The notes under the pieces are model-generated. The model was not told the origin of the DNA, searched no databases, and saw only the letters and a program-made list of their open reading frames with translations. The translations under genes and the position numbers were made by a program. This document shows positions 1 through 64,000 of a DNA stretch of 64,000 nt, piece after piece. Location: positions 248,001-312,000 of the forward strand of contig NZ_JBAKFF010000001.1 in the NCBI RefSeq assembly GCF_040838345.1, in the 5' to 3' direction. Within the stretch, counting starts at the first letter, position 1. Every line of letters begins with the position of its first letter. The DNA comes from Spiribacter sp. 1M189 (lineage in GTDB: Bacteria > Pseudomonadota > Gammaproteobacteria > Nitrococcales > Nitrococcaceae).

Positions 1-109
1 CCTGCCGGACTGCGCTGGTGTGGCCCTGGGCCTGGATCGGCTGTTTGCCCTTGCGGCCGGCGAGGACTCACTCGCCGGTGTGATCGCTTTCCCCTGGGAT
101 CGCGCCTGA
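1..109 (+). CDS. epmA: EF-P beta-lysylation protein EpmA (C-terminal end only)
   Basis: Only the last 35 codons are in the window; the gene enters from the left in frame 2 and stops with TGA at 107-109. The visible tail has the class II lysyl-tRNA-synthetase motif 3 pattern (GVALGLDRL) followed by VIAFPWDRA at the very end, which is the typical C-terminus of EpmA (PoxA/GenX/YjeA). EpmA attaches beta-lysine to elongation factor P. Full-length LysS usually ends in a different RP-type tail, so EpmA is preferred. The 3' end overlaps the 3' end of psd on the other strand by 42 bases. Confidence 0.75.
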
Positions 110-979
110 TATGGCCTCGCTTGCCCTGCCAGCGAGTCGCTCACCCATGCGAATGGGCTGATCCACCGCCAGGCCGTCGCGCCAGGCCAGATCCTGTTCG
201 GCGAGGAGCAGAATCACCGTGGAGCCCAGGTTGAACCGCCCCATCTCTTCGCCCATGTCCAATGCCACCGGAGCCTGGCGGTAGTCCCAGCTGCGGATGC
301 GCTGGCCACGGGGTGGGGTGATTTCGCCCGCCCAGACGGTCTCGATGCTGCCGACACCGATGGCCCCCACGAGCACGACGGCCAGCGGTCCACCCGGCGT
401 ATCGAAGACACTGATGACCCGCTCATTGCGGGCAAACAAGCGGGGAATCTGCTGCACCAATGGCCGCGAAACACCGAACAAGCGCCCCGGGACGTGCAGC
501 ATGCGCTGCAGAGAACCCGCCACGGGCATGTGCACCCGGTGGTAATCACGGGGGGAGAGGTAGAGGGTCGCGAAGTGGCCGTCTTCGAACTGTCCTGCCA
601 GCGCCTCGTCTCCTCCCAGCAGTTCGGTGACGCCATAGTCCTGGCCCTTGGCCTGAATCAGCCGACCCGCCGTGATGGTGCCGAACTCGCTGACACTCCC
701 GTCAACCGGGCTGATGACCGCATCCGGCGCCGTCTCCAACGGCCGTGCGCCCGGCGCCAGCGCGCGTGTGAAGAAGTCGTTGAAGCTGACATAGGCATGG
801 CTGTCACTGGCCGCCGCCTCACCTCGATCCACCGCATAGACGCGGCTGAAGACCCGGATCAGCAGGTTTTTCCAGGGACGCCAGCGCCAGCGCGCCAGCG
901 CATGCACCACGCGGGAGACGCCATGCTGGGGCAGCATGGTGACGAAGGGACCGAAGAGTCTCGCGGTCATGCGGCTCAT
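68..979 (-). CDS. psd: phosphatidylserine decarboxylase proenzyme
   Basis: A 303-residue protein that makes phosphatidylethanolamine from phosphatidylserine at the inner membrane. The LGST self-cleavage site, where the serine becomes the pyruvoyl group of the alpha chain, is at residues 251-254. Upstream are the FNDFFTR motif (about residue 66), the SPVDG motif (about residue 90) and the YHRVHMP histidine motif (about residue 145), all characteristic of bacterial Psd type I. The length is slightly above the usual 285-295 because of a short hydrophilic tail after the alpha chain; that tail is what overlaps epmA. The start overlaps the 3' end of the SCO gene by four bases (ATGA), so the two minus-strand genes are probably co-transcribed and translationally coupled. 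Confidence 0.95.
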
Positions 980-1626
980 GCCGAGGGGAATCGCTGCTGG
1001 ATGCGCTGGTATTCCTCTGCCAGCACGTCGCGGCCATGCGGAGGCTGCCAGAGCGCCCGCAGCCGACCCTGCGGGTCGATCAGCAGAATGGCCGCGCTGT
1101 GATCAACCGCATAATCGCCGTTCTCATCGGGTTCATGCAGCGTGTATGAGATGCCCAGCGCGTCGGTCAGGCGGTCGATTTCTTCGCGCCCGCCGGTTAC
1201 CCCGACAAACGCATCGTTGAAATGCCCCACATAGTTCTCCATCGCGGCGGGGGTGTCGCGCTCGGGATCGACGGTCACGAAGACCACCTCCGGCATCGCT
1301 TCGGCCCCGTCGGTCTTCAGCTGCTGCACGGCACCGGCGAGCGTCGCCAGGGTCATGGGGCAGACATCCGGGCAGTGGGTAAAGCCGAAGAACAGGTATT
1401 GCCAGCGACCCGTCAGGTCCGCCGACGTCCAGGGTCCACCTTCATGATCCATCAGCGTGACCTCGGGCAGCGCCCGCGCCTGTGGCAGAACCGTGCCGAC
1501 CATCTCCTGCGATGGCCGATCGGCGCCTGACTCGGGCCCGGGCCAGAACATCATTGCCCCGGCCGCACTCAATCCGGCGACCAGCGCCACGGTAATGAAC
1601 AGTCCGACGGGGAAGTTGCCTTTCAT
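976..1626 (-). CDS. SCO1/SenC family copper chaperone (cytochrome oxidase assembly)
   Basis: A 216-residue membrane-anchored thioredoxin-fold protein. One N-terminal membrane segment (about residues 7-28) is followed by the SCO domain with CPDVC at residues 85-89 and the distal copper-ligand histidine in AVDHSA. SCO proteins deliver copper to the CuA site of cytochrome c oxidase or act as periplasmic thiol reductants. I chose the ATG at 1626 because a CATAAT -10 element lies seven bases upstream and overlaps the alternative ATG at 1635; a longer version from 1719 would run into prmB. No cytochrome oxidase genes are nearby, so the client is elsewhere. It is the first gene of an operon with psd. 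Confidence 0.9.
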   Translation of the reverse strand: MKGNFPVGLFITVALVAGLSAAGAMMFWPGPESGADRPSQEMVGTVLPQARALPEVTLMDHEGGPWTSADLTGRWQYLFFGFTHCPDVCPMTLATLAGAVQQLKTDGAEAMPEVVFVTVDPERDTPAAMENYVGHFNDAFVGVTGGREEIDRLTDALGISYTLHEPDENGDYAVDHSAAILLIDPQGRLRALWQPPHGRDVLAEEYQRIQQRFPSA

Positions 1627-1633
1627 GGCGCTC

Positions 1634-1642
1634 ATTATGCCA
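1634..1642 (-). promoter_or_regulatory. extended -10 element of the SCO gene, leaderless spacing
   Basis: Read on the minus strand the site is TGG-CATAAT followed by seven bases and then ATG at 1626. CATAAT matches five of six positions of TATAAT and has the TGn extension. The spacing would put the transcription start at or next to the start codon. Confidence 0.45.
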
Positions 1643-1673
1643 CTCCCGGGGTGCATGCATGGGCATTCCGGGC

Positions 1674-1682
1674 TGATAGACT
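1674..1682 (+). promoter_or_regulatory. extended -10 element of prmB, leaderless spacing
   Basis: TGA-TAGACT, six bases before the ATG at 1689. There is no Shine-Dalgarno sequence and no room for a leader. No convincing -35 box lies at the usual distance, which fits an extended -10 promoter. Confidence 0.45.
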
Positions 1683-1688
1683 GTCCGG

Positions 1689-2621
1689 ATGACCGGAAAT
1701 TCCACCGATGCCCTCTCAACCGTAGGCGATTTCATCCGCTGGGCGGCGAGCCGCTTCCAGGCGGCGGGGCTGCATTTCGGTCATGGCACGGACAATGCCC
1801 TGGATGAGGCGGCCGCACTGGTTCTGGGCTCGCTGCACCTGCCACCGGACCTGCATGCCGCGTACTTCGGCTGCCGTCTGGACGGGGATGAGCGCGAGCG
1901 GCTTTTCGTTCAGATCGACGAGCGGGTGATCCGGCGCCGGCCAGTGCCCTATATCCTGGGCGAGGCCTGGTTCTGCGGACTCGCTTTTTCCGTGGATGAG
2001 ACGGTGCTGATCCCTCGCTCGCCCATCGCCGAGCTGATTGAATCGGGTTTCGCACCCTGGGTGGATCCGGACCGCCTGCAACGGATCGCCGATGTCGGCA
2101 CCGGCAGTGGCTGTATTGCCATCGCGGCCGCCCTGGCCCTGCCCGACGTCCAGGTCGATGCCCTGGATGACTCGCCGGCCGCCCTCGCCTGTGCTCAAGA
2201 CAATGCGCGTCGTCACGGCGTTGAGGATCGGGTCACGGTACGGGAGTCCGATCTGCTGGATGCCATCCCCCCCGAGCCCTTGCTGGATCTCATCGTCTCC
2301 AATCCTCCGTATGTGGACGCGGCGGCCATGGCGACGCTGCCGCCGGAGTACCGACATGAGCCCCGGGAGGCGCTGGCGGCCGGTGACGATGGGCTGGATG
2401 CTGTTCGACGCCTTCTGCCGCAGGCCGCCGAGCGGCTGGCCGATCATGGCCTGCTGGTCTGCGAGATCGGACACGGTGCAGCCGCCTTCGAGGCCGCGTT
2501 CCCTGAACTGCCAGTGACCTGGATCGAGTTCGAGCATGGCGGGCAGGGCGTATTCGTGATTGATGCCCTGACCCTCCGTCAGGCCCTTGCCCCACTGACC
2601 CGCGCCAATTCAACGGAGTAG
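1689..2621 (+). CDS. prmB: 50S ribosomal protein L3 glutamine N5-methyltransferase
   Basis: A 310-residue class I SAM methyltransferase. It has the SAM-binding [10 protein letters not shown] motif (about residues 135-145) and the glutamine-binding NPPY motif at residues 205-208. The [10 protein letters not shown] signature before motif I separates PrmB (L3 glutamine methylation) from PrmC, which modifies release factors. The N-terminal 90 residues form the helical substrate domain. PrmB next to aroC is a common gammaproteobacterial order. The stop TAG at 2619-2621 forms part of a -10-like hexamer placed seven bases before aroC. Confidence 0.93.
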
Positions 2622-2624
2622 ACT
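2619..2624 (+). promoter_or_regulatory. possible -10 element directly before aroC
   Basis: TAGACT lies seven bases before the aroC ATG and shares its first three bases with the prmB stop codon. It fits the window-wide TAnnnT-N6/7-start pattern but could be coincidental, since aroC can also be read through from prmB. Confidence 0.25.
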
Positions 2625-2631
2625 CAAGATC

Positions 2632-3735
2632 ATGTCCGGAAACACCTTTGGTCGACTGTTCACGGTGACGACCTTCGGCGAGAGCCACGGCCCCGCCCTG
2701 GGCGCCGTGGTGGATGGCTGCCCACCCGGCCTTGCGCTCAGCGAGGCGGACCTGCAGGGCGATCTCGACCGTCGCAAACCCGGGACCTCCCGACATACCT
2801 CGCAGCGCCGCGAGGGTGATGAGGTCCGGATCCTCTCCGGCGTGTTCGAAGGGGTCACGACTGGTGCGCCCATCGGTCTGCTCATCGAGAACATGGATCA
2901 GCGCTCGAAGGATTATTCGAAGATCAGCCAGCTGTTCCGGCCTGGACACGCCGACTACACCTACTGGCAGAAGTACGGCACGCGGGACTACCGCGGTGGC
3001 GGCCGTTCCTCGGCGCGGGAAACCGCGGTTCGCGTGGCGGCCGGCGGTATCGCCCGCAAGTACCTCCAGGAGCGGCTCGGTATCCGTATTCGCGGCTGGC
3101 TGACCCAGCTCGGTCCGATTGAGCTGGCGCTCGAAGACTGGGACGCCGTCGACACCAATCCCTTTTTCTGTGGCGAGCCGGGCCGGCTGCCAGAGCTTGA
3201 GGCCTATATGGACGAGCTGCGTAAATCCGGCGACTCGGTCGGCGCCGCGGTTGGCGTACTCGCCCGCGGCGTGCCGCCGGGCCTGGGCGAGCCGGTGTTC
3301 GACCGACTCGACGCCGACATCGCCCATGCGCTGATGAGCATCAATGCCGTGCGCGGTGTCGAGATCGGCGCCGGGTTCGCGAGTGCCGCCCAGAAGGGGA
3401 CCGAGCATCGCGACGAGATGACACCCGAGGGATTCGTGTCCAACAACGCCGGCGGTACGCTCGGGGGCATCTCCACCGGCCAGGACCTCGTCGCGCGGAT
3501 GGCCCTCAAGCCCACCTCCAGTATTCGTATCCCTGGCCGATCCGTGAATATCCACGGCGAGCCCGAGGAGGTCGTGACGACGGGCCGCCACGACCCCTGT
3601 GTGGGGATTCGGGCAACACCCATTGCCGAGGCTATGCTGGCCCTGGTGCTGATGGATCACCACCTCCGGCATCGTGGCCAGAATGCCGACGTGGATTCAG
3701 GAACCCCCATTATCCCCGGCCATATCGAAGACTAG
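2632..3735 (+). CDS. aroC: chorismate synthase
   Basis: A 367-residue protein, the normal length for bacterial AroC. It converts EPSP to chorismate, the last step of the common aromatic pathway, using reduced FMN. Visible signatures are GESHG near residue 17, RREGD at about residue 60, [10 protein letters not shown] at about residue 123 and GGISTGQD near residue 280. The 3' end is followed within eight bases by an MFS permease. The same window encodes trpF, trpB and trpA, which act downstream of chorismate. Confidence 0.97.
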
Positions 3736-3742
3736 CCCGGGC

Positions 3743-4912
3743 ATGGCGAATGCCCTGCCCACTATCCGCCTGTCGGCGTTTTACCTGGCCTTCTTCGGCG
3801 TGCTGGGTGTGCTCTCGCCGTACTGGGGGCCCTACCTGAAGAGCCGTGGCTTCGATGCCGCGGCGATCGGCAGTCTGATCGCCCTGCTGCATGCCACCAA
3901 GATCGTCGCGCCCAACCTCTGGGGCTGGGTCGCGGATCATACCGGCCGGCGCATCGCCATCATCCGCATCGCCTGTCTCGCCGCCCTGGTCGGCTTCTCC
4001 GGTGTCCTGATCCAGGGCGGCGGCTTTTTGTGGATGGCGGCGGTCATGGTGACGTTCAGCTTCTTCTGGAACGCCGCACTGCCTCAGTTCGAGGCAAACA
4101 CCATGAGCCATCTGGCGGGTCAGACGCAGTTCTATCCGCGCATTCGGCTCTGGGGGACGGTGGGCTTCATGATTTCGGTGCTGGCCGTGGGCGAAGGGAT
4201 CGACCGCCTCGGCGTCGACATCGTGCCAACGGTGCTGCTGTTCCTTTTTCTGGTCCTCGCTGTCATCAGTCTGACGGTGCCGCAGGCGGATCGTCGCTCG
4301 GCGGACAGCGGCGACGGCCGACTGCTGTCGGTACTGCGCCAGCCCCGGGTGCTGGGGTTGCTGGTTGCCTGCTTTCTGCTGCAGGTCAGCCACGGTCCGT
4401 TCTACGCGTTCTACAGCATCTATCTGCAGGATTATGGATACAGCGGGACGGCGATCGGCCTGCTCTGGGCGGTGGCATTGATCGCCGAAATCGGCGTCTT
4501 CCTGCTCATGCCGCGCTGGCTGCCCCGTTTCGGCCCGCGCCGCCTGCTCGCCCTGGCGATGAGTCTGGGTGCCATGCGCTGGCTGCTGGTGGCCGGCTTC
4601 CCGGAGTTGATGCCGGTCCAGGCAATGGCTCAGCTTATGCATGCGGCCACCTACGGCGTCTATCATGCGGCGGCGATCTCGTTGATCGATCGCTATTTCA
4701 CGGGCGGTCTGCAGGGGCGTGGTCAGGCGATCTACAGCAGCATGACCTTCGGCGCCGGGGTTGCCCTGGGCAGTTACATGGCCGGCCGCCTGTGGGATAC
4801 CGCCGGCGGGTCGCAGATTTTCCTGATGGCCGCCGGCATTGCGGCATTGGCAGCCATTGTCGCCGCCAGCGTCGTGCCGCGCCGGGACAGCCTCTACGCG
4901 CGTTCCGCTTAA
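3743..4912 (+). CDS. MFS transporter of the phenylpropionate-permease (HcaT/LacY-like) type
   Basis: A 389-residue polytopic protein with about twelve hydrophobic segments and a charged central loop (around residues 195-210, PQADRRSADSGDGR). The N-terminal SAFYLAFFGVLGVLSPYWGPYL is of the MFS_1-like subgroup that includes HcaT and 3-phenylpropionate permease relatives. The conserved loop between helices 2 and 3 reads WGWVADHTGRR. The ATG at 3743 is seven bases after the aroC stop; a longer reading frame starts inside aroC but adds no hydrophobic segment. The substrate cannot be told from sequence. Confidence 0.85.
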   Translation: MANALPTIRLSAFYLAFFGVLGVLSPYWGPYLKSRGFDAAAIGSLIALLHATKIVAPNLWGWVADHTGRRIAIIRIACLAALVGFSGVLIQGGGFLWMAAVMVTFSFFWNAALPQFEANTMSHLAGQTQFYPRIRLWGTVGFMISVLAVGEGIDRLGVDIVPTVLLFLFLVLAVISLTVPQADRRSADSGDGRLLSVLRQPRVLGLLVACFLLQVSHGPFYAFYSIYLQDYGYSGTAIGLLWAVALIAEIGVFLLMPRWLPRFGPRRLLALAMSLGAMRWLLVAGFPELMPVQAMAQLMHAATYGVYHAAAISLIDRYFTGGLQGRGQAIYSSMTFGAGVALGSYMAGRLWDTAGGSQIFLMAAGIAALAAIVAASVVPRRDSLYARSA

Positions 4913-4937
4913 CCGGCGATCGCCGGGCGCGTATACT
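4909..4937 (+). promoter_or_regulatory. sigma-70-type promoter of the leuC array
   Basis: TTAACC (4909-4914), a 17-base spacer and TATACT (4932-4937), 44 bases before the leuC ATG. The first -35 bases coincide with the end of the MFS gene. The spacer contains a perfect 14-base palindrome (4913-4926). No leucine-rich leader peptide or attenuator is visible between promoter and leuC. Confidence 0.55.
4913..4926. repeat. perfect 14-bp palindrome inside the leuC promoter spacer
   Basis: CCGGCGATCGCCGG reads the same on both strands and lies between the -35 and -10 boxes of leuC. It could be an operator or part of the 3' hairpin of the MFS transcript. Palindromes built on GGCGATCGCC also arise easily at this GC content. 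Confidence 0.3.
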
Positions 4938-4981
4938 CACACAGCTAACTGTTTACCGGTGCTATCGCGCGAGGAAGATTC

Positions 4982-6391
4982 ATGGCCGGCAAGACCCTCT
5001 ACGACAAACTCTGGGATGCGCATGTGGTCCGCGACAACGGTGATGGCACGGCGCTGCTGTACATCGACCGTCAGCTCGTCCACGAAGTGACCTCACCCCA
5101 GGCATTCGAGGGGCTACGACTGGCAGATCGCCCGCTCTGGCGGGTGCCGGCCAACCTGGCCGTGGTCGATCACAATGTGCCCACGACGGATCGGGCCAAT
5201 GGCATCGCCGATCCGATCTCGGCGCTGCAGGTGGAAACCCTGAATCGCAACTGCCGGGAATACGGCATCACCCAGTTCGGCCTGCTGGACCGGCGCCAGG
5301 GCATCGTTCACATCATTGGTCCCGAGCAGGGCGCGACGCAGCCGGGCATGACCGTGGTCTGCGGTGATTCGCATACCTCCACACATGGCGCGCTGGGGGC
5401 GCTGGCGTTCGGCATCGGTACGTCCGAGGTGGAACATGCGCTGGCCACCCAGACCGTCGTTCAGGCGCGCTCCAAGCGCATGCTCATCCGCGTCGACGGG
5501 CAGACCGGCCCGGGGGTGACCGCGAAGGACATCATGCTCGCCATCATCGGCCGGATCGGTACGGCGGGTGGCACCGGATACGCGGTGGAGTACGGTGGCG
5601 AGGCCATCCGCGCACTGCCCATGTCCGGTCGGATGACCATCTGCAACATGTCGATCGAGGCCGGCGCCCGCTGCGGCATGGTCGCCGTCGATGACACCAC
5701 CATCGAATACCTCCGTGGCCGGCCATATGCGCCCAGCGAGGATATGTGGGACAAGGCCGAGGCCTACTGGCGGACGCTGGTGAGTGATGAGGATGCCGAG
5801 TTCGATCGGGTGGTAACGCTGGATGCGGCTGAAATAAAGCCGCAGGTCTCCTGGGGGACTTCGCCGGAGATGGTGGTCGCGGTGGACGGCGTCGTGCCCG
5901 ATCCGGCGGAAGAGCCCGATGAGACCCGTCGGGCCGGCATGCAACGGGCGCTGGAGTATATGGGTCTGGAGCCGGGAACGCCGATTCGGGAAATCCGCCC
6001 CGAAAAGGTCTTCATCGGTTCCTGCACCAACGCGCGGATCGAGGATCTGCGTGCCGCGGCGCGTGTGCTGCGCGGCAAGCGCATCGCCAAGGGGATCCGC
6101 GAGGCAATGGTGGTCCCTGGTTCCGGCCTGGTGAAGTGGCAGGCCGAGCAGGAGGGCCTTGATCAGGTATTCAAGGAGGCCGGCTTTGAATGGCGGGACG
6201 CCGGCTGTTCCATGTGCCTGGGGATGAATCCCGATCGACTCAGCCCGGGTGAGCGCTGCGCGTCCACCTCCAACCGCAATTTCGAGGGCCGCCAGGGAGC
6301 CGGCGGGCGGACCCATCTGGTCAGCCCCGAGATGGCGGCGGCCGTCGCGGTGGCCGGTCATTTCGTCGATGTCAGAGAGCTGGAGCACTGA
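4982..6391 (+). CDS. leuC: 3-isopropylmalate dehydratase large subunit
   Basis: A 469-residue aconitase-family protein, second step of leucine synthesis (2- to 3-isopropylmalate), working as a heterodimer with LeuD. The three cluster-ligand cysteines of the 4Fe-4S centre lie in [11 protein letters not shown] and in SMCLGMNPD near residues 410-415. The typical [14 protein letters not shown] motif is near residue 130. The start has GAGGAAG about nine bases upstream. It is the first gene of a sixteen-gene plus-strand array and is followed by leuD after three bases. Confidence 0.97.
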
Positions 6392-6394
6392 ATC

Positions 6395-7048
6395 ATGGAA
6401 CCATTGACCCGCGTGGAAGGCCTGGTGGCGCCGCTTGATCGCTCCAATGTCGACACCGATGCCATCATCCCCAAGCAGTTTCTGAAGTCGATCCACCGGA
6501 CCGGTTTCGGCCCCAATCTGTTCGACGAGTGGCGCTACATGGACGAGGGCCAGCCCGGCCAGGACTGCACCGACCGGCCGCTGAACTCTGATTTCGTCCT
6601 CAATCAGCCCCGCTACCAGGGGGCGTCGATCCTGCTCGCCCGCGAGAACTTCGGCTGCGGCTCCTCCCGCGAGCATGCGCCCTGGGCCCTGGCCGACTTC
6701 GGCTTCCGCGTGCTCATTGCGCCGAGCTTTGCCGATATCTTCTACAACAACTGCTCGAAGAACGGCATTCTTCCGCTGACGCTGCCCGCCGAGACCGTGC
6801 AGTGGCTGTTCGAGGCCATCTGGGCCAATGAAGGCTACCGGCTGACCGTGGATCTGCCCGAGCAGCGGGTAATCACCCCCGAGGGTGAGCAGCATGCGTT
6901 CGAGATCGATCCCCATCGCAAGCATATGCTGGTCGAGGGGCTCGACGAGATCGGGCTGACGCTCGAGCATGCCGATGAGATCCGGGCCTATGAGCAGCAG
7001 CGGCGCGAGGTCACGCCATGGCTGTTCACGGACGTGGAACCGTCATGA
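6395..7048 (+). CDS. leuD: 3-isopropylmalate dehydratase small subunit
   Basis: A 217-residue protein of usual length for proteobacterial LeuD. It carries the swivelling domain with [14 protein letters not shown] (about residue 20), the [13 protein letters not shown] motif (about residue 87) and [13 protein letters not shown] (about residue 118). It partners LeuC. The stop codon overlaps the leuB start (ATGA at 7045-7048), so translation of the two is coupled. Confidence 0.97.
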
Positions 7049-8133
7049 CTCATAAGCTGCTGATGCTACCGGGCGACCATGTCGGCCCTGAGATCATTGC
7101 CGAGGCGGATAAACTGCTGCGCTGTCTGATGGCTGACTTCGGGCTCGATGCCGAGCTCGAATATGCCCATCTCGGCGGCTGCGCAGTGGACGCCGAGGGC
7201 GAGCCGTTTCCGGCCTCCACGCAACGCCTGGCGGAGGAGTCGGACGCCCTCCTGCTGGGCGCGGTCGGCGGCCCGCAGTGGGATGGTCTGGAGCGTGACC
7301 GGCGCCCGGAGACCGGATTACTGTCGATCCGCTCGGCGCTGGGGCTGTTCGCCAACCTGCGCCCGGCGATGCTCTTCCCGGAACTGGTGGACGCCTCTTC
7401 GCTGCGCCCCGATGCGGTCTCCGGGCTGGATATCCTGATCGTCCGGGAACTCACCGGCGGCATCTACTTTGGTCAGCCCCGTGGCATCCGGACCCGTGAG
7501 GACGGGGTCCGTGAGGCCTTTAACACCCTGGTTTACGGCACTGACGAGATCGAGCGGATCGGCCGTGCCGCCTTCGAGGCGGCCGCCCGGCGCAACGGTT
7601 CGCTATGTTCGGTGGACAAGGCCAACGTGCTCGAATCCAGCGAGCTCTGGCGGGAGGTGATGGAAAGCCTGGCGCCGGCCTATCCGGATGTCCGGCTGAG
7701 TCATATGTATGTCGACAATGCCGCCATGCAGCTGGTGCGGGATCCGCGCCAGTTCGATGTCCTGGTCACCGGCAATCTCTTCGGCGACATCCTCTCCGAT
7801 TGCGCGGCGATGCTCACCGGATCCATCGGCATGCTGCCCTCGGCGTCACTGGACGACCGGGGGCGCGGACTCTACGAGCCGGTTCACGGCTCGGCACCGG
7901 ACATCTCCGGTAAGGGCATCGCCAATCCGCTCGCCACCCTGCTATCGGTGGCGATGATGCTGCGCCACAGCCTCGATGAGGGTGCGCTCGCCGATCACGT
8001 GGAGCGCGCGGTGGGCAGGGTGCTTGCCGACGGTCATCGCACCGCGGATCTCGTCAGCCCAGGCGCCGAGGCAATCGGCACGGCGGCCATGGGCGATGCC
8101 GTGGTCAATGCATTGCGTGAGGCCCGCGACTGA
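7045..8133 (+). CDS. leuB: 3-isopropylmalate dehydrogenase
   Basis: A 362-residue NAD-dependent beta-decarboxylating dehydrogenase, third step of leucine synthesis. Signatures include PGDHVGPEI at the N-terminus, [14 protein letters not shown] (about residue 134), the DKANVLESS lysine region (about residue 192) and NLFGDILSD (about residue 246). The ATG at 7045 overlaps the leuD stop. An upstream in-frame start inside leuD would add nine residues that the family lacks. The 3' end is followed by an 8-bp perfect stem (8134-8153). Confidence 0.97.
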
Positions 8134-8153
8134 GCCCGACGCCTCCGTCGGGC
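8134..8153 (+). other. RNA hairpin between leuB and asd
   Basis: GCCCGACG and CGTCGGGC form a perfect 8-bp stem with loop CCTC, beginning at the base after the leuB stop. It is not followed by a T-run, so it is more likely a 3' stabiliser or partial (Rho-aided) attenuator than a true intrinsic terminator. Confidence 0.4.
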
Positions 8154-8186
8154 GCAAACCCATTTCATTCGAATCAGAGGTTTTCC

Positions 8187-9299
8187 ATGCACAAGGTAGG
8201 ATTTGTCGGCTGGCGCGGCATGGTGGGCTCCGTGCTCATGGACCGTATGCGCGCCGAAGGCGACTTTGCCGACATCGAACCGGTTTTCTTCTCGACATCA
8301 CAGACCGGCCAGCCTGGGCCCGATGTCGGCAAGCCCGTGCCGGCGCTCCAGGATGCCCATGACCTCTCGGCGCTGGCCGAAATGGACGCCATCGTCACTT
8401 GTCAGGGCGGTGATTACACCGGCGCTGTGTACGACGACCTGCGCCGTGGCGGCTGGCAGGGTTACTGGATCGATGCGGCCTCCACACTGCGCATGGCCGA
8501 CGAGAGCATCATCGTGCTCGATCCGGTCAATGATGGGGTGATCCGGCAGGGGCTCAGCGAGGGCGTGCGGACCTTCGTCGGTGGCAACTGCACGGTCAGC
8601 CTGATGCTCATGGCGCTCGGCGGTCTCTTCGAGCATGACCTGGTCGAGTGGGTCTCGCCGATGACCTATCAGGCGGCATCCGGCTCCGGCGCCCAGCACA
8701 TGCGCGAGCTGCTGCGCCAGATGGGCTATCTGCGTGACGCGGCCGGTGCCCGGCTGGATGATCCGGCGGGCGCGATCCTGGACATCGATCGTGATGTCAC
8801 CGAGGCACTGCGCAGCGCGGGCTATCCGGCCGACCACTTCGGCGTACCGCTGGCCGGCAGCCTCATTCCCTGGATCGACAAGCCGGTGGAAGGTGGCCAG
8901 AGCCGCGAGGAATGGAAGGCCGGCGTGGAAACCAACAAGATCCTCGGCCGGCGCTATGAACCGATTCCCATTGACGGCATCTGCGTGCGAATCGGTGCCA
9001 TGCGCTCCCATGCCCAGGCGCTGACCATCAAGCTCCGACGGGACGTCCCCATCGCTGATATCGAGGGTATGCTCGACGAAGCCAATGACTGGGTTTATGT
9101 GGTCCCCAACGAGCCGGAGGCCAGCCAGAAACAGCTCACGCCGGCCGCCGTCAGTGGCGGGCTGGACATTCCCGTGGGTCGGTTGCGCAAGCTGGCGATG
9201 GGCGGTGAGTACCTGTCGGCCTTCACCGTCGGTGATCAGCTGCTCTGGGGCGCCGCCGAACCGCTGCGGCGTATGCTGCGTCTGGTGGTCGCGGACTGA
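8187..9299 (+). CDS. asd: aspartate-semialdehyde dehydrogenase
   Basis: A 370-residue NADP-dependent enzyme that makes aspartate semialdehyde for lysine/diaminopimelate, threonine and methionine. The nucleotide-binding N-terminus is [12 protein letters not shown]. The catalytic cysteine is in GGNCTVSLM at residue 135, the same numbering as the E. coli enzyme, which places it in the gammaproteobacterial class. AGAGG before the ATG is a good ribosome-binding site. The stop and the fimV start overlap by one base (TGATG). Confidence 0.97.
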
Positions 9300-10930
9300 T
9301 GCGTCGTGGCATCGCCCTGGCATGCCTGCTGCTGGTGGCTGTGCCATCGGCTCGGGCCCTGCAGTTGGGCGATCTGCGCATCCAGTCCCAATCTGGCGAA
9401 CCGCTGGCCGCGGACATCGCGGTAGCGGAAGCCGACCGCATTGATACTGCCTCGGCGACGGTGGAACTGGCCAGCGACCGCGCCCACGCCGAGGCCGGTA
9501 TCAATCCGCAGACGCTGCCACCGTCGCTGTCACTGGAGCTGGCCGGAGCAGAGCCGGCGCGAATCCGTCTGTCCACCCGGGCGCCGTTCGAGGTCGCCGG
9601 CGATGGGCTCGAGTTCCTGGTGGTGCTGAGCTGGCCTGATGGCCGGCTTGTCCGCCAGTACGGCATCGACGGCGACGGGAAGAAGCTGCAGCCGAGCAGT
9701 GGGTCGGATCTGCGCTACGGCCCGACCCGCGCCACGGACACGCTCTACAGCATCGCCGAAACGGTCCGTCCCGAGGCCGTAGCGACCAATCAGATGATGC
9801 TCGCACTGCTCGCGGAGAATCCGGGCAGCTTCAATGCCGAGAACATCAACGCCCTGCAGCGCGACACCACCCTGAGGATCCCGCCGGGCGGGGCCTTGCG
9901 GTTTCCGGAGCAGGCGGTGGCCAACCGCGAGGTTGCTCGACAGCTGGACGCCTGGCAGGGGCCGGGGCAACCCCTGCGTGGGGCTGTGACCGACACGTCG
10001 CCGGCGGTGAGCGATGGCGCTGACGACGCGATGCCGTCGGGGTCCGTCCCAACCGACAGCGCTCCGCTTCGGCTTCTGCCGCCGGAGCCGACGGCCGCGG
10101 CATCCGACGCGGAAACAAAGGCGGCCTCTGCGGCGGATAACCCCATCACCCGGGAGTCTCTCGCCGGGCTGGAAGCACAGCTGGACCGTATGGAGGCCTC
10201 CAACGAGCGCCTGAGCGCCGACAATCGTGCCCTTCGGAGCACACTACTCAATCTGCAGGCGGATATGGCCCGCCTGGAGACGCTGCTCACCCGCGATCCA
10301 ATCTCCCCAACGCCTGCGTCGGGCCGGGATGGCGATGTGGAGCCGGCGGAGATCACCGGCGCCATGGTGCTGGAATGGTTGCGGCAGAAGTTCGACTGGG
10401 CGATCGCCAACCCTCGAGCGGCCGTTCAGGAGCCGTGGGTGCGGGGGTGGCTCGGCGGGCTCGCCGGTCTGATCAGCCTGATTGTTCTGATTGCCTGGCG
10501 TCGTCGTTATCGACGGCGGGCCGCTCGTCGTGACGATGCGACATTACCGTCCGATTGGCGCCCGCAGTCCGGCCGGCCGGTCGTCGAAGAGCCGACGGTC
10601 GAGCCGGCCCTCGGCGAGACCAGCGTTCGCGGCACCGGCGCCCAACCAGAACCCGCGGAGCCACTGGAGCGCGCCAGTGAGTTGATTGCCTATGGCCGAC
10701 TCGAGCAGGCTCAGGCGGTGCTCGATGATGCTCTGGGTGAGGAGCCCGACAGCATCGAGCTGCGGCTCAAGCTCCTGGATGTGCTGGCAATGCGGGAGGA
10801 CCGCGCCGGCTTCGAGTCGGAGGCGCATGTGCTGCAGGCGCAGATCAACGACGATGGTGATGAGCGCTGGCAGGATGTTGCCCGCAAGGGTCGGATTCTA
10901 TCGCCGGAGCATCCGCTGTTTCGGGCATGA
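9299..10930 (+). CDS. fimV: FimV-like pilus/polarity scaffold protein
   Basis: A 543-residue protein with a signal peptide (cleaved after ARA, about residue 20) and the FimV N-terminal domain (LGDLRIQSQSGEPL onward). A LysM-like segment lies near residues 145-200. A coiled coil spans about residues 288-331, and a single membrane helix about 383-402 is followed by an arginine cluster. A cytoplasmic TPR-like C-terminal domain occupies about 455-543. This matches FimV of Pseudomonas (PilMNOPQ assembly, polar signalling) but is much shorter (the Pseudomonas protein has more than 900 residues). The position between asd and truA is the conserved one. It starts on the last base of asd and ends in an ATGA overlap with truA. 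Confidence 0.85.
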   Translation: MRRGIALACLLLVAVPSARALQLGDLRIQSQSGEPLAADIAVAEADRIDTASATVELASDRAHAEAGINPQTLPPSLSLELAGAEPARIRLSTRAPFEVAGDGLEFLVVLSWPDGRLVRQYGIDGDGKKLQPSSGSDLRYGPTRATDTLYSIAETVRPEAVATNQMMLALLAENPGSFNAENINALQRDTTLRIPPGGALRFPEQAVANREVARQLDAWQGPGQPLRGAVTDTSPAVSDGADDAMPSGSVPTDSAPLRLLPPEPTAAASDAETKAASAADNPITRESLAGLEAQLDRMEASNERLSADNRALRSTLLNLQADMARLETLLTRDPISPTPASGRDGDVEPAEITGAMVLEWLRQKFDWAIANPRAAVQEPWVRGWLGGLAGLISLIVLIAWRRRYRRRAARRDDATLPSDWRPQSGRPVVEEPTVEPALGETSVRGTGAQPEPAEPLERASELIAYGRLEQAQAVLDDALGEEPDSIELRLKLLDVLAMREDRAGFESEAHVLQAQINDDGDERWQDVARKGRILSPEHPLFRA

Positions 10931-11727
10931 CGCGCCTCGCGCTTGGCATCGAATACGCCGGCAGCGGCTATAGCGGGTGGCAGCGCCAGCATCATGCCGA
11001 CTCCGTGCAGGCCCGACTCGAACAGGCGGTTGCGGCGATTGCCCGGCACCCGGTGGAGGTGGTTGCGGCCGGACGCACCGATGCCGGCGTTCATGCCTGC
11101 GCGCAGGTCGTACACTTTGATACGCCGGTGGCCCGACCCGGACGGGCTTGGGTGCGGGGGGTCAACTCGCACCTGCCGCCGGATATCGGTGTCCGCTGGG
11201 TGGCCTGGCCGGGAGATGATTTCGATGCCCGCCGATCCGGGCTCTCCCGGTCCTATCGCTACCTGCTGATGGATTCGCCCTTACGGCCGGTCCTTCTGCG
11301 CAATCGGGTGGGCTGGACCTGGAAGCCCCTGGATGAGGAACGAATGCAGGCGGCCGCCGGTCACTTAATCGGCGAGCATGATTTCAGCAGTTTCCGGGCG
11401 GCGGCCTGCCAGGCGCACCATCCGGTCCGTCGCATCCAGACGCTTCGCGTTGCCCGGCATGACGGCGTCATCGCCTTCGATATCACGGCTAACGCCTTCC
11501 TGCATCACATGGTGCGGAATATTGTCGGCACACTCATGGCAGTGGGTGCCGGAGAGAAACCGGGCGACTGGGTGGCGTCGGTGCTGGCCGCTCGTGACCG
11601 GCGGCGGGCGGGGATGACGGCGCCGGCGCAGGGTCTCTATCTGCAGGGCGTCGGTTATCCGGAGCGCTTCGGCCTTCCCGAGCCGCCCCCGGGGCCCGTT
11701 TTTGCCTGCGTTCAGACCGGCGGGTAG
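10927..11727 (+). CDS. truA: tRNA pseudouridine(38-40) synthase
   Basis: A 266-residue pseudouridine synthase acting on the anticodon stem-loop. The catalytic aspartate is residue 52 in AGRTDAGVHA. GYSGWQRQ near the N-terminus and NAFLHHMVRNIVGTL near residue 195 are typical TruA signatures. Translation starts inside the fimV stop (ATGA). The stop TAG belongs to a -10-like hexamer in front of trpF. Confidence 0.96.
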   Translation: MTRLALGIEYAGSGYSGWQRQHHADSVQARLEQAVAAIARHPVEVVAAGRTDAGVHACAQVVHFDTPVARPGRAWVRGVNSHLPPDIGVRWVAWPGDDFDARRSGLSRSYRYLLMDSPLRPVLLRNRVGWTWKPLDEERMQAAAGHLIGEHDFSSFRAAACQAHHPVRRIQTLRVARHDGVIAFDITANAFLHHMVRNIVGTLMAVGAGEKPGDWVASVLAARDRRRAGMTAPAQGLYLQGVGYPERFGLPEPPPGPVFACVQTGG

Positions 11728-11730
11728 GAT
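11725..11730 (+). promoter_or_regulatory. possible -10 element directly before trpF
   Basis: TAGGAT ends six bases before the GTG start of trpF and begins at the truA stop codon. It fits the leaderless spacing seen at other starts in the window. With no visible -35 it is weak evidence alone. Confidence 0.25.
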
Positions 11731-11736
11731 GACAAG

Positions 11737-12366
11737 GTGCGTACGAGAATAAAGATCTGCGGTATCACCCGGGCCGAGGATGGCGTCGCGGCGGCCGAAC
11801 TCGGCGCCGACGCGATTGGTCTGGTGTTCTATCAGGGCAGCCGACGCTATGTCGACGTCGGCGAGGCGAGACGCATTGTGGAGGCCCTGCCGCCGCTGGT
11901 GACGGCGGTTGGGCTGTTTCTGGATGCCGATGAGTCACTCGTAAGTGACGTGATCGCCGGCGTGCCACTGGATCTGCTGCAGTTCCACGGGAACGAATCC
12001 GCGGCATTCTGTGAGCGGTTCGGGTACCGTTACCTGAAAGCGGTGGGCATGGCCGGAGGTGATCCGCGCGCCATGGCGGAGGCGCACCCGCGGGCGTCCG
12101 GACTCCTGCTGGACGGGCATCCACCCGGTGCTGCGGGCGGAAGTGGTGAATCCTTTGACTGGGGGCGCGAGCTGCCCGACAGTCACCGTATAATCGTGGC
12201 GGGTGGGCTTCGTGCCGACAACGTGGCCGAAGCCATTCGGTCAACCACACCCTGGGGCGTCGACTGCAGCAGCGGCGTCGAGTCCGCCCCGGGTATCAAA
12301 GACAGGCGCAGGCTCGCCGCCTTCATCGAAGAGGTCTACCGTGTCGAACGTCATTCAGGCCATTGA
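11737..12366 (+). CDS. trpF: phosphoribosylanthranilate isomerase
   Basis: A 209-residue TIM-barrel enzyme of tryptophan synthesis. It has KICGITR at the N-terminus (catalytic cysteine), QFHGNE at about residue 84, LLDGH at about residue 126 and the phosphate-binding IVAGGL near residue 150. The start codon is GTG. In many gammaproteobacteria trpF sits alone between truA and accD; here it is followed by trpB and trpA. Its 3' end overlaps trpB by 26 bases. Confidence 0.95.
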
Positions 12367-13573
12367 AGCACCGGCGGATTACGGCCGGTTCCCCGACCCG
12401 CTCGGTCATTTCGGTCCCTATGGTGGCCGATTCGTGCCGGAGCTGCTCATGGCTCCGCTCGATGAGCTCTCCCGGGCCTATACGCGCTTCCGCGAGGACC
12501 CGGAATTCCAGGCCGAGCTTTATTCCGATCTCCAGCACTATGTCGGCCGGCCGACGCCGCTGTATTTCGCCGAGCACTGGTCCAACCAGGTCGGTGGGGC
12601 GCGTCTCTACCTCAAGCGCGAGGATCTGGACCACACGGGTGCTCACAAGATCAACAACACCATGGGTCAGGCGCTGCTGGCCGCTCGGATGGGCAAGCGT
12701 CGCATCGTCGCCGAGACGGGGGCCGGCCAGCATGGTGTGGCCACGGCGGCGGTCTGCGCGCGACTGGGAATGGAGTGCGTGGTCTACATGGGCGCCGAGG
12801 ATGTCCGCCGCCAGTCGGTGAACGTCTACCGAATGCGGCTGATGGGGGCGCGCGTGGTCCCGGTGGAGTCGGGCACCCGGACGCTCAAGGACGCGCTCAA
12901 CGAGGCGTTCCGTGACTGGGCGGCCAACGTTGATGACACCTTCTACATCATCGGTACGGTGGCCGGGCCGCATCCCTACCCGGAGATGGTGCGCGATTTC
13001 CAGGCGGTGATCGGACGGGAGACCCGTGAGCAGTGCCTGGACCAGCACGGTGAGCTGCCGGATGCACTGGTGGCCTGTGTCGGCGGTGGATCCAATGCCA
13101 TCGGCATGTTCCATCCCTTCCTGCAAGACCGGGAGGTGGCCATTTACGGCGTCGAGGCTGGCGGGGAAGGTGTTGATACAGGCCGTCATGCCGCGCCACT
13201 CTCCGCGGGCCGGCCCGGCGTGCTGCACGGCAACCGGACTTACCTGATGGAAAACGAGGATGGCCAGATCATGCCGACCCACTCGCTGTCGGCCGGCCTC
13301 GACTACCCGGGTGTCGGGCCCGAGCATGCCTGGCTGAAAGACACCGGGCGCGTGAATTATGTGGCGGTGGATGATCACGAAGCGCTGGCGGCCTTTCATG
13401 GCCTGACCCGTGCCGAGGGCATCATCCCCGCGCTGGAGACGGCGCATGCCATTGCCTATGCCGAGAAGCTTGCCGCGCGGATGCGTCCGGATCAGACCAT
13501 CGTGATCAACTGTTCCGGCCGCGGTGACAAGGACATCAATACCGTCGCCGAAGTGGAGGGAATGGAGCTATGA
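12341..13573 (+). CDS. trpB: tryptophan synthase beta chain
   Basis: A 410-residue PLP enzyme that condenses indole with serine. The PLP lysine is residue 103 in HTGAHKINN, and the phosphate-binding GGGSNAIG is near residue 248. The GTG start at 12341 is preceded by AGAGG six bases upstream and lies inside trpF. The product pairs with TrpA, whose gene begins in the trpB stop (ATGA). A longer frame opening at 12203 lies within trpF and has no family counterpart. Confidence 0.96.
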
Positions 13574-14394
13574 GTCGTATTGCCCACCGTTTCGAGCAGC
13601 GGCGCGCCCAGCAGCGCAAGACGCTGGTGACCTACATTACCGGCGGTGATCCGCACCCCGGTGCCACGGTGCCCGTCATGCACACGCTGGTGGCCGCCGG
13701 CGCCGATATCATCGAAGTCGGCATGCCGTTTTCCGATCCCATGGCCGATGGGCCGGTTATCCAGTCCGCCTGTGACCGCGCACTGGAAAACGGCACGGGA
13801 CTCGCCGGTGTCCTGGAGATGGTCCGCGATTTCCGTCGCGATGACCAGGATACGCCGGTGGTCTTGATGGGCTATCTCAATCCGATTGAGCAGATCGGCT
13901 ATCAGACCTTCGCCCGGGATGCGGCGGCAGCCGGTGTTGACGGGGTCCTCACGGTGGATCTCCCGCCGGAGGAGGGTAATGAGCTGGTGGCGGCGCTGGC
14001 CGAGCACGACCTCGATCCCATCTGGCTCATCGCCCCCACAACGCGGATCGAGCGGATTCGTTCGATCTGTGACCATGCTCGTGGATTCGTCTACTACGTC
14101 TCCCTGAAAGGCGTCACCGGGGCCGCCTCCCTCGATGTCGACAGCGTGGCACACCACGTCGAGTCGATTCGGGCGGCGACCCAGCTGCCGGTGGGTGTCG
14201 GCTTCGGAGTCCGCAATGGCGATGATGCCGGTCGTCTCGGCCAGGTGGCCGATGCCGTGGTCGTTGGTAGCGCCATCGTCTCGCGGATCGCCGAGCATGC
14301 GGGTGATGACGCAGCGATCTGCAGCGCGGTGGAAGAGATTACCCGGGACCTGCGCGAGGGGCTGGACCAGCCTGCCGTGGAGGCCTCCCCTTGA
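13570..14394 (+). CDS. trpA: tryptophan synthase alpha chain
   Basis: A 274-residue TIM-barrel subunit that releases indole from indole-3-glycerol phosphate. The catalytic glutamate and aspartate are in [15 protein letters not shown] (about residues 49-63), with [10 protein letters not shown] near residue 178 and the phosphate site VGFGVRN near residue 215. The start overlaps trpB and the stop overlaps the TTG start of accD (TTGA at 14391-14394). Confidence 0.96.
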
Positions 14395-15275
14395 GCTGGT
14401 TCGAGAAACTGATGCCCTCGCGGATCCGCACCGAGGGAGGGCGAAGCCACAGTATTCCCGAAGGGCTCTGGACCAAGTGCGAGTCCTGCAGTGCCGTGCT
14501 CTACCGCCCGGAGGTCGAGCGCAACCTTGAGGTCTGTCCTAAATGCGGTGCGCACATGCGTATCGGTGCGCGCCGACGACTGGATGTATTCCTTGACGAG
14601 TGCGGACGAGAGGAAATCGGCGAGGGGCTGCAGCCCCAGGATGTGCTCCGTTTCAAGGACTCCAAGCGCTACAAGGACCGGCTCGCCCAGGCGCAGAAAG
14701 CCACCGGGGAGAAGGATGCCCTGGTCGCGATGTCGGGCGCCGTGCACGGGCTCCCGGTCGTGGCCTGCGCCTTCGAGTTCGACTTCATGGGCGGATCAAT
14801 GGGTGCCGTGGTTGGCGAGCGATTCGTGCGGGCCGCGGAGCAGGCCCGGGAGAGTGGTCGGCCGTTCATCTGTTTTAGCGCCAGTGGCGGTGCGCGCATG
14901 CAGGAGGCGCTGTTCTCGCTCATGCAGATGGCCAAGACCAGTGCGGCGCTCCGGCGTCTCTCCGAATCCGGCGTGCCATTCGTCAGTGTCCTCACCGATC
15001 CAACAATGGGCGGTGTGTCCGCAAGTCTGGCCATGCTGGGCGATGTCATCGTGGCCGAGCCCGGTGCCCTCATCGGCTTTGCCGGCCCGAGGGTGATCGA
15101 GCAGACGGTCCGGGAGACGCTGCCGGAGGGTTTCCAGCGCAGCGAATTCCTGCTGGAGCACGGTGCCGTCGATCTGATCATCGACCGGCGTGAGCAGCGT
15201 CAGCGGCTTGCCGCTCTGCTGGCCATGCTGACCCATGCCGATCCCCCCACGATGGCGGAAGTGGCACAGAGCTGA
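14391..15275 (+). CDS. accD: acetyl-CoA carboxylase carboxyltransferase beta subunit
   Basis: A 294-residue subunit that with AccA forms the carboxyltransferase making malonyl-CoA. The N-terminal zinc ribbon has cysteines at residues 30, 33, 49 and 52. The crotonase-like domain includes [14 protein letters not shown] and GGARMQEA. The start is a TTG that overlaps the trpA stop; no ATG gives the conserved SWFEK N-terminus, so the rare start is supported. Location before folC is the conserved order. Confidence 0.95.
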
Positions 15276-15283
15276 CGGACACG

Positions 15284-16576
15284 GTGGCCACTGAATCCCT
15301 CGATACATGGCTGGCATGGCTCGAGGGCCTGCACCCCCGCGAAATCGAACTCGGTCTGGGGCGTATCACCGAGGTTGCCGATCGGCTTGACCTGCGTGCG
15401 GGCCCAGTGCCTGTCATCACCGTTGCCGGTACCAACGGCAAGGGCAGTACAGTGGCCTGCCTGGAGGCGATCTATCGGGCCGCCGGCTACCGCCCCGGGG
15501 TTTACACGTCTCCGCATCTGCTGCGTTTCAACGAGCGCATTCGAATGGATGGTGCGCCGGCCGAGGATGCGGCGATCCTCGATGCCTTTCGGGCCATCGA
15601 CGCCGCGCGGGGCGGGATTACGCTCACTTACTTCGAGTTCGCTACCCTCGCGGCTGCCTGGTGTTTCCGGGATACCGGGGCCGGTCCGTGGCTACTGGAA
15701 GTTGGGCTCGGCGGCAGGCTTGACGCCACCAACTGTTTCGATGCCGATCTGGCGGTGGTGACGACCATCGATCTCGATCACATGGAATGGCTGGGCGACA
15801 ACCGCGAGGCGATTGCCGGCGAGAAGATGGGCATCGCCCGGCCGGAGCGTCCCGTAGTCTGCGCCGATGCCCGTCCGCCCCGGCGCATTGCCGAGCGGGC
15901 TAGCGCCCTCGATGCACCGCTCTGGCAGCTGGGCCGTGATTATCACTACGCCGCCGGTCGACAGGCATGGACATGGTGGCAGGGCGAACGCCGCTACCGG
16001 GATCTGCCGCGACCCGGCTGGATGGGGGATGCGGCATTGGCCAACGCGGCCGGTGCCGTCATGGCCGTCAGTGGCGCCCATCCAGCGCTTGCCGTCGGAC
16101 CGTCAGCCATCCGAGACGGGCTCGCTGCGGCACGGCTCGCCGGCCGCCAGGCACCGGCGCCGGGTCCGGGCGCAGGCTGGCTGCTGGACGTCGGCCACAA
16201 CCCGTCGGCTATTGCCCTGCTGGCCGAGCGGCTGGAGGCCCATCGGGCAAACGGCAAGGTGCGAATGGCCTTCGGCCTGATGGCGCGAAAGCCGATTGCG
16301 CCGTTGCTCAGCCTCCTGGGGCCGGTGGTTGACGAGTGGTATGTGCTGGATCTGGACGACCCACAGAGCCATCCCCGGACCGAGATAACAACCGCGCTGG
16401 AGCGTGCGGGGCAGGTTGTCATTGGCGCCGGCGATGCCGCGGGCGCCAGGCAGCGGATGGAGGCAGCCACCAGCGGGAACGACCTGATGGTGGCGGCGGG
16501 TTCGTTTCGCGTGGTGGAGGCATTCATGCGCATCGGCGTTGGTGCTTGCAACGGCTCCGGGTCAGGTCGAAACTGA
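15284..16576 (+). CDS. folC: dihydrofolate synthase / folylpolyglutamate synthase
   Basis: A 430-residue Mur-ligase-like ATPase that adds glutamate to dihydropteroate and to reduced folates. The P-loop is VAGTNGKGST (about residues 47-56), followed by TSPHLLRFNERI, the Mg-binding EVGLGGRLDATN region and TTIDLDHMEWLG. The start is GTG. It follows accD by eight bases and is followed by the dedD-like gene after 27 bases. Confidence 0.95.
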   Translation: MATESLDTWLAWLEGLHPREIELGLGRITEVADRLDLRAGPVPVITVAGTNGKGSTVACLEAIYRAAGYRPGVYTSPHLLRFNERIRMDGAPAEDAAILDAFRAIDAARGGITLTYFEFATLAAAWCFRDTGAGPWLLEVGLGGRLDATNCFDADLAVVTTIDLDHMEWLGDNREAIAGEKMGIARPERPVVCADARPPRRIAERASALDAPLWQLGRDYHYAAGRQAWTWWQGERRYRDLPRPGWMGDAALANAAGAVMAVSGAHPALAVGPSAIRDGLAAARLAGRQAPAPGPGAGWLLDVGHNPSAIALLAERLEAHRANGKVRMAFGLMARKPIAPLLSLLGPVVDEWYVLDLDDPQSHPRTEITTALERAGQVVIGAGDAAGARQRMEAATSGNDLMVAAGSFRVVEAFMRIGVGACNGSGSGRN

Positions 16577-16603
16577 AGCAGGCAGTTTGGTCGGAGTGGA
16601 TCC

Positions 16604-17185
16604 TTGGAACAGCGGTTCAAACAGCGGTTGATCGGTGCCGTAGTGCTGGTGGCGCTGGGGGTCATTTTTCTGCCAATGCTCCTTAGTGGCCCGGTCGAGC
16701 GCACTCGTGTCGACATTGAGCTGGACATGCCCGAACCGCCCATGGTGGAAGACGGACCGACGTTGCCGGGCGAGGACATGCTGAGCTCGCCCGAACCCGG
16801 TCAGGCACTGGCCGATCAGCCGGCGCCCCGCGATCCGGGCTCAGTGCCCGAGGCGGCGGAACCGCCGAACGCGATTGATATCGCGCCGGAACCGGTCGCC
16901 GAGGCGATTGCCGACGACGAAGGCGCGCCGGATGCAGCTCCGGTGGCCGATGCCGACGCGCTTTACGTCCAGGTTGGTGCCTTTGCCAGTGCCGACAATG
17001 CCGAGAGCCTGGCCTCGCGTCTGCGTGAGGATGGCATCGAGTTGCGGGTAGTCGAGGATGAGCGGGAGGGCCGACTGACCTACCGTGTGCAGGTAGGGCC
17101 GTTGGGTGACGCCGAGTCCGCCGAACGGATGGCCCAGCAGCTGGCGGACGACCATGAACTGCCCGGCTTCGTCATCGAGCCGTGA
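16604..17185 (+). CDS. dedD: DedD-like SPOR-domain cell-division protein
   Basis: A 193-residue single-span membrane protein. A short basic N-terminus (EQRFKQR) is followed by a membrane helix (about residues 9-27). A linker rich in proline, alanine and acidic residues (about 30-120) leads to a C-terminal SPOR domain (about 122-190, beginning LYVQVGAFA) that binds denuded septal peptidoglycan. The start is a TTG giving the conserved DedD N-terminus. The gene stands in its conserved place between folC and cvpA. Confidence 0.85.
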   Translation: MEQRFKQRLIGAVVLVALGVIFLPMLLSGPVERTRVDIELDMPEPPMVEDGPTLPGEDMLSSPEPGQALADQPAPRDPGSVPEAAEPPNAIDIAPEPVAEAIADDEGAPDAAPVADADALYVQVGAFASADNAESLASRLREDGIELRVVEDEREGRLTYRVQVGPLGDAESAERMAQQLADDHELPGFVIEP

Positions 17186-17195
17186 ACGGGCCGGC

Positions 17196-17204
17196 TGATA
17201 TACT
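17196..17204 (+). promoter_or_regulatory. extended -10 promoter before cvpA
   Basis: TGA-TATACT, with the -10 ending 18 bases before the cvpA ATG. The hexamer matches TATAAT in five of six positions and has the TGn extension. No clear -35 is seen. This could give cvpA-purF-metZ an internal promoter within the array. Confidence 0.4.
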
Positions 17205-17222
17205 GATTGCGACGGATACTCC

Positions 17223-17804
17223 ATGAACTGGCTTGATCTTGCATTTCTCGGCGTGATCGCCGTTTCCGTGCTGATTGGCGTCATTCGCGGTTTCGTCCGC
17301 GAAGTGATCTCCGTCGCGGTCTGGGTGGCGGCCTTCTGGATCTCCCTGCGCTACGGCCCGCAGCTTGGCGAGCAACTGGCGCCCTGGCTGGCGTCGCCAA
17401 TGCTGAGGCTGGTGGCCGGGTTCGCCGGGTTGTTCATACTGACGCTGCTGATTGGCGCGTTGGTCAGTTATGTGGCTCGGGCGCTGGTGGGGCGCACGGG
17501 CCTGAGTGGTACCGACCGCATGCTCGGTATCGTCTTTGGCGCCGCGCGCGGGCTGCTACTGGTGGGCGTGATCATCCTCGGCGCGGGTCTGACGGCCGTC
17601 CCGCGTGAGGCCTGGTGGCAGGAATCGGTGATCGCCCGGGGGTACCAACCCTGGGTGTGTCACGAACAGGTGGGTGACTGGCTCAATCAGGCCCGCCGGA
17701 TGCCCGGTGTCAGCGAGGCACCAGTTAATGGCATTGCGGCATACGCCTACTGGCAGGCGTATTGTCAGGCAAATCATCGGCAGAGTACTGAAAGCGGGAG
17801 CTGA
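17223..17804 (+). CDS. cvpA: CvpA family membrane protein
   Basis: A 193-residue inner-membrane protein with about four hydrophobic segments in the first 125 residues (starting NWLDLAFLGVIAVSVLIGVIRG). The motif GFVREVISVAVWVAAFW is characteristic of CvpA (colicin V production protein), and the LSGTDRMLG/GAARGLLL region follows. CvpA has been linked to bile and envelope stress tolerance. It directly precedes purF, as in E. coli. Confidence 0.9.
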   Translation: MNWLDLAFLGVIAVSVLIGVIRGFVREVISVAVWVAAFWISLRYGPQLGEQLAPWLASPMLRLVAGFAGLFILTLLIGALVSYVARALVGRTGLSGTDRMLGIVFGAARGLLLVGVIILGAGLTAVPREAWWQESVIARGYQPWVCHEQVGDWLNQARRMPGVSEAPVNGIAAYAYWQAYCQANHRQSTESGS

Positions 17805-17808
17805 ATCT

Positions 17809-19320
17809 ATGTGTGGCGTAATCGGCATGGTTGCCAAATCCCCCGTCAACCAGGCCCTCTACGACGGGCTGACGGTACTTCAGCATCGTGGTCAGGACGC
17901 TGCCGGGATCATGACATTCGATCGGGGGCGGCTGCATCTGCGCAAGGACAACGGCCTCGTTCGCGACGTCTTCAGCCAGCAGGACATGATGCAGCTGCAG
18001 GGCAACGCCGGCATCGGCCATTGCCGCTATCCCACTGCCGGCTGCGCCAGTTCAGCGGAGGCCCAGCCCTTCTATGTCAACTCACCCTATGGCATCAGCA
18101 TTGCCCACAACGGCAATCTGACCAATGCCGAGGCGATCAAGCGGGATCTGTTCCTTGAAGACCTGCGTCACATCAACACCAGCTCCGACTCCGAGATCCT
18201 GCTCAACGTCTTCGCCCATAAGCTGGGCGAGCTCGGCCAGCTCCGCATCAACGAATCGGATCTGTTCAACGCCGTGGCCGGCATACATGAGCGCTGCCAC
18301 GGCGGCTATGCCGCTATCGTGATGATCAACGGCTACGGGATTCTCGGCTTTCGCGATCCCCATGGGATCCGTCCGTTGTGCTTTGGCAGCCGCGAAACCG
18401 AGGCCGGTACCGAGTACATGATTGCCTCGGAGAGTGTGGCGCTGAACGTGCTCGGCTTTACGCTGATCCGCGATATCGCGCCGGGGGAGGCAGTTTTCAT
18501 CGACCTGGATGGCAATCTGCATACCCGGCAGTGCGCCACCGAAACCCGGCTGTCGCCGTGCATATTCGAGTACGTCTATCTGGCCCGACCGGACTCCATG
18601 CTCGATGACGTCTCGGTCTACAAATCACGCCTGCGCATGGGCCGAATGCTGGCGCGCAAGATCAATCGAGAGTGGGCGAATCATGATATCGACGTCGTCA
18701 TTCCCATTCCGGATACCAGCCGGACCAGCGCGCTGGATCTGGCCAATGACCTGAACATCACCTATCGGGAGGGCTTCATCAAGAATCGCTACATCGGCCG
18801 GACCTTCATCATGCCCGGCCAGGCGGTACGCGAGAAGTCGGTGCGCCAGAAGCTCAACCCCATCGAGCTTGAGTTCAAGGGTAAGAATGTCCTGCTGCTA
18901 GATGACTCCATCGTGCGCGGGACGACGTCCGAGCAGATCATCCAGATGGCGCGGGATACCGGCGCGAACAAGGTCTACTTCGCCTCGGCCGCACCACCGG
19001 TGCGCTATCCCAACGTCTACGGGATCGATATGCCGGCCGCCCGTGAACTGCTGGCTCACGACCGCTCGGTGGAGGATATCCGCCGCACGATTGGGGCGGA
19101 TCACATGATCTACCAGGATCTCGATGATTTGGTGGAAGCCGTGCGCGAGGGCAACGAGGCGCTACGCAGCTTTGACTGCTCCTGTTTTGATGGCCGTTAT
19201 GTCACCGGCGATATCAGCGTCGATTACCTGCTGAAGCTGGAGGCACAACGCGCCGATGCGGTGCGCTATGGAGCGGGCGCGAGCAACGCCGTCAACGAGC
19301 TGGGGCTGGTGCGTTCATGA
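17809..19320 (+). CDS. purF: amidophosphoribosyltransferase
   Basis: A 503-residue enzyme for the first committed step of purine synthesis. The nucleophilic cysteine directly follows the initiator methionine (MCGVIGM), so the ATG at 17809 is certain although the frame is open 45 codons further upstream. The glutaminase domain has LQHRGQDAAGI and IAHNGNL; the phosphoribosyltransferase domain has VLLLDDSIVRGTTS. GGGAG lies about nine bases before the start. The stop overlaps the metZ start (ATGA). Confidence 0.97.
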   Translation: MCGVIGMVAKSPVNQALYDGLTVLQHRGQDAAGIMTFDRGRLHLRKDNGLVRDVFSQQDMMQLQGNAGIGHCRYPTAGCASSAEAQPFYVNSPYGISIAHNGNLTNAEAIKRDLFLEDLRHINTSSDSEILLNVFAHKLGELGQLRINESDLFNAVAGIHERCHGGYAAIVMINGYGILGFRDPHGIRPLCFGSRETEAGTEYMIASESVALNVLGFTLIRDIAPGEAVFIDLDGNLHTRQCATETRLSPCIFEYVYLARPDSMLDDVSVYKSRLRMGRMLARKINREWANHDIDVVIPIPDTSRTSALDLANDLNITYREGFIKNRYIGRTFIMPGQAVREKSVRQKLNPIELEFKGKNVLLLDDSIVRGTTSEQIIQMARDTGANKVYFASAAPPVRYPNVYGIDMPAARELLAHDRSVEDIRRTIGADHMIYQDLDDLVEAVREGNEALRSFDCSCFDGRYVTGDISVDYLLKLEAQRADAVRYGAGASNAVNELGLVRS

Positions 19321-20501
19321 GCTGGGGACCCGATACCATAGGCCTGCGTGGCGGCTGGGAGAGGACGCCGGAGCAGGAGCATTCCGAGGCCATTTTCCCG
19401 ACCTCGAGCTTCAGCTTTCGCAGCGCGGCCGAGGCGGCCGCACGCTTCAGCGGCGAAGAGGCAGGCAACATCTACTCGCGTTTTACCAACCCCACCGTCC
19501 GTGCCTTCGAAAACCGCCTGGCCGCCATGGAGGGGGGCGAACGGGCCATTGGCATGGCCTCGGGCATGGCGGCGATCCTTGCCATGTGTATGGGGTTGCT
19601 GCGGACCGGCGATCATGTGATCTGTTCGCTTGGCGTGTTCGGTACCACGGCCTCGCTGTTCGCCAATCATCTGAGCCGCTTTGGCGTGACGACGGATTTC
19701 GTATCGCCCACCGATGTGGAGGCATGGGCGGCCGCCGTCCGGCCCGAGACGCGGCTGCTGTTCCTGGAGACCCCGTCCAACCCGCTCACCGAGGTCGCTG
19801 ATATCCGCGCCCTGGCGGATATCGCCCACGCCAATGATGCGCTGCTGGCCGTCGACAACTGCTTCTGCACACCGGCGCTGCAGCGACCGCTGGAGTGGGG
19901 CGCGGATCTGGTCACCCATTCGGCGACCAAGTATCTGGATGGTCAGGGTCGTTGCGTTGGCGGTGCGGTCGTGGGGGATGCCGAGACGCTCGATAAGGCG
20001 ATTTTCCCGTTCCTGCGCACGGCAGGGCCGACCATGAGCCCTTTCAACGCCTGGGTTTTTGTTAAAGGGCTGGAAACCCTCAATCTGCGGATGCGGGCGC
20101 ACAGCGAGCAGGCAGCCGCGCTGGCGCGCTGGCTGTCCGACCATGCAGGAGTGGAGCATGTCCATTACTGCGGCCTGCCGGATCATTCGCAGCACGAACT
20201 GGCGGCACATCAGCAGTCAGCCTTTGGCGGTATCGTCTCTTTCGAAGTGCCGGGGGGGCGTGAGGCCGCCTGGCAGGTGATCGACGCCACGCGCATGCTC
20301 TCGATCACCGCTAATCTGGGCGATGTGCGCTCCACGATCACGCATCCCGCGAGTACCACCCATGGCCGATTGTCCCCGGAACAGCGTGACGCCATGGGGA
20401 TTCGGGAAGGGCTCGTGCGGATTTCGGTGGGGCTGGAGGATCTCGCCGATATTCAGACGGATCTTGACCGGGGCCTTGGCGGGCGCCGGTCCGCGCGCTA
20501 A
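19317..20501 (+). CDS. metZ: O-succinylhomoserine sulfhydrylase
   Basis: A 394-residue PLP enzyme of the Cys/Met-metabolism family making homocysteine from O-succinylhomoserine and sulfide. The PLP lysine is in HSATKYLDGQGR (about residue 205), and the substrate loop SRFTNPT is near residue 60. The GQGR sequence after the lysine, together with the purF neighbour, is typical of MetZ rather than MetB or MetY. It starts inside the purF stop and ends on the A of the next ATG. Confidence 0.93.
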   Translation: MSWGPDTIGLRGGWERTPEQEHSEAIFPTSSFSFRSAAEAAARFSGEEAGNIYSRFTNPTVRAFENRLAAMEGGERAIGMASGMAAILAMCMGLLRTGDHVICSLGVFGTTASLFANHLSRFGVTTDFVSPTDVEAWAAAVRPETRLLFLETPSNPLTEVADIRALADIAHANDALLAVDNCFCTPALQRPLEWGADLVTHSATKYLDGQGRCVGGAVVGDAETLDKAIFPFLRTAGPTMSPFNAWVFVKGLETLNLRMRAHSEQAAALARWLSDHAGVEHVHYCGLPDHSQHELAAHQQSAFGGIVSFEVPGGREAAWQVIDATRMLSITANLGDVRSTITHPASTTHGRLSPEQRDAMGIREGLVRISVGLEDLADIQTDLDRGLGGRRSAR

Positions 20502-21736
20502 TGCCGTCGACCCCGTCGCGGCAGGATCTGGTAGCCTTCTATCGGGCTGCCCTTGCGGGAGTCAACGGCCGTCGCGCCGTGGCCTCGGCGCTGGAGGCTC
20601 GCGGGCCTGGAACGCCCCCGCCGGGGGCGTTCCATCTGCTCGCGATTGGCAAGGCGGCCTCAGCCATGGCTAATGGCGTTGCCGATGTCCGTGGCGAGGA
20701 CGTGGCAGGTGGACTGGTCATAACCCGGGCTGGCTACGAGGATCCGCGATTGCCAGAGCGTATCCCCGTGCGCCAGCTGCTCGCCGCCCATCCCGTGCCG
20801 GATGCGCGCAGCCTCGAGGCCGGGAATGCCCTGGTCGACTATCTGCGGGATGCGCCTGCGGATGCGCGGTTCCTCTTTCTCATCTCCGGCGGTGCTTCCA
20901 GCCTGGTGGAAAGGCCGGCCGGAGAGCAGGATCCGGCCGCCCTCGCACAATTCAACGAATGGCTGCTGGCGAGCGGCCTTGATATTGCCCGCATGAATAC
21001 GCTGCGCAAGGCGGTCTCCACCATCAAGGGTGGGCGGCTTGTCCGCTGGCTGGACGGACGCCGCGCGCACGGGCTGCTGATCTCGGATGTTCCCGGCGAT
21101 GACCCCGCCGTCATCGGCTCGGGCCTGCTCGCTGCGGACCGCGGAACCAATCCGGGTGGGCCCCTGCCGGCGTCGCTTCCACCAGGGATGACGCGAGCAT
21201 CCGCGCCGCCGGATGCCGATATATTCGATAACGTGCATCTGCAGATCGTGGCGAGCAACGCGATCGCCCGGCGCGCCTGCGTTGATGCGGCGCGGCCAGG
21301 TGGCTGGGGCGTCCGAGTGATCGATGAGCTGTTGACGGGCGAGGCTGAGCAGCTGGGCCGTCGGGTGGCCGAATCCGTGATCGACGGCCCGCCCGGCCTG
21401 GTCGTCATGGGCGGAGAGCCCACTGTGACGCTGCCGGAACACCCCGGGCGGGGCGGGCGGATGCAGACACTGGCCCTGGCTGCGGCAGAATCGCTCGCCG
21501 GCAGCGACTGTCTGCTGTTGGCGGCCGGCACGGATGGAGCGGACGGACCCGGGGAGGACGCCGGCGCGATCGTTGATGGAGGAACCATTCAGCGCTTGCG
21601 GCGGGCTGGATTCGATGCGGCGCTGAGCCTGTCACGAGCGGATGCGGGGAGTGCCCTGGCAGCGGCGGGTGATCTCCTGCAGACCGGGCCGACCGGCACT
21701 AATGTCATGGATCTGGTGATCGGTTTCAGGCCCTAG
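20501..21736 (+). CDS. glycerate 2-kinase (MOFRL family; formerly TtuD/hydroxypyruvate reductase)
   Basis: A 411-residue protein with the two domains of class II glycerate kinases. The N-terminal domain has FHLLAIGKAASAMA (about residues 45-58) and LISGGASSLVE (about residue 127). The C-terminal MOFRL domain has MGGEPTV and AGTDGADGP (about residue 346). Such enzymes phosphorylate D-glycerate at C2. Proteins of this family were long annotated as hydroxypyruvate reductase. It overlaps metZ by one base and is the last gene of the array. Confidence 0.88.
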   Translation: MPSTPSRQDLVAFYRAALAGVNGRRAVASALEARGPGTPPPGAFHLLAIGKAASAMANGVADVRGEDVAGGLVITRAGYEDPRLPERIPVRQLLAAHPVPDARSLEAGNALVDYLRDAPADARFLFLISGGASSLVERPAGEQDPAALAQFNEWLLASGLDIARMNTLRKAVSTIKGGRLVRWLDGRRAHGLLISDVPGDDPAVIGSGLLAADRGTNPGGPLPASLPPGMTRASAPPDADIFDNVHLQIVASNAIARRACVDAARPGGWGVRVIDELLTGEAEQLGRRVAESVIDGPPGLVVMGGEPTVTLPEHPGRGGRMQTLALAAAESLAGSDCLLLAAGTDGADGPGEDAGAIVDGGTIQRLRRAGFDAALSLSRADAGSALAAAGDLLQTGPTGTNVMDLVIGFRP

Positions 21737-21771
21737 GGCATTATTGTCTGTTTTCGCAGGGAAGTGTCGGG

Positions 21772-21800
21772 TTGTCTTCGTTTCCTTGCTTCCCTAGGCT
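21772..21800 (+). promoter_or_regulatory. sigma-70-type promoter of proVWX
   Basis: TTGTCT (21772-21777), a 17-base spacer and TAGGCT (21795-21800). This leaves a leader of about 130 bases before proV, in a 201-base gap with no other gene. Confidence 0.45.
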
Positions 21801-21921
21801 ATGCCGCGTGTTCAGCAACTGCCGGTCTGTATGAGACGTCAGTCTATCGTTTACACGCCGGAGCGGGACATTCTTCACTGCTCCGTTGGCCCTGCGGATG
21901 AGGCGGGGCTCGTCATCGCGC

Positions 21922-21937
21922 CGGGAGGCTCCTCCCG
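21922..21937 (+). promoter_or_regulatory. hairpin sequestering the proV ribosome-binding site
   Basis: CGGGAG and CTCCCG form a perfect 6-bp stem with loop GCTC that ends at the base before the proV ATG (21938). The Shine-Dalgarno GGGAGG (21923-21928) is in the left arm. The structure should hide the site unless it is melted, so it could be a salt- or temperature-responsive translational switch. Confidence 0.45.
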
Positions 21938-23136
21938 ATGAGCGCCAAAATCAGGGTAGAGAACCTCTACAAGGTCTTCGGTCCGGATCCGGACGAGGGC
22001 ATGCGCCTGCTCGAACAAGGTCTCGATAAGGAAGCCATCTTCGAGAAGACCGGCAACACGGTGGGCGTCCGTGATGCCTCGTTTGAAATCGAGGAAGGGG
22101 AGATTTTCGTCGTCATGGGCCTGTCGGGATCCGGCAAGTCGACCATCGTCCGCATGCTCAACCGGCTGATTGATGCGACCGCCGGCCGGGTGCTCATCGG
22201 TGACCGTGATGTCAACTCGATGTCGCGCAACGAACTGATCGACCTGCGTCGGCGCGACATGAGCATGGTCTTTCAGTCGTTCGCTCTCATGCCCCACAAG
22301 ACGGTGCTGCAGAATGCGGCGTTTGGCCTCGAGGTGGCTGGGGTGGACCAGGCCAGCCGCGAGCAGCGCGCCGTGAAGGCCCTCGACCAGGTCGGCCTCA
22401 AGGCCAATGCCCGCAGCTATCCCGATGAGCTGTCCGGCGGAATGCAGCAGCGCGTGGGCCTGGCCCGGGCGCTGGCGGTCGATCCTTCCATCATGCTGAT
22501 GGATGAAGCCTTTTCGGCACTCGATCCGCTCATTCGCACGGAGATGCAGGATGAGCTGGTCGCCCTTCAACGCGAGCATCGGCGGACCATCGTGTTCATC
22601 TCCCATGATCTGGACGAGGCCATGCGCATCGGTGATCGCATTGCGATCATGGAGGGCGGAGCCGTCGTCCAGGTCGGGACACCGGAAGAAATCGTCTCCA
22701 ATCCCGCCAACGAGTATGTGAAGTCATTCTTCTATGGCGTCGATGTGACGCGCGTCTACAACGCCGCGGACATCGCCGACCGCCGGCAGGTCACCGTGCT
22801 CGAGCGGCCCGGGGTCAGCATGCGCTCCGCCCTTGAGCGGCTGCATGCCAGTAACCGCGATCTCGCCGTGGTGCTCGACCGTGATCAGAAGTACCTCGGT
22901 ACGGTCACCGCCGAGTCCCTCGCGGCCCAGATCGATGGTGGTGGCGAGCCGCGCTATGCCGACGCCTTCGTGAATGACCTCGAGCCGGTGGAGGCGACGA
23001 CACCACTCGGTGATCTGGTCTCACGCTCGGCCGCCAACTGGTATCCGCTGCCGGTGGTGGATGATCAGGGCCACTACCTGGGCAGCGTGACGCGTGCCGC
23101 CGTGCTCAGGACGCTCGACCGCTCGGGGGAGGAATA

Positions 23137-23137
<1 letters not shown>
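21938..23137 (+). CDS. proV: glycine betaine/L-proline ABC transporter ATP-binding protein
   Basis: A 399-residue ATPase of the osmoprotectant importer. It has Walker A GLSGSGKST (about residue 65), the ABC signature LSGGMQQR (about 167) and Walker B IMLMDEAFSALD (about 185-196). A C-terminal pair of CBS-type repeats (about 280-395) acts as an ionic-strength sensor in the related OpuA. The length and the N-terminal YKVFGPDPDEG extension are those of ProV. It is followed immediately by proW (stop and start share one base). Confidence 0.95.
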
Positions 23138-23988
<851 letters not shown>

Positions 23989-24021
23989 CGCGTCCCGCCC
24001 TGCCTCGCCTTTCACCAAGTC

Positions 24022-24036
24022 TCCCCCGCGCGGGGA
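24022..24036 (+). other. short hairpin between proW and proX
   Basis: TCCCC and GGGGA flank CGCGC (the core CCCCGCGCGGGG is palindromic) in the 76-base gap. Such intergenic stems often stabilise one part of an ABC-importer mRNA. There is no T-run, so it is not a terminator. Confidence 0.3.
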
Positions 24037-24064
24037 TCTCGTAAAGCAGAAGAGGAGAACCTCG

Positions 24065-24934
24065 ATGTTTAACAGAGCATCGCGCATGTTGCTGACCGGT
24101 ATGCTCGGCGTTGCCGTCGCCGGTGGCGCCCAGGCACAGGACGACACCATCGAATTCGGCTGGACCGCCTGGTCGGACGCGGAGTTCGTCACCAAGCTGG
24201 CGGCCCGACTGATCAACGACAACACCGATTACACCGCGGAGCTGGTGCAGACCGACATCGCACCGCAGTACCAGGGACTGGAGACCGGTGACATCGATGC
24301 CATGATGATGGCGTGGCTGCCGGCGACCCATGAGGATTACTACGAGGAGGTCGCCGCCGGCGTCGAGAACCTCGGCGTCCTCTACAACGGTGCCCGTCTC
24401 GGCTGGGCCGTGCCGGCGGACATCCCGGAGGATCAGCTCGACAGCCTGGCGGACCTGAGCAACGAGGAGGTGCGCTCCGAGCTCGACGGCACCATCACCG
24501 GGATCGATCCGGGCGCCGGCCTCACCGCCCTGTCGGAAGAGGCCCTCGAGACCTATGGGCTCGATGACTACATGCTGCAGACCTCCAGTGGTGCGGGTAT
24601 GACGGCCGCGCTCGAACGTGCCGTCAACCGTGATGACTGGATTGTCGTCACGGGCTGGAGCCCGCACTGGAAGTTCGGCGCCTATGATCTGCGCTACCTC
24701 GAGGACCCTGAAGGTGCGCTGGGCGGCCCGGAGCGCGTCCATGTGCTGGCGCGTGCCGGTTTTGATGCATCGTACCCCGAGATTTCGGCCATGCTGACGC
24801 GCATGTATCTGCCCATCGATCAGCTGCAGAACTACATGTTCCAGGCCCGGGAGACCTCCTATGACGAGGCCATCAGTGCCTACATCGAGGAGAACCCGGA
24901 TCGCATCGACTACTGGCTGACGGGCGAGCTCTGA
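24065..24934 (+). CDS. proX: glycine betaine-binding periplasmic protein
   Basis: A 289-residue substrate-binding protein with a signal peptide (cleavage after AQA, about residue 24). GWTAWSDAEF (about residues 32-41) and WLPATHEDYY (about 82) carry tryptophans and aromatic residues of the betaine cage, and TGWSPHWKF (about 198) supplies a further Trp. The mature protein is strikingly acidic, as expected for a protein facing a saline periplasm. GAGGAGAA gives a strong ribosome-binding site. An intrinsic terminator follows 45 bases after the stop. Confidence 0.93.
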   Translation: MFNRASRMLLTGMLGVAVAGGAQAQDDTIEFGWTAWSDAEFVTKLAARLINDNTDYTAELVQTDIAPQYQGLETGDIDAMMMAWLPATHEDYYEEVAAGVENLGVLYNGARLGWAVPADIPEDQLDSLADLSNEEVRSELDGTITGIDPGAGLTALSEEALETYGLDDYMLQTSSGAGMTAALERAVNRDDWIVVTGWSPHWKFGAYDLRYLEDPEGALGGPERVHVLARAGFDASYPEISAMLTRMYLPIDQLQNYMFQARETSYDEAISAYIEENPDRIDYWLTGEL

Positions 24935-24979
24935 TCGCCTGACAGCCTGCAGGCGCCGGTATAGCCGGTGGCAGAGAAA

Positions 24980-25010
24980 AACGCCCCGCCTCGTGCGGGG
25001 CGTTGTGTTT
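24980..25010 (+). terminator. intrinsic terminator of proVWX
   Basis: AACGCCCCGC and GCGGGGCGTT form a 10-bp stem with loop CTCGT, preceded by an A-run (GAGAAAA) and followed by GTGTTTT. It is the clearest terminator of the plus strand in the window. Confidence 0.85.
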
Positions 25011-25016
25011 TAGACT
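25011..25016 (+). promoter_or_regulatory. -10 element of the HEAT-like gene, leaderless spacing
   Basis: TAGACT sits six bases before the ATG at 25023 and only a few bases after the proX terminator stem. Because the terminator separates this gene from proX, it needs its own promoter. This hexamer is the only candidate close to the start. Confidence 0.4.
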
Positions 25017-25022
25017 GGCGGC

Positions 25023-25505
25023 ATGTGGTTCAAGCGCCCGCCCCGACCCGACATCCACGCCCGGGATCCCGCCCGCCGTCAGGCGGCGGTGGATACGGGC
25101 GAAGCCGGTCAGAGCGCGCTGCGCCGCCTGGTCACCCGCGACCCCGATGCCCGGGTGCGAAACGCCGCCATCCGCCGGTTACGCGACCTGATCGTGCTCA
25201 GGCAGGTGATCGAGACCGAGAGCGACGAGACGGTCCGCGAGTCCGCGCGGGTCCGCTATCGTCACTTGCTCTCCGGGGGTGACACGCTGGATATCGGCTA
25301 TCGCCGTGCCGCTCTGGCGGTCTGTCCTGATCGGCAGATCGTCGCCCATGTCGCGCGGAGCGCACGCGAGCCATCCCTGCGGATAGCCGCCCTGGCGCGC
25401 ATCAGGGAGCCCGCGCTGCTCGATGAAGTTCGTCGCCACGATCCGAACGAGAGCGTCCGGGCCTGTGCCGGTGAACGGTTGCGTCAGCTAGCCGCCGAAG
25501 GCTAG
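25023..25505 (+). CDS. small HEAT-repeat-like protein, resembling the N-terminal part of DUF349 proteins
   Basis: A 160-residue basic, Arg-rich protein with no signal peptide or membrane segment. It consists of three or four helical-pair units of the form DPDARVRNAAIRRL, DETVRESARVRYRHLL, EPSLRIAALARI and NESVRACAGERLRQL. The start WFKRPPRPDIHARDPARRQAAV resembles the N-terminal HEAT-like region of gammaproteobacterial DUF349 proteins, but the DUF349 repeats are absent. The function is unknown; a protein- or RNA-binding scaffold role is inference. The last 18 bases overlap the 3' end of lpxH on the other strand. Confidence 0.65.
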   Translation: MWFKRPPRPDIHARDPARRQAAVDTGEAGQSALRRLVTRDPDARVRNAAIRRLRDLIVLRQVIETESDETVRESARVRYRHLLSGGDTLDIGYRRAALAVCPDRQIVAHVARSAREPSLRIAALARIREPALLDEVRRHDPNESVRACAGERLRQLAAEG

Positions 25506-26243
25506 CGACTCCAGGGCGGTCCGTCCGTCTTCCACCCGCAGCACGCTGCCCTGCTCGAACCAGTCACCCAGGACAATGCGGGTGGCGGGCTGGCCATCGA
25601 GCGTGAACTCGTGAATCGCCGGGCGATGCGTATGGCCATGGATCAGCCGCCGGGCCTGCCAGTCGCGCAGGCGCTGCGCCACGGCATTGGAATTGACGTC
25701 CATGATCGTTTCCGTCTTATCGGCCATCGCCTCGCCGCTGCGTGTCCTCGCGGCCTGTGCCTGGCGCAGGCGCTCCTCGATGGGCAATGCGAGGAAACCC
25801 GCCTGCCAGGCCGGATCGCGAACCTGCGCCCGAAAGGCCTGGTAGGCGACATCGTCGATGCACAGGGCGTCGCCATGCTCGAGCAGGACCGGTTCATCAT
25901 CCAGGTGGACGATGGCCGGCTCCTCAAGACGGGTTGCGCCGGCAGCATCGCAGAAGTCATCCCCCAGCAGGAAATCGCGGTTGCCATGCATCAGGAACAC
26001 ATGAGTACCACCGGCTGTGAGTGCCTTCAGCGCGGGGCTGATCGGTTCATCGGGCGGGCGCGCATCATCGCCGATCCAGGCTTCAAACAGGTCGCCCAGA
26101 ATGAAAAGCGCGGCGGCCTCGCGGGCCTGTCCGCGGGCGAACGCCAGGAAAGCCGTCATGGCCTCGGGCCGCGCCGGGTCCAGGTGCAGGTCGGCGATGA
26201 ACAGAACTGGCGCCCGGTTCGTGTTGAAGCTAAGCGTTTGCAT
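25488..26243 (-). CDS. lpxH: UDP-2,3-diacylglucosamine diphosphatase
   Basis: A 251-residue calcineurin-like metallophosphoesterase that makes lipid X in lipid A synthesis. All metal motifs are visible: ADLHLD (about residue 17), GDLFEAWIGDD (about 49), HGNRDF (about 88) and HGHTHRP near residue 207. I chose the ATG at 26243; a longer frame to 26390 overlaps the gltX promoter and start and adds an Arg-rich segment not expected in LpxH. It is transcribed divergently from gltX. Confidence 0.93.
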   Translation of the reverse strand: MQTLSFNTNRAPVLFIADLHLDPARPEAMTAFLAFARGQAREAAALFILGDLFEAWIGDDARPPDEPISPALKALTAGGTHVFLMHGNRDFLLGDDFCDAAGATRLEEPAIVHLDDEPVLLEHGDALCIDDVAYQAFRAQVRDPAWQAGFLALPIEERLRQAQAARTRSGEAMADKTETIMDVNSNAVAQRLRDWQARRLIHGHTHRPAIHEFTLDGQPATRIVLGDWFEQGSVLRVEDGRTALESLAFGG

Positions 26244-26291
26244 GGCGGCAAGATGACGCGGCCGGCGGCTGCATGCAAGTCGGGCTTCCAT

Positions 26292-26297
26292 TACCAT
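26292..26297 (+). promoter_or_regulatory. possible -10 element of gltX, leaderless spacing
   Basis: TACCAT lies seven bases before the ATG at 26305 and overlaps the alternative ATG at 26296. No Shine-Dalgarno sequence precedes either start. Confidence 0.3.
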
Positions 26298-26304
26298 GCG
26301 CCTC

Positions 26305-27735
26305 ATGAACACCCCGCCCGTGAAGACCCGCTTCGCGCCCAGTCCGACTGGCCGCCTGCATGCCGGCAACCTGCGCACGGCCCTTTTCAATTGGTTATTG
26401 GCGCGACGTCATGCCGGCGCCTTCATGCTGCGCATTGAGGATAGCGACAGCCAACGCAATGATCCGACCGCGATTGACGCCATCCGGGCCGATCTGCAGT
26501 GGCTCGGGCTCGTCTGGGACGAGGGGCCCGGCGCCGGCGCTCCGTCCGACTGGCAACAGTCCGCACGCGCCTCGGTCTACGCTGAGGGCGCGGAGCGGTT
26601 GATTGCTGCCGAGGCGGCCTATCCTTGCTTCTGTTCCGCCACGCGCCTGGCGGCGTTGCGCGATCGGCAGCGCCGCGCCGGTCAACCGCCTCGCTATGAC
26701 GGCCACTGCGCCGGTCTGGATCCTGTTCAGTCGGCGAAGCGCCGGGCGGCGGGTGAGCCCGCCGTGCTCCGGCTTCGCATGCCGGAGTCGGGCATGATCG
26801 CGTTCCACGACCTGGTTCGGGGGGCGCGGTCGGTGCATGCCGGTGAACTGGGGGATCCGGTGATCCTCCGGGCCGATGGCAGCGCTGCCTTCCTTTTCGC
26901 CAATGCCCTGGACGATGCGCTGATGGGCATCACGCATGTGCTGCGCGGCGAGGATCACCTCTCGAATACGCCACGACAGCAGGTCCTGCTACGTCACCTG
27001 GGTCTGCCCGTGCCGGCTTATGGCCATCTGGCCCTGCTGGTCGACACCGAAGGCGCGCCGCTGTCCAAGCGCCGTGGGGATGCATCGATTGCCGGGCTTC
27101 GGGAGGCCGGCTACCGGCCGGAGGCGTTGCTCAACTACCTCGCACGTCTTGGCAATCCGGTGCCGGACGACAGCCTCAGGGAGGCCGCCGAACTGGCCTC
27201 GGACTTCGACCCCGCGACACTGAGCCGCAGTCCGGCCCGTTTCGATCATCAGCAGCTCGACCACTGGCAGGCGATGGCGATGGCGGCAGCGCCGGCGGAA
27301 TCATTACGACCGGCGCTCGAGCCGGGTCGGGTACCGGTGGATCGCGAGGCCGACTTCCTCGCGCTGGTGCAGCCCAACCTGCGATTCGCCGCGGAGCTGA
27401 ACGACTGGGCAGGGCGGTTCTTTGATACCGCCGATGTCCTTTCGGATGATGCCATGGTTGCGCTTCGGGAGGCGGACCCGGCGTTCTTCGAGACCGTGGC
27501 CACGGCGCTCGAGAGCGCCGACACGGGCGACTGGAAGCAGCTGCGGCCCGCATTGGAGGCCGCTACCGGTCGGCGCGGCGGCGCGATGATGAAGCCGCTG
27601 CGGCTGGCGCTGACCGGACTGGGCCGGGGTCCGGCGCTGGGGGCGATCATCGATCTCATGCCGGCGGACATCCGCCGCGCACGTCTGCAAAGGGCAGCGG
27701 CCGTGGCCGCTTCTGGAGTCGAACCGGATGCTTGA
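26305..27735 (+). CDS. gltX: glutamyl-tRNA synthetase
   Basis: A 476-residue class I synthetase. The HIGH-equivalent motif is in [12 protein letters not shown] (about residues 11-22) and the KMSKS-equivalent is LSKRRGD (about 252). The C-terminal anticodon-binding region is present, so this is not the short Glu-Q-RS. Cysteines 108, 110 and 135 have exactly the spacing of the zinc ligands of the E. coli enzyme (98, 100, 125), but the fourth ligand position (His127 in E. coli) is glycine. The ATG at 26305 was preferred over 26296 because a -10-like element spans the latter. It overlaps cysS by eight bases. Confidence 0.93.
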
Positions 27736-29119
27736 AATCCACAACAGCCTGAGCGGAGCGAAAGAACCGTTCCGGCCCATGGACCCGCCACGCGTCAGCC
27801 TCTATGTCTGCGGCATGACGGTCTACGACTATTGCCACCTCGGCCATGCCCGGGCGATGGTGGTATTTGACATGGTCGTGCGGTATCTGCGCGAGTCGGG
27901 TTACCGGGTGCACTACGTCCGTAACATCACCGACATTGATGACAAGATCATTCGTCGCGCCTCGGAACTCGGCGAGTCCATCGATTCCCTCACGGCCCGC
28001 TTTATTGAGGCGATGCATGAAGATGCAGACGCGCTGGGCTGTCTGCGGCCCGACGAGGAGCCGCGCGCGACTGGGCATATCGGCGAGATCATCGCCATGA
28101 TCGAGCGCCTCATCGAGCGGGGGTATGCCTATGCGGCCGATGGCGATGTCTACTATGCCGTGAGCTGTTTTCCGGATTATGGCGCGCTGTCTGGCAAGCG
28201 CCTGGACGAGCTGCGGGCCGGCTCCCGCATCGAGCCCGGGGAGCATAAGCGTGACCCGGCCGACTTCGTCCTCTGGAAGGCCGCCCGGCCGGACGAGCCC
28301 AGCTGGCCCTCGCCCTGGGGGGATGGGCGACCGGGCTGGCATATCGAATGCTCGGCCATGTCCACCCATTGCCTGGGTCACCATTTCGATATCCATGGCG
28401 GTGGCCTGGATCTGAAGTTCCCCCATCATGAAAACGAGATCGCCCAGTCGGAGGCGGCCACCGGCGAGCACTTCGTCAACTACTGGATGCACAACGGCCA
28501 TGTCCGCATCGATGACGAGAAGATGGCGAAGTCGCTTGGCAACTTCACCACCGTGCGCGACGTGCTTGCTGCGCATGATCCGGAGACCGTCCGGCATTTT
28601 CTGCTCTCCAGTCATTACCGCAGCCCGCTGAATTACACCGCGGATGCCCTTGCCCAGGCACGGGCGGGAATGGAGCGGCTCTACACGGCATTGCGTGGGC
28701 TGCCCGAGCACGTCGAGCCCGGGGCGCCCGGGGCGGCCTTCAGTGAGCGGTTCTACGTCGCCATGGATGATGATTTCAATACGCCCCTGGCGCTCTCGGT
28801 GCTCTTTGATCTGGCCCGCGAGCTCAATCGCGCCCGTCAGTCCGCCGATATGGAGCGCGCCGGGAGTCTTGGGGCGACGCTGCGCGGGCTGGGTGCCGTC
28901 CTGGGTCTGCTCGGCCAGTCTCCGGATGCCTACCTGCAGTCGGGGGGGCGGACCGATGCCGCGGATGCGGAGCGCATCGGAGCATTGGTGGCGGAACGGG
29001 CCGCTGCCCGCGATGCCCGGGATTTCGCCCGCGCCGATGCAATCCGCGATCAGTTGCTGGCGGAAGGTGTGATTCTCGAGGACAAGGCGGACGGTACGAT
29101 CTGGCGTCGCGAGGGCTGA
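27728..29119 (+). CDS. cysS: cysteinyl-tRNA synthetase
   Basis: A 463-residue class I synthetase. The HIGH motif is HLGH (about residue 38), preceded by the zinc-binding CGMTVYD; the KMSKS motif is KMAKSLGN (about 264). Further zinc ligands are in IECSAM and HHENE. The length is normal for CysS. The start overlaps gltX by eight bases, so the two synthetases are likely co-expressed. Confidence 0.97.
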
Positions 29120-29136
29120 GGCCCTGCAGCCGGCCG

Positions 29137-30426
29137 TTAGCTGGCGCTCTCGGGCGACTCCTCTCGGGGTCTGACACGACGCTCCAGACGCGCCACCTTG
29201 ACGCGGTTTTCCTCGGTCTGCAGCACCGTCACCGGATGGCCGTCGATCAGCAGGCTGGTGCCGGATTCCGGGATCGTTTCGAGGTGCTCGAGGATCAGGC
29301 CGTTGAGGGTCTTCGGCCCATCGCCGGGGAGATCCCACTCCAGCAGGCGTTTGAGTTCGCGCACGCTGGCGCTGCCGGCGGCCAGATAGCTGCCGTCGGC
29401 CTGGCGGTGGATATCGCTCACTGCCTCCGCCGGGTCAGTGGTGAACTCGCCGACGATTTCCTCGAGGATGTCCTCCAGCGTGACCAGCCCCAGGAACTCC
29501 CCGTACTCGTCCACCACCAGCCCGATGCGTCGGCGCTCGGCCTGGAAGTTGAGCATCTGCCGATGCAGCGGAGTCCCCTCCGGCACGAAGTAGGGGTCGC
29601 GCACATGCTCGAGCAGGCGCTCGCGGGTGAGCTCGCCGTCGAGCATGGCGGTCAGTACCCGCCGCACATGCAGGACGCCGCGGATGTTGTCGATCCCGCC
29701 ATCAAAGACCGGGAGGCGAGTGTACTCCGACCCGGCGATCTGCTCGGTGATGCGCGACCAGTCATCGCCGAGGTCAATGCCGACGACCTCGTTGCGGGGG
29801 ACCATGATGTCGTCGACGGCGGCCTTGTCCAGATCGAGGATGCTGAGCAGCATGCGCTGGTGGCGCTGCGGAATCATGGCGCCGGCTTCATTGACCACGG
29901 TGCGCAGCTCCTCCCGACTGAGCGCCGAGTGTCCGCCCTCGCCGGGACTGACCCCGAGCCCGCGCAGGAGGCCGTTGGCCAGGAGGTTCGTCAACCAGAC
30001 CAGCGGATAGAGGAGGCGAAGGAGCGGCCCGAGTATAAAGGCCGCCGGGAATGCGACACGCTCCGGACGCAGTGCCGCCAGCGTCTTGGGTGCCACCTCG
30101 GCAAAGATCAGTATCGTCAGCGTGAGTAGCCCGGTTGCCGCCGCCAGTGCGCCTTCGCCGCCCAGTCGCAGGGCGATCAGCGTGGCGATGGAGGAGGCGG
30201 CGATGTTCACGAAGTTGTTGCCGAGCAGAATGATGCCGATCAGCCGGTCCGGGCGCTGTAGCAGCTTTTCCGCCCGTCGTGCGCCGCGATGGCCGGCTCG
30301 GGCGAGATGACGCAGCCGGTAGCGGTTGAGCGTCATGAGTGCCGTCTCGGAGCTGGAAAACCCCCCGGAGAGCACGATGAGAATGCCGAGGATGCCGAAC
30401 AGCAGGGAGAGTGGGATGCTGTCCAC
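29137..30426 (-). CDS. CNNM/CorB-family membrane protein with CBS domains
   Basis: A 429-residue protein with the DUF21 (CNNM) membrane domain, about residues 1-175, containing GGFSSSETALMTLNRYR and IFAEVAPKT. A CBS pair follows at about 195-320 (IMVPRNEV, VVDEYGEFLGLVTLEDI), then a CorC/HlyC C-terminal domain (about 335-420). Members (CorB, YfjD/YtfL) are implicated in magnesium homeostasis. The adjoining ccsA-like gene upstream makes the pair found beside ffh in many gammaproteobacteria. CorB is the best guess among paralogues. Confidence 0.85.
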   Translation of the reverse strand: MDSIPLSLLFGILGILIVLSGGFSSSETALMTLNRYRLRHLARAGHRGARRAEKLLQRPDRLIGIILLGNNFVNIAASSIATLIALRLGGEGALAAATGLLTLTILIFAEVAPKTLAALRPERVAFPAAFILGPLLRLLYPLVWLTNLLANGLLRGLGVSPGEGGHSALSREELRTVVNEAGAMIPQRHQRMLLSILDLDKAAVDDIMVPRNEVVGIDLGDDWSRITEQIAGSEYTRLPVFDGGIDNIRGVLHVRRVLTAMLDGELTRERLLEHVRDPYFVPEGTPLHRQMLNFQAERRRIGLVVDEYGEFLGLVTLEDILEEIVGEFTTDPAEAVSDIHRQADGSYLAAGSASVRELKRLLEWDLPGDGPKTLNGLILEHLETIPESGTSLLIDGHPVTVLQTEENRVKVARLERRVRPREESPESAS

Positions 30427-30432
30427 GGGCGT

Positions 30433-31245
30433 CTATGCGGGGCGGTTCAGGATCAGTTCGAGGACGGCCTTGCTGCCGAAGTAGGCCAGCGCCAGCAGCA
30501 GGAATCCCGCCAGGGTCCAGCGTATGGCGGTGCGGCCGCGCCAGCCGGCTTGATGGCGGCCGACCAGTAGCCCGGCAAAGACCAACCACGCCACCATGGA
30601 CAACACGGTCTTGTGCACCAGGTCCTGAGCGAACAGGTTGTCGACGAAAAGCCAGCCCGTCACCAGCGAGATCGAAAGCAGCACGAAGCCACTGGCGAGC
30701 AACTGAAAGAGCAGTGCCTCCATGCTCTGCAGCGGTGGCAGCAGCCCGAGCACTGCACCGGCGCGCCGACGCCGTAGCGCGTTCTCCTGCCAGGCCAGTA
30801 CGACCGCCTGGGCACTGGCGAGGCCGAGGACCGCATAGGCGACGACTGAGCTGATGACATGCAGATCAACCGGTTTGCCAAGCGGTACCAGTGTGGTTCC
30901 AGGCGTGCCGAGGCGGTCGGCCAGCAAAAGCGTGATGGCGGCAAACGGAAATACGATGACCCCGAGGCTGTGGACCGGCTGGCGGATTGCGGCCAGCAAC
31001 AGCATCGCGGCCATCAGCCAGCCGAGCAGCGAGGCGGCGTTGAACAGCGACAGATTAAGGCCGGCCGCTGTCCACACGGCCTGCCAGAGCAGGATCGCGT
31101 GGATGAGCAGGGCGGGCAGAGCCAGGCCGAACGCCAGCCGTTCCCCACGACGCATGTCGACACGCCCACGCAGCCCTGCCAGCAGGGTGACCAGGGCAGC
31201 GCTGTATAGCGCCACTGCGAGAAGCGTGGAGAGGGTATGGATCAT
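30433..31245 (-). CDS. CcsA/YpjD-like cytochrome c assembly membrane protein
   Basis: A 270-residue polytopic protein with about eight hydrophobic helices and the CcsA/CcmC-type layout. Histidines are in LHVISSVVAY (about residue 127) and VHKTVLSMVAWLVF (about 212), candidates for heme ligation. In E. coli the corresponding inner-membrane protein YpjD also lies beside ffh. It is six bases upstream of the CorB-like gene on the same strand. A role in heme handling is inferred from the family. Confidence 0.8.
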   Translation of the reverse strand: MIHTLSTLLAVALYSAALVTLLAGLRGRVDMRRGERLAFGLALPALLIHAILLWQAVWTAAGLNLSLFNAASLLGWLMAAMLLLAAIRQPVHSLGVIVFPFAAITLLLADRLGTPGTTLVPLGKPVDLHVISSVVAYAVLGLASAQAVVLAWQENALRRRRAGAVLGLLPPLQSMEALLFQLLASGFVLLSISLVTGWLFVDNLFAQDLVHKTVLSMVAWLVFAGLLVGRHQAGWRGRTAIRWTLAGFLLLALAYFGSKAVLELILNRPA

Positions 31246-31342
31246 CTGCGCGTCGATTACCGCGAAAGCCTTGATGCCGGATCATCGCACAGAAAACGGC
31301 CCCGTTCGAGCGCCATCCGGGCCTCGTCGAGGCCCTCTGCAC

Positions 31343-31351
31343 TGATACAAT
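31343..31351 (+). promoter_or_regulatory. extended -10 promoter of ffh
   Basis: TGA-TACAAT lies 42 bases before the ffh ATG in the 148-base gap between divergent genes. Five of six bases match TATAAT and the TGn extension is present. No good -35 is seen. Confidence 0.45.
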
Positions 31352-31393
31352 CGGCGTCTGAAATGACAATTGACCGCGGAGGTCGCCGCCATC

Positions 31394-32794
31394 ATGTTTG
31401 ACAATCTGAGTGACCGCCTCGAGGCCATCGGTAAGCGCCTGCGGGGCAAGGGCCGGCTCACCGAGGAAAACATTCAGGAGACGCTTCGCGAGGTTCGCAT
31501 GGCGCTGCTGGAAGCGGACGTGGCGCTGCCGGTGGTCAAGGAATTCATTGCGGCGGTGCGTGAACGGGCCCTGGGCGCGGAGGTGACCCGGAGCCTCTCC
31601 CCTGGTCAGGCCTTCGTGAAGATCGTCCATGATCAGCTTGTCCAGGTGATGGGTGAGCAGAACGATGCCCTCGACCTCAGTACGCGTCCGCCGGCGGTGG
31701 TCATGCTGGCCGGTCTGCAGGGCTCCGGTAAGACCACCAGCACCGCCAAGCTCGGCCGCATGCTCCGCGAGCGCGAGAACAAAAAGGTGCTTGCGGTATC
31801 GGTGGACGTCTATCGACCGGCGGCCATCGATCAGTTGCAGCGCCTGGCCGAGGAGGTCGGCATCGACTTCCATCCCACCGACCCGAGTGCCGATCCGGTG
31901 GCCACCGTTTCCGCGGCCCGCGATCAGGCCCGGACCGGCTATTACGATGTGCTGCTGGTGGATACCGCTGGGCGGCTCCACGTCGACGGCGAGATGATGA
32001 GCGAGGCGCGGCGCGTGCATGACGCCGTCGAACCCGTCGAGACGCTATTCGTCGTGGACAGCATGACCGGTCAGGACGCGGCGAACACCGCGCGCGCCTT
32101 CGATGAAGCCCTGCCGCTCACCGGCGTCGTCCTGACCAAGGCCGATGGTGACGCCCGGGGTGGTGCCGCGCTGTCCATTCGGCAGATCACCGGCAAGCCC
32201 ATCAAGTTTCTCGGCATCGGTGAGAAGACCGATGCCCTGGAGCCCTTTTATCCCGATCGCATGGCCTCCCGCATCCTGGGGATGGGGGACGTGCTCTCCC
32301 TCGTGGAAGAGGTCGAGCGCAAGGTCGACCGCGACCAGGCCGAGCGCATGGCCGGCAAGCTCAAGAAGGGCAAGGGGTTTGATCTGGAGGACATGCGATC
32401 TCAGCTCCAGCAGGTGACGCAGATGGGTGGCATGGGTGGCCTGATGGACAAGCTCCCCGGTATGGGGCAGATGAGCGAGCAGGTCAGCCAGCAGATGAAT
32501 GACGGCCAGATCCGTCGTCAGATCGCCATCATCAATTCCATGACCCCCGGTGAGCGTCAGCGTCCGGATGTCATCAATGGCTCGCGCAAGCGGCGTATCG
32601 CCAATGGCTGCGGCCTGCAGGTCCAGGATGTCAATCGCCTGCTCAAGCAGCACAAGCAGATGCAGAAGATGATGAAACAGTTCAAGAAGGGTGGCATGAA
32701 AAAGATGATGCGCCAGATGGGCGGCGGGGGCGGTTTCCCGCCCGGCGGTATGCCACCCGGCGGCGGCCTTCCGCCAGGGCTTGGCGGGCGTTGA
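31394..32794 (+). CDS. ffh: signal recognition particle protein Ffh
   Basis: A 466-residue SRP GTPase that targets nascent membrane proteins to the translocon with 4.5S RNA and FtsY. It has the N domain, the G domain with GLQGSGKTTS (about residue 107), DTAGRLH and TKADGDARGG, and the Met-rich M domain (about 300-440). The last 30 residues are an unusual Gly/Pro-rich tail (GGGGGFPPGG...). The ATG at 31394 (MFDNLSDRL) has GGAGG upstream. It heads the ffh-rpsP-rimM-trmD-rplS group. Confidence 0.97.
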   Translation: MFDNLSDRLEAIGKRLRGKGRLTEENIQETLREVRMALLEADVALPVVKEFIAAVRERALGAEVTRSLSPGQAFVKIVHDQLVQVMGEQNDALDLSTRPPAVVMLAGLQGSGKTTSTAKLGRMLRERENKKVLAVSVDVYRPAAIDQLQRLAEEVGIDFHPTDPSADPVATVSAARDQARTGYYDVLLVDTAGRLHVDGEMMSEARRVHDAVEPVETLFVVDSMTGQDAANTARAFDEALPLTGVVLTKADGDARGGAALSIRQITGKPIKFLGIGEKTDALEPFYPDRMASRILGMGDVLSLVEEVERKVDRDQAERMAGKLKKGKGFDLEDMRSQLQQVTQMGGMGGLMDKLPGMGQMSEQVSQQMNDGQIRRQIAIINSMTPGERQRPDVINGSRKRRIANGCGLQVQDVNRLLKQHKQMQKMMKQFKKGGMKKMMRQMGGGGGFPPGGMPPGGGLPPGLGGR

Positions 32795-32808
32795 ACACGC
32801 GGGTACAC

Positions 32809-32837
32809 TTGACGGTTTATCAGTCTGCCGGACTCAT
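32809..32837 (+). promoter_or_regulatory. possible promoter of rpsP
   Basis: TTGACG (32809-32814) matches the -35 consensus in five positions. A 17-base spacer leads to a poor -10 (ACTCAT) twelve bases before the rpsP ATG. It could supplement read-through from ffh. Confidence 0.25.
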
Positions 32838-32848
32838 TAGGGATTAAC

Positions 32849-33118
32849 ATGGTTACGATTCGTCTAGCGCGCGCCGGCGCGAAAAAGCGCCCCTTCTACC
32901 ACCTGGTGGTCACCGATAGCCGCAATTCGCGGGACGGGCGCTTCATCGAGCGACTCGGATTCTTCAATCCCGTGGCCACGGGTCAGGAAGTGCCCCTGCG
33001 CATTGATCTGGAGCGCGCCGAGCACTGGCTCTCCCAGGGAGCTCAGCCGAGCGAGCGCGCCGATCAGCTCATCCGCCAGGCGCGCCGTGGCTCGGCGGCC
33101 GAAACCGAGAGCGCCTGA
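32849..33118 (+). CDS. rpsP: 30S ribosomal protein S16
   Basis: An 89-residue basic protein with the typical start [20 protein letters not shown] and [19 protein letters not shown]16 binds 16S rRNA early in small-subunit assembly. The rimM-trmD-rplS genes follow in the universally common order. Confidence 0.97.
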
Positions 33119-33125
33119 ACAAGCG

Positions 33126-33650
33126 GTGAGCGGCGAACCGGCGGGTGACGCCGACAGCCGCATCGTGCTCGGGGAGATCGTGGGCGCCCACGGCATTCGT
33201 GGCGAATTAAAGCTGCATTCCTGGACGCGTCCTAGAGAGAACATACTGGACTATCCGGTCTGGATTCTCGAAAAGGCCGGCTCGACTGGTGAGTATGAGC
33301 TCGCCGGCGGGCGGCACCAGGGCAAGGGCCTCGTAGCCCGCCTGGCAGGGGTGGAAGACCGTGACGCCGCCGCGGCGCTGCAAGGCAGCCGGATTAGTGT
33401 GCCGCGCAGTGCGCTCCCGGATAAAGCGCCCGGAGAGTATTACTGGGCGGAGCTCGAGGGCCTGGCCGTGGAGACGCTGACTGGCCAGTCGCTGGGAAAA
33501 GTCACGGGGCTTATCGAGACCGGAGCGAATGATGTGCTGGTCGTGGAAGGGGAGCGTGAGCGGCTCATCCCCTACGCGCCGGGCGTCTACATACAATCGG
33601 TGGATCTGACCAGTGGACGGATCGTGGTCGACTGGGATCCGGAGTTCTGA
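33126..33650 (+). CDS. rimM: 16S rRNA processing protein RimM
   Basis: A 174-residue protein with the RimM N-terminal barrel ([21 protein letters not shown]) and the C-terminal PRC barrel ([13 protein letters not shown]..., about residues 103-172). RimM helps maturation of the 30S head and binds S19. The start is a GTG at 33126, seven bases after the rpsP stop; the frame is open into rpsP but has no better start. Confidence 0.95.
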
Positions 33651-33655
33651 ACGGG

Positions 33656-34393
33656 ATGCGATTTGACATCGTCACGCTGTTCCCGGAGATGATCCGATCG
33701 GTCATGGCCTACGGAGTGATTGGTCGGGCTATTGAGCGCGGCCTGATCCAGCTGGTCATCTGGAATCCGCGGGATTACAGCCATGACCGACATGGCACGG
33801 TGGATGACCGGCCCTACGGCGGTGGTCCGGGCATGGTCATGAAGGTCGAGCCGCTGCGCGACGCCATACGGGCGGCGCGGGCAGCGTCGGAACCGGCACC
33901 GGTGATCTATCTGTCGCCGGACGGTCCGACACTGGACGGCGGTCGGGTGGTTTCCTTGGCGGAGCAGCCGCGGGTCATCCTGCTGTGTGGCCGCTACGAA
34001 GGTATCGACGAGCGGCTCATCGAGCTGGAGGTCGATGCCAGGCTGTCGATCGGCGACTACGTCGTCAGCGGTGGCGAGCTGCCGGCCATGGTGGTGATGG
34101 ATGCGGTTGCCCGGCTGGCGCCGGGCGTCCTGGGGCATGCCGAATCGGCGGCACAGGATGCATTCGCGGAGGGGCTGCTGGACTGGCCCCATTACACCCG
34201 CCCGGAGACGGTGGCGGGACTTGATGTGCCGGCGGTGCTGAAGAGTGGTGACCACCGGGCCGTCGCACGCTGGCGCCTGCAGCAGGCGCTGGGACGAACG
34301 CAGGCGCGACGTCCCGATCTGCTGGACAAGCGGGGCCTCGACGAGGAAGAACAGGCGCTGCTCGATGCCTATCGGGCGGAGCACGGAAACTGA
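33656..34393 (+). CDS. trmD: tRNA (guanine(37)-N1)-methyltransferase
   Basis: A 245-residue SPOUT-class methyltransferase that prevents frameshifting by modifying G37. Signatures include [12 protein letters not shown] at the start, [12 protein letters not shown] (about residue 50), the knot region [15 protein letters not shown] (about 111) and [11 protein letters not shown] (about 131). It lies five bases after rimM and 18 bases before rplS. Confidence 0.97.
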
Positions 34394-34411
34394 AAGACAA
34401 GGGATGCTGGC

Positions 34412-34789
34412 ATGAGCAACATCATTGAAGAACTGGAGCGCGAGCAGGTCGAGCAGACCGGGCGCTCGCTGGACGACATCAACCCGGGCGATACCGTCCT
34501 GGTCAACGTCTGGGTGCGTGAAGGCAACCGCGAGCGTGCCCAGCCCTTCGAGGGTGTGGTCATTGCCAAGCGGAACCGGGGTCTGAATTCCTCGTTCACG
34601 CTTCGCAAAGTCTCCCACGGCGAGGGCGTAGAGCGTGTTTTCCAGCTCCACAGCCCGCTGATCGAGAGCATCAAGGTCAAGCGACGTGGCGACGTGCGTC
34701 GCGCGAAGCTGTACTTCCTGCGCGAGCGTCGTGGCAAGGCGGCCCGGATCAAGGAGAAGGTGCGCGCCAAGAGCCGCACCGCCTCCTGA
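34412..34789 (+). CDS. rplS: 50S ribosomal protein L19
   Basis: A 125-residue protein with the L19 core ([27 protein letters not shown] and [32 protein letters not shown]). It lies at the 30S-50S interface. AAGGGA precedes the ATG. It ends tail-to-tail with serB; the 29-base gap has only a short GC stem (34791-34803) without a T-run. Confidence 0.97.
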
Positions 34790-34818
34790 GCCGGCGCTGC
34801 CGGAGCGGGAATCCGTGC

Positions 34819-36051
34819 CTAGTGCGGATTCTCCGCGTCGTTCATGCCCATCAGGTAGAGCACGCCATCGAGACCGATGGTCGATATCGCCTGGCGGGCA
34901 CTTTTCTGTACCAGGGGCTTGGCGTGGAAGGCGATGCCGAGGCCGGCCATGCGAAGCATCGGCAGGTCGTTGGCGCCATCGCCTACAGCGATCACCTGGG
35001 CCAGATCGATGCCCATCTCCTGAGCCAGGGTGCCGAGTAAATCGGCCTTGCGCTCGCCATCGATGATTTCGCCCTGCACCCGCCCGGTCAGAAGACCGTC
35101 GCGAATCTCGAGCCGGTTGGCATGCACCGTGTCCAGATTCAGCCGTGACTTCAGGTGGTGGCCGAAGAAATCGAATCCCCCGGAGATCACGGCGGTCCGG
35201 TAGCCCAGCACCTGGAGTGTCTTTAACAAGCGCTCCGCGCCCTCGGTCAGCGTGAGTCGGTTGGCCACCCGCTGCAGAACCGTTTCTTCCAGACCTTCCA
35301 GCAGCGCCACCCGCTTCATGAGGCTCTCGCGGAAGTCGATCTCGCCCCGCATCGCCGCCTCGGTGACGGCGGAGACGGCTTCGCCGACGCCGGCCTCACG
35401 CGCCAGCTCATCGATCACCTCTTCGCGGATCAGCGTTGAATCCATGTCGAAGACCACGAGCCGCCGGTTGCGCCGGTAGAAATTGTCCTCCTGGAAGGAG
35501 ATATCGACATCCATCTCTCGGGAGATGGACAGGAATTCCGCTTTCATGGCGTCGGCATCATCCGGCTCGCCGCGCAGGCTCAGCTCCAGGCAGGCGCGAG
35601 TGGAATGACGGTCGTCATGCAACGGGCTGCGGGCGGAGAGCCGCACGATATCCTCGATATTCAGCCCATGGGCGGTGGTCACGCCGGCGATTCGGGCGAT
35701 CTGCGCGGCCGTGACCCGGCGGCCCAGCAGAGTCAGCACATAGGCTGTCTGGCCTTCGCCCCGCACCCACTGCTGGTACTCCGCCGGCGTCACCGGCTGG
35801 AAGCGCACGCGCAGCTCGAGCTTGTGGGCCTCGAACAACAGGTCCTTGAGCACCGGGGCCGAGGCGGTGGAGGCGGGCAGCTTGATGAGGATGGCCAGCG
35901 CCAGATTCTGGTGCACCATCGCCTGGCTGATGTCGAGGACGCGAACGCCGTATTCCGCGAGGATGCCCATGAGTGCTGCGGTGACGCCGGGGCGGTCGCT
36001 GCCGGAGATATTGACGAGAATGATTTCGCTGTCCGGATCGTTCTGGCTCAT
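34819..36051 (-). CDS. serB: phosphoserine phosphatase with N-terminal ACT domains
   Basis: A 410-residue protein. Two ACT-like domains (about residues 8-90, starting [14 protein letters not shown], and 100-175) precede the HAD phosphatase domain. Motif I is FDMDSTLI (about 200), followed by the SerB cap and [12 protein letters not shown] (about 360). It makes L-serine from phosphoserine. The tandem ACT form is the longer SerB class found in many proteobacteria. The ATG at 36051 was preferred; the in-frame ATG at 36099 would add sixteen residues and lies 15 bases from the divergent msrB start. Confidence 0.93.
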
Positions 36052-36113
36052 GGGCTCGCTCGCTGCGGATTGGCCGCGGTATTGTAGGGCAAATTTCACG
36101 GGAGCCGAGTGTC

Positions 36114-36521
36114 ATGAACGATCGCGTCAATCCCGATGCAACCGACTGGCGGCAGCATCTCACGCCCGAGCAGTACCGTGTGACCCGTCAGAAGGGCACC
36201 GAACCCCCTTTTACGGGCGAGTACAACGACTTCAAGCGAGACGGGGTATTTCGTTGTATCTGCTGCGGTGAACCCTTGTTCGACAGCCAGCAGAAATTTG
36301 ACTCCGGATCGGGCTGGCCCAGCTTCTGGGCGCCGGCGGAGGAGGCCCCGATTGATACTGAATCGGACAACAGCCTGGGCATGCGCCGCACCGAAGTGCT
36401 CTGCGGGCACTGCGACGCGCATCTGGGGCATGTGTTCCCGGACGGGCCCGAGCCCACTGGACTGCGTTACTGCATTAATTCCGTTGCCCTGCAGTTTGAG
36501 CCCCGCCATGAGGGAGATTGA
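36114..36521 (+). CDS. msrB: peptide-methionine (R)-S-oxide reductase
   Basis: A 135-residue MsrB. The structural zinc site is two CxxC pairs (CICC at about residue 44 and CGHC at about 98). The catalytic cysteine is in RYCINS near residue 123. GSGWPSFW and HLGHVF are strongly conserved family motifs. It repairs R-sulfoxides of methionine. GGGAG is eight bases before the ATG. It is transcribed divergently from serB. Confidence 0.96.
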
Positions 36522-36524
36522 TGG

Positions 36525-36554
36525 TTGTCGCAGTGCACGATAGCTGGGTATGAT
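36525..36554 (+). promoter_or_regulatory. sigma-70-type promoter of the acetolactate synthase gene
   Basis: TTGTCG (36525-36530), an 18-base spacer and TATGAT (36549-36554) directly after msrB. A second hexamer, TAGGAT at 36580-36585, lies seven bases before the ATG at 36593 and fits the leaderless pattern of this window. Confidence 0.45.
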
Positions 36555-36592
36555 CAAAGCGTACGAAAGTCGCTGATTTTAGGATGATCACC

Positions 36593-38482
36593 ATGCAGGA
36601 AGTCGCTCCTTCCGTTGAGGCCGAACAGGCTGGCACGCCAGGTCCCGCCACCACTCGCCACGCTCGCGCCGGCGAGCAGATGAGCGGGGCCGAGATGGTT
36701 ATTGAGGTTCTGGCACAGGAAGGGGTCGACACGGTATTCGGCTACAGCGGCGGTGCGATCCTACCGACCTACGATGCCATCTTCCGCTATAACGAGCGCG
36801 AGCGCGGAGCGGATCAGGCCGACCCGATGCGTCTGGTCGTTCCCGCCAACGAGCAGGGCGCCGGTTTCATGGCCGCCGGTTATGCCCGCAGCACCGGCAA
36901 GGTCGGTGTCTTCCTCGTCACCTCCGGCCCGGGGGCCACCAATACGGTGACGCCGATCCGTGACTGCATGGCCGATTCGGTCCCGGTGGTGCTGATCACC
37001 GGGCAGGTGGCCCGTGGCGCCATGGGGACCGATGCCTTTCAGGAGGCGCCCATCGTCAACATCATGGGCAACTGCGCCAAGCATGTCTTCCTGGTGACCC
37101 GCCCGGAGCAGCTCGAGGATACCATTCGGACGGCCTTTGAGGTGGCTCGCTCGGGCCGGCCTGGCCCGGTGGTGGTGGATCTGCCCAAGGACGTCCAGAA
37201 CTGGGTCGGCGAATTCCGCGGTAGCGGTCTGCTGGGGATTCGCGGCTATCGCCAGCGCATGGAGTCGCTCCGCCAGACACAGGTTTCCGAGCGCAAGGCG
37301 CGGCAATTCTTCGAGATGCTGGGACAGTCCAGTCGTCCGCTGCTCTATGTCGGTGGTGGCGCCATTCATGGCGAGGGCGGCGCGGCCGTGACCGCATTCG
37401 CCCGGGAATACGGCATTCCGAGCGTGAGTACGGTAATGGGGCTGGGTGCGGTGGATACCACCGACGACCTGCACCTGCACATGCTCGGCATGCATGGCAC
37501 GGCCTATGCGAATTACGCCGTGGAGGACTGTGACTTCATCATCGCCGTCGGATCCCGCTTCGACGATCGGGTGGCTGCCAAGGCCGAACTGTTCGCGCCG
37601 CTGGCCGAACACGTGGCCCATATCGATATCGACGCGGCGGAGATCGGCAAGGTCAAGCGAGTGGACTGGTCCCATGTGGGCGAGGCCGGGAGTGCCATGC
37701 AGCAGCTTCTGGAATATGGCCGAAGCATCGATTTCGGCGCCGAATACCAGCGCTGGTCGACGCATTGCCGTAACCTGCGCGAGCGCCATCCAATGAACTA
37801 CAAGCAGGACGGTGAGTTCATCCAGCCGCAGGCGGTCATGTGCACGCTCAACGAGCTCACCGGCGGCAACGCCATCATCAGCACCGGCGTGGGTCAGCAC
37901 CAGATGTGGGCGGCACAGTACCTCGATTTCCGGCGCCCGCGCCTATGGATGACCTCCGGCTCCATGGGCACCATGGGGTTCGGTCTCCCGGCCGCCATCG
38001 GAGCCCAGTTCGCCAATCCCGACGAACTGGTCATCGATATCGACGGTGACGGCAGCCTACGCATGAATCTCGGCGAGATGGAGACCGTCACGACCTACGG
38101 CCTGCCGGTCAAGATCCTGCTTTTGAACAACAATGGCGATGGCATGGTGCGCCAGTGGCAGAAGCTGTATTTCGATGACCGCTTCTCGGGCAGTGACAAG
38201 TCGCTTCACCGCAAGGACTTCATCAAGGCCGCCGAGGCGGACGGTTTCGAGTTCGCCCGGCGCGTCGCCAGCCGCGAGGAGATGCCGGCGGTGCTCGAGG
38301 CCTTCGTCAAGTTCGATGGCCCTGCGTTCCTCGAGGTGATGATCGATCCCGATGCCGGCGTCTATCCCATGGTGGGGCCGGGGATGGGCTACAAGCAGAT
38401 GGTCACCGGCGATTATATCCCGGGCCGCGAGATACCCGAGATCGGTCGTGGCGGCCGCGTCGATCCCAGCGAGGCGTTCTGA
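36593..38482 (+). CDS. ilvB: acetolactate synthase large subunit (biosynthetic type)
   Basis: A 629-residue ThDP enzyme. A non-conserved N-terminus of about 30 residues precedes the core (MSGAEMVIEVLAQEGVDTVFGYSGGA). The catalytic glutamate is in VPANEQGAGFMAAGYA, the ThDP-binding segment runs from GDGSLRMN to NNNGDGMV, and RQWQ follows. The C-terminus carries about 20 extra residues ending in IGRGGRVDPSEAF. No ilvH/ilvN regulatory subunit or ilvC is adjacent, which is unusual. Start: AGGA is eight bases before the ATG at 36593; the ATG at 36584 is an alternative. Ketoacid-specific relatives such as glyoxylate carboligase are less likely given the GYSGGA and RQWQ motifs. Confidence 0.85.
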   Translation: MQEVAPSVEAEQAGTPGPATTRHARAGEQMSGAEMVIEVLAQEGVDTVFGYSGGAILPTYDAIFRYNERERGADQADPMRLVVPANEQGAGFMAAGYARSTGKVGVFLVTSGPGATNTVTPIRDCMADSVPVVLITGQVARGAMGTDAFQEAPIVNIMGNCAKHVFLVTRPEQLEDTIRTAFEVARSGRPGPVVVDLPKDVQNWVGEFRGSGLLGIRGYRQRMESLRQTQVSERKARQFFEMLGQSSRPLLYVGGGAIHGEGGAAVTAFAREYGIPSVSTVMGLGAVDTTDDLHLHMLGMHGTAYANYAVEDCDFIIAVGSRFDDRVAAKAELFAPLAEHVAHIDIDAAEIGKVKRVDWSHVGEAGSAMQQLLEYGRSIDFGAEYQRWSTHCRNLRERHPMNYKQDGEFIQPQAVMCTLNELTGGNAIISTGVGQHQMWAAQYLDFRRPRLWMTSGSMGTMGFGLPAAIGAQFANPDELVIDIDGDGSLRMNLGEMETVTTYGLPVKILLLNNNGDGMVRQWQKLYFDDRFSGSDKSLHRKDFIKAAEADGFEFARRVASREEMPAVLEAFVKFDGPAFLEVMIDPDAGVYPMVGPGMGYKQMVTGDYIPGREIPEIGRGGRVDPSEAF

Positions 38483-38532
38483 GCGGTCTTGAATTGCGCG
38501 GCACCCGCCCCCAGACCGGGGGCGGACACGGG

Positions 38533-40416
38533 ATGACAACGGATACCACAATGAGCGACACACAGACCCCCGAGACCCACGAGTTTCAGGCGGAGGTCCG
38601 GCAGTTGCTGGATCTCATGATCCATTCCCTGTACAGCAACCGCGAGATTTTCCTGCGCGAGCTGGTCTCCAATGCCGCGGATGCTGCCGACCGGCTGCGG
38701 TTCGAGGCCCTGCAGGATCCTTCACTGTTCGAGGACGACCCTGAGCCGGTCGTCCGCCTGTCGATGGACGAGCAGGCGCGGACGATCACGATCAGTGACA
38801 ACGGCATCGGCATGAACCGCACCGATGTGATCGACAATCTCGGTACCATCGCCCGCTCGGGCACGCGACGGTTTCTGGATGCGCTCACCGGTGACCAGAA
38901 ACAGGATGCCCAGCTGATCGGCCAGTTCGGCGTCGGCTTCTACTCCGCGTTTATCGTTGCCGATGAGGTCAGTGTGCACACCCGCCGCGCCGGTGAGCCG
39001 GCCGCGAACGGGGTCCTGTGGCGATCGGATGGCAAAGGTGCCTTCACCCTGGAGGAAAGCCCGCGCGAACAGCGGGGGACGGCGGTGACACTGCATCTGG
39101 CCGAAAGTCAGGACGAATTCCTCGACCGCTCGCGCCTGCGCCAGATCGTGCGCCGGTACTCGGATCACATTGCCCTGCCCATTGAACTGGCGGACGGCGA
39201 GGGCGCGTGGGAGACCGTCAATCAGGCCTCGGCGCTCTGGATGCGCCCCAAGTCCGAGATCACGGACGAGGAGTACCGCCAGTTCTACCAGCAGCTGAGT
39301 TTCGATACCGAACCGCCCCTGGAGTGGTTGCATAACAAGGTGGAGGGCAACCAGTCCTACACCTCACTGCTGTTTATCCCCGCCCAGCGGCCTTTCGACC
39401 TGTTCGAGCCGGAGTCCGGGCATGGCCTGCGGCTCTATGTCCGCCGTGTGTTCATCATGGAGGACCGCGAGCACCGGCTGCTGCCGCGTTATTTACGCTT
39501 CGTGCGCGGCGTGGTGGACTCGGATGATCTGCCGCTGAACGTGTCGCGTGAGCTGCTGCAGCACAACCGTCTGATCGATCGGATTCGTGGCGCCTCGGTC
39601 AAGCGTGTGCTCGATGCCCTCGAGCGCATGGCCCGGGATGACGCGGAGCGATATGCACGCTTTTGGGATGCCTTCGGCACGGTCCTCAAGGAAGGGGTGG
39701 TGGAGGATCCGGACAACGCCGAGAAGGTGGCCGGACTGCTGCGTTTCCACTCCACCCATAACGAGGGCGGCGCGACGGTCTCGCTGGAGGACTACGTGCG
39801 GCGTATGCGTGAGGGGCAGAAATCCATCTACTACCTCACCGGTGAGAGCCTTGCTGCGGTGCGCAACAGCCCCCACCTCGAGGTCTTCCGCAAGCGCGAT
39901 GTCGAGGTGCTCCTGCTGGCCGAGCCAGTGGACGAATGGTTGGTCGCCCACCTCAACGAGTTCGACGGCACGCCGTTGCAGGCGGTGGCCAAGGGTCAGC
40001 TCGAGCTCGATGAGCTTGGCGATCCCGACACCCCGGATGCCGGGGAAAAGCCAGAGGCGAGTGACTCGGTAAAGGCGCTTATCAATCGTATTGGCGAGGC
40101 GCTTGGCGATCGTGTGAGCGAGGTGCGGGCGAGTGCGAGGCTCACTGAATCACCGGCCTGCATTGTGGTAGGTGAGCATGAATTCGGCATGAACATGCAG
40201 CGCATGTTGAAGGCGGCCGGCCATGACCTGCCGCAGCAGCAGCCGGTTCTGGAGATCAACCCGGATCATCCGATTATTCAGCGCCTCGCGGAGGACGAGC
40301 AGGCGCCCATCGATGAGTGGTCTGCACTGCTGCTTGAGCAGTCGGTGCTGATGGATGGCGGCCGCCTGGAGGATCCCGCCGGATTCGTCCGCCGCATGAA
40401 CCGGCTGCTGGATTGA
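38533..40416 (+). CDS. htpG: chaperone protein HtpG (Hsp90 family)
   Basis: A 627-residue Hsp90 homologue. The N-terminal GHKL ATPase region has LYSNREIFLRELVSNAADA, DNGIGM, GTIARSG and GQFGVGFYSAF. The middle domain has LPLNVSRE, and the C-terminal dimerisation domain follows from about residue 500. The start could be 38533 or 38551 (MSDTQTPET); both lack a strong ribosome-binding site. The final TGA overlaps the minC ATG (TGATG), an uncommon neighbour for htpG. Confidence 0.96.
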   Translation: MTTDTTMSDTQTPETHEFQAEVRQLLDLMIHSLYSNREIFLRELVSNAADAADRLRFEALQDPSLFEDDPEPVVRLSMDEQARTITISDNGIGMNRTDVIDNLGTIARSGTRRFLDALTGDQKQDAQLIGQFGVGFYSAFIVADEVSVHTRRAGEPAANGVLWRSDGKGAFTLEESPREQRGTAVTLHLAESQDEFLDRSRLRQIVRRYSDHIALPIELADGEGAWETVNQASALWMRPKSEITDEEYRQFYQQLSFDTEPPLEWLHNKVEGNQSYTSLLFIPAQRPFDLFEPESGHGLRLYVRRVFIMEDREHRLLPRYLRFVRGVVDSDDLPLNVSRELLQHNRLIDRIRGASVKRVLDALERMARDDAERYARFWDAFGTVLKEGVVEDPDNAEKVAGLLRFHSTHNEGGATVSLEDYVRRMREGQKSIYYLTGESLAAVRNSPHLEVFRKRDVEVLLLAEPVDEWLVAHLNEFDGTPLQAVAKGQLELDELGDPDTPDAGEKPEASDSVKALINRIGEALGDRVSEVRASARLTESPACIVVGEHEFGMNMQRMLKAAGHDLPQQQPVLEINPDHPIIQRLAEDEQAPIDEWSALLLEQSVLMDGGRLEDPAGFVRRMNRLLD

Positions 40417-41138
40417 TGGCGGTCAGTCAGGCGTCCGGCGCGGCCTTTGAGCTCAAGGGCCGTATGGCGACCCTCACCGTTCTGCGTCTCCTGACCGCGG
40501 ATCCGGGGCTTTTGTTTATCCAGCTGGATGCCAGGCTGGCCCAGGCTCCGGGGTTTTTCGACGGTATGCCCCTGGTCCTTGCCCCGGCGCAGGACGTTAG
40601 ACTGGACGCCGCCATACTGCAGACGCTGGTGGCTGGACTCCGCGACCGCGGTCTGCTGCCAGTGGCCACCGCCGATCTGCCGGAGGATGTCGCGTCGGCG
40701 GCCGGGCTTGGTGTGCTGCGCAACCTCGGCGGCTCGCGTGCCGAAGCGGCTGGCCAGGCTGCACGCAGCCGCGCCGAGAAGCCGGCGGCCGAGGCCAAGG
40801 CGCCGGCGGTGGGGGCGGCGCGTCTGGTGACGCAGCCGGTGCGTTCCGGGCAACAGGTCTACGCCCGAGGCGGTGACCTGGTGGTCTCGGCGCCGGTGAG
40901 TGCCGGGGCCGAGTTGATGGCCGACGGCCATATCCATGTCTACGGCACCCTGCGGGGACGGGCGCTGGCAGGCGTGCAGGGAGACCTCAATGCGCGTATC
41001 TTCTGCCAATCGCTGGAAGCGGAACTGGTCGCGGTTGCCGGTCATTATCGGCTGAGCGAGCAGATTGATGCCGGGCTCCGCGGCGCCCCGGCGATGATCC
41101 GCCTGTGTGGCGACGAGCTGGAAATTGACGCGCTCTGA
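40416..41138 (+). CDS. minC: septum site-determining protein MinC
   Basis: A 240-residue inhibitor of FtsZ assembly. The N-terminal domain (about 1-100) contains FELKGRMATLTVLRLL. A linker rich in Ala/Arg/Lys leads to the C-terminal beta-helix (about 135-235) with RSGQQVYARGGDLVV and ADGHIHVYGTLRGRALAG, which binds MinD. ATG at 40416 starts on the last base of htpG. minD and minE follow. Confidence 0.95.
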   Translation: MAVSQASGAAFELKGRMATLTVLRLLTADPGLLFIQLDARLAQAPGFFDGMPLVLAPAQDVRLDAAILQTLVAGLRDRGLLPVATADLPEDVASAAGLGVLRNLGGSRAEAAGQAARSRAEKPAAEAKAPAVGAARLVTQPVRSGQQVYARGGDLVVSAPVSAGAELMADGHIHVYGTLRGRALAGVQGDLNARIFCQSLEAELVAVAGHYRLSEQIDAGLRGAPAMIRLCGDELEIDAL

Positions 41139-41154
41139 AAATCGGGAGGTGAAT

Positions 41155-41961
41155 GTGGCGCGAATCGTGGTTGTGACATCCGGCAAAGGGGGCGTGGGCA
41201 AGACCACCACCAGCGCCGCATTCGGGGCAGGCCTGGCCCGCGCCGGTCATCGAACCGTGGTTGTGGACTTCGACGTCGGCCTTCGCAATCTTGATCTCAT
41301 CATGGGTTGTGAGCGCCGGGTGGTCTACGATTTCGTGAATGTGATCAACGGTGAGGCCAATCTCAATCAGGCGCTCATCCGTGACAAGCGCGTCGAGGGC
41401 CTCGAGATCCTCCCCGCCTCCCAGACCCGCGACAAGGATGCGTTGACCTTCGAGGGCGTCGAGTCGGTACTCAACGCCCTCGCTGAGACGCATGACTATG
41501 TGGTCTGCGACTCACCGGCCGGTATCGAGCGCGGTGCCCACCTGGCAATGTACTTCGCCGATGACGCTCTGGTGGTGACCAACCCCGAGGTGTCCTCGGT
41601 CCGCGACTCGGATCGCGTGCTGGGCCTGCTGTCCAGCAAGACGCGACGCGCGGAGCAGGGTGATGAACCCGTCAAGGAGCATCTGGTGGTTACCCGCTAC
41701 GCCGCCTCGCGTGTGGGCAAGGGCGAGATGCTCAGCATGGAGGACATCTGCGAGATCCTGTCCATCGACCTACTCGGTGTGGTGCCCGAATCGACGGCCG
41801 TGCTCAACGCCTCCAATGCCGGTGTGCCGGTGATCATGGAGGAGAAGACGGATGCCGGTCAGGCCTATGACGATCTGGTGGCACGGTATCTGGGCGAGGA
41901 GCGGGAGCACCGCTTCCTGACCGAGAAAAAGGGCCTGTTCGGCCGGCTGTTCAAGGGCTAG
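41155..41961 (+). CDS. minD: septum site-determining protein MinD
   Basis: A 268-residue ParA-type ATPase. The deviant Walker A is SGKGGVGKTT (about residues 8-17), with VVDFDVGLRNLDL next. The C-terminal amphipathic membrane-targeting helix is KKGLFGRLFKG. The start is a GTG with GGGAGGT upstream. MinD recruits MinC to the membrane and oscillates under MinE control. It is four bases from minE. Confidence 0.97.
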   Translation: MARIVVVTSGKGGVGKTTTSAAFGAGLARAGHRTVVVDFDVGLRNLDLIMGCERRVVYDFVNVINGEANLNQALIRDKRVEGLEILPASQTRDKDALTFEGVESVLNALAETHDYVVCDSPAGIERGAHLAMYFADDALVVTNPEVSSVRDSDRVLGLLSSKTRRAEQGDEPVKEHLVVTRYAASRVGKGEMLSMEDICEILSIDLLGVVPESTAVLNASNAGVPVIMEEKTDAGQAYDDLVARYLGEEREHRFLTEKKGLFGRLFKG

Positions 41962-41965
41962 CGCA

Positions 41966-42220
41966 ATGGGTTTTCTGGATTACTTCCGTTCGGAGAAAAA
42001 ACGCAGCGCCTCGCTGGCAAAGGAAAGGCTCCAGGTTATTGTCGCCCGGGAGCGCACGAACCGGGGTGGACCGGATTATCTGCCGGTACTCCAGCAGGAG
42101 ATCCTCGAAGTCATCCGACGCTACATCGCCGTTGATGACGATGCTGTTCGTATCCAGGTCGAGCGAGAGGGAGACTGCGAAGTCCTCGAGCTCAATGTGA
42201 CGCTGCCCGAGACGGAGTGA
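41966..42220 (+). CDS. minE: cell division topological specificity factor MinE
   Basis: An 84-residue protein, the normal MinE length. The N-terminal MinD-stimulating region has AKERLQVIVARER, followed by LPVLQQEILEVIRRY and the dimerisation domain (VQIERE-like strand). It completes minCDE and ends tail-to-tail with mltD 24 bases away. Confidence 0.96.
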   Translation: MGFLDYFRSEKKRSASLAKERLQVIVARERTNRGGPDYLPVLQQEILEVIRRYIAVDDDAVRIQVEREGDCEVLELNVTLPETE

Positions 42221-42244
42221 CGCTAACGCAGGTGGAGGGAACGC

Positions 42245-43867
42245 TCAGAGATTGCTCTGGGCGGTGACATCCACCTGCATACGAAGCGACTGTCCGGGTT
42301 GCAGATAAGCCCCTTCGCGCAGGCTGTTCCAGCGCCGCAGGTCGGCGACGCCAACATTGAAGCGTTGAGCGATCCCATAGAGTGAATCACCCTGACGCAC
42401 CGAATAAGTCACCGACTGCAGGCGATCGCTCGGTGTGCTCCTCGCCGTCATCGTGCCAGTGCTGCTCTCTGTCCAGACCGTGAGCTGTTCGCCGATTGCC
42501 AGCGTATCGCCAGGCGCCATGCCGTTCCAGCGGGCCAGTTCCCGCATACCGACCCCGAAGCGCTGCGCGATCGACCAGAAGCTGTCTCCGGCCCGGACCA
42601 CGTAGTTCTGCCGATTCCGGCCTTCCCGTGACCGGTTCTGCGAGGCCTCGCGGCGGGCATCCGCGGTCAGCGTGTACTGCCCCGATGGTCGGCTCGCCAT
42701 TGGCACGAGCAGATGGTCGCCGGCGCGGATGATGTGATTCTGAACATCGTTGGCCTCCTGAAGGTCGGCCACGGTGACGTGATACCGATTGGCGATTTCA
42801 CCGAGGGTCTCGCCGCGCGCGATGCGATGCCGCTGCCAGCGCATCCACGCCTGGCGCGGTGTTTTCGCCAGCCGCTGGCGGAATGCCGCTACGCGATCAC
42901 GGGGCAGCAGCAGGCGATGCGGGCCGGATGGCCCTGTGGCCCAGCGGTTATAGCCGGGGTTGAGGCGGTAGAGCCGATCCATGTCGATACCCGCCAGCTC
43001 AGCGGCCAGCGCCAGGTCGATCTGCTGATCCAGCTCGACCACTTCGACCGCTGGCTCATTGGGAATGCTGGCGAGTTCCACGTCATGCGCCGCCGGATCG
43101 GCCACCAGCTCGCTGATGGCCAGCAGGCGCGGGACGTAGTTCATGGTCTCGCGGGGCAGATCCAGTGACCAGTAGTCGGTGGGTTTTCCGGCATTGCGGT
43201 TGCGCTCCATGGCCCGCGATACCGTGCCCTGACCGGCATTGTAGGCGGCGAGCGCCAGCAGCCAGTCGCCCTCGAAAAGCTCGTTGAGATACTCCAGGTA
43301 ATTCAGCGCCGCATCGGTGGCGGCCACCACATCGCGTCGGCCGTCGTACCACCAGTTCTGTTCCAGACCGTAATGACGACCGGTGGCCGGGATGAATTGC
43401 CAGATGCCGGCGGCCCGTCCGTGTGAGTAGGCGAAGGGTCGATAAGCGCTCTCCACCACTGGCAGCAGCGCCAGCTCCAGAGGCATTCCCCGTGCCTCAA
43501 GCTGCTCGACGATGTGGTGCAGGTAGGGGCGGGCCCGGTTGGATACCGTCGTCCAGTAGTCGCCGTAGCCTGCATACTCCTGGAACTGGTTTTCCACCCG
43601 CTCGTTGTCATGACCCGGGATCGCATAGCCGTTGCGTACCCGCTGCCAAAGGTCGGTCACGTCGACGGCATCCGGATCGCCCGCTTCCACGGCGCCGGCG
43701 GCAGCCGTCAGGCCATGTTCTCGGAACGGTGTATCCCGGGAAACCGACGGCGCATGCGCATCATCGGTGGTGCCATCGGGCCCGCTGGCCGTCTCCGTCT
43801 GTGGCAAGCCCGCGCAGCCGGCAAGCACCAGGGCGGCCGCCAGTGGCCAGTATCGGGCATTCCTCAC
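42245..43867 (-). CDS. mltD: membrane-bound lytic murein transglycosylase D
   Basis: A 540-residue lipoprotein with lipobox LVLAGC (Cys18). The SLT domain has the catalytic glutamate at residue 139 (PVVESAYRP) and AAGIWQF. Three LysM peptidoglycan-binding repeats are at about residues 345-390, 425-470 and 485-530. It cleaves glycan strands with formation of 1,6-anhydro ends. The start is a GTG preceded by GAGGAG. It is 12 bases downstream of gloB on the same strand, the usual gammaproteobacterial pairing. Confidence 0.94.
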   Translation of the reverse strand: MRNARYWPLAAALVLAGCAGLPQTETASGPDGTTDDAHAPSVSRDTPFREHGLTAAAGAVEAGDPDAVDVTDLWQRVRNGYAIPGHDNERVENQFQEYAGYGDYWTTVSNRARPYLHHIVEQLEARGMPLELALLPVVESAYRPFAYSHGRAAGIWQFIPATGRHYGLEQNWWYDGRRDVVAATDAALNYLEYLNELFEGDWLLALAAYNAGQGTVSRAMERNRNAGKPTDYWSLDLPRETMNYVPRLLAISELVADPAAHDVELASIPNEPAVEVVELDQQIDLALAAELAGIDMDRLYRLNPGYNRWATGPSGPHRLLLPRDRVAAFRQRLAKTPRQAWMRWQRHRIARGETLGEIANRYHVTVADLQEANDVQNHIIRAGDHLLVPMASRPSGQYTLTADARREASQNRSREGRNRQNYVVRAGDSFWSIAQRFGVGMRELARWNGMAPGDTLAIGEQLTVWTESSTGTMTARSTPSDRLQSVTYSVRQGDSLYGIAQRFNVGVADLRRWNSLREGAYLQPGQSLRMQVDVTAQSNL

Positions 43868-43879
43868 TTCGGCTGCTCC

Positions 43880-44647
43880 TCAGAAGTGGTCCTTCCACTG
43901 ACGAAGGACGGCGAAGACCTCCGCCGGGCTGTTCAGTGGGTGTCCGGCCCGCTCCATGGCCCGTTCGGCAACGGCGCCGTTATCCCAGCGCAGGAACGGG
44001 TTGGTGGCGCGCTCCTCGCCAATCGTGGAGGGCAGAGTCACGGCGCCACGGCGGCGCTGTTCGCGTACCCTGGCGAGCCGGTCCTGCACTGCCTCGTTCT
44101 CGGGCTCCACCGCCGCCGCGAATTCCAGGTTCGCCTGGGTGTATTCGTGTCCGCAGTACAGTCGGGTCTCGTGAGGCAGCGCCCGCAGGGTGGCCAGATA
44201 GGCCTGCATCTGCTCCGGGTTGCCCTCGAACATGCGACCACAACCGCCGGCAAACAACGCATCGCCCGCGAACAGCAGGCCTTCGCCGTAATAGGCGATA
44301 TGATCGAGGGTATGGCCAGGAACGGCCAATACATCGAAGCCTGCGTCCAAACCGGCTGGCGTGACCTGCTCGCCGGCGCGGAGCGGATGACTCAGGTGAG
44401 GAATCCGGCTGTCGTCCGGACCGTAGACCGGTACACCGTTGTCCATCAGGCCATCCACGCCCGCCACATGGTCGCCATGATGATGGGTGATCAGAATGGC
44501 GCTGAGATGAAGATCAAACCCCTCAAGCGCCCTGATCACCGGCGCTGCTTCGCCCGGGTCGACGACCACGGCAGTCTGCGACTGCGGGTTACGCAGCAGC
44601 CAAGTATAATTGTCACTGAGGACGGGAATCGGGGTTACTTCCAGCAT
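43880..44647 (-). CDS. gloB: hydroxyacylglutathione hydrolase (glyoxalase II)
   Basis: A 255-residue metallo-beta-lactamase-fold enzyme that hydrolyses S-lactoylglutathione in methylglyoxal detoxification. The metal site is THHHGDH (about residue 54), with further ligands in PGHTLDHI and CGHEYT. The length matches GloB. It is divergent from the methyltransferase-rnhA-dnaQ group. Confidence 0.95.
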   Translation of the reverse strand: MLEVTPIPVLSDNYTWLLRNPQSQTAVVVDPGEAAPVIRALEGFDLHLSAILITHHHGDHVAGVDGLMDNGVPVYGPDDSRIPHLSHPLRAGEQVTPAGLDAGFDVLAVPGHTLDHIAYYGEGLLFAGDALFAGGCGRMFEGNPEQMQAYLATLRALPHETRLYCGHEYTQANLEFAAAVEPENEAVQDRLARVREQRRRGAVTLPSTIGEERATNPFLRWDNGAVAERAMERAGHPLNSPAEVFAVLRQWKDHF

Positions 44648-44653
44648 GGGCGC

Positions 44654-44659
44654 ATGCTA
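44654..44659 (-). promoter_or_regulatory. -10-like element of gloB, leaderless spacing
   Basis: On the minus strand TAGCAT is followed by GCGCCC and then the gloB ATG at 44647. There is no Shine-Dalgarno sequence. Confidence 0.35.
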
Positions 44660-44719
44660 CCCCGAGGGCTTTACCGCCTCAAATGCTGATCAGATAGGCA
44701 TCGATGAGGAGAGCGCCAC

Positions 44720-45478
44720 ATGCAGAGGCTGCGTGACTGGTTTGCCACCACAGCCGGACAGGATCTGGCCGAGCGTGAGGCGCGGCTGCTCTCGCGTCGT
44801 CTGGCGGGGCTTTATGCGAGGCGCGTCCTGCAGATTGGGGCGTATGGCGGCGGCCGTTGTCCTACGGTCTATGGCGAGGCGCGCCAGTGGGTGATGGATG
44901 ACTGGCCGAATGGTCCCGTCGACCTGCGCGCCGACAGCGAAGTGATCCCGCTGGCCTCGGGTGGCGTGGACGTGGTCATTCTCATCCATCAGCTGGAATT
45001 CGCCGCGCGCCCGCATCAGGTGATCCGTGAGGCCGCTCGCGTGCTCGCGCCGGAGGGCCATCTGCTGGTGCTTGGTTTTAATCCATTCAGCCTCTGGGGG
45101 CTGCGTCGTATTCTGCCGGTGAATCGACAGACACCGCCCTGGTCCGGACACTATCTTGGCGCGCGCCGCATCGCCGACTGGATGCTGCTGCTCGGTCTCA
45201 CACCCCGGCCCCGCGAGAGCCTGGCGGTGCTTCCGCCCCCCCTGCAGCGCTGGTGGCTGCAACGTCATCCCTCTCGGGTTGCCGACAGCCAGAGTCTTGG
45301 ACCCGGGTTTCGCTGGTGCGGGGGTGTCAATCTGGTCATGGGGCAGAAGCGGGTCAATGGCGCGGTCAGTCCGCCCCTGCCCCGGCGTCGGCGGCTTGAA
45401 ATCATCCCCGGAGGCCTCGCCCAGGCGGGTGCCGGGGCTCGTCGGACAAAAAGGGAGAGCTGGCATGACGCCGGTTGA
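44720..45478 (+). CDS. class I SAM-dependent methyltransferase (Methyltransf_11-like)
   Basis: A 252-residue protein found between gloB and rnhA in many gammaproteobacteria. The SAM motif I is degenerate (LQIGAYGGG, about residue 37). [43 protein letters not shown] is the typical motif-II/III pattern. The substrate is unknown. GAGGAGAG lies before the ATG. The 3' end overlaps rnhA by 14 bases in another frame. Confidence 0.8.
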
Positions 45479-45911
45479 GATTTATACGGATGGTGCCTGC
45501 CGTGGCAATCCCGGCCCCGGTGGCTGGGGGGTGCTCATGCGCTGGGGGGACGCGGAGAAGACCCTCTACGGCGGCGAGCACAACACCACCAATAACCGCA
45601 TGGAGCTGATGGCGGCCATTCAGGCCCTGGAGGCGCTCAATCGGTCCTGCCGTGTCGACCTCACCACCGACTCGCAGTACCTGCGCAAGGGGATCACGGA
45701 GTGGATGGCGGACTGGAAGCGACGGGGCTGGAAAACGGCTGCACGCAAACCCGTTAAGAATCGCGACCTCTGGGAGCGGCTCGATGCGCTTGCCCAGCGT
45801 CATGATATACGCTGGCACTGGGTGCGTGGTCATACCGGCCATGATGAGAATGAACGGGTTGATGATCTCGCCAACCGGGGCATCGACGAACTTGAGCGGG
45901 TAACACATTGA
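45465..45911 (+). CDS. rnhA: ribonuclease HI
   Basis: A 148-residue enzyme that degrades RNA in RNA-DNA hybrids. The catalytic carboxylates are visible in [17 protein letters not shown] (Asp), [10 protein letters not shown] (Glu) and TTDSQY (Asp), with the fourth in [15 protein letters not shown] precedes the ATG at 45465. The stop shares its last base with the dnaQ ATG, the same rnhA-dnaQ adjacency as in other gammaproteobacteria (where the two are often divergent). Confidence 0.96.
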
Positions 45912-46639
45912 TGCGCCAGATTATTCTGGATACCGAGACGACGGGGCTCGAGCCCGAGGCGGGGCATCGGGTCATCGAGATCGGCTGTTATGAAATCGAG
46001 CAGCGGCGGTCCACCGGGCGCACGTTTCATGAATACCTGAATCCGGGACGACCGGTGGATCCAGAGGCCATGGAGGTCCATGGCATCACCGACCAGTTCC
46101 TCGCTGACAAGCCGCGCTTTTCCGAGGTTGCCCAGGGGTTCATCGACTTCGTGGGTGGGGCGGAGCTCATTATCCATAACGCACCCTTCGATGTCGGTTT
46201 TCTCGACAGCGAGCTCGGCCGCCTCGGATCGGCCTGGGGCCGCCTTGAGGATCACTGCCGTGTCACCGACAGCCTGACGCTGGCACGCCGTCGTCATCCG
46301 GGCCAGCGCAACAGCCTGGATGCCCTCTGTCGCCGCTACGGCATAGACAACAGCGGCCGTACGCTGCATGGCGCGCTGCTCGACGCGGAGATCCTGGCCG
46401 AGGTCTACCTGGCCATGACCGGGGGTCAGGTCACCCTTCATCTCGGTGCCGAAGAGGCCGGCGGGCCTTCGCGCGGTGCCGAGACCATCAGGCCGGTCAG
46501 TGCTGACCGGCCGCGACTGCCGGTGATTACGCCCAGTGAATCGGAGCGGGCCGCCCACGCTGCCTGGCTGGACCGGCTTGATGACGCCAGCAACGGAGGG
46601 TGCGTCTGGCGATCGATTAATGAGGAGGCATCCACTTGA
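45911..46639 (+). CDS. dnaQ: DNA polymerase III epsilon subunit (proofreading exonuclease)
   Basis: A 242-residue DEDDh exonuclease. ExoI is ILDTETTGLEPEAGHRVIEIG, ExoII is IIHNAPFDVGFLD (about residue 93), and ExoIII has the histidine/aspartate in HGALLDAEILAEVY (about 155). The C-terminal tail (about 185-242) carries the segment that binds the polymerase alpha subunit. The stop overlaps the TTG start of the HAD gene (TTGA). Confidence 0.95.
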   Translation: MRQIILDTETTGLEPEAGHRVIEIGCYEIEQRRSTGRTFHEYLNPGRPVDPEAMEVHGITDQFLADKPRFSEVAQGFIDFVGGAELIIHNAPFDVGFLDSELGRLGSAWGRLEDHCRVTDSLTLARRRHPGQRNSLDALCRRYGIDNSGRTLHGALLDAEILAEVYLAMTGGQVTLHLGAEEAGGPSRGAETIRPVSADRPRLPVITPSESERAAHAAWLDRLDDASNGGCVWRSINEEAST

Positions 46640-47373
46640 CCACCCAGCCTCTGCGTCCGCCGGTGACGGCGGTTACCTTCGACCTCGATTTCACCCTGTG
46701 GGACCTGACCGGTGTCCTCAATCATGCCGAAGCGGTGTGCGAGGGACTGCTCGAGCAGCGCTATCCAGCCGTTGCATCGCGCTTCGACCGGGACGGATTG
46801 CGGGCCTTGAGAATCAGGATCGCCGAGGAGACACCGGCTATTGCGCATGATGTGACCGCGCTACGTCGGGCAGGCCTGCGCCGGGCCGGGGAATTGGCCG
46901 GTTATCAGGGGCGTGAACTCGACCAGCTCGTCGAGGAGGCTTTCGAGGTGTTCCTCGAAGCACGTCATGCGGTGACGCTCTATGATGACAGCCTGCCCCT
47001 GCTCCGGGCACTGCAGGGACAGGTCCGGGTGGGCGCGTTGACCAACGGCAACGCAGAGGTCTCCCGGTTGGGCATGGACGGATACTTCGACTTCGCGCTC
47101 TCGGCCGTGGAGCTGGGGGCAGCCAAGCCCTCGCACCTGGTCTTCGAGACAGCCGCCAACCGTGCCGGCGCACCGGCAAGCCAGGTCGTCCACGTGGGGG
47201 ATGACGTGCATAGCGATGTCTACGGGGCGGCGAAGTTCGGCATGCAGGCGGTCTGGTTGAACCGCGACGGGGCGAGCTGGCCCGCCGAGGTGCCCCGGGT
47301 TCCCCACCACGAGGTCGCCAGTCTCGCCGAGCTTGAGGGTATGCTCCTCGGCCTTATCCGGGCGTCTGCATGA
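46636..47373 (+). CDS. HAD-superfamily hydrolase (YjjG/2-haloacid-dehalogenase-like)
   Basis: A 245-residue HAD phosphatase with motif I FDLDFTLWD (about residue 15), motif II LTNGNAEVSRLG (about 135), motif III lysine in GAAKPSHLVFE and motif IV HVGDDVHSDVYGA (about 192). The helical cap lies between motifs I and II. The likely role is nucleotide or small-phosphoester housekeeping; the substrate is not defined. The TTG start overlaps the dnaQ stop, and the stop overlaps the next ATG. Confidence 0.85.
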   Translation: MTTQPLRPPVTAVTFDLDFTLWDLTGVLNHAEAVCEGLLEQRYPAVASRFDRDGLRALRIRIAEETPAIAHDVTALRRAGLRRAGELAGYQGRELDQLVEEAFEVFLEARHAVTLYDDSLPLLRALQGQVRVGALTNGNAEVSRLGMDGYFDFALSAVELGAAKPSHLVFETAANRAGAPASQVVHVGDDVHSDVYGAAKFGMQAVWLNRDGASWPAEVPRVPHHEVASLAELEGMLLGLIRASA

Positions 47374-48155
47374 GTGGGGCGCCAGTTCGCGGATTCGGGC
47401 TGATCGTCATTGGTGACGAGCTGCTATCGGGAAAACGCCAGGACAAGCATTTGCCGCATCTACTCGGGCTGCTTGCGGAACGCGGTCTGGAGCTTCGCTG
47501 GGTCCGGTTCATCAGCGACGAGGCGCCGCTGATCACCCGGACACTGCGGGAGACGCTGACCGGCGATGATGTCGTTTTCAGTTGCGGCGGGATTGGCGCG
47601 ACGCCCGATGACCGGACCCGGCAGTGCGCCGCGGAGGCATTGGGCCGGCCGCTCGCCTACCATCCGGAAGGTGTGGCGATGCTCGAGGCCCGCTTCGGCC
47701 GTCCCGTGCAGCCGCCGCATCGGCTCAACCTGGTGGCCTTCCCGGAGGGCGCAGATCTGATTCCCAACCCGGTGAACCAGGTGCCGGGGTTCAGCGTCGA
47801 CCATCACTATTTCATGCCGGGGTTCCCGAGCATGGCGTGGCCGATGATGGCCTGGGTGCTCGACCAGCATTATGCGGGCTGGCAGAACCCGGACCGGCTG
47901 GCCGAGCAGGCCATTGCCGTGGATGGTGCCCGCGAAAGCGACGTCATTCCCCTGCTGGAGCGTTTCGAGGCCGATTACCCCGGACTGCGCCTGTCCTGTC
48001 TGCCTACCCTGCGCGACGAGGGGTTCTCCCTGGAACTCGGCCTGCGGGGTGCGCCGGCGGAGGTCGGGCCGGCCATGTCCGTTCTCAGGGTAGCGGTGGA
48101 GGAGCTGGGCTTTGGCTGGCGCGAGGTCGGGTTGAATGACCGCCGACCGGAGTGA
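47370..48155 (+). CDS. CinA N-terminal-like (molybdopterin-binding fold) protein
   Basis: A 261-residue protein with the MoCF/CinA N-terminal domain: LIVIGDELLSGKRQDKH (about residue 10), CGGIGATPDDRTR (about 72) and PGFPSMAW (about 150). The C-terminal nicotinamide-nucleotide amidase domain of full CinA is absent. The remaining 90 residues resemble the connecting KH-type region. Short stand-alone members of this family are common; the function is uncertain (possibly a pyrophosphatase on damaged nucleotides). It starts in the HAD stop. Confidence 0.85.
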   Translation: MSGAPVRGFGLIVIGDELLSGKRQDKHLPHLLGLLAERGLELRWVRFISDEAPLITRTLRETLTGDDVVFSCGGIGATPDDRTRQCAAEALGRPLAYHPEGVAMLEARFGRPVQPPHRLNLVAFPEGADLIPNPVNQVPGFSVDHHYFMPGFPSMAWPMMAWVLDQHYAGWQNPDRLAEQAIAVDGARESDVIPLLERFEADYPGLRLSCLPTLRDEGFSLELGLRGAPAEVGPAMSVLRVAVEELGFGWREVGLNDRRPE

Positions 48156-49287
48156 GCGAACGACGGTCGATATCCGCCGGCATGCCCTGCAGGCCGCCGC
48201 GATCGTCCTGCTTATCGTGTTGGCACCGCTGGTCGGCGCCGGGCTCGCGGGGCATGACGCGGTGTCATTCCTGCGCTTTCCGCCGCGGCCGCTGGAGCCG
48301 GCGCCCGGTAGTTTTACGCCTTGGATTTTCGCGTTCTATGGCCTGCTGATCGTAAGCGTCCTCGCGCCATTCGTGGTGCGTATTCTGCGGAGCGATGTCC
48401 ACAGCGCATCCGGCGTTATCACCAGTGCCGCCGGGTCGCGGCCATTCCCGGTCTGGGGCTGGGCGGCGGTCGCCATGCTCGTGCTGGCCTGGCTGGTTGC
48501 CTGGGTGCCGATACCGGGGCTCGAAGAGGCGCGCCGGCTCAGCTTTACGCCTTTGTGGGTTGCCTACACGATCGGCGTCAGCGCTTGGATTCAGCGGCGC
48601 GGAGGGCGTGTGCTGATGCTCGAGCAACCCCGGCGGTTCCTGGCGCTCTTTCCGGCGAGCGCGATCTTCTGGTACCTGTTCGAGTACATCAATCAGTTCA
48701 CCGGCAACTGGATCTATGCAGGAACCGGCGTAGCTGATCATGAGGCGGTGAACTGGTTCCTGCGCTCGGCGCTGCCCTTCAGTACGGTGCTGCCCGCGGT
48801 GGTCGTGACCCGCGATCTGTTCGCGACCTGGCCGGCCCTGTCCCGCGGCCTCGACGATTTCCTGCCGATTCGGCCGCGCAGACCTGGTGGCCTGGCGGCC
48901 TGGCTCCTATCGGCCGGCGTTGCTGGCCTGGTCGCTGTGGCCGTCTGGCCGGATGCCCTCTATGCGCTGGTGTGGGTCGGGCCACCATTGATCATCGTCG
49001 CGATCCAGGCCGTATCCGGGGATCGCCAACTGTTCTCGCCGGTGGCTCAAGGCGATTGGCGCGATGCGTGGCTCGCCGTGCTCGCCGCCCTTTTCTGCGG
49101 TCTTTGCTGGGAGCTCTGGAATATCTTCAGCCTGGCGCGCTGGACGTACCACATTCCCCATGCCCAGGTGCTGCACGTGTTCGAGATGCCGTTGCTGGGT
49201 TATGCTGGATATCTACCGTTTGGTATCACTTGTATCGTGGCCGCCCAGCTTCTCACCGGGCTCGATCCGCGTGCGCGGTATCGCTGA
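48136..49287 (+). CDS. polytopic membrane protein of unknown function with an internal repeat motif
   Basis: A 383-residue protein with nine or ten hydrophobic helices and no signal peptide. I do not recognise the family by name. It has two similar motifs at helix ends: residues 183-194 (E-Y-I-N-Q-F...N-W-I-Y) and residues 326-338 (E-L-W-N-I-F...R-W-T-Y), both ExxNxF followed by WxY. The second leads into HVFEMPLLGYAGYLPFG, a likely conserved core. The start overlaps cinA by 20 bases. The 63-residue protein and the sodium symporter follow on the same strand, so they may be a unit. Confidence 0.7.
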   Translation: MTADRSERTTVDIRRHALQAAAIVLLIVLAPLVGAGLAGHDAVSFLRFPPRPLEPAPGSFTPWIFAFYGLLIVSVLAPFVVRILRSDVHSASGVITSAAGSRPFPVWGWAAVAMLVLAWLVAWVPIPGLEEARRLSFTPLWVAYTIGVSAWIQRRGGRVLMLEQPRRFLALFPASAIFWYLFEYINQFTGNWIYAGTGVADHEAVNWFLRSALPFSTVLPAVVVTRDLFATWPALSRGLDDFLPIRPRRPGGLAAWLLSAGVAGLVAVAVWPDALYALVWVGPPLIIVAIQAVSGDRQLFSPVAQGDWRDAWLAVLAALFCGLCWELWNIFSLARWTYHIPHAQVLHVFEMPLLGYAGYLPFGITCIVAAQLLTGLDPRARYR

Positions 49288-49317
49288 CCGGCAGCAGCCA
49301 GACAGGGAGCGCCTTCC

Positions 49318-49509
49318 ATGACTGACTATCGTCGTCGGGCGAACAAGACGCTCGGCCTGCTCGCCGTTGCCATTGCGCTGGCCTACATCGTTCCGTACGG
49401 ACTGATGCGCGATTACCCCGCCTGGCAGGGGGTGTTCCTGTTCTGGACGCTGTTCGGGGTGGTCTCGATCGGGCTCATCTTCCGGCTGGTGGCGGGGTGG
49501 CGCTCATGA
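49318..49509 (+). CDS. small two-helix membrane protein, probable symporter accessory subunit
   Basis: A 63-residue protein with a basic N-terminus (TDYRRRANK), two membrane helices (about residues 10-29 and 38-58) and the short loop MRDYPAWQG between them. Its stop overlaps the ATG of the downstream SSS symporter (ATGA). Small hydrophobic partners of SSS transporters are known in other families (YhdT with PanF; DUF4212 with acetate-type permeases), so an accessory role is a reasonable inference. GGGAG is ten bases before the ATG. Confidence 0.65.
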   Translation: MTDYRRRANKTLGLLAVAIALAYIVPYGLMRDYPAWQGVFLFWTLFGVVSIGLIFRLVAGWRS

Positions 49510-50972
49510 CCGGCGGGATTACCATTGCCCTGGTTCTCTACGCGCTGCTCGGGATTGTGGTGGCGCTCGCGGCCCGTCGAGGGCTGGGTGAGGGGGCAAG
49601 CGAATACTATCTGGCCGGCCGCCGTGCCGGTGGCGTCATATCGGCATTGAGCTACGGTGCGACGACCTATAGCGCCTTCATGATGGTCGGGCTGGCCGGG
49701 CTCACCTATGCCGGTGGCGTCGGGGCGCTTGGTTTTGAGCTGATCTATCTGGCCGGCCTGGGCCTGGTGGCCATCTTCGGTCCGCGATTCTGGCTCGCCG
49801 GGCAACGCTTCGGATTCATTACACCGGCGGAGATGCTCAGCTACCGCTACGACAGCCGGCTGGTGGGCGGGGTCATGGCCGTGGCCGCCTGTATCTTCCT
49901 GATTCCCTACAGCGCGGTTCAGCTGATGGGCATCGGCTATCTGCTCTCCGGGGTAACGGACGGGACCATCGGCTTCGAGGCCGGCATTTTCATCGGCGCC
50001 GCACTGGCACTGATCTGGACCCTGGCCGCGGGTCTGCGATCGGTGCTCTGGACCGATGCGCTGCAGGTGATCGTCATGCTGGTCACCAGCCTGTTGGCGG
50101 TGGGCTTTGTGGTGGCGGCGCTGGGCGGGCCGGCGTCCTTCCTCCAGTCCACCATGGAAACCCGGGGGGAATGGCTGAGTGTGCCTGGCCCCGGTCTTTT
50201 CAGCCTGACCACTTTCATCGGTCTGACGCTGCCCTGGTTTTTCTTCTCCATCAGTAATCCGCAGGTGAGCCAGCGACTGTTCACCACCGAGTCACTGGGC
50301 GCGATGCGGGTGATGTTGCTCGGTTTTCTGGTGCTGGGTTTCGTCTACACGCTGGTCTCGGTGCTATGGGGATTTTCCGCGCTGCAGTTGCTCCCCGAGC
50401 TCGAACGCGCCGACCTGGCTACGCCGCAGTTGCTCGCCAGTGGTGCCATTCCGGCGGCCGTTGCCATCGTCCTGGTGGTTGGGATCGTCGCCGCGGCCGT
50501 GTCCACGGTCGATTCGATCCTGCTCAGTCTCTCGGCGCTGGCCGCACGTGATCTCTACCGGCCACTGTCGCCCCGGGGTAGCCGCGAGATGCTCGCCGGG
50601 CAGCTGGTGATGCTGATGGTGACCGGCCTGGCCATTCTGTTCGCGCGTCTGCAGCTGGATCTCATCACCATCCTCTCGGTGGCCTCGTCCTCCGGGTTGC
50701 TGGTGACGGTGCCGGCCATCGTCGGATGCTTTTTCTGGCGACGAGGAACGGCTGCGGGAGCGCTGGCCAGCATGGTGATCGCCGGCATCGCCGTCACCTG
50801 GCTGCAGCTGACGGGGACTAACCCGCTGGGTATTCCGGGATCGGTCTGGGGTGGCGGTCTGGCCGTGGGGCTATTCGTCGTCGTCAGCCTGATGACCAAC
50901 CCTTCGCCGGGCCGAGCGGAGCATTTCCTGCAGCCGGTGGAAGAGGGACTGACAAGGCACCGAATCCGCTAG
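49506..50972 (+). CDS. sodium:solute symporter (SSS family)
   Basis: A 488-residue transporter with about thirteen helices. Recognisable SSS features are EYYLAGRRAGG (about residue 30), the unwound first-helix region ATTYSAFMMVGLAG (about 48), GLRSVLWTDALQ (about 177) and AVSTVDSILLSLSALAARDLY (about 328). The last of these holds the SSS sodium-site serines and the family signature. The substrate is not clear; pantothenate-, proline- or carboxylate-type members share these motifs. It begins in the stop of the small membrane protein. Confidence 0.85.
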   Translation: MTGGITIALVLYALLGIVVALAARRGLGEGASEYYLAGRRAGGVISALSYGATTYSAFMMVGLAGLTYAGGVGALGFELIYLAGLGLVAIFGPRFWLAGQRFGFITPAEMLSYRYDSRLVGGVMAVAACIFLIPYSAVQLMGIGYLLSGVTDGTIGFEAGIFIGAALALIWTLAAGLRSVLWTDALQVIVMLVTSLLAVGFVVAALGGPASFLQSTMETRGEWLSVPGPGLFSLTTFIGLTLPWFFFSISNPQVSQRLFTTESLGAMRVMLLGFLVLGFVYTLVSVLWGFSALQLLPELERADLATPQLLASGAIPAAVAIVLVVGIVAAAVSTVDSILLSLSALAARDLYRPLSPRGSREMLAGQLVMLMVTGLAILFARLQLDLITILSVASSSGLLVTVPAIVGCFFWRRGTAAGALASMVIAGIAVTWLQLTGTNPLGIPGSVWGGGLAVGLFVVVSLMTNPSPGRAEHFLQPVEEGLTRHRIR

Positions 50973-50983
50973 CAGCCGGTGCC

Positions 50984-51574
50984 TCAGTCGGTACCCTCAA
51001 GCAGGTCCCGGCGCAGGTTCTTCGAGAGCGGATCATCCGCGTCGAGCCAGATCCCGAAATAGGCCGCGGCGAAGTCAGCGCCGGTCACGGTGCCAACGGT
51101 GGTGCCGTTGAAAAGCAACTGAGTGCCCTTGCCCGGCACGTAATCCATGCGGTATCGGTCGCCATCGCTGACGGCCTGATACATTGAGTGGAACTGCTTG
51201 ATCTTCGGCTCCAGCTTATCGAGTTCGCTGCTGCTGAGCTGTTCTTCGAGCTTGGTTCTCGCGGCCTTGATGATGTCGGCGGCACTGATGTCGTGAAAGT
51301 ACTCGATGGCCAGGCTTCGCGGTGTGTCCCCTGCCAGCACCTGCGCCGTTTTTGTGTCGGCGGGCAGATAGAGACCAGCCGCATAAACGGTGATGACGAT
51401 GCGGTATTTGGCGACGCCCGTCCCGCTCAGCTCGAGCGTCTCGCCGGCGAGCTGCATCTGCTCGCTGAAGCTCGCCCCGTTCTGGTCCACCTCGGCGCCG
51501 AGGGCCATCATCGGCAGCAGCAGGAGAAGGGCGCCGGCGATCATCCACCGCCGGAGGATTGCCAGGCTGGTCAT
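50984..51574 (-). CDS. chalcone isomerase-like exported protein
   Basis: A 196-residue protein with a signal peptide (cleaved near ALGAEV, about residue 26). The domain is of the bacterial chalcone-isomerase-like family: GTGVAKYRIVITVYAAGLYLP (about 52-72), the LAIEYFHDISAADIIKA region and the GTQLLFNGTTVGTVTGADFAAAYFGIWL C-terminus. Bacterial members are not known to act on chalcones and may bind fatty acids. Its start overlaps the DUF3833 gene (ATGA), so the two form an operon. Confidence 0.8.
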   Translation of the reverse strand: MTSLAILRRWMIAGALLLLLPMMALGAEVDQNGASFSEQMQLAGETLELSGTGVAKYRIVITVYAAGLYLPADTKTAQVLAGDTPRSLAIEYFHDISAADIIKAARTKLEEQLSSSELDKLEPKIKQFHSMYQAVSDGDRYRMDYVPGKGTQLLFNGTTVGTVTGADFAAAYFGIWLDADDPLSKNLRRDLLEGTD

Positions 51575-52131
51575 GATGAGGGTTCCTCGGCATCCGCGCG
51601 GCGGAAGAACAGGGTGACGGTGCCGACGCGGAAACCGAACTTGGTCACCTCGGCCTTATTGATGAGGGTGTTCTCGTCGGTGAGATACATCCAGTCATCA
51701 AACTTCAGGTTCCAGGTCCGGTCACCGACGTCCAGCGCCAGCGTGTAGGTCCAGTTAAGCGCGTTGCCGTAGCGTTTGCCGGTGGCCACACCGACTACGT
51801 CACCGGCTGTTCCCTCGTAGGTATGCTCATCGATGCGCTCGATCTCCCAGACGCGACGGTCGGTCTCACCGTCGGCGTAGGTGAAGCGCTCGTCGAGGGT
51901 GATCCGGTCACCCTCCACCGTACCGTCAATGTCGACGGTGAAACGGCGGCGGACTTCGCCGTTGCGGGCCTGGAACATGCCCCAGGCATGGACTTTGCCG
52001 TCGAAGTACTCCTCGATGCGGAATTCGGGCGTTTCACCGACGTAATCGCGGGGTGCGACACCCGCGCAACCCGCCAATATCAGGGCGACGGCGGCGATCA
52101 GGCCATATTTGAAGATGGATGCGCGCGACAT
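51571..52131 (-). CDS. DUF3833 family lipoprotein
   Basis: A 186-residue lipoprotein; the lipobox LILAGC puts the acylated cysteine near residue 22. The body matches DUF3833 (lipocalin-like): PEFRIEEYFDGKVHAWGMFQARNGEVRRRFTVDIDG, ERFTYADGETDRRVW and TYTLALDVGDRTWNLKFDDWMYL. The ATG at 52131 has GGAGG upstream; a longer start at 52170 lacks one. In other gammaproteobacteria DUF3833 genes sit with cfa and FAD amine-oxidase genes; only the chalcone-isomerase-like partner is kept here. Confidence 0.82.
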   Translation of the reverse strand: MSRASIFKYGLIAAVALILAGCAGVAPRDYVGETPEFRIEEYFDGKVHAWGMFQARNGEVRRRFTVDIDGTVEGDRITLDERFTYADGETDRRVWEIERIDEHTYEGTAGDVVGVATGKRYGNALNWTYTLALDVGDRTWNLKFDDWMYLTDENTLINKAEVTKFGFRVGTVTLFFRRADAEEPSS

Positions 52132-52223
52132 TGCAGCCTCCGCTTGCCGGTCTTTCGGATGATTGGGCATAAACGACTGTTGACTCTATCATGAGCCCTG
52201 AATTCACCGTCATAAGGAATGCG

Positions 52224-52928
52224 ATGTCATCCGGGAACGATATCCAGGACCTGGCGAAAAGCGCTGATGTGGTCGTGTTTCATTCGCCGGTGACCGATCT
52301 GGCAGGGCTGGATGAGTTGCTGGAGGACTCGGGTCGGGAGTGGCGTGCCATCGAGATGGGGATGGGCTCGGCCGAAAGTCGCGATCAATTCGCCCGGCTC
52401 AAATCGCTGACCGGTTCCAAAACACTGCCGCAGGTATTCATCAACGGCCATTTCGTGGGTGGCCTACGCGATGCCGAGGCACGGATATCGCTGGCCGACC
52501 GGCATCAGACCGCGGCTGCCTGGATGGGCTATCTGGGTCTGCTGCCATTCTTCGCGGGGGCGGCTGGCCCTTGGTTCGGGCTGGATTGGCTGGCGGGCTG
52601 GCTGCTCGCTTATGGTGCCGTGATTCTGTCTTTTGTCGGCGCGATCCATTGGGGTGTGGCCATGGGCCGACGCAATCCGGCCCCGGAGTGGTTCTACGCC
52701 TCGGTGATACCTGCTCTGGCGGGCTGGATTACCCTGCTTTTACCCTGGCTGGTCGGCCTGCCGCTACTCGCGGCGGCGTTTATCGGCTGGCGGTTCTGGG
52801 AGTACCGCGGTTCCGCGCCGGGATTGCCGCGTTGGTTCCGGCGGCTGCGAACGGCACTGACCATCGGCGCCGTGCTGGGTCTCACGGCGGGCTGGCTGGC
52901 CCTGCTGCCCTTCACAGGTACGGTGTAA
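52224..52928 (+). CDS. cysteine-less glutaredoxin-like domain fused to a DUF3429 membrane domain
   Basis: A 234-residue protein. Residues 1-88 have a glutaredoxin-like pattern: DVVVFHSP strand, LDELLEDSG helix, WRAIEM strand, LKSLTGSKTLPQVFINGHFVGG with the cis-proline and GG. The CPYC active site is replaced by TDLA (residues 24-27) and no cysteine occurs in the domain. Residues 95-234 have four to five helices matching DUF3429 (YLGLLPFF, LLAYGAVILSFVGAIHWG). AAGGA before the ATG at 52224 favours that start over 52191. The 3' end overlaps cardiolipin synthase by 17 bases. The function is unknown. Confidence 0.75.
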   Translation: MSSGNDIQDLAKSADVVVFHSPVTDLAGLDELLEDSGREWRAIEMGMGSAESRDQFARLKSLTGSKTLPQVFINGHFVGGLRDAEARISLADRHQTAAAWMGYLGLLPFFAGAAGPWFGLDWLAGWLLAYGAVILSFVGAIHWGVAMGRRNPAPEWFYASVIPALAGWITLLLPWLVGLPLLAAAFIGWRFWEYRGSAPGLPRWFRRLRTALTIGAVLGLTAGWLALLPFTGTV

Positions 52929-54327
52929 AGAGCCAGACCGCTGCGTCGCGAACCCTCGCCGGAATCGGACGGGCATCGAGTTCCTCCAGCGTCACCCGAT
53001 GCGAGGCCTGACGGGCCGACTCGACGTGCTTCGCCATTTGGGCGCCGAAGCGTGTGTCATAGACCTCGACCATGACCTCGAAATTCAGGCGCAGGCTGCG
53101 TGCATCGAGATTCGCCGAGCCGATCTGCGTGTAGTGATGATCCACCACCAGCAGTTTGGTGTGATCGAAGGGGCCGGGCTGGTAATAGACCCGCACTCCC
53201 CATTTCACCAGCTCCCAGAGCATGTTGCGGGTCGCCCAGTGCATGAATGGCACGTTGTTCTTGCCGGGCAGTACGATATCCACCTGTGTGCCACGCACCG
53301 CTGCCGCCTGCAGTGCGGCGATGAGCTCCCGGGGCGGCAGAAAATAGGGCGTCATGATCGCGACATGCTCGCGGGCGGCGGCGACGGCGCCCACCAGCAC
53401 CATCGTCAGTCGCTGCAGATCCTCATTGGGCCCGTCGATCAGGGTGCGGCCCAGGGCGCTTCCATCCCCGCTCGGGTGGGGCCGGTCGGCGGGCTCGTCG
53501 CGCCGGCCGGTGGCGAACTCCCAGTCGTCGAGGAAGATATCCTCGAGTTGTCGGGTCAGAGGCCCCTGGATGTGGTAGTGAATATCCTTGATGCCCTCGC
53601 GCGGCCCCGGGCGGTTGATGAGATGGCGGTCGCCGATGTTCATGCCACCGGCAAAGGCCGTGACGCCATCGGCAATCAGTAATTTGCGATGGTTACGCAG
53701 GTTGATGACCGGGTTGGGCGGGATCAGTCGGGGTGGCAGAAAACGAGCGACACTCACCCCCGCCCGCCGCAGCTGATGGCGGATCCGCGGCCAGCTATAC
53801 CACTCGCCGGCGCCATCCAGCAGCACGCGCACGTCCACGCCCCGGTCATGTGCCGCCGCCAGTGCCTCGGCGAACTGATGCCCGCTGGTATTGGATTCGA
53901 AAATGTAGGTGGAGAGGTAGACCCGCTCGCGCGCCTGCTCGATGGCGGCGAGCATCTCCGGGTAGGCGGCCTCGCCACCAAAAAGACGCGCGACGCGGTT
54001 GCCCCGGGTCAGCGGCAGCCGCGTGACGGCGCCGGAGATCTGCGCCTGGGTGCGGAATGCCGCGGGAATCCGGTCAGGGATGTCTTCTTCGGGCTCGGGA
54101 TCAATGCGGGCTGCCGTTGCCTGGCCGCGCAGCTGCCGCGCCCGCGTGCGCACGCGGTTGATGCCGAACAGGTAGTAGAAGATGGATCCGACCAGTGGAA
54201 ACAGCAGGCAGAAGGCGATCCAGCCGAATGCCGCCGTGGATTCACGCTTGTGGAGTAGGGCGTGCAGGGCGCTCGCGGTTGAGATCACCGCCAGCAAGGC
54301 GACGACGGTCCAGTGCAGTGGGTGCAT
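52912..54327 (-). CDS. cls: cardiolipin synthase (phospholipase D family)
   Basis: A 471-residue enzyme that joins phosphatidylglycerol molecules into cardiolipin. Two N-terminal membrane helices (about residues 5-25 and 33-55) precede two PLD domains. The HKD motifs are HRKLLIAD (about 216) and HTKLLVVD (about 395), with GSANLDARS after the second. The length and N-terminus suit ClsA-type enzymes. The ATG at 54327 was chosen because the two membrane helices follow at once; the frame is open much further upstream without family features. Cardiolipin rises with salinity in many halophiles. Confidence 0.92.
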   Translation of the reverse strand: MHPLHWTVVALLAVISTASALHALLHKRESTAAFGWIAFCLLFPLVGSIFYYLFGINRVRTRARQLRGQATAARIDPEPEEDIPDRIPAAFRTQAQISGAVTRLPLTRGNRVARLFGGEAAYPEMLAAIEQARERVYLSTYIFESNTSGHQFAEALAAAHDRGVDVRVLLDGAGEWYSWPRIRHQLRRAGVSVARFLPPRLIPPNPVINLRNHRKLLIADGVTAFAGGMNIGDRHLINRPGPREGIKDIHYHIQGPLTRQLEDIFLDDWEFATGRRDEPADRPHPSGDGSALGRTLIDGPNEDLQRLTMVLVGAVAAAREHVAIMTPYFLPPRELIAALQAAAVRGTQVDIVLPGKNNVPFMHWATRNMLWELVKWGVRVYYQPGPFDHTKLLVVDHHYTQIGSANLDARSLRLNFEVMVEVYDTRFGAQMAKHVESARQASHRVTLEELDARPIPARVRDAAVWLFTPYL

Positions 54328-54356
54328 TGTCTCCGGATGCCTCCCGGGGCTAGTAT
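54327..54356 (+). promoter_or_regulatory. promoter of the second MltD-like gene
   Basis: TTGTCT (54327-54332), an 18-base spacer and TAGTAT (54351-54356), 34 bases before the ATG at 54391, which has AGGAGG upstream. Confidence 0.45.
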
Positions 54357-54390
54357 CAAACCATGGCACATCCCGTGCCGAGGAGGCCGC

Positions 54391-55908
54391 ATGATAACCC
54401 TCCAGCGACTGCTCATGCTCGCTGCCCTGGCTGCCATCATTTTTTCCGGGCCTGCGCTCGCCGATCGGCTGCCGCGACCAGCCGGGCTTGAGCCGGCCGT
54501 CGAGTTCTGGCAGCGCGTCTATACCGAGCTTTCGGTGTCGGAGGGTGTGATCCATGACTCGGGTCATGCGCTGACGGTGGTCGGGCGGATCGGCATCGAA
54601 CCGCCGCCCAACTGGCAGGCGCGGCGCGACACCGTCCGAGCGGCCCTCAAACGCTACCGTGCCGGGCTGAATGCGCTGGCCGACCAGGGCATGCAGCCGG
54701 CGGACGATTTCCAGTCCCGCCTGCTGACAAGGCTCCCGGCCGGGACCGAGGCGGATGAGGCACGACAGCTCGCCCAGCGGCTGCGATTCCAGGGCGGCCT
54801 GCGGGAGCGGTTCCGCGAGGGGCTGGTGCGCTCCGGACGCTGGCGCGCCCACATTCGTGAGGTCCTGGAGGCGCACGGGGTTCCGCCGGCGCTGGTCGCC
54901 CTTCCTCATGTCGAGTCGTCCTTCGACCCGCGGGCCCGCTCGCATGCGGGTGCTGCCGGTCTCTGGCAGTTCACCTCCGGGACGGGGCGCCGGTTTCTGC
55001 GGATCGATCCGGTGCTGGATGAGCGTCTCGACCCGTGGGCCAGCACGCGGGCCGCTGCCGAGCTGCTGGCTCACAATTACGCCGAGATCGGTAGCTGGCC
55101 ACTGGCCATTACGGCCTACAACCATGGTCTCAACGGCATGCGACGGGCAGTCCGGGAGGTCGGCAGCCGCGATTACCTGACCATCCAGCGCAACTACACG
55201 GGGCGTTACTTCGGCTTTGCGTCGCGCAATTTCTATCCGGCGCTGCTGGCGGCGGCCGATGTGGATGCGAATGCCCAGCGCTATTTCGACGACCTTCGAA
55301 AGGACCCGCCGCTGGAGCCGGTTCGGGTCGCGCTACCGTATTACACGCCACTGGAGACCCTGCTGGAGGGGGTCGCCGTCGACGAGGCGACGCTCCAGCG
55401 CCTGAATCCGGCGCTCGGACCGGCGGTCTGGGATGGGCGCAAGTTCATCCCCGGTGGCTATGCGCTGGCCCTGCCGGCCGCCGGTGCCGGAGACTGGTCG
55501 GAGGCGGTGGCCGCATTGCCCGGGACCCGGCTGTATCGGGATCAGCGCCCGGATGTGGCGCATCGGGTCGTGCCCGGCGACACGCTCTCGCAAATCGCCA
55601 GGCGCTACGACGTGAGCCTGCAGGATTTGATCGCTCACAACGGTATCCACGACCCGAGGCGGCTGCAGGCGGGTCAGCGCCTGCGACTGCCCATGGCGGG
55701 TGGCATGCCGGAGGCCGTGGGCGGGCGGCATTACGAAGTGCGTCCGGGCGATACGCTGGGTGCTATCGCCATGCGGCATGGAGTCGAAACGCGACAGCTT
55801 GTCCAGCTCAACGAACTCGACAACCCTGATCGCCTGCGGGTCGGCCAGCGGCTCCTGCTTGGCCAGGGACCCCAGGTCGCGGTGGTCGACACGGCCACCG
55901 TGCCCTGA
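54391..55908 (+). CDS. lytic murein transglycosylase with two LysM repeats (MltD-like)
   Basis: A 505-residue exported protein with a signal peptide (cleaved after ALA, about residue 24) instead of a lipobox. The SLT domain has the catalytic glutamate in LPHVESSFDPRARSHAGAAGLWQF (about residue 175), preceded by a helical region (about 30-160) longer than in classical MltD. Two LysM repeats follow (about 388-432 and 450-495). This is a second, differently built relative of the mltD at 42-44 kb. It is divergent from cls. Confidence 0.88.
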   Translation: MITLQRLLMLAALAAIIFSGPALADRLPRPAGLEPAVEFWQRVYTELSVSEGVIHDSGHALTVVGRIGIEPPPNWQARRDTVRAALKRYRAGLNALADQGMQPADDFQSRLLTRLPAGTEADEARQLAQRLRFQGGLRERFREGLVRSGRWRAHIREVLEAHGVPPALVALPHVESSFDPRARSHAGAAGLWQFTSGTGRRFLRIDPVLDERLDPWASTRAAAELLAHNYAEIGSWPLAITAYNHGLNGMRRAVREVGSRDYLTIQRNYTGRYFGFASRNFYPALLAAADVDANAQRYFDDLRKDPPLEPVRVALPYYTPLETLLEGVAVDEATLQRLNPALGPAVWDGRKFIPGGYALALPAAGAGDWSEAVAALPGTRLYRDQRPDVAHRVVPGDTLSQIARRYDVSLQDLIAHNGIHDPRRLQAGQRLRLPMAGGMPEAVGGRHYEVRPGDTLGAIAMRHGVETRQLVQLNELDNPDRLRVGQRLLLGQGPQVAVVDTATVP

Positions 55909-55949
55909 TAACAAATAGGTGATCCAGGCAACGGGAACGGGCTTGGCAG

Positions 55950-56447
55950 ATGATCGAGGCCATAAGACGATTTTACGAAGAGCGAATGAACCCGGCCGGC
56001 GAGGGCAGCGGCGATCCGCCGGCCCATCGGCTGCAGCTGGCGACGGCGGCCCTGCTCATTGAAATGGCACAGGCCGACAACCAGCGCCACAGCATGGAGT
56101 TTCAGGCCATCCATGACGGCATTATGGAGGTCTTCGATCTCTCGCCGGAGGAAACCGCCGAGGTCATTGAGCTGGCGGACCAGGAAGCCCATGAGGCGAC
56201 CGACCACTTCGAGTTCACGCACCTGATCAACGAGCAGTTCGACTACACGCGCAAATGCCAGGTGGTGGAGCTGCTCTGGCGGGTGTGTCTGGCCGACTCG
56301 GAGATGGATCGCTACGAGGAGCAGCTGGTACGCAAGATCGCGGAGCTTCTCCATGTCGAGCACGGTGAGTTCATCGCCGCCAAACTCCGCGTGCAGCGCG
56401 AATACAGCGCCAACAGCCACTTCAGCGACTACGAAGACTACGAATAG
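55950..56447 (+). CDS. TerB-like (tellurite resistance TerB family) protein
   Basis: A 165-residue acidic all-helical protein without signal peptide. The TerB/DjlA-N-like pattern is visible: LQLATAALLIEMAQADNQRHSMEFQAIHDGI (about residues 28-58), VVELLWRVCLADSEMDRYEEQLVRKIAELL (about 105-135). Acidic residues that bind metal in TerB (D and E in MAQAD and LADSEMD) are present. Such stand-alone proteins are widespread in proteobacteria with unknown function. Its stop overlaps the next gene's GTG. Confidence 0.82.
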   Translation: MIEAIRRFYEERMNPAGEGSGDPPAHRLQLATAALLIEMAQADNQRHSMEFQAIHDGIMEVFDLSPEETAEVIELADQEAHEATDHFEFTHLINEQFDYTRKCQVVELLWRVCLADSEMDRYEEQLVRKIAELLHVEHGEFIAAKLRVQREYSANSHFSDYEDYE

Positions 56448-56929
56448 TGGCTGCTTTCCGCGCTCGGCAGGTGGCCCGGATCCGGGATGCCGTAGCGGCC
56501 GGGCGACAGGCGGTCCGCCAGGCCGGTGAGGCCGATCCGGCGGTATTCGCCCGTGCCTTCGTGGCCGCTGATGGGGCCCAGGTACCGGGAGACCGGCAGG
56601 GTGAGGCCGGTGAGGCCCTCGGTATCCGCCTGCTCGAGGCGATCGCCCGGGGGAAGGACACCGCTCCCGACGATCCGGATCTCGATCGCGAATTGCGCAG
56701 GGCGTCCACGGAGGCGCGTTGGGCCATGGCGCTGGACGATGACCGGATCGTCGGCTTTCTCCTCGACCTCCCCGAATCGGCGCTTGAGACCCCTACCGTG
56801 GAGGCCCTCGCCCATCAAAGCCAGGGGCTGGGGCCGGGCGTTTTCCGCAAGGCCGAGATCCTGGTTCTGCAGCCTGAATGCGACGGCGCGCGCTTCATTC
56901 CGGTGACCGAACACGATATCGAGTGCTGA
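56447..56929 (+). CDS. hypothetical protein coupled to the TerB-like gene
   Basis: A 160-residue soluble protein starting with GTG on the last base of the preceding stop. Features are an Arg/Ala-rich N-terminal helix, a helical middle with ARGKDTAPDDPDLDREL, and a C-terminal part with predicted strands (ARWAMALDDDRIVGFLLDLPE, FRKAEILVLQPE). I recognise no family. Codon usage and GC look like the neighbours, and the coupling supports it as a real gene. Confidence 0.6.
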   Translation: MAAFRARQVARIRDAVAAGRQAVRQAGEADPAVFARAFVAADGAQVPGDRQGEAGEALGIRLLEAIARGKDTAPDDPDLDRELRRASTEARWAMALDDDRIVGFLLDLPESALETPTVEALAHQSQGLGPGVFRKAEILVLQPECDGARFIPVTEHDIEC

Positions 56930-56942
56930 GTTTTCCTGGCGG

Positions 56943-56970
56943 TTGACTTGGGTTCTGCTTGGGGTACGCT
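56943..56970 (+). promoter_or_regulatory. sigma-70-type promoter of nrdJa-nrdJb
   Basis: TTGACT (56943-56948), a 16-base spacer and TACGCT (56965-56970). The expected start near 56977 lies just before the first NrdR box. Confidence 0.5.
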
Positions 56971-56980
56971 AGAGCGAGTT

Positions 56981-56996
56981 ACACAATATGTAGTGG
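56981..56996. promoter_or_regulatory. NrdR box 1
   Basis: ACACAATATGTAGTGG matches 14 of 16 positions of the published NrdR-box consensus acaCwAtATaTwGtgt. It lies directly downstream of the predicted start of nrdJa transcription, a position suited to repression. Confidence 0.65.
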
Positions 56997-57011
56997 CCTG
57001 GGGGCAAAAGG

Positions 57012-57027
57012 CTGATACATGTTGTGG
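57012..57027. promoter_or_regulatory. NrdR box 2 (degenerate)
   Basis: CTGATACATGTTGTGG keeps the right half of the NrdR consensus (about nine of 16 positions). Its centre is 31 bases from that of box 1, three helical turns, the usual spacing of paired NrdR boxes. Confidence 0.45.
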
Positions 57028-57093
57028 ATAACCGCGAGCAGCCCGCTGCTGTCGCGGTTTCGGCCCTGAACCGATCAGCGCAAGGAGAACCCG

Positions 57094-59250
57094 ATGACGA
57101 CCGCAACGAAACTGCGTGCGCTACCCAAGACCGTGACCGAGATCCCGATCCAGCCCGCCTCGGAGGATATCTGGGACAAGAAGTACCGGCTGAAGTCCAA
57201 GGAAGGCGATGTCATCGACGAGACCGTCGATCACACCTACAGGCGCGTCGCCCGTGCGCTCGCCGAGGTGGAGCCCGAGTCGCGACAGGAGTACTGGTAT
57301 GAGCAGTTTCTCTGGGCCCTGCGCCGCGGCGCGATCCCGGCCGGCCGCATCACCTCCAACGCCGGTGCCTGGGAACACAAACCGGCGACGTCGACCATCA
57401 ACTGCACAGTGTCGTCCACCATCGGCGATTCCATGGATGACATCCTGGACAAGGTCCACGAGGCGGGTCTGACGCTCAAGGCGGGCTGCGGCATCGGCTA
57501 CGAGTTCTCGACGCTGCGCCCGAAGGGTGCCTACGTCTCCGGCGCCGGTGCCTACACCTCGGGCCCCCTGTCGTTCATGGATATCTACGACAAGATGTGC
57601 TTCACCGTCTCGTCGGCCGGCGGTCGGCGTGGCGCGCAGATGGCCACCTTCGACGTCGGCCATCCGGATGTCATGGACTTCATCCGCGCCAAGCGCGAGG
57701 ACGGCCGGCTGCGCCAGTTCAACCTCTCGCTGCTGATCACCGACGGCTTCATGCAGGCGGTGGAGAACGGCGAGGACTGGCCGCTGGCCTTCCCGATCAA
57801 GGCCGACGAGGCCGAGAGCGAGGGCGTGGATGTCAACGACCCCGAGCAGGTGCTCTGGCGGGAGTGGCCCAACCGCAAGAGCGGCTATCTCACGCGCGAG
57901 GACGGCCTGGTCGCCTGCCGCATCTACCGCTGGGTGAAGGCGCAGCGGATCTGGGACATGATCATGACCTCCACCTACGACTATGCGGAGCCGGGGTTCG
58001 TGCTCATTGACCGGGTCAATGAGATGAACAACAACTGGTTCTGTGAGGAGATCCGGGCCACTAATCCCTGCGGCGAGCAGCCGCTGCCGCCTTATGGCGC
58101 CTGCCTGCTGGGATCGGTCAACCTGACCAAGTTCGTGCGGGAGCCGTTCACCGACCGGGCTCATTTCGACTGGGAGGAGTACCGCCGGGTCGTGGCGCTG
58201 TTCACGCGCATGCTCGACAACGTGGTCGAGATCAATGGCCTGCCCCTGGAGCGCCAGCGCGATGAGATCAATCGCAAGCGCCGCCATGGCATGGGCTTCC
58301 TCGGCCTCGGATCAACGGTGACCATGCTGTGCATGAAATACGGTGACGACGAGTCGCTGGCCTTCACCGAACAGGTGGCCCGGGAGATGGCCCTGGAGGG
58401 CTGGCGCGAGGCGCTGCGCCTGGCCGAGGAAAAGGGCCCGGCACCGATCATGGAAGAGGACTTCGCCCTGACCGAGCGCATGCTGGCCTGGCGGCCGGAA
58501 CTGCGCGAGGACGGCTACAAGGTCGGTGACAAGGTCAAGGGCCGTGTGCTCTGGGGGCGCTACAGCCGTTACATGCAGCGCGTCGCCGAGGCGGAGCCGG
58601 AACTGGTGGACGAGCTGGTGGAGAAAGGGGCGCGGTTTACCCATCACACCTCCATCGCCCCGACCGGCACGATCAGCCTGTCGCTGGCCAACAACGCCTC
58701 CAACGGCATCGAGCCCAGCTTCGCCCATCACTATTTCCGCAACGTGATCCGCGAGGGCAAGAAGTCGAAGGAAAAGGTGGACGTGTTCAGCTTCGAGCTG
58801 CTGGCCTACCGGACCCTCATCAACGACGGCGCACTGCCCAGCACCGATCCGGAGACCCGCAATCTGCCGGATTACTTCATTGCCGCCGATGACGTCACGC
58901 CGAAGCAGCATGTCGATATTCAGTCGGCGGCCCAGAAGTGGGTCGATTCCAGCATCTCCAAGACCGCCAACGTGCCGACGGATTATCCCTACGAAGACTT
59001 CAAGGACATCTATCGCTACGCCTACCAGAACGGGCTGAAGGGTTGCACCACCTTCCGCTTCAACCCGGAGGCGTTCCAGGGCGTGCTGGTCAAGGAATCC
59101 GACCTGGAAAACACCACCTACCGGTTCAAGCTCGAGGATGGTCGCACCGTTGAGGTGAAAGGCGGCGACGAGGTCGAGTACGACGGTGAGGTTCATACCG
59201 CCGCCAATCTCTATGACGCCCTCAAGGAAGGGTACTACGGGAAGTTCTGA
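57094..59250 (+). CDS. nrdJa: adenosylcobalamin-dependent (class II) ribonucleotide reductase, catalytic part NrdJa
   Basis: A 718-residue reductase that makes deoxynucleotides with a B12-derived radical, independent of oxygen. The barrel motif TNPCGEQPLPPYGACLLGSVNL (about residues 327-348) contains the active-site cysteine and catalytic glutamate. Other conserved segments are TSTINCTVSS (about 99), RRGAQMATFDVGHPD (about 178) and SIAPTGTISLSLANNASNGIEPSF (about 523). The protein ends after a short beta-type tail and lacks the C-terminal CxxC pairs, which are in the next gene. AAGGAGAA gives a strong ribosome-binding site. Confidence 0.93.
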   Translation: MTTATKLRALPKTVTEIPIQPASEDIWDKKYRLKSKEGDVIDETVDHTYRRVARALAEVEPESRQEYWYEQFLWALRRGAIPAGRITSNAGAWEHKPATSTINCTVSSTIGDSMDDILDKVHEAGLTLKAGCGIGYEFSTLRPKGAYVSGAGAYTSGPLSFMDIYDKMCFTVSSAGGRRGAQMATFDVGHPDVMDFIRAKREDGRLRQFNLSLLITDGFMQAVENGEDWPLAFPIKADEAESEGVDVNDPEQVLWREWPNRKSGYLTREDGLVACRIYRWVKAQRIWDMIMTSTYDYAEPGFVLIDRVNEMNNNWFCEEIRATNPCGEQPLPPYGACLLGSVNLTKFVREPFTDRAHFDWEEYRRVVALFTRMLDNVVEINGLPLERQRDEINRKRRHGMGFLGLGSTVTMLCMKYGDDESLAFTEQVAREMALEGWREALRLAEEKGPAPIMEEDFALTERMLAWRPELREDGYKVGDKVKGRVLWGRYSRYMQRVAEAEPELVDELVEKGARFTHHTSIAPTGTISLSLANNASNGIEPSFAHHYFRNVIREGKKSKEKVDVFSFELLAYRTLINDGALPSTDPETRNLPDYFIAADDVTPKQHVDIQSAAQKWVDSSISKTANVPTDYPYEDFKDIYRYAYQNGLKGCTTFRFNPEAFQGVLVKESDLENTTYRFKLEDGRTVEVKGGDEVEYDGEVHTAANLYDALKEGYYGKF

Positions 59251-59261
59251 GGACACTCGCC

Positions 59262-59987
59262 ATGGCCGTGAAAATCGACAGCAAGATCATCGACTACGAA
59301 GTCGCCCGGGCCGAGGCGGAGGCAAAGGCGGGGGAGGCCACCGACGGCACCCCCGAGACCGCTCCGGAAACCGCCGCCATCGAACATATGCACGAGGAGC
59401 TCCAGCGACCGGAGCGACTCGAGGGGCAGACTTACAAGATCAAGACGCCGCTCTCCGAGCATGCGCTCTACGTCACCGTCAATGACGTCATCCTCAACGA
59501 GGGGACCGAGCACGAGATCCGTCGCCCGTTCGAGGTGTTCATCAACTCCAAGAACATGGATCACTTCCAGTGGATCGTGGCGCTGACGCGGATCGTCTCG
59601 GCCGTGTTCCGTAAAGGCGGCGACTGCACGTTTCTCGTTGAGGAACTGCGCAGCGTGTTCGATCCTCGCGGGGGATACTTCAAGAAGGGCGGCCGGTTCA
59701 TGCCCTCGCTGGTGGCTGAAATCGGCGATGTGCTGGAGCAGCATCTCCGTTCCATCGGCATGATGGAGAGCGAAGCGCTGGATGAGCATCAGCGCCGGTT
59801 CATCGAGCAGAAAAAGGCCGAAGCGGAAGGTCGTGCCGCCCAGGAACCCATCGAGGCCGATTGCGATGACAGCACCGGTGACTATCCGCCGGGGGCCGAG
59901 CTCTGTGGCAAGTGCCATACCAAGGCCATGGTCATCATGGACGGATGCCTCACCTGCCTGAACTGCGGTGAGAGCAAATGCGGCTGA
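59262..59987 (+). CDS. nrdJb: class II ribonucleotide reductase C-terminal subunit NrdJb (TSCPD-type)
   Basis: A 241-residue protein 11 bases after nrdJa. After an acidic N-terminal stretch it contains the domain normally fused to the C-terminus of class II reductases: RRPFEVFINSKNMDHFQWIVALTRIVSAVFRKGGDCTFLVEEL. Its last 27 residues hold six cysteines (215, 218, 229, 232, 235, 240), suitable for reducing the NrdJa active site and binding zinc. In Pseudomonas aeruginosa NrdJ is likewise split into NrdJa and NrdJb, and the second protein is needed for activity; the same is inferred here. Confidence 0.85.
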   Translation: MAVKIDSKIIDYEVARAEAEAKAGEATDGTPETAPETAAIEHMHEELQRPERLEGQTYKIKTPLSEHALYVTVNDVILNEGTEHEIRRPFEVFINSKNMDHFQWIVALTRIVSAVFRKGGDCTFLVEELRSVFDPRGGYFKKGGRFMPSLVAEIGDVLEQHLRSIGMMESEALDEHQRRFIEQKKAEAEGRAAQEPIEADCDDSTGDYPPGAELCGKCHTKAMVIMDGCLTCLNCGESKCG

Positions 59988-60006
59988 TCCGCATGAGCTG
60001 ACTGAT

Positions 60007-60041
60007 GGTCCCGGGCAGCCGATCATCGGTTGCCCGGGACC
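60007..60041 (+). other. long perfect inverted repeat after nrdJb
   Basis: GGTCCCGGGCA and TGCCCGGGACC form an 11-bp perfect stem, and the 13-base interior can add a small CCG/CGG stem. It lies 20 bases after the nrdJb stop. There is no T-run, so it is either a Rho-assisted terminator or an mRNA 3'-end stabiliser. Confidence 0.5.
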
Positions 60042-60052
60042 GCTACCTCCGC

Positions 60053-60061
60053 TGATAGCGT
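60053..60061 (+). promoter_or_regulatory. extended -10 element of pilV, leaderless spacing
   Basis: TGA-TAGCGT followed by seven bases and the ATG at 60069, without a Shine-Dalgarno sequence. It lies just past the nrdJb hairpin, where a new promoter would be needed. Confidence 0.4.
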
Positions 60062-60068
60062 GGCGCCC

Positions 60069-60461
60069 ATGCGCCATGAACATGTCCCTTTATTCCGCGA
60101 TGCAGAAGCCGGCAGTTCCCTGGTGGAGGTGCTCGTTGCCGCGCTCGTGCTCAGTATCGGTCTGCTTGGCCTGTCGATGAGCCAGGCGCAGTCACTCGAT
60201 AGCCTGCGCCAGGGCAGGATCGCGCTGCAGGCGCGGCTGCTGGCGGTCGATCTTGCCGAGCAATGGCGGGCGGCCAGGCCCCATCATCCCCCGGCGGCGT
60301 CTGTTGCCGACTGGCGCGAGCGTGTGCAGATTCGCCTGCCCGCCGGGCGCGCTCGAATCGAATGGCCCTCCGCCGGAGCAACCGCCGGTCGGGTCTCCAT
60401 GACATGGTCCGATCGATCCTCCGATAGAGGAGGGCGGCTTGAGCTGGAGTTCGGGCCTTGA
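60069..60461 (+). CDS. pilV: type IV pilus minor pilin PilV
   Basis: A 130-residue prepilin-like protein. The class III signal is EAG|SSLVEVLVAALVLSIGLLGLS, cleaved after glycine with glutamate at +5, matching the PilV N-terminus. The rest is short compared with most PilV. The stop overlaps the TTG start of pilW. PilV, PilW and PilX are thought to form part of the pilus tip initiation complex. Confidence 0.85.
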   Translation: MRHEHVPLFRDAEAGSSLVEVLVAALVLSIGLLGLSMSQAQSLDSLRQGRIALQARLLAVDLAEQWRAARPHHPPAASVADWRERVQIRLPAGRARIEWPSAGATAGRVSMTWSDRSSDRGGRLELEFGP

Positions 60462-61411
60462 GAGACCGACGTCATACCGGTGAACGCGGTTTCTCGCTGC
60501 TCGAGCTGCTGATTGCCTCGACGCTGGGACTGGTGGTGATCATGATTGCCACGGAACTGCTGCTTGGTGCCCGTCAGGCCGAGCGCCTGGAGAGGGCGCA
60601 TACGCGCCTCCTCGACAGCGCCCGATTCGCCAGCGCGCTGATCGGGCGGTCCTTGCGTGAATCGGGATATCCCGGCTGCCATCCGGCTTTCCGTCGTAAT
60701 CTGACCGTCGATGAGGTGGAGCCAGCCCGGCCGGCGGTGGATATCTCGGGCGGCCTGTCCTCTGCGGAGGCCGGCGATCAGCTGGTGATCCGGCGGATGC
60801 GCTCCCTGGGCCGGGCCCGAGTCCTGTCGACATCGGCGGGGGGAGAACGCCTGACGCTGGATCGGGCGCATGGCGTGCCGCGCGGTCAGCCGGTGATGGT
60901 GGCCGGCGCCTCCAGTACCGATTGCGTCCTTTTCCGTCAGGTGGCCACGGCCGCTGACACCCTCGATCGCGGGCCGGGAACGGACAGCCTCAATCGCCGG
61001 CCGTCCGACGGTTACCGGCGGATCGGCGGCGAAGTGGAGCTGCTCATGCCCGAGCGCACGGTCTTCTATGTGGATCAGGCCCTGGGAAGGCCCGGCGTGC
61101 GCAGCCTGTATCGTCGCCAGGGCTCCCGGGGCGGCCGGCGCGAGGAGCTCGTCGTGGGCATCGAGCAGCTGAAGCTGCACTTTGGACTCGACGAGGCGGG
61201 AGATGGAACCGTCGACCGGTATGTGCCTGCGGCGGAGCGTCCGGCCGATGTGGATGTGGTCGCCGTCCAGGTCGATCTGCTCGTTGCCAGTCATCGCACG
61301 CCGGGCGTTCTCGACGCGCCCATGCGGCTCGAGGCCGGGGAGGCGGCGGGCGATCGCCGTCTCTATGAGCCGGTGACGCTCACCATCGCACTGCGTAACC
61401 GACGGCCATGA
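60458..61411 (+). CDS. pilW: type IV pilus minor pilin PilW
   Basis: A 317-residue prepilin. The processing site is ERG|FSLLELLIASTLGLVVIMIATELLLG with glutamate at +5. The large globular domain has the PilW-type region after it (RFASALIGRSLRESGYPGCHP). The TTG start overlaps the pilV stop (TTGA) and the stop overlaps the pilX ATG (ATGA), so the three pilins are co-translated. Confidence 0.85.
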   Translation: MRDRRHTGERGFSLLELLIASTLGLVVIMIATELLLGARQAERLERAHTRLLDSARFASALIGRSLRESGYPGCHPAFRRNLTVDEVEPARPAVDISGGLSSAEAGDQLVIRRMRSLGRARVLSTSAGGERLTLDRAHGVPRGQPVMVAGASSTDCVLFRQVATAADTLDRGPGTDSLNRRPSDGYRRIGGEVELLMPERTVFYVDQALGRPGVRSLYRRQGSRGGRREELVVGIEQLKLHFGLDEAGDGTVDRYVPAAERPADVDVVAVQVDLLVASHRTPGVLDAPMRLEAGEAAGDRRLYEPVTLTIALRNRRP

Positions 61412-61896
61412 AGCACCGTCAGCAGGGCGTTGCGCTGATCGGTGTGCTGGCGATCATTCCGATCGTCGCGGCGATTACGCTGACGGGTCTGGAGCGCGCG
61501 CTTGTCCAGACACGCAGCGCCGGGACCGCGATCGATCGGGCCATTGCCCTGGAGGTGGCCGAGACGGCCCTGCAACGCGCGGCGGAGTCGGCAGCACAAT
61601 GGGCACGACCGTCGTTGGTACCGGCGCCCAAGGCCGCCGCGGCACCGTGGCGGGCAGCGGTTGACGAGCAGGGCCGGATGCTCCCGTCGCTGGCCACTGA
61701 GGTGGCATTGCATCGCCCCCCGGCGGTCCTGGTGGAGCGGCTTGTCGCGGGCGGAGAGACGGACTGTTCAGCCCAGTCGGCCTGTGGCTATCGGCTCACC
61801 GTCGCGGCGAGTGGACGCGTGGCGGAGACCGACGTCGTTCTGCAGGCCATCATCGCTGATCGATCATCTGTCCGCATCTGGCGCGAGCTGCGTTAA
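61408..61896 (+). CDS. pilX: type IV pilus minor pilin PilX-like
   Basis: A 162-residue protein with a PilX-type N-terminus: QQG|VALIGVLAIIPIVAAITLTGLERA, without the +5 glutamate of most prepilins, as is usual for PilX/GspK-like components. The remainder has a helix (DRAIALEVAETALQRAAESAAQW) typical of PilX. It is shorter than most homologues. No pilY1 or pilE follows; an aminotransferase gene comes next. Confidence 0.78.
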   Translation: MKHRQQGVALIGVLAIIPIVAAITLTGLERALVQTRSAGTAIDRAIALEVAETALQRAAESAAQWARPSLVPAPKAAAAPWRAAVDEQGRMLPSLATEVALHRPPAVLVERLVAGGETDCSAQSACGYRLTVAASGRVAETDVVLQAIIADRSSVRIWRELR

Positions 61897-61934
61897 CATG
61901 CCGACAATCCTGGGGAGCCGCTGAGGGGTGGGCC

Positions 61935-62792
61935 ATGTCGCGGATCGTTCATGTCAATGGCAGTTTCCTGCCGGAAGAATCCGCCAGCCTGTCCATCTTC
62001 GATCGCGGCCTGCTGTTCGCCGATGCGGTCTACGAGGTCACCGCCGTCATCGACGGTGGGCTGGTGGATTTCGAAGCGCACCAGCAGCGCCTGCGCCGGA
62101 GCCTTGGCGAACTTGATATCGCCTTCGACCCCGAGGCGGAGGATCTGCTGGGTATCCATCGGCAGCTTCTGCAACGCAATGATTTACGTGAGGGGCTGAT
62201 CTATCTGCAGATCAGCCGTGGTGTGGCCGACCGGGACTTCGTCCAGCCCAGAGGTACACCGCCGTCCGTGATCCTTTTCACTCAGGCACTCCCATTGCTG
62301 GAGGCACCGGCAGCGGCACGGGGTCTGCGGATCATCACGCGCCCGGATCTGCGCTGGCATCGCCGTGATATCAAGACCACCCAGCTGCTCTATCCTTCGA
62401 TGATGAAATCCACCGCGGTGGCGGCCGGCGTGGACGACGTCTGGATGGTGGAAAACGGCGAGGTCACCGAGGGCAGTTCGAGCAACGCCCATATCATCAC
62501 CGCTGAGGGCCAGCTCATCACTCGACCGCTGTCGCATGACATCCTGCATGGCATCACGCGTGCCGCGGTTCTGGATTATGCGGCCGAGGCGGACCTGGAG
62601 GTGGTGGAGCGGCCATTCGGCGTGGCCGAGGCCCAAGCTGCCCGGGAGGCATTCGCGACCAGTGCCACGGCGTTCGTGACGCCAGTGGTGGAAATCAACG
62701 GCCACCCGATCGGTGATGGGGCGCCCGGACCCGGCACGCGGCGGATCCGGGAGCGATATATCGCACGCAGCCGCGAGCGGCTGCAGTACTGA
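61935..62792 (+). CDS. dat: D-alanine transaminase (class IV PLP aminotransferase)
   Basis: A 285-residue fold-type IV aminotransferase. The PLP lysine is in RRDIKTTQLLYPS (about residue 147). VNGSFLPEESASLSIFDRGLLFADAVYEV at the N-terminus and EGSSSNAHII (about 180) are family signatures. D-amino-acid transaminases share this pattern; IlvE is the alternative but lacks the DIKTT form. It ends with no gap against dsbG on the other strand. Confidence 0.85.
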   Translation: MSRIVHVNGSFLPEESASLSIFDRGLLFADAVYEVTAVIDGGLVDFEAHQQRLRRSLGELDIAFDPEAEDLLGIHRQLLQRNDLREGLIYLQISRGVADRDFVQPRGTPPSVILFTQALPLLEAPAAARGLRIITRPDLRWHRRDIKTTQLLYPSMMKSTAVAAGVDDVWMVENGEVTEGSSSNAHIITAEGQLITRPLSHDILHGITRAAVLDYAAEADLEVVERPFGVAEAQAAREAFATSATAFVTPVVEINGHPIGDGAPGPGTRRIRERYIARSRERLQY

Positions 62793-63566
62793 CTACTCCG
62801 GCCGTGGTCCGCCCATCACGGCCTCCAGTCGCTCGCCGCGGGGCAGACCCCGGGCCAGCCGAATGGCGCCGTCGGCGTCGCGGTAGAACACCGAGGGTGT
62901 CCCGCGTATGCCAAGCTGGCTCATCAGCTCGTTATTCGACTGAACGGCCTGCTGGGCCTCGGCCGGGAGCCGGTCGGCCGGGGTGACACCGCCGTTGTCA
63001 AAGTTGGCCTCATGCTGATCGAGTGCGGCCGAGGGGTCTTCCGCTGCCAGCAGGGTAGCGGCTTTCGGCAGGCTGTCCTGGCGCAGCACACCCACCATGA
63101 CATGGCGAATCTGCACGTCGCCTGCCTCCACCCAGTCACGGGTCTGTTCATGGAAGCGATGGCAGAACGGACAGTTGGGGTCAGTGAACGCGTAGACGAT
63201 GCGCTCCGCGTCATCGTCGCCGTCGGTGATCCAGCTTGCCTCCGAGACCGCCTCCCACTCGCCTTCCGGTCGAGCGGCATTGGCCGCAGCGGAGAGCACG
63301 GGCTGCGACAGATTGGTGCCGTCGGCATCCAGCAGCGTGCCGACCACCACATGCTCGCCGTCGGAGGTCACGTAGGCCGCCAGGGTCTGTCCCTGGAAAC
63401 TGACGGTGTAGCCGGTCAGTCCGGCGGGCGCCTCGAAGGACTCGCCGATGGTCGCACCCCGATCCTCGAGGGCGGCGATGGGGGTGGGAAGGCCTTCCGA
63501 GGCGTCCTGTGCGGTGGCTGTGCCGCCGACGAGAAGGGCGAGAGCGGTGAGAATCAATCGGGTCAT
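62793..63566 (-). CDS. dsbG: periplasmic thiol:disulfide interchange protein DsbG-like
   Basis: A 257-residue exported thioredoxin-fold protein with signal peptide (cleaved near TAQDA, about residue 20). A dimerisation-type N-terminal domain is followed by the catalytic domain with CPFC in TDPNCPFCHRF (about residue 132) and the cis-proline loop RGTPSVFY (about 226). It resembles DsbG/DsbC isomerases, DsbG being more likely from the N-terminal domain. The electron donor DsbD is not in the window. Confidence 0.85.
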   Translation of the reverse strand: MTRLILTALALLVGGTATAQDASEGLPTPIAALEDRGATIGESFEAPAGLTGYTVSFQGQTLAAYVTSDGEHVVVGTLLDADGTNLSQPVLSAAANAARPEGEWEAVSEASWITDGDDDAERIVYAFTDPNCPFCHRFHEQTRDWVEAGDVQIRHVMVGVLRQDSLPKAATLLAAEDPSAALDQHEANFDNGGVTPADRLPAEAQQAVQSNNELMSQLGIRGTPSVFYRDADGAIRLARGLPRGERLEAVMGGPRPE

Positions 63567-63674
63567 GCCTGCATTGCCTTTTTGCTTGGTCGGTTGCGCG
63601 CTGCCGGGTTGGCGATCGGAAATTCATTGGAGCCTTTTCGGTATTGGAAGTTCGCGAGGCCGGTGCGGTCAACG

Positions 63675-63711
63675 AAAAAACCCCCGATCCGCCAGGCGGC
63701 ATCGGGGGTTT
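63675..63711 (-). terminator. intrinsic terminator of the HiPIP gene
   Basis: Read on the minus strand, AACCCCCGAT and ATCGGGGGTT form a 10-bp stem around a small GC-rich loop, followed by a run of six T residues. It lies 20 bases after the HiPIP stop and separates it from dsbG. The opposite strand has only a short T-run. Confidence 0.88.
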
Positions 63712-63730
63712 GTTATGCGCAGGGCTCGTC

Positions 63731-64000
63731 CTAGCTCATGGCGACCCAGGCGCTGCACCAGCCGTTGACGTTGACCAGCTTGCCCGGGAAAGCCGTGCAG
63801 CCGCCCCATTCCGCATCGGAATCGCCGAGATAGAGACGGCAGTTGCCGCAGATGGCACCCGGCTCACGCATGTCGTCCTTGTCAGCCGCATTGTTGACGT
63901 AGTTCAGGGCGATGGCCGTGGGGTCATCCTCCGAGAGCTTCGGCATATCCTGGGCCAGGGCGTTCGAGCCACGCACGCTCATGTAGGCGAGCGGTGCAGC
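63731..64000 (-). CDS. high-potential iron-sulfur protein (5' end outside the window)
   Basis: The reading frame is open to the right edge, so the N-terminus (probably a Tat signal, as in other HiPIPs) is missing; the visible 89 residues are the mature protein. The four cluster cysteines are in CGNC, GGC and GWC in the order C-x2-C-x15-C-x14-C, with MPKLSEDDPTAIALNYVNNA before them, as in Ectothiorhodospira HiPIPs. It carries electrons in the periplasm, usually to cytochrome oxidases or photosynthetic reaction centres. Acidic residues suit a halophile. Confidence 0.92.
   Translation of the reverse strand, partial: AAPLAYMSVRGSNALAQDMPKLSEDDPTAIALNYVNNAADKDDMREPGAICGNCRLYLGDSDAEWGGCTAFPGKLVNVNGWCSAWVAMS

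Follow-up and report, generated by a model that had tools for sequence, protein, structure and literature searches.

The window, the whole 64,000-nucleotide stretch of DNA that was analysed, carries on its forward strand a gene (52224 to 52925 plus the stop codon) whose 234-residue product joins a glutaredoxin-like domain to a DUF3429 membrane domain. In a genome search it was the sole match within its own genome (G000:C1:300224-300925). The features of the locus are listed below, with the basis of each in brackets.

50984..51574, minus strand: chalcone isomerase-like (PF16036) protein, adjoining the DUF3833 gene (Pfam)
51571..52170, minus strand: DUF3833 (PF12915) protein, divergent neighbour of the fusion, a position shared across the genus and by four more genera of the family (Pfam)
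52163..52192, plus strand: sigma70-like promoter TTGGGC-N18-TATCAT, with a CCCTATCATG-like core that recurs in the genus (by eye)
52224..52928, plus strand: fusion gene, 234 aa, 0 Cys (open reading frame, comparison with genus relatives)
52224..52493, plus strand: cysteine-less glutaredoxin-fold domain, residues ~1-90 (predicted model, fold matches, profile match to glutaredoxins)
52284..52286, plus strand: Ser21, aligned with the Lys through which glutaredoxins bind glutathione and conserved as Ser in 39/39 relatives (profile alignment, family columns)
52293..52304, plus strand: TDLA, residues 24-27, where CPYC is expected; first position Thr in 38/39, Ser in 1/39 (profile alignment, family columns)
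52380..52382, plus strand: Arg53, invariant in 39/39 (family columns)
52425..52433, plus strand: cis-Pro motif LPQ, residues 68-70; L and P in 39/39 (family columns)
52458..52463, plus strand: Gly79-Gly80, 39/39 (family columns)
52464..52535, plus strand: single predicted helix, residues 81-104, leading from the glutaredoxin-like fold into the membrane domain (DSSP of the model)
52509..52895, plus strand: DUF3429 (PF11911) membrane domain, residues 96-224 (Pfam; all-helical when modelled alone)

The start codon ATG 52224 was preferred over an alternative ATG at 52191, because in the genus relatives an ATG stands at the former position or a few codons from it and because the latter overlaps the -10 hexamer TATCAT (52187-52192) of the sigma70-like promoter, whose core recurs in the genus. 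Starts in the relatives were taken as the nearest ATG, so that the invariant Met in their alignment is partly our own choice. Both the CCCTATCATG-like promoter core and a GAATTC-like leader were seen by eye to recur across most of the genus. Rfam models returned no match between 49000 and 56000 at gathering scores. In two other genera (loci L018 and L019 of genomes G016 and G015), GTATCG/GTATAG-like short repeats lie 5' of the fusion and are a possible operator.

An AlphaFold2 model, for which the window protein was aligned with 16 relatives, had a mean pLDDT of 88.7 and a pTM of 0.73. According to DSSP, residues 5-104 follow the order H-E-H-E-H-E-E-H (helix 5-11, strand 16-20, helix 29-36, strand 40-44, helix 50-63, strands 70-73 and 76-79, helix 81-104). 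Foldseek returned 21 PDB matches at E≤0.001, every one a glutaredoxin or a Grx domain, and the glutathione-bound 2fls and 3fz9 are among the matches of Foldseek and VIA-align taken together. VIA-align placed wheat glutaredoxin 5zvl_C at the top (Z 11.2, rmsd 2.8, 93 residues aligned), and human Grx2 (2fls) aligned with Z 9.7, rmsd 2.4 and 91 residues (TMt 0.70). The first ~90 residues are predicted from this model to have a thioredoxin/glutaredoxin fold; the non-thioredoxin fold that the first-pass annotation had named as fatal to its proposal did not appear. The fusion to DUF3429 that it had described also held, PF11911 scoring 96.4 bits against a curated cut-off of 39.1.

From sequence alone, the glutaredoxin assignment would be marginal. 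The Pfam model PF00462 (cut-off 22.9) gave 20.6 bits for the whole protein, 22.7 for the domain and 23.0 in another scan, and its near-cut-off match covers the C-terminal half of the glutaredoxin model. Three of the ten relatives scanned passed this cut-off, and the window protein stayed far under the cut-offs of the NCBIfam Grx models. As for orientation in the membrane, the loops that follow predicted helices 122-148 and 175-197 are rich in Arg, and by the positive-inside rule the N-terminus of the fusion is therefore probably cytoplasmic.

Glutaredoxins have a glutathione-binding Lys three residues ahead of the catalytic Cys. When a profile of the relatives was aligned with human glutaredoxin 2, the CSYC of the latter faced TDLA, T24 standing at the catalytic Cys and A27 at the second Cys, in agreement with the earlier reading of TDLA as the CPYC position. 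The cis-Pro which had been reported as retained was likewise found (L68-P69). The helix said to follow the active site is present in the model, but it begins late, at residue 29, so TDLA would lie in a loop and not at a helix N-terminus.

Relatives were gathered from 59 related genomes, 369 genomes of the class, 54 of the order and a scan of named genomes; the two members L079 and L082, which come from the last of these, may belong to families counted already. When the fetched loci were searched with an HMM in all six frames, 69 distinct Grx-like rows were obtained. Thirty-nine of them scored 52-127 bits with the profile of the group, the most divergent being L039 (52 bits), and the remaining 30 scored at most 42.9. 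The group is named PSG (pseudo-glutaredoxin) in the present analysis. Thirty-three of the 39 distinct PSG domains are fused to DUF3429, and six (L061-L065 and L169) stand alone. PSG is carried by a group of gammaproteobacteria: at least 16 of the 369 class genomes have it, a count made without the unread 37-38-bit matches in G062 and G190. A sample of 398 genomes of the phylum, the window's own included and its classes uncounted, had no other member at E≤1e-9; its four other matches were three Cys-bearing glutaredoxins and a different cysteine-less type, L146. This second glutaredoxin-like domain (G738:C44:27644-27883) reads GMGMNPFPKKARRAL around the CPYC region, lies in a 131-aa open frame and scores 40 bits with the PSG profile.

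The position of the catalytic Cys holds Thr in 38 PSG domains and Ser in one, and Cys in none of the 33 fusions or the six stand-alone forms. It is followed by D (36/39) or E (3/39). The glutathione-Lys position is Ser throughout, and the Arg corresponding to R53, the L-P of the cis-Pro loop and the G-G pair are each found in 39/39, which gives a replacement motif of S..T[DE], R, LP and GG. Among the 30 comparison rows, 16 have the catalytic column, with C in 14, a misaligned CGFS row and L146. The first-pass annotation had left it to an alignment of fusions to decide between lineage-specific decay and a family of pseudo-glutaredoxins, and these columns fall on the side of the family. Its statement that the domain has no cysteine at all is true of the window protein but does not extend to the family: 11/39 domains have Cys elsewhere, so that freedom from cysteine describes the window protein and 28/39 domains.

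Compared with class I/II glutaredoxins (PF00462; human Grx2, wheat and poplar Grx), PSG is alike in predicted fold, cis-Pro loop, GG turn and profile. It differs in having Ser for Lys and TDxx for CPYC, in the later start of the active-site helix and in the fusion to a membrane domain, and the catalytic N-terminal Cys of the CxxC, CxxS or CGFS type is missing. The claim that such a protein cannot be a redox enzyme therefore stands for ordinary glutaredoxin thiol chemistry, although other chemistry may remain. Since Thr replaces the catalytic Cys while the predicted fold is kept, the PSG domain probably binds something instead of carrying out thiol chemistry. One candidate ligand is glutathione or a glutathione conjugate, whose glutathione part would be held by the cis-Pro and GG without a disulfide, occupancy being relayed to the membrane domain. 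The invariance of LP and GG is consistent with such a sensor, as is the presence of glutathione-bound structures among the fold matches; however, the Lys position is Ser in every member, the Cys needed to anchor glutathione is missing, and LP and GG may be kept for folding alone. We regard glutathione sensing as doubtful.

A different account would be decay, in which the cysteines of a once active Grx-DUF3429 fusion were lost in one lineage not long ago and the domain is now drifting. It draws on the genus itself, where the PSG domain is wholly lost from two of 14 genomes, G007 (L111) and G009 (L110). There the promoter, leader and DUF3429 part are kept and the absence is clean; both drafts are MAG-like (84 and 86% complete), the locus itself being unbroken. 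The DUF3429 tree is compatible with one or two losses, and the domain must be dispensable, since these two genomes do without it. Against drift, the catalytic Cys is missing in all members while the replacement motif is kept, and no Cys-bearing Grx domain was found on any of the 60 DUF3429 open reading frames read (33 fused, 27 unfused; further matches in the related-genome and class samples were left out). Rates of substitution (Nei-Gojobori) in six disjoint close pairs also argue against it, dN/dS being as follows.

L001/L002: PSG 0.14, DUF3429 part 0.07
L004/L005: PSG 0.04, DUF3429 part 0.08
L006/L007: PSG 0.10, DUF3429 part 0.18
L012/L013: PSG 0.03, DUF3429 part 0.10
L020/L021: PSG 0.01, DUF3429 part 0.15
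L024/L025: PSG 0.29, DUF3429 part 0.50

PSG thus ranges from 0.01 to 0.29 and the DUF3429 part from 0.07 to 0.50, PSG being the lower in five of the six pairs, and in these pairs the PSG domain is under purifying selection as judged from the codons. Among the 184 pairs listed, distant ones reached a PSG dN/dS of up to 1.4 and were set aside because dS was held to be saturated. With the catalytic Cys missing in 39/39 and dN/dS this low, decay was rejected for the sampled genomes and is very improbable as an explanation.

PSG also appears to be separate from the Cys-bearing glutaredoxins, with moderate support. In an IQ-TREE analysis of 46 rows, one branch, with support 90/78 and present in 100% of 200 bootstrap trees, splits 23 PSG rows from 22 Cys-bearing rows that had been chosen by hand among the comparison rows. 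L146 falls with PSG, on a branch that is long and uncertain.

Proteins of the SH3BGRL type have a Trx/Grx fold without CXXC and act non-enzymatically, according to the available part of PMC12827327. They are, by analogy, the closest parallel to a fold of this kind that functions with no CXXC. PSG resembles the eukaryotic SH3BGR/SH3BGRL proteins in this respect, a weak likeness because it is common to any cysteine-less Grx fold, and the PSG fusion has a membrane domain whereas SH3BGR has none. PF04908, which we take to be the Pfam model of the SH3BGR family, matched none of 12 sequences at E≤1 (the window protein, its domain and ten relatives), and membership of PSG in that family is unsupported by sequence. 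By the same analogy, PSG might be a docking adaptor that binds photolyase, lipid-modifying enzymes or the DUF3429 domain. The SH3BGRL precedent speaks for this, as do the existence of both fused and free forms and an ATGA overlap with photolyase at two loci (below), while the unmatched SH3BGR model speaks against it; we hold the adaptor to be possible, with the odds leaning the other way. Literature matches on inactive or pseudo-glutaredoxins were also inspected, and among those listed none describes the PSG family in its title or the start of its abstract.

The C-terminal part of the fusion is a member of the DUF3429 (PF11911) family, as is Bcmimp1 of Botrytis, and the 27 unfused open reading frames among the 60 read lack the N-terminal Grx-like domain which distinguishes the fusion. 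Modelled alone, the DUF3429 part had no Foldseek match in the PDB at E≤0.001. In VIA-align the highest Z was 9.2, for a designed bundle, and a subunit of the Ycf2/Orf2971-FtsHi complexes reached 8.1-8.2, both under the level that helical bundles can attain by chance; a sequence profile gave one PDB match at E 1.1. No structural kinship of DUF3429 was drawn from matches scoring under that chance level. Plasmid records yielded two matches to the fusion, both within the DUF3429 part only. DUF3429 is present in bacteria and eukaryotes, and deletion of the mitochondrial Bcmimp1 raises ROS, as stated in the available text of PMC4767927; in the portions available of the DUF3429 literature, no bacterial function was found. 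The helix shared by the module and the membrane domain in the model would suit a purely structural cap, aiding the folding or insertion of DUF3429 without any ligand. Such a cap fits poorly with the six stand-alone members, four of whose genomes (G409, G257, G413 and G091) have no DUF3429 match at E≤1e-5, and with a former active site that is among the invariant residues, and we consider it unlikely.

As regards the genomic setting, DUF3833 and chalcone-like genes are the only cluster genes adjacent to the fusion in the window. This pair stands beside the fusion in 16 PSG genomes of family f1, the window's included, and is also found in G007 and G009. In the order sample, DUF3833 is absent from all seven PSG genomes of f5 and present in four PSG-less genomes (G007, G009, G023 and G041). 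The window genome does have a photolyase gene (C1:1362108) and a CFA-type gene (C1:1357434), ~3.5 kb apart and ~1 Mb from the fusion. At five other loci (G198, G136, G179, G274 and L079 of Thioalkalivibrio denitrificans), the fusion lies by genes for an FAD oxidoreductase and a CFA-type methyltransferase (PF02353); four of them add an MFS-like gene and a DUF3833 or chalcone-like gene, two have FolE and one a MerR-B12 gene.

Stand-alone PSG occurs in the order moaB-photolyase-PSG-maeB in G317, G207 and G413. The photolyase stop and the PSG start overlap as ATGA at L069 (5842-5845) and L070 (5835-5838), which suggests translational coupling of the two genes at these loci. In G409, PSG is behind photolyase and TspO and ahead of a CFA-like gene, and in G257 it is near a MerR-B12 gene. 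Labels for photolyase, CFA, FAD oxidoreductase, FolE, TspO, MerR-B12, DUF3833 and chalcone-like genes were checked with Pfam; moaB, maeB, MFS and DUF1295 were labelled by eye.

These associations were counted in flanks that reached at most ~6 kb on either side, and less where a contig ended, with photolyase, CFA-type, CFA-like, FAD oxidoreductase, FolE, TspO, MerR-B12, DUF3833 and chalcone-like genes as the cluster genes. At least one was present at 26/39 PSG genomes, at 1/13 loci with DUF3429 only (L141) and at 0/17 loci of Cys-bearing Grx. Adding G007 and G009, both excluded from the 13, makes the DUF3429-only controls 3/15, and outside family f1 the PSG count is 10/23. The 13 PSG genomes with no cluster gene in their flanks are all seven of f5, G339, G200, G141, G078, L082 and G091. 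Fisher's test gave p values of 0.0003 (26/39 against 1/13), 0.003 (26/39 against 3/15), 0.03 (10/23 against 1/13, outside f1) and 0.02 (by families, 9/16 against 1/11), all of them optimistic because the reference genes were picked from PSG loci after viewing and the relatives are not independent.

Several PSG loci have the same gene types, by gene content alone, as the light-inducible LitR sets (phrB, ufaM, folE and an FAD oxidoreductase; available part of PMC9758184) and the RpoE2-ChrR regulon, which includes phrB and cfa (available part of PMC4336711). UfaM begins furan fatty acid synthesis, as given in the accessible text of PMC7380195. Light-regulon gene types are clear beside PSG in some families and absent in others. 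Unlike the LitR sets, PSG loci did not yield the P. putida LitR operator T(G/A)TACA-N12-TGTA(C/T)A: with at most one mismatch it was found 0 times in 521,633 bp from 44 loci, which include L110 and L111 (without PSG) and cover some places twice, and the box may differ in these bacteria.

Taken together, these features lead us to read PSG as a conserved pseudo-glutaredoxin family that binds in place of thiol-redox catalysis, in a setting of membrane and DNA protection against light and reactive oxygen (probability roughly 0.6). The module is inferred to be a non-catalytic ligand- or partner-binding unit, coupled to an inner-membrane domain in a photo-oxidative or membrane-stress programme. The T-D loop, Arg53, the cis-Pro and the GG turn would form the site for a small molecule or partner protein. 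In the modelled fusion, the last helix of the module extends into the membrane domain, and binding could be relayed to DUF3429; in other species the module is a separate protein, in some of them co-produced with photolyase. The recurring neighbours (photolyase, CFA-type methyltransferase, FAD oxidoreductase, FolE, TspO, MerR-B12 and DUF3833/chalcone-like genes) point to protection of membrane and DNA, and the role in light and reactive oxygen is proposed because of these genes and the raised ROS of the fungal DUF3429 mutant in the part of PMC4767927 cited above. A more specific version, which we think quite unlikely, makes PSG a non-thiol glutaredoxin-fold receptor whose Thr-Asp-Arg site reads a photo-oxidative damage product (e.g. 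an oxidised lipid or a glutathione conjugate) and signals to inner-membrane DUF3429 when fused, or to photolyase and partners when free. Such a receptor would link DNA repair with membrane-lipid remodelling under light.

Read as a family of conserved pseudo-glutaredoxins, PSG extends the glutaredoxin superfamily by a family of bacterial pseudo-enzymes. A conserved cysteine-less Grx module placed on DUF3429, and elsewhere in photolyase operons, is likely to offer a binding site with invariant residues, and annotation through family models would either miss PSG or name it an oxidoreductase.

Further upstream in the window, 48136-49287 encodes a 383-aa protein that looks membrane-like by eye and has no Pfam match at E≤0.001. 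Together with the adjoining gene for a 491-aa transporter-like protein, it keeps its order in most genus relatives with long flanks.
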